From: Leptolyngbya sp. BC1307 | GTDB lineage: Bacteria > Cyanobacteriota > Cyanobacteriia > Phormidesmidales > Phormidesmidaceae | NCBI RefSeq assembly: GCF_002286735.1 | Contig: NZ_NRTA01000039.1 | Coordinates: 1 to 38,349, forward strand | Reading direction: 5' to 3' | Length of the DNA: 38,349 nucleotides | Shown: one piece after another, positions 1-38,349 of the stretch | How positions within the stretch are numbered: the stretch's first letter is position 1 | Layout: every line of letters begins with the position of its first letter | Program-made: the position numbers and the translations under genes | Notes under the pieces: model-generated | Databases searched by the model: none | Told to the model about the DNA's origin: nothing | The model's input: only the letters and a program-made list of their open reading frames with translations

Positions 1-402
1 CGAGGCTTTGATGCCATCTTTGCACAGACCTTCGAGGACAATGCGCCCTTAAACGCGGTGCTCAAGCAGTTTACCAACCACAAGGCAGAACTCCTGCGCG
101 TCCTGGAGATGCCAGCGCTGCCTTTGCATACCAATGCCGCTGAATCTGATATTCGCGAGATGGTCACTCGTCGTAAGATTAGTGGCACCACTCGCCATGA
201 CTTGGGCAGGCAGGCGCGTGACACCTTTGTCGGCCTCAAAAAAACCTGTCGCAAGCTGGGCTTTTCGTTCTGGCAATATTTGACCTCCAGGCTCAAACAC
301 GATGACACTGTTCCCTTGTTGCCTGATGTCATTAGACAAAGAGCGGCTCAGGCAACGGCTCAGGCCCTGCCTGCTGAGTCGGCTTGTTTTGTTGCAAGCT
401 AA
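1..402 (+). CDS. Transposase C-terminal fragment, IS66-like (partial, open at left edge)
   Basis: The frame is open from base 1 and ends at TAA 400-402. The translation carries the typical C-terminal signature of IS66-like transposases: a TNAAESDIR segment (the catalytic-Glu region), then RKISGTTRHDLGRQARDTF and KKTCRKLGFSFWQYL. The upstream part, with the DDE aspartates, lies outside the window. The stop is followed at once by the in-frame remainder of a cryptochrome gene, so the element end lies roughly between 403 and 430. Assignment to the IS66 group rests on recalled motif similarity, so the family name is less certain than the transposase call. Confidence 0.8.
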   Translation, partial: RGFDAIFAQTFEDNAPLNAVLKQFTNHKAELLRVLEMPALPLHTNAAESDIREMVTRRKISGTTRHDLGRQARDTFVGLKKTCRKLGFSFWQYLTSRLKHDDTVPLLPDVIRQRAAQATAQALPAESACFVAS

Positions 403-429
403 AACAAGCTTGCCTTCTACCAGCGGTTA

Positions 430-1632
430 TTGAGCTATTGCGAAGTGACTTCAGAAGAGACCGGTGTTGACCAAGCCGTCGAAAAAGCATTAAAAGAAAT
501 GAGAGTCAGTTCAGAGGTCTATTGGGGCGCTACGCTCCACCATCCCAACGATCTCCCCTTTGAAATTAGCAAACTGCCAGAAGTCTTCACGCAATTTCGC
601 AAAGCTGTAGAAAAAGAGAGCCAGGTATTTCCAACTTTTGCCACGCCCGAACAACTACCCGCTCTGCCCGATGGCGTAGAGCCCGGGCAGATTCCGACCC
701 TTTCTGATCTAGGGTTAGAAGAAAATCCTATAGATCCCAAAGGCGTTTTGCAGTTCAAGGGCGGAGAGACAGCAGCCTTTGCCCGATTGCAGCACTACTT
801 TTGGGATGCCGACTGTTTGCAAACCTATAAAGAGACTCGTAACGGCATGTTGGGGGCCGATTATTCTTCTAAATTTTCACCCTGGCTCGCCAACGGCAGT
901 CTCTCTCCTCGCAAAGTTTATGAAGAGGTGCAAGCTTACGAGAATCAGCGCAGAAAGAACAACTCCACCTACTGGATGGTATTCGAGCTGCTGTGGCGAG
1001 ACTATTTTCGGCTGGTATGCGCTAAGTATGGCCGCAAAATTTTTCGCAAAGGCGGCATTCGCGGCTTACCGATAAATTGGCAAGCAGACTGGAAGCGCTT
1101 TGACCGGTGGCGCGAAGGAGAGACCGGCTATCCGCTGGTGGACGCCAATATGAAAGAGATTGCCGCTACTGGCTTTATGTCCAACCGAGGGCGACAAAAC
1201 GTGGCCAGTTTTTTGACTAAAAATCTCGGCATTGACTGGCGCTGGGGCGCAGAATGGTTTGAGTCGCTGCTGATTGACTACGACGTATGCAGCAACTGGG
1301 GCAACTGGAACTATACAGCAGGCGTCGGCAACGATGCTCGCGGCTTTCGCTATTTCAATATTCCTAAGCAGTCTAAAGACTACGACCCGGAAGGAAAATA
1401 CGCGAAGCACTGGCTACCCGCGCTAGAGAACCTGCCTGCCAAAAAAGTACATGCGCCTTGGAAGTTGCAGCCCGAAGAACAAAAGCGATTCGACGTTCGA
1501 TTGGGCGTAGATTATCCGAACCCGGTAGTGGACTTACAAAAGTCAGTTGAGGCGAACGAGCGGCGGTATCAGGAGGCAAGCGATCGCAAAAAAAACCCAC
1601 GCCTAAAAAATTCTCTACGACTAACAGGCTAA
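430..1632 (+). pseudogene. DASH-type cryptochrome, 5'-truncated
   Basis: This encodes most of a cryptochrome-DASH/photolyase flavoprotein, which binds FAD and typically repairs or senses CPDs in single-stranded DNA. The first recognisable residues (CEVTSEE) correspond to a point near residue 100 of the roughly 490-residue family, so most of the antenna-domain Rossmann half is gone. The FAD-binding C-terminal half is intact: KFSPWLANGSLSPR, YWMVFELLWRDYF, TGFMSNRGRQNVASFL, and WNYTAGVGND. The frame is open back to 403, directly after a transposase stop, and the first start codon is only a TTG at 430. The gene was evidently cut by the insertion sequence. A short N-terminally truncated product is possible but would lack the chromophore-antenna region. 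Confidence 0.88.
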
Positions 1633-1693
1633 CAAGTTGTGAGCAACGTCAGCATTATCCATTTTGATATTGAAGCTATCAGGGGTGGCGCAC

Positions 1694-2332
1694 TTACTGA
1701 AGCGAGAGGCTTCGCAACCACTGTCTGAATTCACCTACTAACGCTAAGTAGTCTTTTTCCATCGCCTGTCGTAAGAACAGCTCGATGGCCTTAGCTTCGA
1801 TCTTGGGAAAGACTATGCTTTGGGCGATCGCTACATACCGCTCGTCACTCAGTGACAGTAGCGTTAAAGTCTGGCCATCGTACCGCCAGACTTCAGGAAT
1901 CTGTAAGGCTGCGTATACCTGCTCTCTGTACCGGGAACGGCTGGTAATATCCACTTCTACCACCAGATCTGGAGCCGGGTCTTGATTGAGGTCTATTCGT
2001 TTTTTACCCTTGACTGCCCGAATTTTGCTGAGCGTCAGGTAAAAGCATTCATCCGGCTCTGCGCCGCTGACCAGATCTTCTCGCTCTAGCGTGATCGATC
2101 CCAAAGGATAAAGACTGATGACGAATTCTTCAGCGAGGGTTTCGACAAATCGCCCTATCACCTTTTTATAGTATTCATGCTCTGGCGAAGGAGCCATAAT
2201 CTCAAGCACGCCTCGGTAGTAGGTCAGTCTGAGATTACGATTTTCAGGCTCAGCTTTGATTGATTGATAGGTGTCCCAGCTAATGCCCGAGAGTTTTACT
2301 CGCTGCTCAGACGGAAGATATGTACTGACCAT
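1694..2332 (-). CDS. Uma2 family (DUF820) putative restriction endonuclease-fold protein
   Basis: A 212-residue protein with the order of motifs seen in the Uma2/DUF820 family, very abundant in cyanobacteria: an N-terminal region with RLTYYRGVLEIMAPSPEHE (about residues 35-53), then PAPDLVVEVDITS (about 118-130) and a YAALQIPEVWRYD motif (about 139-151). The E...D...ExD arrangement matches the PD-(D/E)XK nuclease fold proposed for this family, but a biological role is not established. It stands alone between the cryptochrome remnant and a metallopeptidase gene on the same strand. The start ATG at 2332 gives the usual family length. Confidence 0.88.
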   Translation of the reverse strand: MVSTYLPSEQRVKLSGISWDTYQSIKAEPENRNLRLTYYRGVLEIMAPSPEHEYYKKVIGRFVETLAEEFVISLYPLGSITLEREDLVSGAEPDECFYLTLSKIRAVKGKKRIDLNQDPAPDLVVEVDITSRSRYREQVYAALQIPEVWRYDGQTLTLLSLSDERYVAIAQSIVFPKIEAKAIELFLRQAMEKDYLALVGEFRQWLRSLSLQ

Positions 2333-2442
2333 CGTTAGTTGACTCCATAAGTCTGACAGCCTTTTGAGTGCTGGCGCTTCACATCACCCGGATGCGATTT
2401 GTTTCATCAAACTACTCTTACAGTTTACGAGGCCTAGCTACC

Positions 2443-3291
2443 CTAGCTTTCAAATGTATTACATTGCTCAACATCGCCGGAGGTGAAGCCGCGTTTGAAC
2501 CATTCTGTGCGCTGGGCGGCGGTGCCGTGAGTAAATGAATCGGGGTTGACGTAGCCTTGCTGCTGTTGCTGTAGCTTGTCATCGCCAATTTGACTGGCCG
2601 CGTTCAGCGCTTCGTCAATGTCACCGGGCTCTAATATATCGCGCTGTTGGTCGGCATTGTGAGCCCATACGCCTGCAAAACAGTCGGCCTGTAGCTCTTG
2701 GCGTACCGATAGCTCATTGGCCTGGGTTTCGCTCATACCGCGCTGGGCGGCGCGTACCTGGTCAGACACACCAATCAGGTTTTGCACATGATGGCCGACC
2801 TCGTGAGCAATCACATAGGCTTGGGCAAAGTCGCCCGGCGCATTCAGGTCGTTTTTGAGCGCTTGGTAAAAGCTCAGGTCGATATAAACTTGCTGATCGG
2901 CGGGGCAGTAAAACGGGCCGACGGCTGCTTGAGCGGTGCCACAGGCTGACTGTACCGCGCCAGTGAACAGGACTAGATCGGGCTCTTGATAGTTACCACC
3001 AAATTCTTGAGGGAAAAGAGTATTCCAGGTGTCTTCGGTATCGGCTAAGACGACAGAAACAAAATCTGCGAGCTTGTCTTCTTCAGGAGAGGTGGGCTGG
3101 GGCTGGCTACTGTTGGGCGTTTGGTTTGGCGCTGCTTGGTCTAAGACAATGGAAGGGTCGCCGCCTAGCAGAGCAATGACGACTGCTATGACCAATACGC
3201 CTAAACCGCCGCCGCCAACGACTAGCGGAGCACCGCCTCTACCGCGCCGATCCTGTACGTTTTGGCTGCGGCGACCCATTTTCCAGCGCAT
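2443..3291 (-). CDS. ypfJ: Neutral zinc metallopeptidase (YpfJ/KPN_01571 family), membrane-anchored
   Basis: A 282-residue protein of the YpfJ-type putative neutral zinc metallopeptidases. It begins with a Gly/Arg-rich stretch, RGRGGAPLVVGGGG, followed by one hydrophobic segment at about residues 24-43. A Pro/Gln/Ser-rich linker and a globular domain follow. The zinc motif HEVGHH lies at residues 163-168, preceded by QAYVIA, with downstream helices (RQELQADCFAGVW) supplying the likely third ligand. CGTAQAAVGPFYCPADQQVYIDLSFY is a hallmark stretch of the family, written here in parts: CGTAQAAVGPFYC, then VYIDLSF. Substrates are unknown. The ATG at 3291 gives a normal family length; a Met four codons later is an alternative. 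Confidence 0.88.
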   Translation of the reverse strand: MRWKMGRRSQNVQDRRGRGGAPLVVGGGGLGVLVIAVVIALLGGDPSIVLDQAAPNQTPNSSQPQPTSPEEDKLADFVSVVLADTEDTWNTLFPQEFGGNYQEPDLVLFTGAVQSACGTAQAAVGPFYCPADQQVYIDLSFYQALKNDLNAPGDFAQAYVIAHEVGHHVQNLIGVSDQVRAAQRGMSETQANELSVRQELQADCFAGVWAHNADQQRDILEPGDIDEALNAASQIGDDKLQQQQQGYVNPDSFTHGTAAQRTEWFKRGFTSGDVEQCNTFES

Positions 3292-3721
3292 AGTTTTTAC
3301 CTGTTAGTGACTTAAAGTGACGGTTTAGCCCTATAACAGAGCCTAAATTACGCACAGCTTACAGCGAATGGGCAAGGCTCGCCTCTTTCGAGGGTGAGAG
3401 GCTAAGACGATGATTTTTAATGGATCAGGCGCTATCTCTGCGCACTCGGTCAACCTGCTGCGGGGCACGAATGTCTGAGAAGAGAGCGATCGCCCGCTCA
3501 AAATAATCCACCTGACAGACTTTTTATCCGACGCTTGCCGACTTTTTCCGACTGACATCCGCCGGGTGCTGCGCCTAACCTGATGAGCAATGCTGCGATC
3601 GCCGAGTCCTTACGCAACTGGGCAAGTCGATGCTACCTATCCACTATTGCCGTGAAATCACCGGCCCCTGCCAAAAGCACGGCGGGCATTCTTAAAACTG
3701 AGCAAGTCGCTACCTATACTC
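3292..3721. other. Intergenic region without a convincing gene
   Basis: These 430 bases separate the divergently transcribed metallopeptidase and uppS genes and must hold both promoters. Two HIP1-type GCGATCGC/GCGATCG sites occur (near 3486 and 3596). A short imperfect direct repeat, GCAAGTCG...CTACCTAT, is seen near 3624 and again near 3702, just upstream of uppS. The open frame at 3343-3558 on the minus strand has no family features and is not called. No RNA gene or clear operator was recognised. Confidence 0.5.
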
Positions 3722-4504
3722 ATGAACCTATCTTCTTTACCTGACGATCTCGCCCCGCAGTGTTTGCCTCAGCATATCGCTGTGATTATGGATGGCAATG
3801 GCCGCTGGGCTAACCACCGAGGGTTGCCTCGCATTGCCGGACATCGGCAGGGAGCCAAAGTCCTCAAAGATCTGCTGCGCTGCTGTAAAGATTGGGGGAT
3901 TGGCGCGCTGACCGCCTACGCCTTTTCTACTGAAAACTGGCAACGGCCAGCGGCTGAAGTAGATTTCTTGATGGTGTTGTTTGAGAAAATGCTGCGCAAA
4001 GAGCTAAAAAAGATGCACGCAGAAGGCGTCCGCATTCGCTTTGTGGGCGACCTCTCCGGGCTGTCACCTGCTTTACAACAAGAGATGTCGAGAGCCATGA
4101 CAGAAACCGCTCACAACCAGACAATTGACTTCAATGTAGCGATTAACTACGGCAGTCGCAGCGAGATTGTTCAAGCCTGTCAGCAGGTAGCGCAAAAAGT
4201 CTCACGCGGTGAAATGACGGCCGATGCCATCAGTGAAGAAACCATCACTCAGCACCTGTATACAGCAGGCTGCGACCCTGACTTGCTGATTCGCACCAGC
4301 GGCGAGCAGCGGCTCAGCAACTTTTTACTATGGCAGCTCGCCTACACAGAAATGTACTTTACCGATGCCTTTTGGCCAGATTTTGACCGGAGCGAACTAC
4401 ACCGGGCGCTATTGACTTATCAGGGGCGCGATCGCCGCTTCGGTCAGGCGACAGACAGGGTCGCAGTGGGTCACAGGATTGTGAAGCCAGCCCTGACTGC
4501 TTAG
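3722..4504 (+). CDS. uppS: Isoprenyl transferase, undecaprenyl-diphosphate synthase (cis)
   Basis: A 260-residue cis-prenyltransferase that adds isopentenyl units to farnesyl diphosphate to give undecaprenyl diphosphate, the lipid carrier for peptidoglycan and other envelope polymers. The conserved boxes are in order: [13 protein letters not shown] (residues 18-30, catalytic Asp24), [25 protein letters not shown], and the C-terminal [20 protein letters not shown] followed by YTEMYF. The length is typical. Its stop codon overlaps by four bases the stop of the convergent ketopantoate-reductase-like gene, so there is no room for a separate terminator between them. Confidence 0.97.
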
Positions 4505-5475
4505 CGATCTAATTTTTGGCTGATTGCGTTGAGAAAGGAGAGCTGCTGATAGAGCATAACCATAGTGGGCACAGAGACCTCCAGCGCCTGAGCCGTGCGG
4601 ATAGGATTGCCCAAAATAGCCTCTATTTCTAAGGGGCGACCCTCGTCGTAGTCAATTTTCATGCTAGTGCGGTAAGCCGCCATCTCTTCTGTATGAGTGA
4701 GCATCTGTGGAATCAGATCGGCAGGCAGCTCTCTTTTACCCTGCATCGCATTCTGTTGCCCCCAAGTGTTGGCAACCGCAACAACTTCGTTCATCAGTGT
4801 GGTGATCAGCGATCGCACCCCACTATCTCCCATCATCTCCTCAGTCGTCGCATCTAAAACCACCGACAGCCCGTTATAGGGCACATTCCACACCAGCTTA
4901 CGCCAGCGCGCCATGGGTAAATCTTCAGTGGTTTCGATAGGGACACGCGCCCGCTCAAAGTCGGCGGCGATCGCCTTCATCAAAGGTGTCGTCGGACAAA
5001 GTCTGTTGCTTTTCTCATACGCGCCCAACAACAGCCGACCGTAGTCGAGATGGCGAATATGTCCTGGGCCAATTTTATTCGCACAGATAAAGCAGAGACA
5101 GCCTAAAATCGTTGGCGTCGCCTCTTCAAACTGCTGCGCAATAACCGCTTCCACATCTAGCCCATTTTGCAGAGATAAAATTGCACCGTTGGGGTTGAGC
5201 GCAGGCAACAGATTGAGCAGCTGATCGTTATGAGTTGTTTTTAGCGCCACGATTACTACATCTACGGGCGGCATCTGTGCCGGATCGCTATAGGCATTTA
5301 CCTCAGGCAAAGCAAAATCGCCACTGATAGAGTCGATATTTAAGCCGTTTTCCTGCACCTGCTCATAGTCGCTGTGCAGCAAAAAGTGAACCTCGCAGCC
5401 CGCCTGCTGCAGCCGCGCCCCATAATAGCCCCCAATGGCCCCGGTACCGATCACTGCGTACTTTAAATGAGTCAT
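4501..5475 (-). CDS. 2-dehydropantoate 2-reductase-like (ApbA/PanE family) oxidoreductase
   Basis: A 324-residue protein of the ApbA/PanE family, which uses NADPH to reduce ketopantoate to pantoate for coenzyme A synthesis. The N-terminus has the Rossmann motif [10 protein letters not shown], followed by [12 protein letters not shown] and LQNGLD. A C-terminal helical half holds [17 protein letters not shown] (conserved Lys and Asn). The start chosen is ATG 5475, whose ATGA overlaps the cpcF TGA stop; a longer frame from 5505 would run into cpcF and adds residues not typical of the family. The overlap implies translational coupling to the phycocyanin lyase genes. Cyanobacteria often carry several paralogues, so the true substrate is uncertain. 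Confidence 0.85.
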
Positions 5476-6119
5476 ACCTTGGGAGAAAGCTGTGAGAGTG
5501 CCCACTGCGCCCGCGACTGCACGGCTAGCGTATCATCTTGACTAATGCGATCGCGCAATCCCTCAGCAATGGGATCTACCAGGTCAGTAAATTGGCAGGC
5601 GATCGCGGCTGTCCCCACCCCTTGGAGGCCCACCACAGCCGCATATCGCACTACCCACTCCGGATCTTTGAGAACCTTTAGCAGCGTCTCTTTTGCTTTG
5701 GTTTGCGCTTGCTGGCATGCCGCCTCGTCTAGCTGTTCCCACTGAATTGAGCCCAACCCTCTCGCCGCTGCTCGCCGGACGCTGAGAGAAAAGTCTTCGG
5801 CGGCGGTTGCTAAAATTAAATCCAGTCCTCGCGGATCGCCAATACCTGCTAAGACGCGCAGTGCCCAAGCCCTTGCACCATAGTTGTAGCCATCTATCTG
5901 AGTGAGCAGGGCCGAGGCCGCAGGCGTGCCAATTGCGATTAATCCGTCTACGGCGGCGACGGCGGCACCGGGGTTGTTATATCCCAGCACGCGAATCAGC
6001 GTATCGATGGCCCCTTCGTCTTGCAGTGCGGCTAGGGCTTCAACGGCGACAATCATGGCCCGGGCAGAGTCTGCCTGATCAACGGCCTGCAGTCGCGTTT
6101 GGAGAGTGTCGGCTGTCAT
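5472..6119 (-). CDS. cpcF: Phycocyanobilin lyase subunit CpcF
   Basis: A 215-residue HEAT/PBS-lyase-repeat protein, the beta subunit of the CpcE/CpcF heterodimer that attaches phycocyanobilin to Cys84 of alpha-phycocyanin. It consists almost wholly of helical repeats with the pattern seen in LAALQDEGAIDTLIRVLGY, VRRAAARGLGSIQW and DPEWVVRYAAVVGLQGVG. Identity rests on size, repeat type and position directly behind cpcE (4 bases apart) in the cpcB-cpcA-cpcE-cpcF order known from several cyanobacteria. It ends in an ATGA overlap with the following reductase-like gene. Confidence 0.93.
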   Translation of the reverse strand: MTADTLQTRLQAVDQADSARAMIVAVEALAALQDEGAIDTLIRVLGYNNPGAAVAAVDGLIAIGTPAASALLTQIDGYNYGARAWALRVLAGIGDPRGLDLILATAAEDFSLSVRRAAARGLGSIQWEQLDEAACQQAQTKAKETLLKVLKDPEWVVRYAAVVGLQGVGTAAIACQFTDLVDPIAEGLRDRISQDDTLAVQSRAQWALSQLSPKV

Positions 6120-6123
6120 TTGC

Positions 6124-6945
6124 TTACAACAATGAGTCCATTAACGTCATCACTTTACAGGCACGGTCTGAAACCAAATCGTCTGTAGCGCGAATCTCTT
6201 TTTCTAGTAGACCCTTCAGCGCAATCAGCTTAATGCTGTTTTCGGCTAAGGTAGCAGCGATCGCCTCTCCGGCTGGCAAATACCCCACCTCTCCCAAGTC
6301 CAATAAAGCCGACCGCCGTAGCTGCAAGTCATTGCCGCTTAAAGTATCGACCAGAATTTGAGCATACCGGCCTTCACCCGTCAGCTGATACATCGCTCGG
6401 GCCGCTGCGTTCTTCACCTGAGGAACAGCGTGGCTCAGAAAAGGATCTATGGCTGGGATGACCTGGCGATCGCCCAAACTGCCTAACGCTTCTAAAATCG
6501 CATTGTAAGGCTGCACTAAGTGGGGCTTGCCAGGCACTTCTACCGCTGCCTCAACGCCGTCTGCGATCAGCGACAGCAAGGGAGCTACAGCTGCTTTAGC
6601 GTCTAGAGATTCTAAAGACTGAGCCGCTGCTTCCCGCACGTAGTAGTCCGGGCATTTCAAACAGTCGAGCAGAGCAGGAACAACGGCACTATCGCCCACC
6701 TTACCCAGCGCCCGCGCCGCATTTCGCCGCAGCGGAAAGCCGCCGTCAGGAGCCAGATCGCTCTCATCTTGCAGGGCGGCGAGCAACGCGGCGATCGCGT
6801 CCGGTTCTTTCACCCGAAAACGCCCGAGCCACCAGGCTGCATAGTAGCGATCGCCCTTGTCTTCAGTTTGGTTGAGGTTGGCGATCGCCTGAGGCACCGT
6901 TAGCTGAGGCGCACCGCCTGCTGGCTGTGTATCTGCTGTCGTCAT
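6124..6945 (-). CDS. cpcE: Phycocyanobilin lyase subunit CpcE
   Basis: A 273-residue HEAT-repeat protein, the alpha subunit of the CpcE/CpcF lyase for Cys84 of alpha-phycocyanin. It has the characteristic CpcE opening, LTVPQAIANLNQTEDKGDRYYAAWWLGRF (given here as LTVPQAIANL and DRYYAAWWLGRF), followed by repeats such as FPLRRNAARALGKVGD and YYVREAAAQSLESLD. Length matches the family (about 260-290). It follows cpcA after 153 bases that contain a strong hairpin, and precedes cpcF by 4 bases. CpcE and CpcF are expected to be cotranscribed with cpcBA at lower level through partial readthrough. Confidence 0.95.
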   Translation of the reverse strand: MTTADTQPAGGAPQLTVPQAIANLNQTEDKGDRYYAAWWLGRFRVKEPDAIAALLAALQDESDLAPDGGFPLRRNAARALGKVGDSAVVPALLDCLKCPDYYVREAAAQSLESLDAKAAVAPLLSLIADGVEAAVEVPGKPHLVQPYNAILEALGSLGDRQVIPAIDPFLSHAVPQVKNAAARAMYQLTGEGRYAQILVDTLSGNDLQLRRSALLDLGEVGYLPAGEAIAATLAENSIKLIALKGLLEKEIRATDDLVSDRACKVMTLMDSLL

Positions 6946-6982
6946 AAGTAAAAGCTGTGGTCAAATAAGCTACCAATAGCAA

Positions 6983-7038
6983 ACCCAGAGAAACAAACAA
7001 CCACTAGACGCTTCTAGTAATCGCATATCTCTCTGGGT
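6983..7038 (-). promoter_or_regulatory. Stem-loop between cpcA and cpcE (candidate attenuator or mRNA stabiliser)
   Basis: Perfect 9-base arms, ACCCAGAGA at 6983-6991 and TCTCTGGGT at 7030-7038, enclose a second perfect hairpin, ACTAGA-CGCT-TCTAGT (7003-7018). On the minus strand no T-run follows, so it is not a canonical terminator. A structure here would fit partial termination or 3'-end protection, giving abundant cpcBA mRNA and less cpcEF mRNA. The function is inferred. Confidence 0.6.
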
Positions 7039-7098
7039 AAAAATTGAAGTCTAACCACCCGATATAAAAATCAGAGGCAAAAACGTCAATTTAGCTAA

Positions 7099-7587
7099 TT
7101 AGCTCAGAGCGTTGATCGCGTAGTTGATGTAGGTGTTAGCTTCAGTTGCCGGATCGCCACTCAAACCGTGGTTAGACCGGATGTGCTTAAGCGCTTCGAT
7201 ATACCAGCTAGGTGCCAGGTCAAACGTCTTGTTGATTTCAGCAAGACCAGAAACCAGGTAGTCATCCATTGGGCCAGTACCACCCACAATCAGGCAGTAG
7301 GTGATCATCCGCACGTAGTAGCCGATGTCCCGAGCGCACTTGTCTTTACCACGCTGGTCAGCAGCGTACTGAGGCCCCTGCATTTGCGTAGTGTAAGGAA
7401 ACTTGTTGTAAACAGCTTGAGCAGCGCCATTAGCGAGGCTGTCAGCGTTTTGAGTCAGTTTACGAGCAGCTTCTAGACTGGCTTTAGCTTGACCAAAGCG
7501 ACCAAATGCAACTTGCATTTCAGTCGAGCTAAGGAAACGGCCCTGAGAGTCAGCAGTTGAAACTGCTTCGGTCAGAGGAGTTTTCAT
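7099..7587 (-). CDS. cpcA: C-phycocyanin alpha subunit
   Basis: A 162-residue alpha-phycocyanin, the standard length. It opens with the diagnostic [20 protein letters not shown] and carries the phycocyanobilin-binding Cys84 in [13 protein letters not shown]. The C-terminus ([11 protein letters not shown]) is typical. With CpcB it forms the (alpha-beta) monomers that stack into phycobilisome rods on the thylakoid surface. A clear Shine-Dalgarno sequence (AGGAG) lies upstream of ATG 7587. It lies 102 bases behind cpcB and is surely cotranscribed. Chromophore attachment would be by CpcE/CpcF, encoded next downstream. Confidence 0.99.
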
Positions 7588-7689
7588 GTTTAGAGATCTC
7601 CTAATTGAGGTTTAGACAATTTTTAAAAGGCAGCGTTTCACACCGAGAAGATTCCTGGGAAACACCTCAGAGCAATTCACTCAAATCAG

Positions 7690-8208
7690 CTAGGCTACAG
7701 CAGAAGCTGCACGGTCAAAGTAGCCGCTTAGCTCAGAAATCAAGCTGCTGCAGTCGCCATTGGTCACATTGCTAGAGTCGCTGACGATCGCAACCGCAGC
7801 TTCCTTCATTTTCTGCACGCCAGCGGCGACAGAAGAACCAGGCGTACCCAAAGCGATGTAAGTCTCACGCAAACCGTTGAGGCAACGGTCGTCTAGCGCA
7901 CTAGCATCGCCAGAGAACATAGCGTAAGTGATGTAGCGCAAGATGATTTCCATATCGCGCAAACAAGCAGCCATGCGACGAGACGTGTAAGCGTTACCAC
8001 CGGGCTGAATCAGCTGAGGCTGCTCTGCAAACAAAGAGCGGGCAGCGTTGGCAACAATGGCAGAAGCATTGCTGGTGATACCGTTGACTGCGTCCATTCT
8101 CTTGTTGCCTTCAGCAACCATCTGATCTAGCGCATCTAGCTGAGCACCAGTGATGTATTCACCACGGGCATCAGCTTGGGAGACAACTTTAGCAAACGCA
8201 TCTAACAT
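7690..8208 (-). CDS. cpcB: C-phycocyanin beta subunit
   Basis: A 172-residue beta-phycocyanin. Both bilin-binding cysteines are present: Cys82 in [16 protein letters not shown] (target of CpcS-type lyases) and Cys153 in [11 protein letters not shown] (target of CpcT). Asn72 in [10 protein letters not shown] is the residue methylated by CpcM in this family. The ATG at 8208 is preceded by TTAGGAGAATT, a good ribosome-binding site. It is the first gene of the cpcB-cpcA-cpcE-cpcF-reductase transcription unit. No rod linker gene (cpcC, cpcD) or cpcG follows, so these must lie elsewhere. Confidence 0.99.
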
Positions 8209-8486
8209 AAGATCCGAATTCTCCTAATATTTGGCCATGGAACAGGGCTCGGAACCGACTGCTCCCACAATAAAAGAGTAAAGCTTGTACGCCGAGTATC
8301 TAAGAAAGTACAAAAAACTTTATAAAAATCTCAGTGGCGTCAATCACAGAGAGAGCAAGCCTTTTCGCCCTATCGCCCGACATGAGCGAGGTGCTCCACC
8401 GTCGGCTCACGCAGGGTGCGGCAGAGCCAAACGGGTGAACTGCCCATACCCGAAAAGCTACCGGGCAAAGATTGGAATACTAGGGC
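8209..8486 (-). promoter_or_regulatory. cpc operon upstream region and leader
   Basis: The roughly 280 bases upstream of cpcB hold the cpc promoter and leader but no believable gene; the short frame 8285-8509 on the plus strand is a shadow. On the minus strand an AT-rich block, TTTTTATAAAGTTTTTTGTAC (written as TTTTTATAAAG and TTTTTTGTAC), lies around 8304-8326, with TTGACG just upstream near 8339. The TTGACG/TATAAA spacing is too short for an ordinary -35/-10 pair, so I do not assign a start point. The leader before ATG would exceed 80 bases if transcription starts here. Confidence 0.4.
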
Positions 8487-8529
8487 AAAGAAAAATCCCT
8501 GCAAACTGACGTAAGGGCGTCTGCAGGGA
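8487..8529 (-). terminator. Intrinsic terminator of the CpcS-family lyase gene
   Basis: On the minus strand TCCCTGCA (8529-8522) pairs with TGCAGGGA (8503-8496), with an inner GACG/CGTC extension and a small bulge. The stem is followed directly by TTTTTCTTT. It lies 30 bases behind the lyase stop codon and insulates it from the cpc operon downstream. Confidence 0.8.
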
Positions 8530-8559
8530 CTAGGCGTAGCGTTATTGAAGCGCGATGGA

Positions 8560-9144
8560 CTAAACGCGCGTCTCCAGATATTGACCGATCATCACTTCTT
8601 CACCTGCGCGAGAAATAATGGTCTGGCGCGTACGGTATTTGTCGCCGATCAGCTTGAGTTCTTCTTCAAAGGCAGAACCGTTGTACTCAGTGCGCAATAC
8701 CATTGTCCGCTCGCTGGTGAACCGGTAGTCAGCGGTGACGGGCTTCGGAGTGGCAAAGCCGCGATCGCGATACATCACATCCCCCCGAATTCCAAAAACT
8801 GTCGATCCTTTGGAGGGTTTACGACTCGGCGTAATATAATTGCTCTCCCAGGTGACTTTTGCCCCGCAGACCAGTGGATCCCCTAGCTCATGGCGGGCCG
8901 CGAGTTCGACCAGGTCACTGTGTCCGCCCTCTAGAAAGCAAACGGTGATGTCACTGATCACTTCTTGAGTTTCACCGCTAGCCAGGGTGTAGTAGCGACG
9001 GCGAGACTGCCAATCGCCCGCTGAATGCTTAAAAAAGGCGATCGCCTGCTGCTCCGCCGCTTCAGCCGGGCTAGCAGCATTGGATTGACTGGATTGAATA
9101 GAAGGCTGAACGTTTGCAGGCTGAACGTTTGCAGACAGTACCAT
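8560..9144 (-). CDS. CpcS/CpeS-family phycobilin lyase (possibly CpcU-type)
   Basis: A 194-residue protein of the CpcS/CpeS lipocalin-like bilin lyase family. Conserved features are FFKHSAGDWQSRRRYY near the N-terminus (after an unusual 35-residue Ser/Ala/Gln-rich extension), KGSTVFGI, RDRGFA in the middle, TEYN, and the C-terminal EVMIGQYLETRV typical of the family. These lyases load phycocyanobilin onto the Cys82-equivalent of phycobiliprotein subunits. It differs clearly from the second CpcS-type protein at 12660-13262. In some cyanobacteria CpcS and CpcU act as a heterodimer, so this may be the CpcU partner. ATG 9144 is chosen because AGAGGAG precedes it; ATG 9171 has no ribosome-binding site. 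Confidence 0.85.
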   Translation of the reverse strand: MVLSANVQPANVQPSIQSSQSNAASPAEAAEQQAIAFFKHSAGDWQSRRRYYTLASGETQEVISDITVCFLEGGHSDLVELAARHELGDPLVCGAKVTWESNYITPSRKPSKGSTVFGIRGDVMYRDRGFATPKPVTADYRFTSERTMVLRTEYNGSAFEEELKLIGDKYRTRQTIISRAGEEVMIGQYLETRV

Positions 9145-9189
9145 GGCGCTCCTCTTAAGCTTGATCCGCATAAGGCAGGTCAGATTTTC

Positions 9190-9213
9190 GTGTAAAGAGA
9201 TATTTCTTTACAC
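9190..9213. promoter_or_regulatory. Perfect inverted repeat upstream of the CpcS-family gene (candidate operator)
   Basis: GTGTAAAGA (9190-9198) and TCTTTACAC (9205-9213) are perfect complements separated by six bases. The site lies 46 bases upstream of the lyase start codon, in the gap between it and a HEAT-repeat gene on the same strand. The form suits a dimeric repressor or activator, but no regulator is identified. Confidence 0.5.
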
Positions 9214-9316
9214 TTTTAAGATACCTCACTTGATTCAGCACGGCAATCAATCACTCGGCATATCTGCCGGACAATTGCTGTAAAGCTGTCGGGGAGACCG
9301 TTACACAGAAGAAGCA

Positions 9317-9979
9317 CTACGTCGGCAGCAGATCTTCTAACGCCGCTGCGATCACTTTGTGATGACTGTCTTGACGCAGCTTGGCCAGGGCATCTCTGGC
9401 GCGATCCGACTCAAACGGTTTGAGCGCATGGGCTAGGGCAAGACGCGATCGCCAGTTTTGATCGCTCAGCAAGGGCAGCAGCGCTTCTAGTGCCTGACCG
9501 GCTTCGCAAGTATCAGCCAACAGGCCCAGCGTAGAAATACCCGCCTGAGAAATAGTTTGGTCTGGATCTTTGAGCGCCGCCACAGCAATTTTCAGCAGTT
9601 GCCGAGGGCTTTCTAGCTCCGGCATAATCGCTAAAACGCTGCGACGTACCAGCCAGTTGTCGTTTTCGTGAAACAGCGCGGCCAGCCGTTCGACCGCTCT
9701 AGAGCCATGCAGCCCCAAAGAATTGGCAATTTCAGCTTGAACGTTATTATCGGTTTCCGCTGCAAGCATCTCCAGCAACGCAGCGTAGGATGCTTCATTG
9801 CGCTTGCGGCCCAGGCCCATAGCCACAAAAGAACGCACCCAAAAGACTGATTCTTGCCTGTGAGCAATCAGCAGCGGTACTGCCGTTTCACTTTCAAAGT
9901 CTCTCAGGGCAGTGAGTCCTCGCAGCCGTCGCTGAGGATCGTCACTCGCTAACAGCGTTTTAACTTCAGAAATATTCAT
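9317..9979 (-). CDS. HEAT-repeat (PBS-lyase-like) protein
   Basis: A 220-residue protein made of about six HEAT/PBS-lyase-type helical repeats, for example RLRGLTALRDFESETAVPLL, FWVRSFVAMGLGRKRN and NWLVRRSVLAIMPELE. No catalytic signature is visible. Related proteins include bilin lyase subunits (CpcE/F, CpeY/Z) and NblB. Its place 172 bases upstream of a CpcS-type lyase on the same strand supports a role in phycobilisome assembly or turnover. The sequence does not allow a finer call; it is not an obvious second CpcE or CpcF. No strong ribosome-binding site precedes ATG 9979. Confidence 0.8.
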   Translation of the reverse strand: MNISEVKTLLASDDPQRRLRGLTALRDFESETAVPLLIAHRQESVFWVRSFVAMGLGRKRNEASYAALLEMLAAETDNNVQAEIANSLGLHGSRAVERLAALFHENDNWLVRRSVLAIMPELESPRQLLKIAVAALKDPDQTISQAGISTLGLLADTCEAGQALEALLPLLSDQNWRSRLALAHALKPFESDRARDALAKLRQDSHHKVIAAALEDLLPT

Positions 9980-10305
9980 TGAGCGACACAGTAGAGCAGA
10001 TCAACCAGCAGCGATCTGACAGAGACAGTGCTACAGAGACTCATGCTAAAGCGTCCAAACATTAAAGCGCCCCGTAAAGAAATGTTTGTAGGTTACCTGG
10101 CGACCCTTCTGCGGCACTTCCCTAGCCGCCCTCGCATCTTATGTCTTGCGGGGATTGGCTACAATTAGTATCCGATGATACCATCCATCGCCTGAGCAGA
10201 AGCACTGATAGCTGACTGAAACCACTGACGGACTCATTGAGCGATCGCGCCAAATTAACAACCGGCCTAACCCAATCCTTGCAAAGACAAAAGAGGTATT
10301 CACTC
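9980..10305. other. Divergent intergenic region
   Basis: This region separates the minus-strand HEAT gene from the plus-strand small gene at 10306. A TACAAT preceded by TTGG near 10154-10163 could be a -10 element for the plus-strand unit, but no convincing -35 stands at the right distance. One HIP1-type site occurs near 10241. Nothing else is recognised. Confidence 0.35.
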
Positions 10306-10560
10306 ATGGTAGAGAGCACTCGACGCGCCAACCAGACAAAAACTAGCCCTTCCTCTGAAGAAGTGGCTGATGTCATTGCCGATCTGGAGAAGTACCGCCA
10401 GCGGTTGTTGGAAGGCTTTATGGCTACTACCAAAAAGGCTAAGCTGCCAAAATCCATGGTGATGACTCAACTCGAAAACCACTCTGAACTTTGCAAAATT
10501 GACGCTTCTCTAGCGCAGCTACGGCAGCCACTGACCCATCTATCACCCGACGAGGGCTAA
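10306..10560 (+). CDS. Small conserved-looking protein of unknown function
   Basis: An 84-residue, charged, probably soluble helical protein. I do not recognise a family. A Ser/Thr-rich N-terminus is followed by EEVADVIADLEKYRQRLLEG and later a KLPKSMVMTQLENH segment, both likely amphipathic helices. ATG 10306 is preceded by AGAGG at suitable distance; a longer frame from 10237 lacks one. It ends three bases before the start of the NblB-like HEAT gene, so the two form an operon, and a role as a partner or regulator of that protein is an inference from position only. Confidence 0.7.
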   Translation: MVESTRRANQTKTSPSSEEVADVIADLEKYRQRLLEGFMATTKKAKLPKSMVMTQLENHSELCKIDASLAQLRQPLTHLSPDEG

Positions 10561-10563
10561 CCT

Positions 10564-11709
10564 TTGAACGACTCACAAGATCGTTACAGTTCTGGTCAAG
10601 TCAATGACCCATCTAGCATTCCAGCCGATAACAATCATGCTGGCAGCGAGCCCGACTCTCCCAATTCTCCAGAAGCCAAAGCCCGGGTTGACCAGCTGAT
10701 CGACCACGTCAACCAGCAGATAGCGTTACGGGCACTCGACCAGCCCGACCCTTTTTTGCTGCAGCAAATGGTTCATAGCCTGATCGACCCTAGACGGGCA
10801 GCTCGCATTGCGATGGTGGAGTGCTTCAGTCAGATTGGGAAACCGGCAACGCCTTATCTATTAGAGGGCATTGCCAGCCATCCAGAGCCGGTAGTTCGCC
10901 GGGCTTGTTGTAACGCACTGACTAACATCGGCGACCCGACTTCGGTAGACGGCTTGATTGAAGCGCTGCTACATGACTCCGATATTGGCGTTAAAAGTGC
11001 GGCGGCAGGCACTTTAGCTAAAGTAGGCGCGCCAGCCTTTGACTCGCTGCGAGCGGTGCTGGCTTCTGATCAGGCCAGTGAGAGCTGTAAGGGCCATGCT
11101 GCCTGGGCGATCGCCTCTATGAGCAGTGAGGTGAGCGAACGACTGTACCGCCATATGAGCGATCCTTCTCCGGCGGTGAGAACGGCGGTGATTGGCGCGA
11201 TCGCTCAACTTGCTCAAAAGCAGCAGGTCGCTCAGCCACAGACCGCTCAAGAGCAGGCTGCTCAGATACAGACCGGTCGGTCTCAGTCCGATGGCCGCTC
11301 TCTAGGGCAACAACCCGGCCAGCCACAGACCGGTCAGCAGCAAAACGGCCAGCGACAGATGGGCCACCTGAAGACAGGAGCACCGCCGGCGAGTCACTAT
11401 CGGTCAGAGTCGGCCCACAAAGCCACGACGATGCTAACCGAAGCGCTCAATGACCACTCGCCAGAAGTCAGAATTGAAGCCGCCACCAATCTCGCTCGGC
11501 TCAACTGTCAGCAGGCGTATCAACCCCTGATCGCCTGTCTCAAAGATCGCCAGGCCGAAGTTCGGAAGGCAGCCGCACTCGCCCTGGCCAAGCTAGGTAA
11601 CCCCGACGCCATTGAAGCGATTACCGCTTTGCAGCGCGATGTGGAGACATCGGTTCAGCGGGTCGCGGCGATGGCAGTTAAGCAGCTTCAGGCGTCGAAA
11701 CAGGCTTAA
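10564..11709 (+). CDS. NblB-like HEAT-repeat protein with Gln-rich insertion
   Basis: A 381-residue protein of HEAT/PBS-lyase repeats. The repeats NALTNIGDPTSVDGLIEALL, DIGVKSAAAGTLAKVG and CKGHAAWAIASM are reminiscent of NblB, a protein needed for phycobilisome degradation and interacting with bilin sites. A further pair of repeats at the C-terminus includes PEVRIEAATNLARLN and AEVRKAAALALAKLGNPDAI. Between them is a roughly 60-residue low-complexity Gln/Gly-rich insertion that is unusual for the family. The start is TTG 10564 with GAGGG upstream, three bases after the preceding gene. nblA lies 2.2 kb downstream on the same strand, supporting a turnover role. A CpcE/CpeY-like lyase subunit is the main alternative. 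Confidence 0.65.
   Translation: MNDSQDRYSSGQVNDPSSIPADNNHAGSEPDSPNSPEAKARVDQLIDHVNQQIALRALDQPDPFLLQQMVHSLIDPRRAARIAMVECFSQIGKPATPYLLEGIASHPEPVVRRACCNALTNIGDPTSVDGLIEALLHDSDIGVKSAAAGTLAKVGAPAFDSLRAVLASDQASESCKGHAAWAIASMSSEVSERLYRHMSDPSPAVRTAVIGAIAQLAQKQQVAQPQTAQEQAAQIQTGRSQSDGRSLGQQPGQPQTGQQQNGQRQMGHLKTGAPPASHYRSESAHKATTMLTEALNDHSPEVRIEAATNLARLNCQQAYQPLIACLKDRQAEVRKAAALALAKLGNPDAIEAITALQRDVETSVQRVAAMAVKQLQASKQA
11212..11375 (+). repeat. Low-complexity Gln-rich repeat inside the NblB-like gene
   Basis: Imperfect repeats of a short unit around CAGCCACAGACCG(G/C)TCA occur at least three times (near 11235, 11260 and 11322). They encode AQPQTAQEQ, AQIQTGRSQ and GQPQTGQQQ. They form a flexible linker between two HEAT blocks and probably vary in copy number between strains. 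Confidence 0.7.
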
Positions 11710-12060
11710 CTGTCTTATCCAGACTGCCGATGACGACAAGCGCTGCCTCACCGACGGCATAGCCGTTCAGCACGACCATTACACCCGTCCGGATGGGCTC
11801 GTAGCTATGGAGCAGCTTCAGGCAGCCTGTGGACTTTTGTGACGATATACAACAAAAAAGAGCGATCGCACTAGGGCCAAATTAGCCTAGATTACGCTCT
11901 CTCAATTGCTGGCTTTATGGCCTATTTACCAGTCTCAAAGGGAGATATAGCCAGAAAGACACAGCCAGAGAGATCCAGCATTAATGAGCAAAAGCAGACA
12001 GCCATAGGTGACTCGCCTATCCTTTAAAGTCTTGATATCCCCTATCTCCTATTCCCATTC
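11710..12060. other. Intergenic region before cpcT
   Basis: No gene is supported. A long imperfect inverted repeat, AGAGCG...CGCTCT with inner CTAGG...CCTAG, spans about 11858-11901 around a HIP1 site and may end the HEAT-gene transcript. The following AT-richer stretch, ending in TATCTCCTATTCCCATTC just before the ATG of cpcT, should contain the cpcT promoter. Confidence 0.4.
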
Positions 12061-12651
12061 ATGACGCATTCGACCGACGCGGCAACCCTGACTCGCTGGA
12101 TGGCCGCCGACTTTAGCAATCAGGCCCAGGCAATTGAAAATCCACCTTTTTTCGCCCATATTCAGGTCTGCATGCGGCCTCTACCTAAAGGGTTTCAGTC
12201 AGGAATAAGCCTTTATCTAGAACAGGCCTATTACTACCAGCTCAATCTTCCTTACCGGGTGAGAGTGCTGCACTTTATCCCGCGCGAAAACGATGTGCTG
12301 CTAGAAAACTACAAAGTAAAAGATGAGGAGAAGTTTTACGGCGCGGCGCGCGATCGCGACAAACTCCTCACCCTCACTGCTGACAGCTTAGAAAGCATGC
12401 CTGGCTGTGATATTCACGTGCAGTGGACCGGCAGCAGCTTTCGCGGCCAGGTAGAGCCGGGCAAAAAGTGCGCCGTCGTCCGCAATGGCCAGAACACCTA
12501 CTTAGATAACGAATTCATTGTCACCGAAGACCATATGACTAGCTACGACCGGGGCCGCGACCCCGAGACCGATGAGCTACGTTGGGGTTCAGTCGCCGGT
12601 CCATTTGAATTTGACAAGGTCAATCGCTTTGCTAGTGAGATAGAGGTATAG
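12061..12651 (+). CDS. cpcT: Phycobiliprotein lyase CpcT (beta-phycocyanin Cys153)
   Basis: A 196-residue CpcT-family lyase, which attaches phycocyanobilin to Cys153 of beta-phycocyanin (and Cys153-equivalents of related subunits). Family features are FSNQAQAIENPPFFAHIQV, EQAYYYQLNLPYRVRVLHF (shown as YYYQLNLPYRVRVL), RDRDKLLTLT, MPGCDIHVQW, and the C-terminal DEFIVTEDHMTSYDRGRDPE (here NEFIVTEDHMTSYDRG) ending in GPFEFDKVNRF. Length is normal. It converges on the cpcS gene with only eight bases between the two stop codons. Confidence 0.95.
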   Translation: MTHSTDAATLTRWMAADFSNQAQAIENPPFFAHIQVCMRPLPKGFQSGISLYLEQAYYYQLNLPYRVRVLHFIPRENDVLLENYKVKDEEKFYGAARDRDKLLTLTADSLESMPGCDIHVQWTGSSFRGQVEPGKKCAVVRNGQNTYLDNEFIVTEDHMTSYDRGRDPETDELRWGSVAGPFEFDKVNRFASEIEV

Positions 12652-12659
12652 CTCAGCGG

Positions 12660-13262
12660 CTACCAGCCGAAAGAAGAATACTGCGACCCCGCTTCAAATG
12701 CCTCTCGGGCCGCCGCCTCGTCTTTACTCTGCTCAGGCACCGTCTCAATCCGTGACTCCGCGCAAAAAGACGCTGTGCTCAAGCCGCCAAAACGCTTAAC
12801 GACACTAGTTCGCACGCGCAGATCAGGATTGGCAAACCAGAAGCGCTCAATCGAACTCATCGTTTCGTATTCAGTGGTCAGCAGCAGGCCATCTTCGCTA
12901 TCCATCTCATAGCGGCCAATGACTGGCACAATTTCTGCATAGCCTCGCTCTCGCAGCAGCTGCCCCTGTTGCGGATTGTCTTCGTCAGGCACCAGCGCAA
13001 AGACAGTCGAGCCTTTGTGATTTTCCTCGTCTCTATCCCAGGCCATCTCACCCTTCCACTCGACGTAAGCGCCGCCGACTGCCAGGCTTGGGTCAACATT
13101 GTGTAGCTGGCAAATTTCAACGACTCTTTCGTTGTCAGCCGGTAGAGCCTCTACCGAAATATTTGAGCCACCTAGCTCCGCCCGACGAAACGGCAGGTGG
13201 TGCGTGGTGCGCTGAGACTGCCACTGCCCAGCACTCTGCTGGAAAAATTCCATTACGTTCAT
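12660..13262 (-). CDS. cpcS: Phycobiliprotein lyase CpcS (CpcS-I type, Cys82/84)
   Basis: A 200-residue CpcS/CpeS-family lyase. It opens MNVMEFFQQSAGQWQSQRTT and has AVGGAYVEWKGEMAWD, NHKGSTVFALVPD, QLLRERGYAEIVPVIGRYEM (parts shown: LLRERGYAEIVP) and SIERFWFANPDLRVRTS, which match the CpcS-I type that loads phycocyanobilin on Cys82/Cys84 of beta-phycocyanin and allophycocyanin subunits. It converges with cpcT. With CpcE/F and CpcT also encoded here, every chromophore site of phycocyanin has a lyase within 8 kb. Confidence 0.93.
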   Translation of the reverse strand: MNVMEFFQQSAGQWQSQRTTHHLPFRRAELGGSNISVEALPADNERVVEICQLHNVDPSLAVGGAYVEWKGEMAWDRDEENHKGSTVFALVPDEDNPQQGQLLRERGYAEIVPVIGRYEMDSEDGLLLTTEYETMSSIERFWFANPDLRVRTSVVKRFGGLSTASFCAESRIETVPEQSKDEAAAREAFEAGSQYSSFGW

Positions 13263-13700
13263 TGCGCTAATCTGCCTTTACCTATACCTGTCTTGATGAG
13301 CAGCCGTCACCGCTCTCAATATCTCATCAATACTATAGCGTTCGAGGCGATCGCTCTGAACGCCGGTTATCTGACCGGCTAGTCAATATTTTGAGTGCTA
13401 GCAGACAAACTTATCGCATCGATAAGCCGTTCTTCCCTGTGGATAGTTTGCTTTTAGCTGAACTCTTTCTTTGGTTGGATGCTATGTGACGGATGATATC
13501 CCTGATGGATGAGCACGACCATAGAAACAATCACTACAGTAATTTACATAGCTTAATAGTCCGGCAGGACTTATCTGAGCTCTAGCCGAGTTTCCGGTTG
13601 GACCCTCAATAAGTATGGCGGTGTAAAGAGCTGACAGAGAGGAGTCACCCACTGCGCTGAAACCGTTGCTGGGAGGCAATCAGAGTCATCATAAAACTTA
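13263..13700. other. Intergenic region upstream of cpcS and nblA
   Basis: Over 400 bases without a supported gene. A small perfect hairpin, GCCGGT-TATCTG-ACCGGC, sits at about 13362-13379. Another, AGTCC-GGCA-GGACT, is near 13558. The stretch 13560-13690 is rich in short complementary segments and could encode a structured RNA, but I cannot match it to a known cyanobacterial RNA family. The frame on the minus strand at 13482-13679 has no protein features. Confidence 0.35.
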
Positions 13701-13723
13701 TCAAATCTTAAAAGTTAACTTAC

Positions 13724-13766
13724 GTAACACTTGCTACCGAATTTATTTACAAGTTGACGATAGTAT
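13724..13766 (+). promoter_or_regulatory. NtcA-type promoter of nblA (GTA-N8-TAC with -10 box)
   Basis: GTAACACTTGCTAC at 13724-13737 fits the NtcA consensus GTA-N8-TAC exactly. It is followed after 23 bases by TAGTAT (13761-13766), fitting the TAN3T -10 box. This spacing is that of class II NtcA-activated promoters, in which the box replaces the -35 element. The predicted start is near 13772, leaving a leader of about 160 bases before nblA. NtcA activation on nitrogen starvation is the known control of nblA genes. Confidence 0.85.
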
Positions 13767-13935
13767 GCATCGAAGTTAGAATCATATTAAATGAAATTGG
13801 TATTGCTCTATCGGCTTCTAGCTAGTTGAGCAGTAGAGATTTTAAGCTTTAGAACCTGATTGGTTCTGGGATTCTGATTCAAAAGATCTGTCTAACCTTG
13901 CTAGATCTATCTAACCTTTTGGAGGAGCAATTATC

Positions 13936-14121
13936 ATGAGTAAATCAGGCAAAGATACAATGCCAGGCAGCCTTAGTCTGGAGCAGCAATTTAAGCTGCA
14001 GGTCGTCAAAGACCAGGTCAGCGGGCTCAGCTTAGAGCAGGCGCAAGAGTACGTCGTTGAAGTGATGCGGCAGATGATGGTCAAAGATAATCTAGTCAAG
14101 CATTTACTCAAAAACGCTTAG
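13936..14121 (+). CDS. nblA: Phycobilisome degradation protein NblA
   Basis: A 61-residue protein with the NblA signature: LSLEQQFKLQVVKDQVSGLS followed by LEQAQEYVVEVMRQMMVKDNLVKHLLK. NblA is a small helix-turn-helix-shaped homodimer that inserts into phycobilisome rods and recruits the Clp (ClpC) protease, causing bleaching under nitrogen or sulfur starvation. A strong Shine-Dalgarno sequence, GGAGGAG, lies 8-14 bases upstream of ATG. It is flanked by an NtcA-type promoter and a strong terminator, so it is a monocistronic unit. Confidence 0.96.
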   Translation: MSKSGKDTMPGSLSLEQQFKLQVVKDQVSGLSLEQAQEYVVEVMRQMMVKDNLVKHLLKNA

Positions 14122-14251
14122 CTAGCATTAGGCATCATCTAGCCTTTCGCTAAGTCTGGATCAGCTCATATTGCTCCAATCATTTGGCCCCTGATATGCA
14201 ATAGACAGCTCAGGCTAAGCACCTTATAGATCGAAACAAGTCGAATGCGTG

Positions 14252-14287
14252 AGCCGGATTAATCATTCTGATTAGTCCGGCTTTTTT
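14252..14287 (+). terminator. Intrinsic terminator of nblA
   Basis: AGCCGGATTAATCA (14252-14265) pairs with TGATTAGTCCGGCT (14269-14282) over 14 positions with one G-T wobble and a TTC loop; the stem is followed by a run of six T (14282-14287). It stands 131 bases behind the nblA stop codon. Confidence 0.92.
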
Positions 14288-14380
14288 AGTCGGCTGAGAA
14301 TGCGGCCAGCGCTATCTTCCGGTAGAGAGCCGGATCAGGCAGTCAGTAGCGAGCCGGCAAAATAGATAGCGGATGAACAA

Positions 14381-15013
14381 CTATTCACACGCAATCAGCG
14401 CGTCAATATCTACTGAAACAATTTTTTCTAAATTGCGAGTAATTTTCTCGATCTCCCAGTTCCACCAGGAGACTTCCAGGAGTCTTTTTACTGTCTCATC
14501 GTTAAATCGCTGTCGGATGCATCTTGCTGGATTACCCCCAAAAATCGTATAGGGCGGAATGTCTCCTACCACCACTGACTTTGCTGCAATCACAGCACCA
14601 TCTCCGATCTGTACACCCGGCATGATGGTTGCCTCGTAGCCAATCCACACGTCGTTGCCAACAATAGTGTCGCCTTTGTACGGTAGGTCTCCTACTTGTG
14701 GCGCTACTTTCTCCCAGCCGTTGCCAAAGATGTTAAAGGGATAGGTCGAGAACCCAGTTAACTTGTGATTTGCACCATTCATAATGAACTTAACGCCAGT
14801 TGCTAGCGCGCAAAACTTGCCGATGATCAGGCGATCGCCAATAAACGGAAAGTGATAAAGAACATTTCGCTCAAAGTCTTCTGAGTCTTCTAAATCGTCA
14901 TAGTAGGTATAGTCGCCAATAACAATATTGGGGTTCGACACTGTGTTTTGAATGAAGCAGATCTGCGGAAAGCCCGCCATCGGATGCTTCTCTTTTGGAT
15001 CTGCGCCGTACAT
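14381..15013 (-). CDS. Vat/CatB-type xenobiotic acetyltransferase (left-handed beta-helix)
   Basis: A 210-residue hexapeptide-repeat acetyltransferase of the CatB/Vat group, whose members use acetyl-CoA to acetylate chloramphenicol or streptogramin A. Diagnostic features are LYHFPFIGDRLIIGKFCALATGVKFIMNGANH (parts: YHFPFIGDRLIIGKFC and FIMNGANHK, with the catalytic His), then GDTIVGNDVWIGYEATIMPG, IGDGAVIAAKSVV and YTIFGGNPARCIRQRF. The WWNWEIEKI stretch near the C-terminus is also typical. Many environmental members have no proven drug substrate, so resistance should not be assumed. Confidence 0.9.
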   Translation of the reverse strand: MYGADPKEKHPMAGFPQICFIQNTVSNPNIVIGDYTYYDDLEDSEDFERNVLYHFPFIGDRLIIGKFCALATGVKFIMNGANHKLTGFSTYPFNIFGNGWEKVAPQVGDLPYKGDTIVGNDVWIGYEATIMPGVQIGDGAVIAAKSVVVGDIPPYTIFGGNPARCIRQRFNDETVKRLLEVSWWNWEIEKITRNLEKIVSVDIDALIACE

Positions 15014-15033
15014 AAAGAGCCCCCCAATACAAC

Positions 15034-15064
15034 AGACCCCAAACCTATAGAAAGTCTGGGGTCT
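15034..15064. terminator. Hairpin between RRM gene and acetyltransferase gene (weak terminator)
   Basis: AGACCCCA (15034-15041) and TGGGGTCT (15057-15064) form a perfect 8-bp stem with a 15-base loop. No good T-run follows on either strand, so termination would be weak or factor-dependent. Confidence 0.4.
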
Positions 15065-15112
15065 AAATTATAAGCTAATGGCTTAGCTTAAGTATAGATT
15101 GGCTTAATAGCC

Positions 15113-15367
15113 TTAGCGACGGTTCTCGCGAGGCTTGGCTTTGTTGACGCGCAGATCGCGGCCCATCCATTCAGCGCCGTCTAGCGCATCAATGGCAGCT
15201 TGCTCTTCAGCATCGCTGTCGAGGTCTACAAAAGCAAACCCACGAACGCGGCCAGTCTCACGGTCAGTCGGGAGCGTGACGCGTTTGACAGCCCCATATT
15301 CAGCAAAAACGCCGTTGAGGTCAGCCTCGGTTACGTCATAGGAAAGATTCCCTACATAAACGCCCAT
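15113..15367 (-). CDS. RRM-type RNA-binding protein (cyanobacterial Rbp family)
   Basis: An 84-residue single-RRM protein, typical of the glycine-poor class of cyanobacterial Rbp proteins that bind mRNA and are often cold-induced. RNP2 is VYVGNLSY (residues 3-10) and RNP1 is RGFAFVDL (about 47-54). The ATG at 15367 is chosen because GGAGACT precedes it at the same place as in the paralogue upstream; a TTG at 15382 would extend the frame without support. It is the downstream member of a tandem pair with the gene at 15622-15876, and the two proteins differ at few positions. The 5' leaders of the two genes also resemble each other. Confidence 0.93.
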   Translation of the reverse strand: MGVYVGNLSYDVTEADLNGVFAEYGAVKRVTLPTDRETGRVRGFAFVDLDSDAEEQAAIDALDGAEWMGRDLRVNKAKPRENRR

Positions 15368-15621
15368 ACAAATAGTCTCCAAAAATTGAAAAGGGATTGA
15401 AAGTGATTCGAGCGAAAACCTGTATAAATGATGGCCTACAAAATGATGGCCTACAAAGCTCTACAGGATTTCGCTTTAAACGGTGCAAAGATAAGAAAAC
15501 CTAGACGCTTGTGAATCCAAGGCTCTTGAAGTTTTTCGTCAGCAGAGGCTAAACGCAGAATTCTAGTAAAAGTCTTGACAAGGGTCTTAGCTACTGTCTC
15601 AGCAATGATTTCAGCAGTAGC

Positions 15622-15876
15622 TTAGCGATTGCTTTCGCGAGGCTTGGCTTTGTTGACGCGCAGGTCGCGGCCCATCCATTCAGCGCCGTCTAGCGCTTCA
15701 ATGGCGGCTTGCTCTTCATCGTCGCTGCTGAGGTCTACAAAGGCAAAACCGCGTACGCGACCAGTTTCACGATCTGTAGGCAAAGTGACACGCTTGACGG
15801 TGCCGTACTCGGCAAAGACGCCGCTCATGTCGGCCTCTGTTACGTCGTAGGAAAGATTCCCTATATAAACGCCCAT
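15622..15876 (-). CDS. RRM-type RNA-binding protein (tandem paralogue)
   Basis: An 84-residue RRM protein nearly identical to its neighbour at 15113-15367. RNP2 is VYIGNLSY and RNP1 is RGFAFVDL. It begins at ATG 15876 with TTTTGGAGACTACAT upstream. An inverted repeat, AGCTACTG (15589-15596) and CAGTAGCT (15615-15622), overlaps the stop codon and may form a 3' hairpin. The 254-base gap to the second copy carries a direct repeat of AAATGATGGCCTAC near 15426-15453. Separate leaders suggest each copy has its own promoter. Recent duplication is likely. Confidence 0.93.
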   Translation of the reverse strand: MGVYIGNLSYDVTEADMSGVFAEYGTVKRVTLPTDRETGRVRGFAFVDLSSDDEEQAAIEALDGAEWMGRDLRVNKAKPRESNR

Positions 15877-16070
15877 ATGTAGTCTCCAAAAATTAAACAG
15901 GATATTGAGAATGATATGTCGGACGGAAGCCTGTAAAAATCAAGGGAAACCCTTTGAAACAGAAAAGCAAACCTGTAACCGATATCGATTTCTTCTCTTA
16001 CATCTTATAGCGTATTCACAGATTAGACACAGCTGATAAAAAAAAAATCGTTAAAAATTGGTAACCTGTC

Positions 16071-16964
16071 CTAGCTTAACGACATCATCACTACACCAGC
16101 AACCATAATCGCAGCCCCGAGCAGCCGCTCTCGCAGCCCCTTTTCGCCAAAGAAGAAATGGCCAAAGAGCACAGATAGCAAGGCGCTCATCCGCTTAACC
16201 GCGATTACCTGAGCTACCGGAGCCAGGGTTAGGGCAAGCATTTGAAAGGTGATGGCGATCGCATTAAATCCGCCGGTCAATAATAATAGCTGCCACTGCG
16301 CCACCAGCGGCTTCAGCCCGCGCCGTAAGACAAAGGGCACCATACCAGCCGCAATCACGGTAAATAGGGCAAAGGCCCAGCACAGCGGCGAAGAATTTAC
16401 GACGCCGATTTTGTCAAAGTTAGAGGTGATGCTCCAGATGAAGGCGACGCAGAGCATCAGGCGACTGCCGGGGTTGCGGGCCATGGCTAGTAAAGGTGAC
16501 CAGATGTTGGGAGCGGAGGGGAGGGGGAGCAGGGGAGAATTAGGAGCGGAAGAGGTAGGCGATCGCAAATTCAGCACATAGGAGCCGATGACCAGCAGCA
16601 CCACACCGGCACCGTCAGCCCAGGTCGGCCATTCCTGCACGATCAGCGGCGAAGTGGCCAGCAAAAATAGCGGCGTTAGCGTCACTAGCGGCACCGTTAG
16701 TGACAGATCTGCCAGCTTCAGCGCCCGCACATAGAGCGTAAAGGCCAAAATATTCAGACTGCCGCCAATTAGCAGCGCCACCCAAAAGCCGGGAAGCAAC
16801 GGCGGCACACCTGAGATCAGCAGCACCGGCAGCAGCAGCACGACGCCAACGGCCATAAAGCTAAAGAGCACCGAGTATTCATCCAGGCTTTTGAGGCTCT
16901 GCTTGCCTGTAGCGTCTTTGCAGGCTTCAAAAAAAGCGGTGAGAGAGGCAAAAAAGAGCCACAT
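16071..16964 (-). CDS. EamA/DMT-family membrane transporter
   Basis: A 297-residue integral membrane protein of the drug/metabolite transporter superfamily with two EamA halves, about ten hydrophobic helices in all. The first half begins MWLFFASLTAFFEACKDATG; the second ends with PVAQVIAVKRMSALLSVLFG followed by FFFGEKGLRERLLGA, the usual EamA closing motif. A Ser/Pro-rich loop (about residues 134-153) links the halves. Substrate is unknown; exporters of amino acids or small metabolites are common in the family. It lies 34 bases downstream of the ubiA-like gene on the same strand, so cotranscription is likely. Confidence 0.88.
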   Translation of the reverse strand: MWLFFASLTAFFEACKDATGKQSLKSLDEYSVLFSFMAVGVVLLLPVLLISGVPPLLPGFWVALLIGGSLNILAFTLYVRALKLADLSLTVPLVTLTPLFLLATSPLIVQEWPTWADGAGVVLLVIGSYVLNLRSPTSSAPNSPLLPLPSAPNIWSPLLAMARNPGSRLMLCVAFIWSITSNFDKIGVVNSSPLCWAFALFTVIAAGMVPFVLRRGLKPLVAQWQLLLLTGGFNAIAITFQMLALTLAPVAQVIAVKRMSALLSVLFGHFFFGEKGLRERLLGAAIMVAGVVMMSLS

Positions 16965-16998
16965 AGCGCGGGAGTATTAGATTGTAAAAATATCTGAG

Positions 16999-17886
16999 TT
17001 ACAGCACGACAGAGATGGCCATGCCAGCAAGTAGAACGAACCCAATCGTCACGTTTTGCTTAAAGATATAGCCAGCGAGCTGAGGAGACTGGTGTCGTCG
17101 GGCTAGCTGACGATATTGGCGATACCAGAGAACCGCAGCAGAAATCAGCGCCAGCCAGTAAAAAACGCCCAGTGCCATCGTTACCCCTAGCCAGGCTAGC
17201 ATCAGGGCTGTGCCCAGAAAAAATAGCCCCACTGCCTGAGGCGCGCGGCGACCAAAGAAAAGCGCACTGGAGTTGATCCCCAGCCGCCGGTCAAACTCGC
17301 GATCAGGAATGGCATAGACCGTATCAAAGCCCAACGTCCACAGCACCGTCGCCGCCCACAGCAGCCAGGTAGCAAATTCAATCGAGCTTGTGACAGCGCT
17401 CCAGCTAATGAGCACAGCAAACCCCCAGGCAATCGAGAGTACTAGCTGCGGCACCGGGAACACGCGCTTGGCCGCCGGATAGAAGACAATCACTGGCACC
17501 GCCGCCACGCATAGCCAAAAGCTCAGCGGATTCAGATAAAAAGACAGGCCCCAGGCACAGAGAAAGGCAACTAGAGCCACGCCGATACCCACTTTGATCG
17601 AAAGTGCCTTGGCAGCGAGCGGACGATTGCGAGTGCGCTGAACCTGACTGTCGATATCTCGATCCCACAGATCGTTGACCACACAGCCAGCAGCACTGGT
17701 CGCCAGCGTCCCCAGCACGATTACGCCGATTAGCGGCAGTGCAGGCAGACCTCTAGCCGCCAGAAAAATAGCCCACAGCGCAGGCACCATCAGGATCAAG
17801 CGGCCAGCAGGCTTGTCCCAGCGGAGCAGGCGGACTACAGTCATCCAGGTAGATTCGTCAGACCGAGCTTCGAGAGCAGGTTTCAT
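16999..17886 (-). CDS. ubiA: 4-hydroxybenzoate polyprenyltransferase, UbiA family (plastoquinone pathway)
   Basis: A 295-residue UbiA-type membrane prenyltransferase with about eight to nine hydrophobic helices. The two Asp-rich motifs that bind the Mg-diphosphate are NDLWDRDIDSQVQRT (from residue 71) and YAIPDREFDRRLG (from residue 191). In cyanobacteria the orthologue prenylates 4-hydroxybenzoate with a solanesyl-type chain on the way to plastoquinone-9. The start ATG at 17886 gives the normal length. Other UbiA members (chlorophyll or tocopherol pathway) differ in their Asp motifs, so the call is fairly safe. Confidence 0.92.
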   Translation of the reverse strand: MKPALEARSDESTWMTVVRLLRWDKPAGRLILMVPALWAIFLAARGLPALPLIGVIVLGTLATSAAGCVVNDLWDRDIDSQVQRTRNRPLAAKALSIKVGIGVALVAFLCAWGLSFYLNPLSFWLCVAAVPVIVFYPAAKRVFPVPQLVLSIAWGFAVLISWSAVTSSIEFATWLLWAATVLWTLGFDTVYAIPDREFDRRLGINSSALFFGRRAPQAVGLFFLGTALMLAWLGVTMALGVFYWLALISAAVLWYRQYRQLARRHQSPQLAGYIFKQNVTIGFVLLAGMAISVVL

Positions 17887-18300
17887 AGCGTTGAGGGCGT
17901 CACACGGAGGTAATCATAGGTGTAGACCGGCCCTTTTTACCTGCCAATTTATCTACAGGTCATATTTGTCCCTACTTTAAAGTCTTTTGAGGAGCCTTGA
18001 CGCTGACTAGAACGTTCGTCGGGAGTTAACTGCCTCTCTTTTGGTTTTATTTACCAAATCAGACCGCTCTGACAATTGTCAGGTAGATTTCTATTTCATG
18101 ACATGAGCCAGAATGGCGCGACCCTCGACATTTCTAAAACCCTTGCAAACGAAAGCTACTTGCCTGAAACGCTGCCGGTCAACCGCCCTCCAATTTCCTC
18201 AAAAAAGTAGAGATCAGATAGCAACCGATGACAACTTACCGCTATTTATGGTTAAAATAACCATAAGTCAGCAAAGGTTAGCGATCGCACCTCATCCTTA
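17887..18300. other. Divergent intergenic region between ubiA and the NAD operon
   Basis: These 414 bases must hold the promoters of ubiA (leftward) and pncB (rightward). The main feature is the 21-bp palindrome at 18246-18266, annotated separately. A HIP1 site overlaps 18282-18289. The open frame at 18113-18301 on the plus strand is not convincing as a gene. Confidence 0.5.
18246..18266. promoter_or_regulatory. 21-bp palindrome, probable NrtR operator
   Basis: TTATGGTTA (18246-18254) and TAACCATAA (18258-18266) are perfect complements around AAA. It lies 35 bases upstream of the first gene of the pncB-nadD-nrtR-nadE unit. NrtR repressors are known to bind palindromes of about 21 bp before NAD genes and their own operons, with ADP-ribose as anti-repressor. 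That this site is the NrtR box is inferred from position and symmetry. Confidence 0.75.
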
Positions 18301-19719
18301 ATGGTCTTTATGCAAGACAGTTCTCCCCAGATAGAAAAGACAGATGCTTTGCAGGCCAAGGCTTGGACCCCAGAATCGTGGGCAGCGGAATCACTGGCGA
18401 TCGCCCCCGAAGAATACGGCCTGCTGACAGATCTCTATCAGCTCACGATGTCGGCCTGCTATGTCGGCGAGGGGCTGCACCAAAAGCCTGCTAGCTTTGA
18501 GCTGTTTACCCGCCGTCTGCCCGAGGGCTATGGCTACCTGATTGCCATGGGGCTGGAGCAGGGGCTGGAGTATTTAGAAAATTTGAGCTTTAGCCCGGCG
18601 CAGATTTTGCAGTTACAAAAGACGGAGATTTTTGACGATGCGCCCGACCGCTTTTGGGGCTTGCTAGAAGATTTTCGTTTTGAAGGAGAGGTGTGGGCAG
18701 TGCCCGAGGGGACGGCCATCTTTGCCAATGAGCCGATGCTGCGGATAGAAGCGCCGCTATGGCAGGCCCAAATCGCCGAGACCTACTTGCTAAATGCACT
18801 GAACTACCAAACTTTGATTGCCACCCGAGCAGCACGACTGCGGCAGGCAGCAGGCCCGACCGCAAGGCTGTTTGAATTTGGCACACGGCGGGCCTTTAGC
18901 CCTCAGGGATCGCTATGGGCAGCGCGAGCGGCGATCGCCGGCGGACTCGATGCGACTTCTAATGTGCTAGCAGCGCTAAAGCTTGGCGAAAAACCGGTGG
19001 GAACGATGGCCCACGCTCTGGTGATGGCTATTTCTGCGCTAAAGGGCGGTGAAGACGATGGCTTTGAGGCATTTCATCGCTATTTTCCGGGGGCGCCGCT
19101 GCTGATTGACACCTATGACACAGTGGCCGCTGCCCAGCGACTGGCCAAAAAGGTCGCAGATGGCATGCCGCTGGGCGGGGTGCGGATAGATTCAGGGGAT
19201 TTGGTTGCAGGGTCGCAGGCGGTGCGATCGCACTTACCCGACACGCCCATTTTTGCCAGCGGCGACCTGGATGAATATGCCATTGAGTCGCTGCGCCAGC
19301 AAAACGCCTGCATTGACGGCTACGGTTTGGGCACCAAGCTGGTCACGGGTACGCCGGTTAACGGTGTGTATAAGCTAGTAGAGATTGACGGCACGCCGGT
19401 GATGAAAGAATCGAGCGGTAAGGCGACCTATCCGGGGCGCAAGCAAATTTTCCGCCGCTGTGAAAAGGGTCAGGTGGTGGGCGATCGCCTGGCCCTCACG
19501 ATAGAAGCAGCCCTGCCAGGCGAGGTGCCGCTGCTACAGCGGGTGATGCATCAGGGGGCGCGGATGATCCCACCCGAACGCCTGAGCCAGATTGCCGAAC
19601 GTACCGCCGCTACCGTTGCGGCCCTGCCGTCCTCCGTGCGCCGCCTGCAAGATCCGCAGCCTCTACCCGTTGAGATTTCCCATGGCTTAGAGCAGCTGAC
19701 TGAGCACACTCGCCTTTAA
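18301..19719 (+). CDS. pncB: Nicotinate phosphoribosyltransferase
   Basis: A 472-residue nicotinate phosphoribosyltransferase, converting nicotinate and PRPP to nicotinate mononucleotide in NAD salvage. Motifs: LLTDLYQLTMSACYV near residue 40, FELFTRRLPEGYGYL, NYQTLIATRAARLR, FEFGTRRAFSPQGS (active-site region), and in the phosphate-binding barrel GVRIDSGDLVAGSQAVR, IFASGDLDEY and DGYGLGTKLVTG. Two starts are possible, ATG 18301 and ATG 18310; neither has a strong ribosome-binding site. It heads the NAD operon, behind the presumed NrtR operator. Confidence 0.95.
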   Translation: MVFMQDSSPQIEKTDALQAKAWTPESWAAESLAIAPEEYGLLTDLYQLTMSACYVGEGLHQKPASFELFTRRLPEGYGYLIAMGLEQGLEYLENLSFSPAQILQLQKTEIFDDAPDRFWGLLEDFRFEGEVWAVPEGTAIFANEPMLRIEAPLWQAQIAETYLLNALNYQTLIATRAARLRQAAGPTARLFEFGTRRAFSPQGSLWAARAAIAGGLDATSNVLAALKLGEKPVGTMAHALVMAISALKGGEDDGFEAFHRYFPGAPLLIDTYDTVAAAQRLAKKVADGMPLGGVRIDSGDLVAGSQAVRSHLPDTPIFASGDLDEYAIESLRQQNACIDGYGLGTKLVTGTPVNGVYKLVEIDGTPVMKESSGKATYPGRKQIFRRCEKGQVVGDRLALTIEAALPGEVPLLQRVMHQGARMIPPERLSQIAERTAATVAALPSSVRRLQDPQPLPVEISHGLEQLTEHTRL

Positions 19720-19830
19720 CGCTTCCTTTGCCTTTTCTGGCCTTTTCTGGCCTTTGCCCCGCCTTAAAGACGTTTCTCTTTTTGACTTGCCATGCTAACG
19801 ACACCCTGGAGAGAGCCTCAGAGAAAAGCC

Positions 19831-20433
19831 ATGAGGGTTGCCCTGTTTGGCACCAGCGCCGATCCGCCGCATATGGGTCATCAGAGCATTTTGACCTGGC
19901 TCTCTCAGGAGTTTGACCAGGTGGCAGTCTGGGCATCTGAAAACCCCTATAAGCAAGATCAGTCACCGCTAAGCGATCGCGCTGAAATGCTGCGACGGCT
20001 AATTGACACACTGCCAGGCGGCAAAGTAGGACTGTATCAGCACTTAAGCGATCGCTACAGCATTCACTCGATTGCCCGGGCCCGGCAGATCTGGCCGAGA
20101 GCGCAGCTAACGCTGGTCGTAGGCGCTGACTTAGTGGCCCAACTGCCCAAGTGGTACCAGGCTGAAGAGATTTTTGCCCAAGTCAAAATTCTAGTGTTTC
20201 CCCGACCTGGTTACCCGGTACAGGGGCCAGCGATCGCCACCTTACGGCAGCAGGCGAAGGTGACGATCGCCCAGCCACCCAATCAGTACGACATTGCTTC
20301 CAGCAGCTACCGCCAAACTGAATGCAGCCGGGTACCCGACGACTTGCCGCCTGTCATCCGCGACTATATTACCGAGCACAACCTCTACCCATGTCTTCAA
20401 ACACCCCCAGCCAGAATATCGACGCGCCGGTAA
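19831..20433 (+). CDS. nadD: Nicotinate-nucleotide adenylyltransferase
   Basis: A 200-residue nucleotidyltransferase that adenylates nicotinate mononucleotide to deamido-NAD. The N-terminal ALFGTSADPPHMGH carries the (H/P)xGH catalytic motif, and the C-terminal IASSSYRQ corresponds to the ISSTxIR motif (the Arg position is replaced by Tyr-Arg). ATG 19831 is preferred because the family begins directly with this strand; an ATG at 19792 would add 13 residues. The last 43 bases overlap the start of nrtR in another frame, which indicates coupled translation. Confidence 0.88.
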   Translation: MRVALFGTSADPPHMGHQSILTWLSQEFDQVAVWASENPYKQDQSPLSDRAEMLRRLIDTLPGGKVGLYQHLSDRYSIHSIARARQIWPRAQLTLVVGADLVAQLPKWYQAEEIFAQVKILVFPRPGYPVQGPAIATLRQQAKVTIAQPPNQYDIASSSYRQTECSRVPDDLPPVIRDYITEHNLYPCLQTPPARISTRR

Positions 20434-21200
20434 AGCCAGTGGCTGCTCAGACTGCAAAACTGGCCAAACTTAGCAGCCAGCAGCCGCCGCTTGAACTAGG
20501 CGAACTCGCGGACTTCAAAGTCGGGGTAGATACCGTCATTTTTTCAGTCGATACCGAGCAAAACCGGCTGCTGGCACTGGTCGTCATGCGGCACGAACCG
20601 CCCTACAGCGGCTACTGGAGTCTGCCAGGGACATTGGTGCGCGTAGGCGAATCGCTAGAGGCAGCGGCTGACCGGGTACTCACCGAAAAAATTCGCGTCA
20701 ACAATCTCTACTTAGAGCAGCTATTCACCTTCGGTGGTCCTAACCGCGATCCGCGCGAATCTGAAGATGCCTACAACATCCGCTATCTTTCGGTCAGCTA
20801 TTTTGCCCTGGTGCGCTTTGAAGATACCGCGCTGATTGCCGATGGGGTCAGTGGCATTGCCTGGTATCCGCTGAGCCGGGTACCCAAACTCGCCTTTGAC
20901 CACAATCAAATTCTCACCTATGGCTATCAGCGGCTGCGTAACAAGCTCGAATACAGCCCGGTCGCTTTTGACGTATTGCCCGAAACCTTTACCCTCAGCG
21001 ATGTCTATCAGCTCTACGCCACCGTACTCGGAGAAGATTTCTCTGACTATTCGAACTTTCGCACGCGGCTGTTAAAGCTCGGCATTTTGCAAGATACCAA
21101 AGTAAAAACGTCTCGCGGAGCCGGTCGGCCCGCCAGTCTGTATCGGTTTGACGCAGAAGCGTTTGAACCGCTTAAAGACAAGCCTATGGTCTTTTTGTAA
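20391..21200 (+). CDS. nrtR: NrtR-type transcriptional regulator of NAD metabolism (Nudix + wHTH)
   Basis: A 269-residue regulator with an N-terminal Nudix-fold domain (VGVDTVIFSV to about residue 170) and a C-terminal winged-helix domain (VFDVLPETFTLSDVYQLYATVLG, seen as FTLSDVYQLYATVLG, then NFRTRLLKLGIL and GAGRPASLYRFD). The Nudix box is degenerate: GESLEAAADRVLTEKIRV lacks the REUXEE glutamates needed for hydrolysis, as expected of NrtR, which uses the fold to sense ADP-ribose. ATG 20391 is chosen; the frame extends further up inside nadD without support. Its place between nadD and nadE indicates local control of NAD synthesis. Confidence 0.9.
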   Translation: MSSNTPSQNIDAPVKPVAAQTAKLAKLSSQQPPLELGELADFKVGVDTVIFSVDTEQNRLLALVVMRHEPPYSGYWSLPGTLVRVGESLEAAADRVLTEKIRVNNLYLEQLFTFGGPNRDPRESEDAYNIRYLSVSYFALVRFEDTALIADGVSGIAWYPLSRVPKLAFDHNQILTYGYQRLRNKLEYSPVAFDVLPETFTLSDVYQLYATVLGEDFSDYSNFRTRLLKLGILQDTKVKTSRGAGRPASLYRFDAEAFEPLKDKPMVFL

Positions 21201-21254
21201 GGTTGGACTTGTGATCAAAAGTGTGCGCTGCTCTCTTCACTACACGGTTTGTTT

Positions 21255-23003
21255 ATGAAAATTGCGATCGCTCAAATCAACCCGACCGTTGGCGACCTCA
21301 CTGGCAACGCCCAGCGCATTCTCTCAGTCGCTCAGCAAGCCGCGAATCTAGGCGCAGACCTGTTGCTGACGCCAGAACTTTCTCTCTGCGGCTATCCTCC
21401 GCGAGATTTACTCATGCGGCCCAGCTTTATTCAACAGATGAAGCAACAAATAGAGGCGCTCGCTAAAGCGTTACCCGCCGGGCTGACAGCGCTGGTTGGG
21501 CTAGCCGAAGACAACAGTGCCGCTGCTGCTAAAGGAGAAAAACCCATATTTAATAGCATGGCTCTTTTACAGGGAGGACAGGTCGCAAAAGTCTTTCATA
21601 AGCGCCTACTGCCTACTTACGACGTATTTGATGAAGATCGCTATTTTGAGTCGGGTACGGAGGCCAATATTTTTACATACGAGACGGCGGAAGAATCTGT
21701 ACGAATCGGCGTCACTATCTGCGAAGACCTGTGGAACAGCGAATCTTTTTGGGGCAGACGTGCCTATCCTGTTGACCCCATTCAGGCGCTAGTAGGTGAG
21801 GGGGTCGATTTAGTCGTTAATCTCTCAGCTTCGCCCTTTACCTGCGGCAAACAAACGCTCAGAGAAAACATGATTGCTCATGCTGCTAAGCAAAATCGCT
21901 GCCCAATCGTCTATGTTAATCAGATCGGCGGCAACGACGATTTGATCTTTGATGGGCAAAGCGTCAGCTTCAACCGGCAAGGTGAAGTGGTTAGCCGGGC
22001 AGCGGCTTTTACCGATGACCTGCAACTTGTGGAATTCGACGCGATCGCTCAAGATTTGCAACCCGGAGAGATTAAAGCAACGCTCCCATCAGCCGACGCC
22101 GAAATCTGGGAAGCGCTGGTGCTTGGGGTGAAAGACTACGCGCGCAAATGTGGCTTTAGCAAAGCGGTGATTGGCCTCAGCGGTGGGGTAGATTCGGCTT
22201 TGGTAAGTGCGATCGCCGCCGCCGCCCTCGGGCCCCAAAACGTATTAGGAATCCTAATGCCCTCTCCCTACAGCTCAGAGCATTCCATCAGCGACGCTCA
22301 GCAGCTGGCCCGCAGCCTGAACATCACCACTCAAACACTGTCCATCGGTTCACTGATGACCAGCTACGACGCTGCGCTAGGTGAAATGTTTACCGGAACA
22401 GAAAGCGGCGTCACCGAAGAGAACTTACAGTCTCGCATTCGCGGAAATTTACTCATGGCCGTCTCCAACAAGTTTGGTCACCTGCTGCTCACCACCGGCA
22501 ACAAATCGGAAGTAGCCGTGGGCTATTGCACCCTCTATGGCGACATGAATGGCGGCTTAGCCGTGATTGCCGATGTCCCGAAAACGCGCGTTTATTCGCT
22601 CTGCCGCTGGCTCAACCGCAGCTCAGAAGTTATCCCTAACAACATCATCACAAAGCCCCCCAGCGCCGAACTCAAGCCCGATCAGACCGATCAAGATGCG
22701 CTACCAGACTATGACACACTCGACGATATTTTAGAGCGCCTGGTGCAAAAGCAGCAGTCTGCCGACGACATTGTCGCCGCCGGTCACTCAGCCGCCGTTG
22801 TAGAAAAAGTGATTGGGCTCGTCACCCGAGCAGAATTTAAGCGGCGGCAATCTGCACCCGTGCTCAAAGTGACTGATCGCGCCTTTGGCATGGGCTGGCG
22901 CATGCCGATCGCCAGTCGCTGGTCACTGGCCATCTCTAAGCCAGCCTCTGAAACTCAACCTGCGCTTTTAGCAACCGATCAAACGTTGATGACATCTGCG
23001 TGA
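21255..23003 (+). CDS. nadE: Glutamine-dependent NAD+ synthetase
   Basis: A 582-residue two-domain enzyme making NAD from deamido-NAD, ATP and glutamine. The N-terminal nitrilase-type amidase has the Glu-Lys-Cys triad context: TPELSLCGYPPRDL (Glu), FHKRLLPTYDVFDEDRYF (Lys) and GVTICEDLWN (Cys). The C-terminal synthetase has the P-loop-like IGLSGGVDSALVSAIAA near residue 310 and LLTTGNKSEVAVGYCTLYGDMNGG. ATG 21255 is chosen over a TTG two codons upstream. It closes the NAD operon 54 bases after nrtR. Confidence 0.97.
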   Translation: MKIAIAQINPTVGDLTGNAQRILSVAQQAANLGADLLLTPELSLCGYPPRDLLMRPSFIQQMKQQIEALAKALPAGLTALVGLAEDNSAAAAKGEKPIFNSMALLQGGQVAKVFHKRLLPTYDVFDEDRYFESGTEANIFTYETAEESVRIGVTICEDLWNSESFWGRRAYPVDPIQALVGEGVDLVVNLSASPFTCGKQTLRENMIAHAAKQNRCPIVYVNQIGGNDDLIFDGQSVSFNRQGEVVSRAAAFTDDLQLVEFDAIAQDLQPGEIKATLPSADAEIWEALVLGVKDYARKCGFSKAVIGLSGGVDSALVSAIAAAALGPQNVLGILMPSPYSSEHSISDAQQLARSLNITTQTLSIGSLMTSYDAALGEMFTGTESGVTEENLQSRIRGNLLMAVSNKFGHLLLTTGNKSEVAVGYCTLYGDMNGGLAVIADVPKTRVYSLCRWLNRSSEVIPNNIITKPPSAELKPDQTDQDALPDYDTLDDILERLVQKQQSADDIVAAGHSAAVVEKVIGLVTRAEFKRRQSAPVLKVTDRAFGMGWRMPIASRWSLAISKPASETQPALLATDQTLMTSA

Positions 23004-23022
23004 ACAGTCAGTTCGCCGCCTC

Positions 23023-23922
23023 TCAGTCCCAGTTTTCGCGGCGCAGCAAAGGGTTGATAAATTCGTTTAAGCCTTCGCCAATGAGAGAGAGACCGGTCAC
23101 CATAAAAGTAATGGCGAGTCCGGGAAAGAGAGCCGTCCACCAGATGCCAGTGGGCAGCGCATCTAGAGCCTGACGCAGAGAGTCACCCCATTCTGGTGTA
23201 GATTCGGGTAGCCCTAAGCCCAAAAAGCCCAAGCCCCCCAGAATCAGCACAGCGTCGGCAGCATTGAGCGTGAACAGCACAGGCACGCTCTGCACCACAT
23301 TTAGAAACAGGTAGCGGGAGAGCACCGCCCAGGTAGATGCGCCCATCGACTGCGCGGCTTCTATAAACAGCTCGGTTTTAACGCTAACCGTATGGTTGCG
23401 AACCACCCGGTAATATTGCGGCACATAGGCAATCGAAAGTGCCACCGCCGCATTCACCACGCCCCGCCCCACGACAAACGCCAGCGTTACTGACAGCAGC
23501 AGCCCCGGCAGCGTATAGATCGTATCCATAAAAAACAGCAGCGCCCGGTCGATTTTGCCGCCCCGGTAACCGCTAAACATGCCTAAAGGCACGCCGATGA
23601 CCACGCTCATGGCTGTTGCCAGCAGCACTACCTGCCAGGCCGCCCGCGCCCCGTACAGCGTTCGCGCAAAAATGTCATAGCCCTGACGACTCGTGCCAAA
23701 CCAGTGCGCCGCAGAGGGTGGCTCATGAATCGGGTTAGCCAGACCAGCGGTGGGATCTTGAATCCAGCCCCAGCTCTGCATAAGCGGTGCAAACAAGGCG
23801 GCGAGTACAAACACCAGCGTAATCGCGATACCGATATACATCAGGGCGACGGAAATGGTCAGGGGCCGAGAGTTGCTACGCCACAATCCACTTAAGAAGC
23901 TGCGCTGTGTTTCTGGAGCCAT
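23023..23922 (-). CDS. ABC transporter permease, DppC/OppC type
   Basis: A 299-residue permease of the dipeptide/oligopeptide/nickel importer class. It has an N-terminal OppC-N segment (SRPLTISVALMYIGIAITLVFVL), the typical HWFGTSRQGYDIFARTLYGAR stretch (parts: HWFGTSRQGYDIFARTL), about six transmembrane helices, and the EAA loop EAAQSMGASTWAVLSRYLFLN that contacts the ATPase. It ends with GEGLNEFINPLLRR, common in DppC. The partner permease, binding protein and ATPases are not in the window; in cyanobacteria such genes are often dispersed. It converges with nadE, with 19 bases between the stops. Confidence 0.92.
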   Translation of the reverse strand: MAPETQRSFLSGLWRSNSRPLTISVALMYIGIAITLVFVLAALFAPLMQSWGWIQDPTAGLANPIHEPPSAAHWFGTSRQGYDIFARTLYGARAAWQVVLLATAMSVVIGVPLGMFSGYRGGKIDRALLFFMDTIYTLPGLLLSVTLAFVVGRGVVNAAVALSIAYVPQYYRVVRNHTVSVKTELFIEAAQSMGASTWAVLSRYLFLNVVQSVPVLFTLNAADAVLILGGLGFLGLGLPESTPEWGDSLRQALDALPTGIWWTALFPGLAITFMVTGLSLIGEGLNEFINPLLRRENWD

Positions 23923-24232
23923 GAGTGCGATCGCTTGTAAAAGTCGGCTCCCATTGTCTCAGGAATCAGCCGCCTCGCAAACTTTTGTAGAGTTAGAACG
24001 ATAAACGATGAAGGGGTGTACTGAACCAAGGCTGGATGAGCCGAGAAGTGCTGTACGCCTTTAAACTCATCCTTCTGCATTCCGCCTTCTGCCCTTTCTT
24101 CAGTTTCCGTCCCCTTGTATCGCTGTACTTGCAATTGCAGCACCCGCCGATACGACACCCTCCCCTCAAAAAGCAGTCCTCGTAGGGACTGAAAGCCTTA
24201 CGGGGAATGCGCAACCATCGATTTACTTGAAA
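23923..24232. other. Intergenic region next to the island boundary
   Basis: No gene is supported. The plus strand contains a pyrimidine-rich low-complexity run around 24058-24106 (TTCTGCATTCCGCCTTCTGC type), common between cyanobacterial genes. A short hairpin, AGTCCTCGTAGGGACT, at about 24174-24189 resembles half of a CRISPR repeat but is single-copy. Confidence 0.4.
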
Positions 24233-24280
24233 AGCTGGTGACAAGACTCGAACTTGCGACCGGCTGATTACAAATTAGTT
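24233..24280 (-). tRNA. 3' half of a tRNA-Thr(UGU), remnant and candidate att site
   Basis: Read on the minus strand, the segment gives an anticodon loop TTTGTAA (anticodon TGT, Thr), TCAGC, a variable loop, a complete T-arm (GCAAG-TTCGAGT-CTTGT) and the 3' acceptor strand CACCAGCT. The D-arm and 5' acceptor strand are absent, and the anticodon stem 5' strand is mispaired. It is not a functional tRNA. Such 3' halves mark the far end of elements integrated at a tRNA 3' end. Given its orientation, native DNA lies to the left and the element to the right, where the HNH and BREX-like genes are. Confidence 0.75.
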
Positions 24281-24463
24281 AGTCTGGTCTTCTGAAACTA
24301 CTGATGTACAGTCAATCCAGCGCTTTTAACTTTTCGATTTTTATTCTTTACCCCAAACTGTACCCCAAAACATAACTTAACAGTTCTAGTCCGCAAATTT
24401 ATAGATGGTCGTAACCCAGTGCCTTCGATGCCATAATGTGTTTGTAGATATAGCTTGAAAGCA

Positions 24464-24865
24464 ATGGCTGAAACAGTTTCACTACAGCTACCTGAAAGAC
24501 TACACCAGCGATTAGTCAATACTGCTCAAGCGACAGGGCGGCCTTTGGAAGCGGTGATTCTACATGCGATCGCAGTCGGTAGTCCACCAGAGTGGGACGA
24601 TGTACCGGCAGAATATCAATCAGACCTTGCTGCCCTAGACCGTTTAGAAGATGAAGCCTTATGGAAAATTGCTCGTGCTCAAAAATCGCAGGATGAGATG
24701 GCGCGGTATGACGAACTATTAGACAAAAATCAATCGCCCAGTCTGGCAGAGGTTGAGCAGTTAGAATTGCTTCGCCTACGTCAAGATGCTGAGAAGTTTA
24801 TGCTATGTAAGGCTCATGCCGCTGCTATCTTGAAGTGGCGGGGGCATCAGGTATCTGCTGCCTAG
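24464..24865 (+). CDS. Conserved cyanobacterial protein paired with an HNH nuclease
   Basis: A 133-residue protein. The N-terminus (VSLQLPERLHQRLVNTAQATG then LEAVILHAIAVGSPP) looks like a ribbon-helix-helix-type DNA-binding start, followed by a charged helical region (SDLAALDRLEDEALWKIARAQ) and ending with KAHAAAILKWRGH. Proteins of this form are found in cyanobacteria directly before a small HNH endonuclease gene, as here (21 bases apart), which suggests an antitoxin-like or regulatory role. No function is established. ATG 24464 is preferred to the TTG at 24455. Confidence 0.75.
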   Translation: MAETVSLQLPERLHQRLVNTAQATGRPLEAVILHAIAVGSPPEWDDVPAEYQSDLAALDRLEDEALWKIARAQKSQDEMARYDELLDKNQSPSLAEVEQLELLRLRQDAEKFMLCKAHAAAILKWRGHQVSAA

Positions 24866-24886
24866 TCATGCCTGGGCCTGATAAAT

Positions 24887-25324
24887 ATGTCAGCCTATGT
24901 TCCCGCCAGCTTACGTGAGCAGATAAGAAAAGATGATCGTGGTCGATGTTGCTATTGCCAAACACAGGAGGCAAACAGCGGTATCCCGCTCTCTTTCGAT
25001 CACATAGTGCCTAGATCCAAAGGTGGCGGAACGACTTTTAAAAATCTCTGCCTTGCCTGCCGTACCTGCAATGAATTTAAGTCTGATGCTACAGAGGGGC
25101 TGAATTTGTTAACTGGCGAAAGCGTAGCTTTGTTTAATCCGTGATCGCAACAATGGTCAGACCACTTCAAGTGGAGTGAGGACGGTGCAAAAGTTGGAGG
25201 CGTAACCTCAGTAGGACTTACCACCGTTATGACATTGCGTATGAACCATGCCGCTATCGTGATAGCCCGAAAATGCTGGGTATTTAGCGGTTGGCATCCG
25301 CCAAGAGATGAACTTTCTATCTGA
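24887..25324 (+). pseudogene. HNH endonuclease with in-frame stop
   Basis: The first 85 codons encode an HNH nuclease domain: RGRCCYCQTQEA (zinc CxxC), PLSFDHIVPRSKGG (catalytic DH), then NLCLACRTCNEFK (second CxxC and Asn). A TGA at 25142-25144 follows FNP. Reading on in the same frame gives a continuous, family-like C-terminus, including WSDHFKWSEDGAKVGGVTSVG and RKCWVFSGWHPPRD, up to a TGA at 25322. Homologues usually continue with Arg-Thr-Gln at the stop position, so a CGA to TGA change is likely. The truncated protein retains the HNH core and might still fold. Confidence 0.85.
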
Positions 25325-25387
25325 GCCATCGAAGGATGGGTTAGTCTGCTGAGAGCGCAGCGCTCTATATTGTGAAGCTACCCTCGC

Positions 25388-25600
25388 TCACTCAATGATT
25401 GCTTCCACCATCGCCCGTTCGAGGTCATCGGTCACTCCGATTCTCGCGGCCCGCTGGCGTAGGTAAACCAGATCGAGGCTTCTTTGGGTTTTGAGAATGC
25501 CTAGTACATCCCGCTATTGTTTTTCGGAACTGCTTTGCTGACCCCAGCGGAGCTTATTGAGCATGACATCTTCGGGGGATGCAAAATAGAGTTTGCTAGT
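25388..25600 (-). pseudogene. Remnant of a nucleotidyltransferase-like (DUF6036/AbiEii-type) gene
   Basis: On the minus strand the frame reads YFASPEDVMLNKLRWGQQ, an in-frame TAG, then RDVLGILKTQRSLDLVYLRQ and a C-terminus DDLERAMVEAIIE ending at TGA 25388-25390. The FASPEDV...KL.W...RDVLGILK pattern is typical of the C-terminal part of cyanobacterial nucleotidyltransferase proteins found in toxin-antitoxin-like pairs. Nothing recognisable of the N-terminal catalytic part remains. It lies downstream of the cysteine desulfurase, on the same strand, and is probably decayed cargo of the same acquired region. Confidence 0.6.
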
Positions 25601-25654
25601 GGGTGATAGTGTTATGCAGCGCCTGAGAATCAACTTACTCGTGTTGACAGACTT

Positions 25655-26824
25655 TCATTCAAGCAATTTGCGAATCGCTCGGGTTTCAGCGATCAGGATT
25701 TGCGCTGCTGCTTCAATCTCTTCATCAGTTGTGAATTTGCCAAGGCCAATCCGTAAGGCTCCTTCGATGACCTCTTCCTTCAGCCTCATTGCCGTTAGTA
25801 CGTGAGATGGAGTCTCGACGCCTGAAGAACAGGCCGATCCGGTAGAGATAGCGAGGTAGTGACGAACTCTGGCAATAATGGCGCTGTTTGGTATGTCGGG
25901 AGCAGATATGTGCAAATTTCCAGCTAAGCGATTTTGAGTGTCTCCGTTGATGATGAGTCCGGGAATATTTGCGAGTAGTTTAGATTGGAGCCTGTCTCGT
26001 TTGGCTGCGATCGCCCGTTCATCTTCGACCATCTCAATTTGACGTAGACGGCAAGCCTCTCCTAACCCAACAATACCGGGAACATTTAGGGTTCCTGGTC
26101 GTAATGCTTTTTGCTGACCGCCGCCATATAGGATAGGAGCAAGCTGATAGCCTTTTCGTACGACTAACGCACCAATTCCTTTTGGGCCATAGAATTTGTG
26201 GGCGGAAAGTGCCAGCATGGTAATTCCCCAGGCTCGAAAGCGGATGGGTATTTTGCCGACGGCTTGGGTGGCATCGCAGAGGAAGGGGACGTTGTGGTTT
26301 TGTGCGATCGCGCTGATTTTTTCAATAGGGTAAATAGTTCCCACTTCATTATTAGCAGCCATCACGCAAAGGAGATGAATGCCGCTAGCACAAACCTGCT
26401 CTAGCTCTAGCAGATCGACATGAGCCTGGTTATCGACTGGTAAAACGGTAAGCTTAATCTGTCCTTGAGATTTGAGGGCATAGCAGGTATCTAAGACGGC
26501 TTTATGTTCAATGACAGAGATAGCTATATGAGGAGTGACGCCCGATTTTTGGGCATGCTTGACAGTGCCTTGAATTGCGATATTAATGCTTTCAGTTGTA
26601 CCAGAGGTAAAGGTGACTTCTCTCGGCGCTGCTTGAATTAGCTCAGAGACATAGTAAGCCGACTGCTTTACCGCAGATTCGGCGCAATCTCCAGCTTCAT
26701 GCTCAACGCTGCTAGCGTTACCGAAGGTAGTGATCATCGCCTGAAAAACTGCGTTCGCGACTCTAGTATCAACCGGAGTTGTCGAATGGTAATCGAGGTA
26801 AATAAGCTCTCTAGAGATAGCCAC
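25655..26824 (-). CDS. Cysteine desulfurase, IscS/NifS/DndA-like
   Basis: A 389-residue PLP enzyme that would take sulfur from cysteine and hold it as a persulfide. The features are complete: YLDYHSTTPVD at the N-terminus, FTSGTTESINIAI, EHKAV (His107), AANNEVGTIYPI, DATQAVGKIP, the PLP lysine in LSAHKFYGPKGIG (Lys210), and the catalytic loop STGSACSSG with Cys332. It begins at GTG 26824, sharing a base with the TAG stop of the BrxL-like gene (TAGTG), so it is translationally coupled to the BREX-like genes. That setting suggests sulfur delivery for DNA modification, as DndA does in phosphorothioation, rather than iron-sulfur assembly. This role is inferred. Confidence 0.9.
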   Translation of the reverse strand: MAISRELIYLDYHSTTPVDTRVANAVFQAMITTFGNASSVEHEAGDCAESAVKQSAYYVSELIQAAPREVTFTSGTTESINIAIQGTVKHAQKSGVTPHIAISVIEHKAVLDTCYALKSQGQIKLTVLPVDNQAHVDLLELEQVCASGIHLLCVMAANNEVGTIYPIEKISAIAQNHNVPFLCDATQAVGKIPIRFRAWGITMLALSAHKFYGPKGIGALVVRKGYQLAPILYGGGQQKALRPGTLNVPGIVGLGEACRLRQIEMVEDERAIAAKRDRLQSKLLANIPGLIINGDTQNRLAGNLHISAPDIPNSAIIARVRHYLAISTGSACSSGVETPSHVLTAMRLKEEVIEGALRIGLGKFTTDEEIEAAAQILIAETRAIRKLLE

Positions 26825-28272
26825 TAAACTGCTTCCACCAAAATCTCTCGACCGAGCTGCTTATATTCATCATCTAAATAGTATTCGGAATCGCGAATGA
26901 ACTGACGAATCTTACAAGCCGGTCTTAAACAATCATTTTCGTAGTCCATTAGGGTTAGCTCTAAATGGGGATAGAGAATTTTAAGGAAACCAGATGATGT
27001 CTTAAGAATGGCATTTTGATCGCGAATGGTAGCCGTTTCGCCAAATTTTGTATGATTCTGTGCATAGGCAGCGTATCGATTGTCTCGGCGTAGTCCGAGG
27101 AGAGCTTCTCCAAAAAAGTCCATTTTAAGACCTACCTGAGACGCAGCCATGTTTCTAGTAAACTTGGGAATTTCCCAACCAGGAATAATACCTGCGAAGC
27201 GATCCAGAAAAGCCGTTTCGCCAAAGAATTCGGGTAGGTCAGTGATGAGGTTATATGAGTTTTTAGGCTGAAGGTTAGCGTCTAATTCGATGTTTGCAAG
27301 CATCATTAGAGAGCAGTCGCTGCTGATGTCGGCAAAGCCAGCTCTATTGTAACGACCGCTAGCTAAGTAACTCTTGAGCGGCCCAATAATCTCGTCTGGA
27401 TCTTCAAAGGTGAGGCTTTGTACTTCATCTAAAACAACAACATCATGTCGGCCTAACAACCCAATTTCTTTATTTCTACCGTTTATAAACAGTTGAGAAG
27501 GCGTGACTTTACCACCGCTAACCACAACTACTTTACTGCTAATATTCTCAAATACGTAACTCTTACCTGTGCCCTTAGGGGCTAATTCCATAGCGTGATA
27601 GTTGGGCTCAACTAATGGCAGTAGACGAGCTAATATCCAGGTTTTAGCATCCTGTGTGTAGCTAGAGTGCTCGGGGTTGTAGCCCATGGAGCAAAACATC
27701 AAATCGCGCCATGCGTGAGCATTAAATTGGGCACGATAGTTAGCATAGGCATCAAAATCTATATTGGAGCACTGGAAAGGATCAAAATCGATGACTTCTG
27801 GCGTACCATCAGGAAGCATTCCTAGTGATATTTTTCCCCATACTCCTTGTCGCAGAAGCATTTCGTGACGTTCTATTAAGTCAGTTGAGATGGCGCAGTT
27901 ATTCATGTTGAGTACAGGAATTTGCGCTAATGGATCAGGAATAACGCCTTTCCCTTGCTCCAGTTTAACTCGTACCTGTAGTAGGGCAATGAGCTTGTGT
28001 ATATCGCCCTGAGTGAGCTTAAATTTGATGATGTTTGCATCGTCTTTTCGTGGAAATGCCTTGCTGACGAAGGTGCTAACCTTCTCTAATTCTGCTTGTG
28101 TCAAGGCACCGCTACCGGGAACAATTTTGTCTAGCAGCCATTCTGCTACGAAGCTAGGAACGCCAGCCCCTGTCAGTCCGCTAGAAGGTAAACGAGTTTT
28201 ATCTATTCCTAAGTCGCCGAAGATATCTCGAACGAGATCGCTGTTGTAGTTTGTTGAATTAGAAGAAGTCAT
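26824..28272 (-). CDS. brxL: BrxL-like AAA+ ATPase, short form without Lon protease domain
   Basis: A 482-residue protein matching the N-terminal and AAA+ parts of BrxL. The Walker A is PKGTGKSYVF (GTGKS 234-238), Walker B VVVLDE (278-283), sensor 1 MLANIELD (324-331) and an Arg-finger region FLDRFAGIIPGW (355-366). Upstream, IERHEMLLRQGVWGKISLG and GYNPEHSSYTQDAKTWILAR (parts) are family-typical. BrxL of type 1 BREX is about 680 residues with a C-terminal Lon-like domain; here the protein stops about 115 residues after the ATPase core. BrxL forms DNA-binding ring assemblies in the known systems. ATG 28272 overlaps the preceding stop by 14 bases. Confidence 0.85.
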   Translation of the reverse strand: MTSSNSTNYNSDLVRDIFGDLGIDKTRLPSSGLTGAGVPSFVAEWLLDKIVPGSGALTQAELEKVSTFVSKAFPRKDDANIIKFKLTQGDIHKLIALLQVRVKLEQGKGVIPDPLAQIPVLNMNNCAISTDLIERHEMLLRQGVWGKISLGMLPDGTPEVIDFDPFQCSNIDFDAYANYRAQFNAHAWRDLMFCSMGYNPEHSSYTQDAKTWILARLLPLVEPNYHAMELAPKGTGKSYVFENISSKVVVVSGGKVTPSQLFINGRNKEIGLLGRHDVVVLDEVQSLTFEDPDEIIGPLKSYLASGRYNRAGFADISSDCSLMMLANIELDANLQPKNSYNLITDLPEFFGETAFLDRFAGIIPGWEIPKFTRNMAASQVGLKMDFFGEALLGLRRDNRYAAYAQNHTKFGETATIRDQNAILKTSSGFLKILYPHLELTLMDYENDCLRPACKIRQFIRDSEYYLDDEYKQLGREILVEAV

Positions 28273-31200
28273 CTAGTCCCTCCTGCATTCCACTGCTGAA
28301 TAGTTGGTTGACCTCAATCGTTGACTCTCTATCTAGATCAGAAGACGAAAATTCAGCATCCTTATAGTAAAACTCCAGTCTGCCGGTGAGTGTGAGTGTT
28401 TTACCCTCATGAGCAGGTGGTAGTTCTGGCCACTCAGGAATTTCTACGTCAATAGTTTGACACGCCTTTTGACTGATGGATACACCCAGGACTTGGCCTT
28501 CCTGCAATGAAGCTAGCTGTTCTATGTATAGCTTACAGTTTTCTATAGGAAGCGCGTTAGAATTATTGACTTCCACTGTTAACAGATGAGATTCTCCAGG
28601 TTTTCCTGAACCAAAACACTTGACGAGAACAGGAGAGCGCTTGACGGATCGTTTCAGTACTGAGAATCCTACAACAACTTCCTCAGGATACAAGCCACCG
28701 TGACAGCCAATGACGCTCTTGTCGTCGGCATAGCTGAACGAATTGAAGCTTCCAGAGCCTCGAACAACGCTGATATCGTGAGGGAGGTCAAAGCGATCCT
28801 TATCGAGTACAGCTAACTGCGGGTCGTCAGTTCGGCCAATGGCCATACGGCCTTTTGGCGTCAGCTCTTTGGATATGAAGGGAAGTTTTGTAGAGGTTCC
28901 CATTAGCTGACCGTGGTCACTAGCAATGACAACTCTCATTTCTTCATGCTGAGGGTGCATTTTTAAGAATCTTAGAATATCGTCGGCGATTCCTTTGATA
29001 GCTCGCTTTCTCTTGACAGCATATAGCTCCTGCCAATCGACTTCCTTGTGAAAGAGGCTATCAAATTCATCGGTATCCCAACAGTAAATACGGTATTTAT
29101 TTTCTTTGAGATCTGCTTGCAATCTACTTTTCGTAACGTCGTTATCTGTATATCTTCTTCCAATAGATTCTTGAAAGCCTTCTCCTGCGTTAGGTTTCCA
29201 GTCTTTATGACTAGGCAGCTGCTGGCTGTACAAGCTCCACTTAGCATACTCGGTTTTAGTAGGCAAAATGCTGAACCGAGGCTGCAACATTTGTTCAAGC
29301 TGAAGCTGTTGGGCATCTGTCAAATTTTCTAAAAGCGTTTGATGATCTAGCCAGCCGAGCCCATCGACAACTACCCATAAGACTGGCCCTTCTTTGCAAA
29401 GTTCATGGACATGGTGGCTGACGTTGTAGTTTAGAAAGGAAGAAGGTACAGAGTCTACTTTCATTTTTGGGTAGTTCTCAAGCATCCAGTCTTCAAAGCT
29501 TGCTGCTAGATGATCGCAAATCTGCTGTTCCTGAGGAAGATTAGATATAACCGTTTCCCACTTTCTAAAGGGTAAGTAAGCGTCTGTAGCCCAAGCCAAT
29601 GCCTCAGTTGGAGAGGCTTCAATAGCCAAAGCAGAGGGCTCGAGCGGACGATGGCGCTGATTTAGCGATCTGTATTGCTCTGGGCTGATATATTGACGCA
29701 GCTTTTGTTCTCGGGCCTTAGTGATGTAGTTTGGGTGCTGCTGTAGTATTTCGTAAGCCTTCTTCGCAATGCGTTTGGGAGCCGGTTGCTCCTCCCAATC
29801 TACACTGTCTAGCAGCCGCGCTTCATTACGGTATAGCTCTCTTTCCCAATAGGCATCGAACTCTGATTGGAAGCGGTCGGGTACTTCAAGTGGATAGGTA
29901 CCTAAATCTGGTAGATATGGCTCAGTAATTTTTAGCCACTGCTTGAGTAGATGAGGTTTATCATCAGTTTGGTAGTAGTGCTCTAGACTTACGCTATTTC
30001 GTCTTGATTGCCATGCTTGCTCTAGCACTTTAGCGTCTGTAGGGACTTCAATAGAAAGCCACTTCGCTAGATTTTGGACAGAAGGGGATTCTGTCCAAAT
30101 TTGTAGTTCGCTATCCGTGATTGCAGATAGTAAGTGAGCGATCGCATCTTGGCCATGCTTTTTTCCGTACTTTTCTAGCCGAACAACGACAGCTAGATAT
30201 TGTTTTTCGCTCCAATCAGACGGTACTTGAATAGGTTGCAAAAAAATTGCTAGTCGCTCTTTAGGAGAAGATTTTATATCAGCAATTAGCTGACTTCGAT
30301 TCCAACATATCAGCCATTCTTCCGCCCAGTCGCAGAGTTCTTTGCCCCTTACCCAGTAGGGGGCGCTATCACTGATGCCGAAGCTTCGCATCCAGGCGAC
30401 TTCGGTTTCAATTGTGACGTAGCCATCCGGAACTGGATATGCTTTCGACGGATCGAGAACGATGGGTTGTTCTGGGCTTGGAGATGCCTGCTGGCTGCTA
30501 GGCAATAGCGTAAATAAGGAAAATGCTGCCTGCTTTGGCACTTGACTTTGTAAGGGGGCCTCGGCTGCAATTGGCACAGGAGAGCGAAAGGGCTTGATGC
30601 TGATGACTGGAGAAGGAATCGCAGGTGCTGGTTCAGCGGGCTGCTTTATGGCTATGTCTTCAGAAACTTTATTTTCAGAATTTTCCTGTCGCGTCTCTAC
30701 GTTTCTCAAGGAAGTTAGTTCTATTTCTGGGTTATCTTGCTCTACTTCTTGTATTTCTAGTGGCTTCAGTGAACTTTCTTCTGAACTGGGGCTGCGTTTC
30801 AGATTTTTAATGCTACTGAGTGCGTCTAGCAGCTCTTGAGCAGATTGGAAGCGGTCTGTGCGGTTTGATGCGATCGCCCGCTGCAAAAGCAGTGATAAGT
30901 CTTCGCCTATGTCCTCACATCCCTCAACATGGCTAGGGTCAAAACATTCTTGCCCTACTACTGGCTGAGCTGCATTGAAAGGATACCTGCCTGTTATGCA
31001 CTCATAGGCGGTAATTCCAAGGGCGTACAGGTCTCGGTCTATACGGTCTTCTTTTGAGGGTTCAATAGAAGGCTTAAAACCAGGTGGCAGGTATCGGCGA
31101 GTTCCTGCTGTAATGGCAGATTCATCGGATGAAGTGACCGACACATTGAAATCAATGATCTTTATGCCTTGATTAGTCAACAATAGATTAGACGGCTTGA

Positions 31201-33040
31201 TGTCTTGATGGTAGATATTCGCTTGGTGTAGATAGGATATTCCTTTAGCCGTTTGCTCTAAGACTTTTACAGATTCTTCTAGGGATAAGTCTCTTGATGC
31301 TAGAACTTCTTCTAAATCCTTGCCTTCAAGATATTCAAACAGAATAAAAGGTGTGTCGTCGTACTCGCGAAGCTGACCAGACCACCGAACTTTGACAATA
31401 TGAGGATGAGGGTCTTGTAGAACTCTATACAGAGCCGCAAATTCTTGTTGAGCGCGCTCAAATAAGGAATATTTATCACGAACGACTATCTTGATAACTT
31501 GGAAATCTTCGCTGAAAGAGTCGAACACTTTATAAGCAACAGCGAAACTACCCGGTTTACCTAATCGTTCAACAACTGAGTATCTGTTGTCTAAAACTGT
31601 GTCTGGTGAAAGGCTTGCTAAGTCTGGAATGCTTTTTGAGAAAGGAGCTAGCCTGTCTAACGCTGCTTGAGCACTAACGAAGCGATCGCTACGGTCAAAG
31701 GCACAGAGTTTTTGCAACCACTTGTCGAAACCGTTTGGTAAGTCATGATACTGTTGTGAGGGCAGCGCCGGAAGCACTCCATCGCTTGCATACATCTCTT
31801 CGAAGCTCTTGAAAGCAGGCTCTCCCATCAGCAGCTCGTAGAAAACCTGTCCAGCAGAAAATAGGTCTGATTTTTCACAAGCACTAGCAGGGCTGTTTTG
31901 ACAGTCGAAATCTTGATAAATCGAGGAGGCTTCTAAATCGTCGCCGATGGCATTAGCGATTGTTCCCGTTCTATTTTCGATGCGAGCGTAGTCAAACCCT
32001 GTCAGCTTTGCCTGTTTTTCTGGGGTAACAAAAATATTATCTGGAATGATATTACGATGAATGACACCGTGCTTGTGCGCATGATCTAGGCCGCGTAGAA
32101 CGTCTGCAATGACGTTGCGTTTCTGTTCCAGCGTCAAATGATTGATTCTGATTAACTGACGAAGCGGCTGTCCTTGAATATCTTCTGTGACGAGAACTAA
32201 ACTATCTGCCTCAGCGCTCTCGAAGATGTCTTGGACTTTTACTATGTTGTCGTGACTAGGTAGGTCGTCAACTGCTTGAAAAGCGGTGCTGATCAATCGG
32301 TATGCTTCTTCTCTTTCAGTCGCGTCGATCCAGGGCTCGACACCGTAAGCCTTCAACCTAGCTCTACGATTCTGCAATCCAAGCGTGACTTTCTTCGCCA
32401 AATACTCAACATACTTATCTTCTTTTTCTCCTAGCTCCTCAATCACCTCCCACGAGCCAAACCTTTTTTTGTGGTTTCTAGGCTTCGCACGTCCTCTAAT
32501 TGCACGATCAATTGCGTTGACATGAGATGCGATCTTAGTCTCAAAGCGATTGCTGTCGATACTTTGCCAGTCTTTAAAGTACCTGATACTAGGTTCTCCA
32601 AGGCGAATGATATCGTCTTTTTCAAGTCCATCAGTGCTGACATCAATGACTTCTACATTTTCAGTTGTCAATAGCACAGTACCCTGTACTAGAACTCTCT
32701 GAAGAAGCCTTCTACGGATGGGATCAGTATCTACAATGAGTCCGTTCAAAACCCTAGCGTGTTGGCGGTACTTTTTTAGCGGCGAAGGATAAGATTGTCT
32801 ATTTTGTGGATACCACTCATTACGATCAACCTCAACCCTGCCGTATACCCCTTTTACATCGACTATGTAAACAGCATGAGGTGCTACTAAGATGATGTCT
32901 ACTTCGTACAGCCGTCCGTTGCGAGGAATTTCTAAATTGGTATAAAGCCTGTAGTCGTCAGGCAGATGCTTACGAAGATACTGGGCGGCTATGCGTTCGG
33001 ATTCGTTTTCGGGTTCGCCGAACTGAATTAATTCTGCCAT
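28259..33040 (-). CDS. NERD-pseudokinase-kinase-PglZ fusion protein (PglW-like + PglZ)
   Basis: A 1593-residue continuous frame with four parts. Residues 10-160: NERD nuclease-related domain (RLYEVDIILVAPHAVYIVDVKG). Residues 195-465: protein-kinase fold with lost catalytic residues, HRNIIPDN (328-335) for HRDxKPxN and GFD (348-350) for DFG. Residues 485-745: Ser/Thr kinase with Lys517, HQDIKPSN (611-618), and DFN (630-632), probably active. Residues 745-860: Pro/Ser/Glu-rich linker. Residues 860-1593: PglZ, alkaline-phosphatase-like fold, with LWVVVDGLGW (Asp1226), IASDHG (Asp1375, His1376), and GCHGG (His1447). PglW (NERD-kinase) and PglZ are normally separate proteins of type 2 BREX/Pgl. 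ATG 33040 overlaps the upstream stop by one base (TAATG). Confidence 0.9.
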   Translation of the reverse strand: MAELIQFGEPENESERIAAQYLRKHLPDDYRLYTNLEIPRNGRLYEVDIILVAPHAVYIVDVKGVYGRVEVDRNEWYPQNRQSYPSPLKKYRQHARVLNGLIVDTDPIRRRLLQRVLVQGTVLLTTENVEVIDVSTDGLEKDDIIRLGEPSIRYFKDWQSIDSNRFETKIASHVNAIDRAIRGRAKPRNHKKRFGSWEVIEELGEKEDKYVEYLAKKVTLGLQNRRARLKAYGVEPWIDATEREEAYRLISTAFQAVDDLPSHDNIVKVQDIFESAEADSLVLVTEDIQGQPLRQLIRINHLTLEQKRNVIADVLRGLDHAHKHGVIHRNIIPDNIFVTPEKQAKLTGFDYARIENRTGTIANAIGDDLEASSIYQDFDCQNSPASACEKSDLFSAGQVFYELLMGEPAFKSFEEMYASDGVLPALPSQQYHDLPNGFDKWLQKLCAFDRSDRFVSAQAALDRLAPFSKSIPDLASLSPDTVLDNRYSVVERLGKPGSFAVAYKVFDSFSEDFQVIKIVVRDKYSLFERAQQEFAALYRVLQDPHPHIVKVRWSGQLREYDDTPFILFEYLEGKDLEEVLASRDLSLEESVKVLEQTAKGISYLHQANIYHQDIKPSNLLLTNQGIKIIDFNVSVTSSDESAITAGTRRYLPPGFKPSIEPSKEDRIDRDLYALGITAYECITGRYPFNAAQPVVGQECFDPSHVEGCEDIGEDLSLLLQRAIASNRTDRFQSAQELLDALSSIKNLKRSPSSEESSLKPLEIQEVEQDNPEIELTSLRNVETRQENSENKVSEDIAIKQPAEPAPAIPSPVISIKPFRSPVPIAAEAPLQSQVPKQAAFSLFTLLPSSQQASPSPEQPIVLDPSKAYPVPDGYVTIETEVAWMRSFGISDSAPYWVRGKELCDWAEEWLICWNRSQLIADIKSSPKERLAIFLQPIQVPSDWSEKQYLAVVVRLEKYGKKHGQDAIAHLLSAITDSELQIWTESPSVQNLAKWLSIEVPTDAKVLEQAWQSRRNSVSLEHYYQTDDKPHLLKQWLKITEPYLPDLGTYPLEVPDRFQSEFDAYWERELYRNEARLLDSVDWEEQPAPKRIAKKAYEILQQHPNYITKAREQKLRQYISPEQYRSLNQRHRPLEPSALAIEASPTEALAWATDAYLPFRKWETVISNLPQEQQICDHLAASFEDWMLENYPKMKVDSVPSSFLNYNVSHHVHELCKEGPVLWVVVDGLGWLDHQTLLENLTDAQQLQLEQMLQPRFSILPTKTEYAKWSLYSQQLPSHKDWKPNAGEGFQESIGRRYTDNDVTKSRLQADLKENKYRIYCWDTDEFDSLFHKEVDWQELYAVKRKRAIKGIADDILRFLKMHPQHEEMRVVIASDHGQLMGTSTKLPFISKELTPKGRMAIGRTDDPQLAVLDKDRFDLPHDISVVRGSGSFNSFSYADDKSVIGCHGGLYPEEVVVGFSVLKRSVKRSPVLVKCFGSGKPGESHLLTVEVNNSNALPIENCKLYIEQLASLQEGQVLGVSISQKACQTIDVEIPEWPELPPAHEGKTLTLTGRLEFYYKDAEFSSSDLDRESTIEVNQLFSSGMQEGLDDFF

Positions 33041-36000
33041 TAGAACACCTCCGTCGTATTTTCTAAGTACGCAGATAGCCTCTGGTATAGCTCGATTCGC
33101 TCTTCTTTAGGTAGCTCCTGAAAGAGCGTTTCGATTTTGCTGGCTCGGTTTTGATTTTGAACTAGCTGACACGCTTTTACGGCTTCTCCTAGAGCATCTT
33201 TCTGCGTGTCTTCGAGGAAGTCTTCATACTTAACGCGCGCAGAGCTGATTTTTTTGAGAGTAGCGCCTGCTTTTTCGAGCTTCTCGGGAAGTGTAGATAC
33301 GGCACCTAGCCGAGAAATTTCGTCTTGCAGCCCAGTTAGCCACTTCTGGGCTGCATTGCGCTGCCTGGTTTCAATGGTTTGCTGAGTTTTTAACAGGCTT
33401 TGCTCTATCGATTGAAGGCGCTGCTCTACAGTTTTAGAAAGGATCTCTTGGTCTGCTTTCCAGTCGTCAAGTCGTTTAATTTCGGACTGGCAGGCTTCAA
33501 TGCTATCTACTTTCTGTGTATCAGCTATTGTAAGCAGTTCAGTGAGTTGGCTTACGTCTGCGCGCACAGCATCGTAGACATTGGTATATTCAGAGCCCTG
33601 ATATCGTTTTGCGCCGCTGGCAACTTTAGCTTGGACTTTACGAGCCGCACTTAAGTTAGAAAGGTAGCCTAAGTCCTGTTCCCACTGGGTCAGTTCTTCG
33701 ATAAACTGCTTTTGCCTTTGGTGCAAGAACTCTGCTGATTCACTTAGCCTCGTTCTAAATCTGTCTAAGTCTTGGAGGTTGGTTTGAATCTCATCAATGG
33801 TCATCAGGACTTGTTGAATACCGGAAATAGAGTCCGCATTAGCTACTTCTACTTCTAATGTAGATACCTTCTCTAAGTCACTCGACAGTGTTTGAAGCTG
33901 ATCTTCAAGGGTTTTGTATCGCGGATATTCGGTGGAGTCTTTGAAGACAAAATCTAGTTTGGATAGGTCGTTTCGGAGCTGCTGGAGCTTACTATCTGTC
34001 TCGATAGATTGGAGCTGAACTTCGAGGTCGTCAAGGCTAAAGGTGTATTCTGCTCGTTTGCCTTTGAAAGCTGTGATGAGTCGCTCTGTCGTGTCAGCAT
34101 GGTTCTCTGGGAAGTTTAGCTGCGATCGCAGTTCTTCTATCTGCCCAACAATCTCTTCACAGCGCAGAATGGTATTCCCCATACCTGCCCTAAACTGCTG
34201 AACCTCTTTGATAGTTGCGCGATCTTCGTTGTTCCTTTGCAAATTGGAATATCTATTTTCTAAGGTTTGCCGTGCAGCTTGTAGATTATCCTGTTCGCTG
34301 GCAAGCTCTAGCTGTTCTGTGACTAGCCGCTGTGCTCGCAAGATGTAGGCTTTGAGATGTTCGTATTCTTCAGTACGTTTGATTTCGTGATCGCAGTCCT
34401 GATAAAGCTGCTCTAGCTTTTGCCGAATCGCTTTTTCACCTTCTGCCTGATATTTTTGTAGCTGCTGCTGATAGCTTTCGGCATTGGCCGCATTAGCTTT
34501 GTCTGGAAGCGTTAGCTGTGAAAGCTCCATATATGCCTGAACAACGTCATTAAAGTTGTTCAAGGAAATGACTGACTCTAGCTTTTGACGCGACTTTTGA
34601 ACGACATCAGCTAACGCTGTTTCGATATTGCGCTTAGCATCCTGCTGCAAAATTCTGGCCTGTATACGGCCAACAAGCGAGTCTACCTGCTGTTTATTGG
34701 TTTCACTATCAAAGCGATTACGCTCGCGGTTGACCTGTTCGCTGAGTCGGAGTGCTTCGTCGGCAGCCTTGATAGCAGCGAACTGGTCTTCCCAAGCATC
34801 AATTTTGCGGATGAGTGCGTCTTGCTTACCTTCAATATCAGCGACTATCTCCAGATAAACAGGCTCTTGCTGAACTTGGGGTATGGTAGTGGCAAGGGTC
34901 ACAATTCTGGCAAGCACATCGCTGTACTGACTTTGGGTAGCGTTGCCTGTGAGCGATTGATGCAGTCGCTGAATTTGATCTATGAGGCTACGCTTTTGCG
35001 CAAGCTGCTGAAGATTGGCTGTCTGTTGTGCGGCGCTTTCGAGGGCGGTTCGTAGCTCATTCGCGAATCTGTCAGGCAGCTCGGGAACTGCTAAGAGCCT
35101 TTCTAGTTGATATTCGATATCGTTGATTAAACGCTGCCCCTGTTCGGTCGTTTCAAAGCTCTGGGCTTGCTTTGAAAGATCTTCTACTAGCCCTTCTATT
35201 CTATCTTTGAGCAGTTGTCTGGTTCGCCTCCAATTAACCGACTGATCCTCAGACACGCGGACTGTCGTCACGCCTTCTATGATCGTGATAGCAGGCGGTG
35301 TATTTTCAAGGGGTGCGTAGTAGCTAGCGAGTACGTCCAACGGAGCTTGCTGCTCTAGCTGCTGCTGAGCTTCTATAGTGGGCTGATTCCAAGTATCAAT
35401 ATCTTCAATGCCCTGCTGAATTTGTCGCTGTTTTTTCTCCAAAAAGGCGACTTTAGAAGCTTCTAACGTTCCAGACTGAATATGGCCAGAAATCCTCTCA
35501 AGTAGCGAACCTGCCTCGACATAGCTTGCTGAGTCAGGAACACTAATGTCCAAAGGCTTACGCCGTACGATCTGGTTTTTGCCTCTCAGAACCCATACGC
35601 TAACAAAGTCTTTCGCTTTTTCAAGAATATTTGTCTGCTGTGCCCACTCATGAAGGGGTGCCGTTTTATTAGTAACTGTTTCTTTCCTATTTCTAGGAAT
35701 ACCAAAGGCTCCCGACAACTCTACTTCAGAGCGATGAAAAGCAAGCCAAGCTGCTAACAGTATTGTAAATGTCAGTTCGTTATAGCCATACGGGGCTTCA
35801 CTTAACACCTTCCATATTTTGCTGACTTCTACGTTCTTCTGTGCTTTATCCCCAATGTCGGTCATTTCGGAGATGATGTCCCAAGCTTGCCGTACGTTTG
35901 GCTCTTGGGGTACTGTCACCGTATAGGGCATTCCGGCCTTCAACAATTTCCAGCTTCTGATAAAGACAAGATCGATGACGCTCTTATACGACTGGTTAGG

Positions 36001-37644
36001 AAACGACGCCTCTTTTAGATCGTTTGCCAATAGTTGTCGCGAAGTAAAGCTGATAATCCCAGATCCGGCTGTACTTTTTATCCGAAGTTTGTCGATACTT
36101 TCGACAGGAGGAATGTACGTGTACAGCTCATTGAGCATTTTGCTAACGCTAGACTCAATGCGTTTTATCTCGGCTCTCGGAATTTTGTCAATGACACGAC
36201 AGGTATAGGTGCAGCTATCGAAGATCTGCTGTAGCTCAGAGTCTAACTGTTCTTCAAATTGCTTGTTGAGTTCCGTTAGGGCAGCGCCAAATTCCTGCTT
36301 CTCTCGTGAGCTTTTGGAACTAAGCGCTTCTTTCATTACTAAAACTTTGGCAAGGTCGCGGGTGCCTCGGTTGGGCAATGCGATGATGATTCGTTCTTTA
36401 ACAAATTGAGGCGCTTTTGCTAGAATCAGTTCAGCTTCTTTCTCCAATGCCTCAAGATCTTGGTCGTATTCTCCTATGAAGTAGGCAATCAATCCTGCTT
36501 CTGCTCTTTTTACGTACCGCTCGCTAGAGAGTACTCTCTCAAACTGGTCTATAGTAAAAATCTCTTTACCAAATAGCCAATCGGCTCCGTTGACCCGGCG
36601 TTCGGTCGCAAATCGGTCAGCTCTAACGGTATCGCTACCTAGGTAGCGAGTGAGATTTTTACGGCAGTGTTCCAGTAAGTTTTTGAAGTCTGACACTTTG
36701 TTCTTTGTGTCTTCTTCAATTTTTCGCTTGAGGTCGGCAATATTAAATCCTGTGAAGAAGCGGTAGGTGTTTGTGCCCGCACTGAAATAAACAACTTGGT
36801 ACTCTTGAGAAAGTTTTTCTAGGAGTTCTCTTGTTTTAGCGGGCGAGAAGCCGGTCATAACGGAGAGAATATCGTCGTGGCGTTCGCGTTCGGGTTTGGA
36901 GATCTTTTCGCCGCATAGATAGTATAGGGCGATCGCCTTAAGCATGTTGATTTCGTCTGCACTGGCAAAGGCCGCAATAGACTCATAGGCTTTTTCGTAT
37001 TCGGTGTACTTTGACTGTAAGGAGAAGTTTCCGGCAAAGGCGTCCATGAGCTGAACGGGCCTGACGAACTGTAGCTCTCCATTTTCTTCAACAGGCTGTT
37101 TCTCAATGAACTGAGTAACGTCTTCTTTGATGAATTGAATGGCAGTCCTACCCTGCGTAAACTCCAGGTTGCAGAGCAGGTAGCTAGTGAGGGGATGGAG
37201 CGGATAACAGCCTAGTCCTAAATGCTTGTGGAAGTCTTCTACGGGCCAGTTGCGGTTGCTGTAGGCCGTGATGTATTGATCGTAGGAATTTCGAGATTCG
37301 CGCCATAGGGTATCGCCCCATTTGCTACGAAAGGTTTCCCATTGGGCATTGTCGGATTCTTTGATTAGGTTGTCGATCACTAGCTCTAGGCTAGCGCGTG
37401 GTTCATAGGTGCTAGGGGCTAGTTCAATGCGGGTTGTGAATCGCTCGTAGTGTTTGCGCTCTAGATAGGGGATTTGAGTATCTATAGAGGGTCTGATCTG
37501 GGCTAGACACAAGAGGGCTATTTTACCACGGTTTCTTTCGCAGACGTTGGTAATGTTTTGGAGGGCAGCGCCACCGGCAGATTTTGAATTTTTAAGCCAC
37601 GCTCTAAGGGGACGGTTCAAACTCGGGTCACACTTTAAGCGCAA
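33040..37644 (-). pseudogene. BrxC/PglY-like ATPase, N-terminus lost to an insertion
   Basis: A 1534-codon open frame of the BrxC/PglY class. Recognisable are the post-Walker-B strand IALLCLAQI (42-50), YERFTTRIELA (66-76), GLGCYPLHPLTSYLL (143-157, the PLHP motif) and a very long coiled-coil, Gln/Glu-rich C-terminal half (about residue 780 onward). No Walker A is present: the frame begins at a TTG right after a stop codon beside the transposase gene, and the family N-terminus of some 200-300 residues is missing. The native part seems to begin near 37600 (RAWLKNSKSAGG). The rest may lie beyond the insertion, outside the window. The stop is TAATG-coupled to the PglZ fusion. Confidence 0.82.
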
Positions 37645-37657
37645 TCAGGTAGTCTAA

Positions 37658-38254
37658 ATGACTGCCCCTTTCCCCAGAACACTCCCCATGAGTCCAGCCG
37701 TTTCTGTCGCTGCCAACCTATCCCCTGCTGCTCGTCAAGAAATCGGTATCGAGGCAATCGCCCGCACACTCCCTATCACTCACTTGGCAGACAGGCATCA
37801 AGTCAGCCGGAAGTTCGTCTACCAGCAAGGCAATAAGGCACAGCAAGCGCTGGATGAGTCGTTCGCACCATCACAAGGAGATGACGATATACTGTTTTAT
37901 CTGCCAGTGACTAAGAACTGGCTGTTCCAGCTGATTCTAGGTCTAGTCTTGATCTGCCACAGCTCGTATCGCGGTGTGGTGGAACTATTGCGCGATCTAT
38001 TCGATACGCCCGTTAGCGTCGGCACCGTTCACAATCGGCTTCAGGAAAGCGCTGAAAAAGCAGCTGAGATCAATCAATCACAAGACCTTACTGACATTAC
38101 GGTGGGTCTTCAGGACGAAATTTACCAAGCCAATAAACCCGTTTTGGTGGGCGTTGATGCGGCCTCGACGTACTGCTACTTATTGAAATCGGTGGGGTAC
38201 CAACTTAAGCCGGGAAAAGCTATGCGTGCAGGGGCTTGGGCTGATGTGCTTTAG
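37658..38254 (+). pseudogene. Transposase N-terminal fragment (first insertion sequence)
   Basis: A 198-residue frame. The N-terminal part is helix-turn-helix-like (LPITHLADRHQVSRKFVYQQ), then LFQLILGLVLICHSSYRGVVELLRDLFD, seen in parts, and QANKPVLVGVDAASTYCYLL, in which the Asp of GVDAAST is probably the first catalytic DDE residue of this cyanobacterial transposase type. The frame stops at 38254 long before a complete catalytic domain, and the last residues (AMRAGAWADVL) look foreign. The gene is therefore truncated, probably by the second element annotated from 38220. ATG 37688 is an alternative start. Confidence 0.75.
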
Positions 38255-38348
38255 CTGCCTTTCTGGGCAAAGGCAGCTCAGTATGATGGCTGAGTACCCA
38301 CTCAAATAGGTCAGGAAACTGATGGCCAAATAAGCGTTGAGCAGCGGT
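38220..38348 (-). CDS. Transposase C-terminal fragment (second insertion sequence, open at right edge)
   Basis: On the minus strand a frame enters from the window edge and ends at TAG 38220-38222. It reads QRLFGHQFPDLFEWVLSHH then ELPLPRKAAKAHQ, which resembles the C-terminal tail of a DDE transposase (FPDLFEWVL...LPLPRK). It overlaps the end of the plus-strand transposase remnant in antisense. Only 42 residues are visible, so the family cannot be named. Confidence 0.5.
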   Translation of the reverse strand, partial: TAAQRLFGHQFPDLFEWVLSHHTELPLPRKAAKAHQPKPLHA

Positions 38349-38349
38349 G

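What the first reader, a model, noticed from the sequence alone, without database searches (positions are those of the whole stretch)
28259..33040. A single protein joins a PglW-like NERD-kinase half to a full PglZ
Seen: one uninterrupted 1593-codon frame contains NERD, two kinase-fold domains, a Pro/Ser-rich linker and a complete-looking PglZ (about 840 residues with the linker). Known: in type 2 BREX/Pgl, PglW (NERD plus kinase) and PglZ are separate genes. Inference: fusion would fix a 1:1 ratio and could allow the kinase to act directly on, or be reversed by, the phosphatase-fold domain. I do not know of a described BREX type with this architecture.
Basis: partly seen in the sequence, partly recalled or inferred. 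Interest (0 to 1): 0.88.

Follow-up and report, generated by a model that had tools for sequence, protein, structure and literature searches.

The report
MAD6-type kinase fused to PglZ
One cyanobacterial defence protein joins a nuclease-plus-kinase unit known from other phage-defence systems to the BREX protein PglZ, and relatives in two families keep the same fusion, although the copy in this genome sits in a damaged operon.

Summary
The fusion is real, but on the minus strand: one 1593-codon frame (ATG 33040, stop 28259) encodes NERD, pseudokinase, kinase, a Pro/Ser/Glu-rich linker and full-length PglZ. Of 22 genomes with a related PglZ, 7 carry the fusion (two families), 3 of them as one complete frame; it is rare (2 of 386 genomes in an even phylum sample). 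'PglW-like' needs correcting: the N-terminal half passes NCBIfam's MAD6 cut-off (646 bits, cut-off 460) and fails PglW's (192, cut-off 990); a true PglW lies elsewhere in this genome. The intact operon of G389 puts the fusion between BrxC-like and BrxL genes, beside sspB-sspC-sspD: phosphorothioation-linked and type-4-BREX-like. I read it as a portable NERD-kinase unit grafted onto PglZ, adding a kinase trigger and a second nuclease. Three other loci keep only PglZ's ends, once behind the NERD-kinase half, which suggests that the ends dock and the middle is exchangeable. In this genome brxC lacks ~272 residues at a repeat and no sspC or clear sspD was found, so this copy is probably crippled. 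Eight literature searches, and the text I read, gave no description of this architecture. No mechanism was tested.

The parts
28259..33040 (-). fused NERD - pseudokinase - kinase - linker - PglZ protein, 1593 aa; its start overlaps the stop of the BrxC-like gene and its end overlaps the start of brxL
   Evidence: junctions read
32672..33007 (-). NERD nuclease-related domain (residues 12-123); E-[VI]-D ... D-[VI]-K motif kept in 6 of 6 fused sequences compared
31631..32470 (-). pseudokinase (residues 191-470); HRN (5) or HRH (1) in place of HRD and FDY in place of DFG in 6 fused sequences
30833..31582 (-). protein kinase, likely active (residues 487-736); Lys, catalytic-loop Asp (HQD) and DFN Asp kept in 6 of 6 fused sequences
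30461..30790 (-). Pro/Ser/Glu-rich linker (residues 751-860), the least constrained segment (dN/dS 0.44 between G389 and G387)
28259..30460 (-). full-length PglZ half (residues 861-1593) with VVVDGLGWLD, PTKTEYAKW, SDHGQ and CHGGLYPEE motifs
30263..30460 (-). N-terminal ~66 residues of PglZ, the segment kept in mini-PglZ proteins of other genomes (proposed docking element)
28904..29383 (-). Pfam PglZ domain match (residues 1220-1379), under the curated cut-off
28310..28627 (-). C-terminal beta-sandwich (residues 1472-1577), the best-modelled part of a poor AlphaFold model (pLDDT of blocks mostly 75-90)
26824..28272 (-). BrxL, full length (BrxL ATPase domain 347.4 bits; TIGR02688 441.6 bits, cut-off 329.3)
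25655..26824 (-). cysteine desulfurase of the DndA/SspA/NifS kind
33040..37644 (-). BrxC-like gene lacking its first ~272 residues (homology to the Pseudanabaena BrxC-like protein starts at its residue 273, at base 37608), so without the P-loop seen in relatives
37658..38349 (+). repeat element at the contig end (198-aa frame without a Pfam match; similar copies on other contigs); I read it as an insertion sequence

Best explanation
A NERD-pseudokinase-kinase unit of the MAD6/SspF kind was grafted onto the N-terminus of PglZ in a phosphorothioation-linked, type-4-like BREX system of cyanobacteria. Shown by sequence: the layout, its recurrence in two families, the kept catalytic residues, purifying selection on the domains and the order BrxC-like, (NERD-kinase-)PglZ, BrxL. 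Inferred: host DNA is marked by SspABCD-type phosphorothioation; a complex of the DUF4007 protein, the BrxC-like protein and BrxL recognises unmarked DNA; the ends of PglZ dock into that complex; the kinase, scaffolded by the pseudokinase, switches the complex, perhaps by phosphorylating itself or its neighbours; and NERD plus the PglZ nuclease then damage the DNA, NERD being a second or back-up effector. In the window's own genome the operon is probably no longer functional.
For: Fusion in 7 of 22 genomes with a related PglZ (layouts). NERD, kinase and PglZ motifs kept. dN/dS 0.05-0.20 for NERD, both kinases and PglZ between G389 and G387; 0.03-0.15 between the window and L025, which ends after PglZ residue 150. 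The same N-terminal unit heads SspF/MAD6-like proteins in G170 and G004 and a MAD6-type protein on a Piscinibacter plasmid. The G389 operon carries SspB, SspC and SspD homologues upstream; SspC is in 6 of 7 fusion genomes against 54 of 386 in the phylum sample, 33 of those at 40% identity or more. Mini-PglZ proteins keep the ends of PglZ. Published, passages read: in type I BREX the PglZ N-terminal domain binds BrxB and PglZ is a nuclease (PMC12205998); PglW kinase activity is needed for Pgl (PMC4365076); SspFGH damages DNA without phosphorothioation (PMC8092258).
Against: No activity was tested. The PglZ half fails the BREX-4 PglZ model (21.4 bits, cut-off 140); the BrxC-like proteins reach BrxC or SspC models weakly or not at all, so 'type 4 BREX' is loose. 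SspC was not found in the window's genome or in 11 of 25 PglZ-bearing genomes or records (the window's genome is one of them), and several of the 14 matches are partial or broken; only in G389, G387 and G116 does SspC lie beside the fusion. Only 3 of 7 fusions have one complete frame. The PglZ tree needs two changes of the fused state and none of 200 bootstrap trees shows one origin.
Confidence: 0.55

Rival explanations
1. The kinase's main job is to control PglZ in cis: it phosphorylates the linker or the PglZ half and so switches the nuclease; NERD is secondary.
For: Fusion brings kinase and PglZ together in one chain; the linker is rich in Ser, Pro and Glu; two charge isoforms of PglZ and an essential PglW kinase are reported for Pgl (PMC4365076, passages).
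Against: In G116 the NERD-kinase half is kept while the PglZ catalytic core is missing (split over two contigs, so less certain), and the linker is the least conserved segment.
Confidence: 0.2
2. NERD-kinase is an abortive-infection back-up that attacks the cell's own DNA or proteins only when the main PglZ/BrxL restriction fails, as proposed for PglW and DndF co-effectors by Rakesh and colleagues.
For: The same authors propose this for the same unit in PglW and in some DndF proteins (PMC12839542, PMC10853773, passages); 15 of 22 genomes with a related PglZ showed no fusion, so it is an optional add-on.
Against: Nothing here separates self-attack from attack on phage DNA; strong constraint on NERD and kinase fits either.
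Confidence: 0.2
3. The fusion is a dead end in this strain: a decayed operon that happens to keep an open frame.
For: brxC truncated at a repeat element; no brxC N-terminus, SspC or clear SspD found in the genome.
Against: This concerns one strain, not the architecture: a full-length operon exists in G389. The fused frame here is intact and constrained against L025 up to PglZ residue 150 (dN/dS 0.03-0.15), though that may predate the damage.
Confidence: 0.05

Closest known systems
MAD6 of the methylation-associated defence system (NF047741), and SspF/DndF proteins with an N-terminal NERD-kinase unit
   Same: Residues 1-609 pass the MAD6 cut-off (646 bits, cut-off 460); same order NERD - pseudokinase - kinase; closest sequences outside the fusions in my searches are an SspF/MAD6-like protein of G170 and one on a Piscinibacter plasmid.
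   Different: In G170 and G004 the unit continues into an SspF-like part, and in G170 the next gene matches mad7, followed by a large gene that was not scanned; here the unit continues into PglZ and sits between brxC-like and brxL genes.
Type 4 (phosphorothioation) BREX
   Same: BrxL, PglZ, a BrxC/SspC-like protein, DUF4007, a PAPS-reductase-like protein and often a cysteine desulfurase, as listed in PMC12839542 section 34 (read).
   Different: PglZ fails the BREX-4 model; in Pseudanabaena and G389 DUF4007 and SspD are separate genes, with two DUF4007 genes and both an SspC (1190-1200 aa) and a BrxC-like protein of 1803-1841 aa; PglZ carries NERD-kinase, where the paper reports an inactive STAND domain in 292 of 457 taxa.
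PglW of type 2 BREX/Pgl
   Same: NERD - pseudokinase - kinase order; weak similarity (192 bits).
   Different: Far below the PglW cut-off; PglW continues into winged-helix and inactive STAND domains (PMC12839542, passages), not PglZ; the genome has its own PglW at C33.
PorX and type I PglZ
   Same: Same PglZ core; type I PglZ also ends in a beta-barrel or beta-sandwich (PMC12205998, PMC12839542), as modelled here for residues 1472-1577.
   Different: PorX is a response regulator, and type I PglZ is a separate gene without kinase.

Membership tests
PglZ | full-length match to a PglZ profile | tested here: met
   PADLOC PDLC02549 residues 13-685 of 733, E 4e-22; Pfam PF08665 just under cut-off, 22.3 and 24.0 against 25
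PglZ | metal-site motifs of the PglZ core conserved | tested here: met
   D366-G367, T401, T403-E404, S514-D-H-G517 and H587-G-G589 (numbering of the 733-aa half) invariant in 12 of 12 rows of A1; the first part is aligned to PorX, the SDHG and HGG parts only in a second stretch below threshold
BREX-4 PglZ (NF033445) | score over the curated cut-off | tested here: not met
   21.4 bits, cut-off 140
PglW (NF033442) | score over the curated cut-off, which needs the C-terminal half too | tested here: not met
   191.9 bits, cut-off 990; positive control in the same genome 1649.8
MAD6 kinase (NF047741) | score over the curated cut-off | tested here: met
   646.3 bits, cut-off 460; G389 657.5, G550 643.8
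MADS or SspFGH/DndFGH system | mad7/mad8- or SspG/SspH-like partner genes beside the kinase gene | tested here: not met
   PADLOC scan of the window's neighbours gives BrxL and DndA/SspA and nothing for the BrxC-like gene; in G389, G387 and G550 the neighbours are brxC-like and brxL
Type 4 BREX | BrxL | tested here: met
Type 4 BREX | BrxC ATPase | tested here: inconclusive
   relatives of 1532-1841 aa carry a YGKGKS P-loop but reach BrxC or SspC models weakly (G389: SspC 55.4 bits, BREX_BrxC_wHTH 23.5 against 27) or not at all (Pseudanabaena); truncated in the window
Type 4 BREX | PAPS reductase and DUF4007 | tested here: not met
   no PAPS reductase in the window; the genome's two PAPS-reductase genes are only 22-25% identical to the Pseudanabaena SspD, and no SspC was found; DUF4007 was not searched in the genome. 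Both are present in the operons of G389, G387, G207 and Pseudanabaena
Type 4 BREX | phosphorothioate in the DNA and restriction of unmodified phage | not testable with these tools
   needs mass spectrometry and phage assays

The most novel reading that the evidence does not exclude
In these cyanobacterial operons PglZ is a swappable effector carrier. Its N-terminal ~66 residues and its C-terminal tail dock into the BrxC/BrxL complex, while the middle can be the PglZ nuclease, can shrink to a short linker, or can be replaced or reinforced by a MAD6-type NERD-kinase unit. The BrxC-PglZ-BrxL module would then be one of the missing restriction partners of SspBCD, most copies of which had no known partner when counted (2,211 of 2,678, PMC8092258, passage).
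Probability: 0.35. Interest if true: 0.78.

Novelty: new variant of a known kind. Interest (0 to 1): 0.6.

Why it matters
The NERD-pseudokinase-kinase unit is already reported at the head of PglW and some DndF proteins; finding it on PglZ adds another carrier and argues that it is a portable part of modification-based defence. Because it is joined to PglZ in one chain, and because natural versions exist without the kinase (15 of 22 genomes) and, it seems, without the PglZ core (G116), the open questions of what the Pgl/BREX kinase does and what PglZ is for become testable by comparing natural variants in one laboratory host.

Tried and rejected
Rejected: 'the N-terminal half is PglW'; 'assembly or single-strain artefact' (G389, G550, L025); 'type 2 BREX operon' (neighbours). 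A script scan for GxxxxGK[ST] found no P-loop in the BrxC-like proteins and suggested a dead ATPase; the alignment then showed YGKGKS with another residue at the first Gly, so that idea was dropped.

Led nowhere: AlphaFold of the PglZ half with three sequences gave mean pLDDT 46.5, so no fold search was run; viral contigs gave no relatives; searching plasmids with the PglZ N-terminal segment found the two known cyanobacterial loci and one chance-level hit, so the segment was not found on other effectors. The number of fusion origins is open: the cassette tree puts the six fused rows on one side of a 100/99 branch from three MAD6-type rows (one of these, Nonomuraea, is short, and the PglW row is very long), but the PglZ tree needs two changes of the fused label and 0% of 200 bootstrap trees show one (one fused row covers only 27% of the columns, one was joined from two frames). 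Not inspected beyond the ~1.5 kb flanks: G446, G544, G554, G555, G573, G574; the weak hit G604 was not followed. In G002 no BrxC match was found in the stretch fetched. The searches for the brxC N-terminus and SspC in the own genome came up empty; SspC has positives with the same tool elsewhere, the brxC N-terminus had no positive control.
Full report
What is there. The frame at 28259-33040 is real but lies on the minus strand. It starts with ATG at 33040 and encodes 1593 residues. Its start overlaps the stop of the upstream BrxC-like gene and its end overlaps the start of brxL, whose stop overlaps the start of a cysteine desulfurase gene (coordinates, junctions), so the four genes look like one translationally coupled operon.

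Domains. Pfam: NERD 12-123 (66.5 bits), two protein-kinase stretches, PglZ 1220-1379 just under cut-off. The C-terminal 733 residues match a PADLOC PglZ model over residues 13-685 (PDLC02549, E 4e-22); 11 of 12 aligned sequences, window included, match Pfam PglZ at E 0.01 or better. A profile of these 12 finds PorX-type response regulators of solved structure at E 4e-7. In six fused sequences the NERD E-[VI]-D...D-[VI]-K motif is kept in 6 of 6; the first kinase has HRN (5) or HRH (1) for HRD and FDY for DFG, so it is a pseudokinase; the second keeps Lys, the catalytic-loop Asp and the DFN Asp in 6 of 6.

Which kinase family. The N-terminal half passes NCBIfam's MAD6 cut-off (646.3 bits, cut-off 460; residues 1-609) and fails PglW's (191.9, cut-off 990). 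The control is in the same genome: C33 encodes a protein scoring 1649.8 on the PglW model and 253.4 on MAD6. The closest sequences outside the fusions in my searches are an SspF/MAD6-like protein of G170, in the window's own family (37% over the NERD-pseudokinase part), and one on a Piscinibacter plasmid (38%). In G170 the next gene matches mad7 (471.5 bits); the genes following the Piscinibacter one are annotated hypothetical and were not scanned.

How widespread. PglZ-half searches hit 8 of 386 genomes across the phylum, 4 of 63 in the window's order, 14 of 243 in the order of G116 and 4 of 13 in the family of G550; the sets overlap, and together 22 different genomes were hit, one of them (G604) weakly. 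Four plasmid records matched, two of them close and cyanobacterial, and three loci in genome contigs. The fusion is in 7 of the 22: window, G389, G387 and G440 (by its match coordinates the same contig as L025, Phormidesmis sp. RL_2_1) in the window's family, and G550, G459 (second locus) and G116 in family f22. In the even phylum sample of 386 that is 2 (window and G116). Only 3 of 7 have one complete frame (window, G389, G550). G387 is frameshifted within PglZ; G440 runs in one frame from the second kinase into PglZ and ends at the contig edge, with frame breaks further upstream in a contig of 1.7-fold coverage; G459's copy is truncated in PglZ; G116's is split over two contig ends and lacks the PglZ core. 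In the non-fused loci with a long PglZ the frame upstream of it is open for at most 58 residues. Of these, nine were inspected more widely and have a BrxC-like match upstream (G382, G245, G207, G478, G459 first locus, two Nostoc, Pseudanabaena, and Annamia in pieces); G002 has none in the stretch fetched. G478's PglZ carries a 46-residue extension resembling the end of the linker, so loss of a kinase half there is possible.

Selection and history. Between G389 and G387 dN/dS is 0.08 (NERD), 0.05 (pseudokinase), 0.12 (kinase), 0.44 (linker), 0.20 (PglZ N-terminal part) and 0.09 (PglZ core and C-terminus). Between window and L025 it is 0.05 (NERD, 152 codons), 0.03 (part of the pseudokinase, 160 codons) and 0.15 (kinase to PglZ residue 150, linker included). 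Window against G389 is saturated at synonymous sites, so the window's own PglZ core has no usable estimate. The trees do not settle the number of origins (see Tried and rejected).

Setting. In Pseudanabaena plasmid pPg_05 the order is DUF4007 (SspB) - SspC - [three small genes] - SspD - Uma2 - DUF4007 - 142-aa protein - BrxC-like (1803 aa) - PglZ - BrxL - cysteine desulfurase (names). G389 has matches in the same order with the fusion in the place of PglZ, and a ~390-codon frame on the other strand between brxL and the desulfurase, as also in G387. SspC was found in 14 of 25 PglZ-bearing genomes or records, several of them partial or broken, and in 6 of 7 fusion genomes: beside the fusion in G389, G387 and G116, beside the stand-alone system in G459, on another contig in G550, and as a contig-edge fragment in G440 (positions). 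In the phylum sample it was found in 54 of 386, 33 of them at 40% identity or more by my count of the listed rows. The other 11 of 25, the window's genome among them, gave no match. So the module is phosphorothioation-linked in many genomes but not in all.

The copy in this window. The contig is exactly the window. The BrxC-like gene begins at the equivalent of residue 273 of a full-length relative, next to an element with similar copies on other contigs, and so lacks the P-loop seen in relatives. The genome (99.99% complete) gave no match for the brxC N-terminus or SspC, and its two PAPS-reductase genes are only 22-25% identical to the Pseudanabaena SspD. I conclude that this copy is probably not functional, although the fused frame itself is intact.

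Mini-PglZ. In three loci the gene before BrxL keeps only the N-terminal segment of PglZ and its C-terminal tail. L041 (G328) has 215 residues and also a C-terminal part; L090 (G484) has 130 residues with a Pro-rich linker; in L040 (G116) it follows the kinase in frame, with an acidic repeat linker. The frames in L041 and L090 are complete; that of G116 starts at a contig end with a stop codon in low-complexity sequence, so it is less certain. Pfam finds nothing in L041 and L090. Against a functional reading: in G352 and in G459's second locus PglZ is truncated without the tail and BrxL is broken or not found, so plain decay also occurs. [quoted passage not shown] I propose, as inference, that the two ends of PglZ are docking elements and the middle is exchangeable.

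Mechanism. Best reading, 0.55: a portable NERD-kinase unit adds a kinase trigger and a second nuclease to the PglZ effector of a phosphorothioation-linked system. The steps from recognition of unmarked DNA to phosphorylation to DNA damage are inferred; none was tested.

Literature. I ran 8 searches. PMC12839542: abstract, sections 18 and 34, the first of four parts of the references, and found passages. PMC10853773, PMC4365076, PMC12205998 and PMC8092258: found passages only. Nothing that I read describes a NERD-kinase-PglZ fusion; supplements, which may list architectures, could not be read, and the type 4 BREX experimental paper (PMC12914056) is not held. So novelty in print is likely but not proven.

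Noticed in passing
L041:1601-2248 (G328), L090:2286-2678 (G484), L040:9-701 (G116): Mini-PglZ: the N-terminal segment (for example YWVRGKRLCDWTTEWLRVW in L090) and the C-terminal tail are kept before BrxL; the catalytic core is gone in all three, with different linkers.
   Followed up: partly
L013:2895-7103 (own genome, C33): A canonical PglW (1649.8 bits), one gene away from a large frame that reads like a DNA methyltransferase (not scanned): probably a separate type 2 BREX-like locus in the same genome.
   Followed up: partly
L026:294-13968, L032 and L033: Two DUF4007 genes and two SspC/BrxC-like proteins (1190-1200 and 1803-1841 aa) in one operon, plus a conserved ~140-aa protein with no Pfam match (and none in PADLOC for the Pseudanabaena copy).
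   Followed up: partly
L092:299-19901 (G004): DUF4007, SspC and PAPS-reductase homologues, two further genes, then a 1430-aa NERD-pseudokinase-kinase-SspF protein, two more large genes and a desulfurase: looks like an SspFGH-type system with the same N-terminal unit.
   Followed up: partly
L094:11418-11555 (G478): A PglZ without kinase but with a 46-residue N-terminal extension resembling the linker end of the fusions, possibly a trace of a lost kinase half.
   Followed up: no
window:37658-38349: Repeat element at the contig end; its last ~155 bases are 99-100% identical to four other places in the genome.
   Followed up: partly
L032:5712-6884 and L034:18001-19170: A ~390-codon frame on the opposite strand between brxL and the cysteine desulfurase in G389 and G387, absent in the window; not identified.
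   Followed up: no
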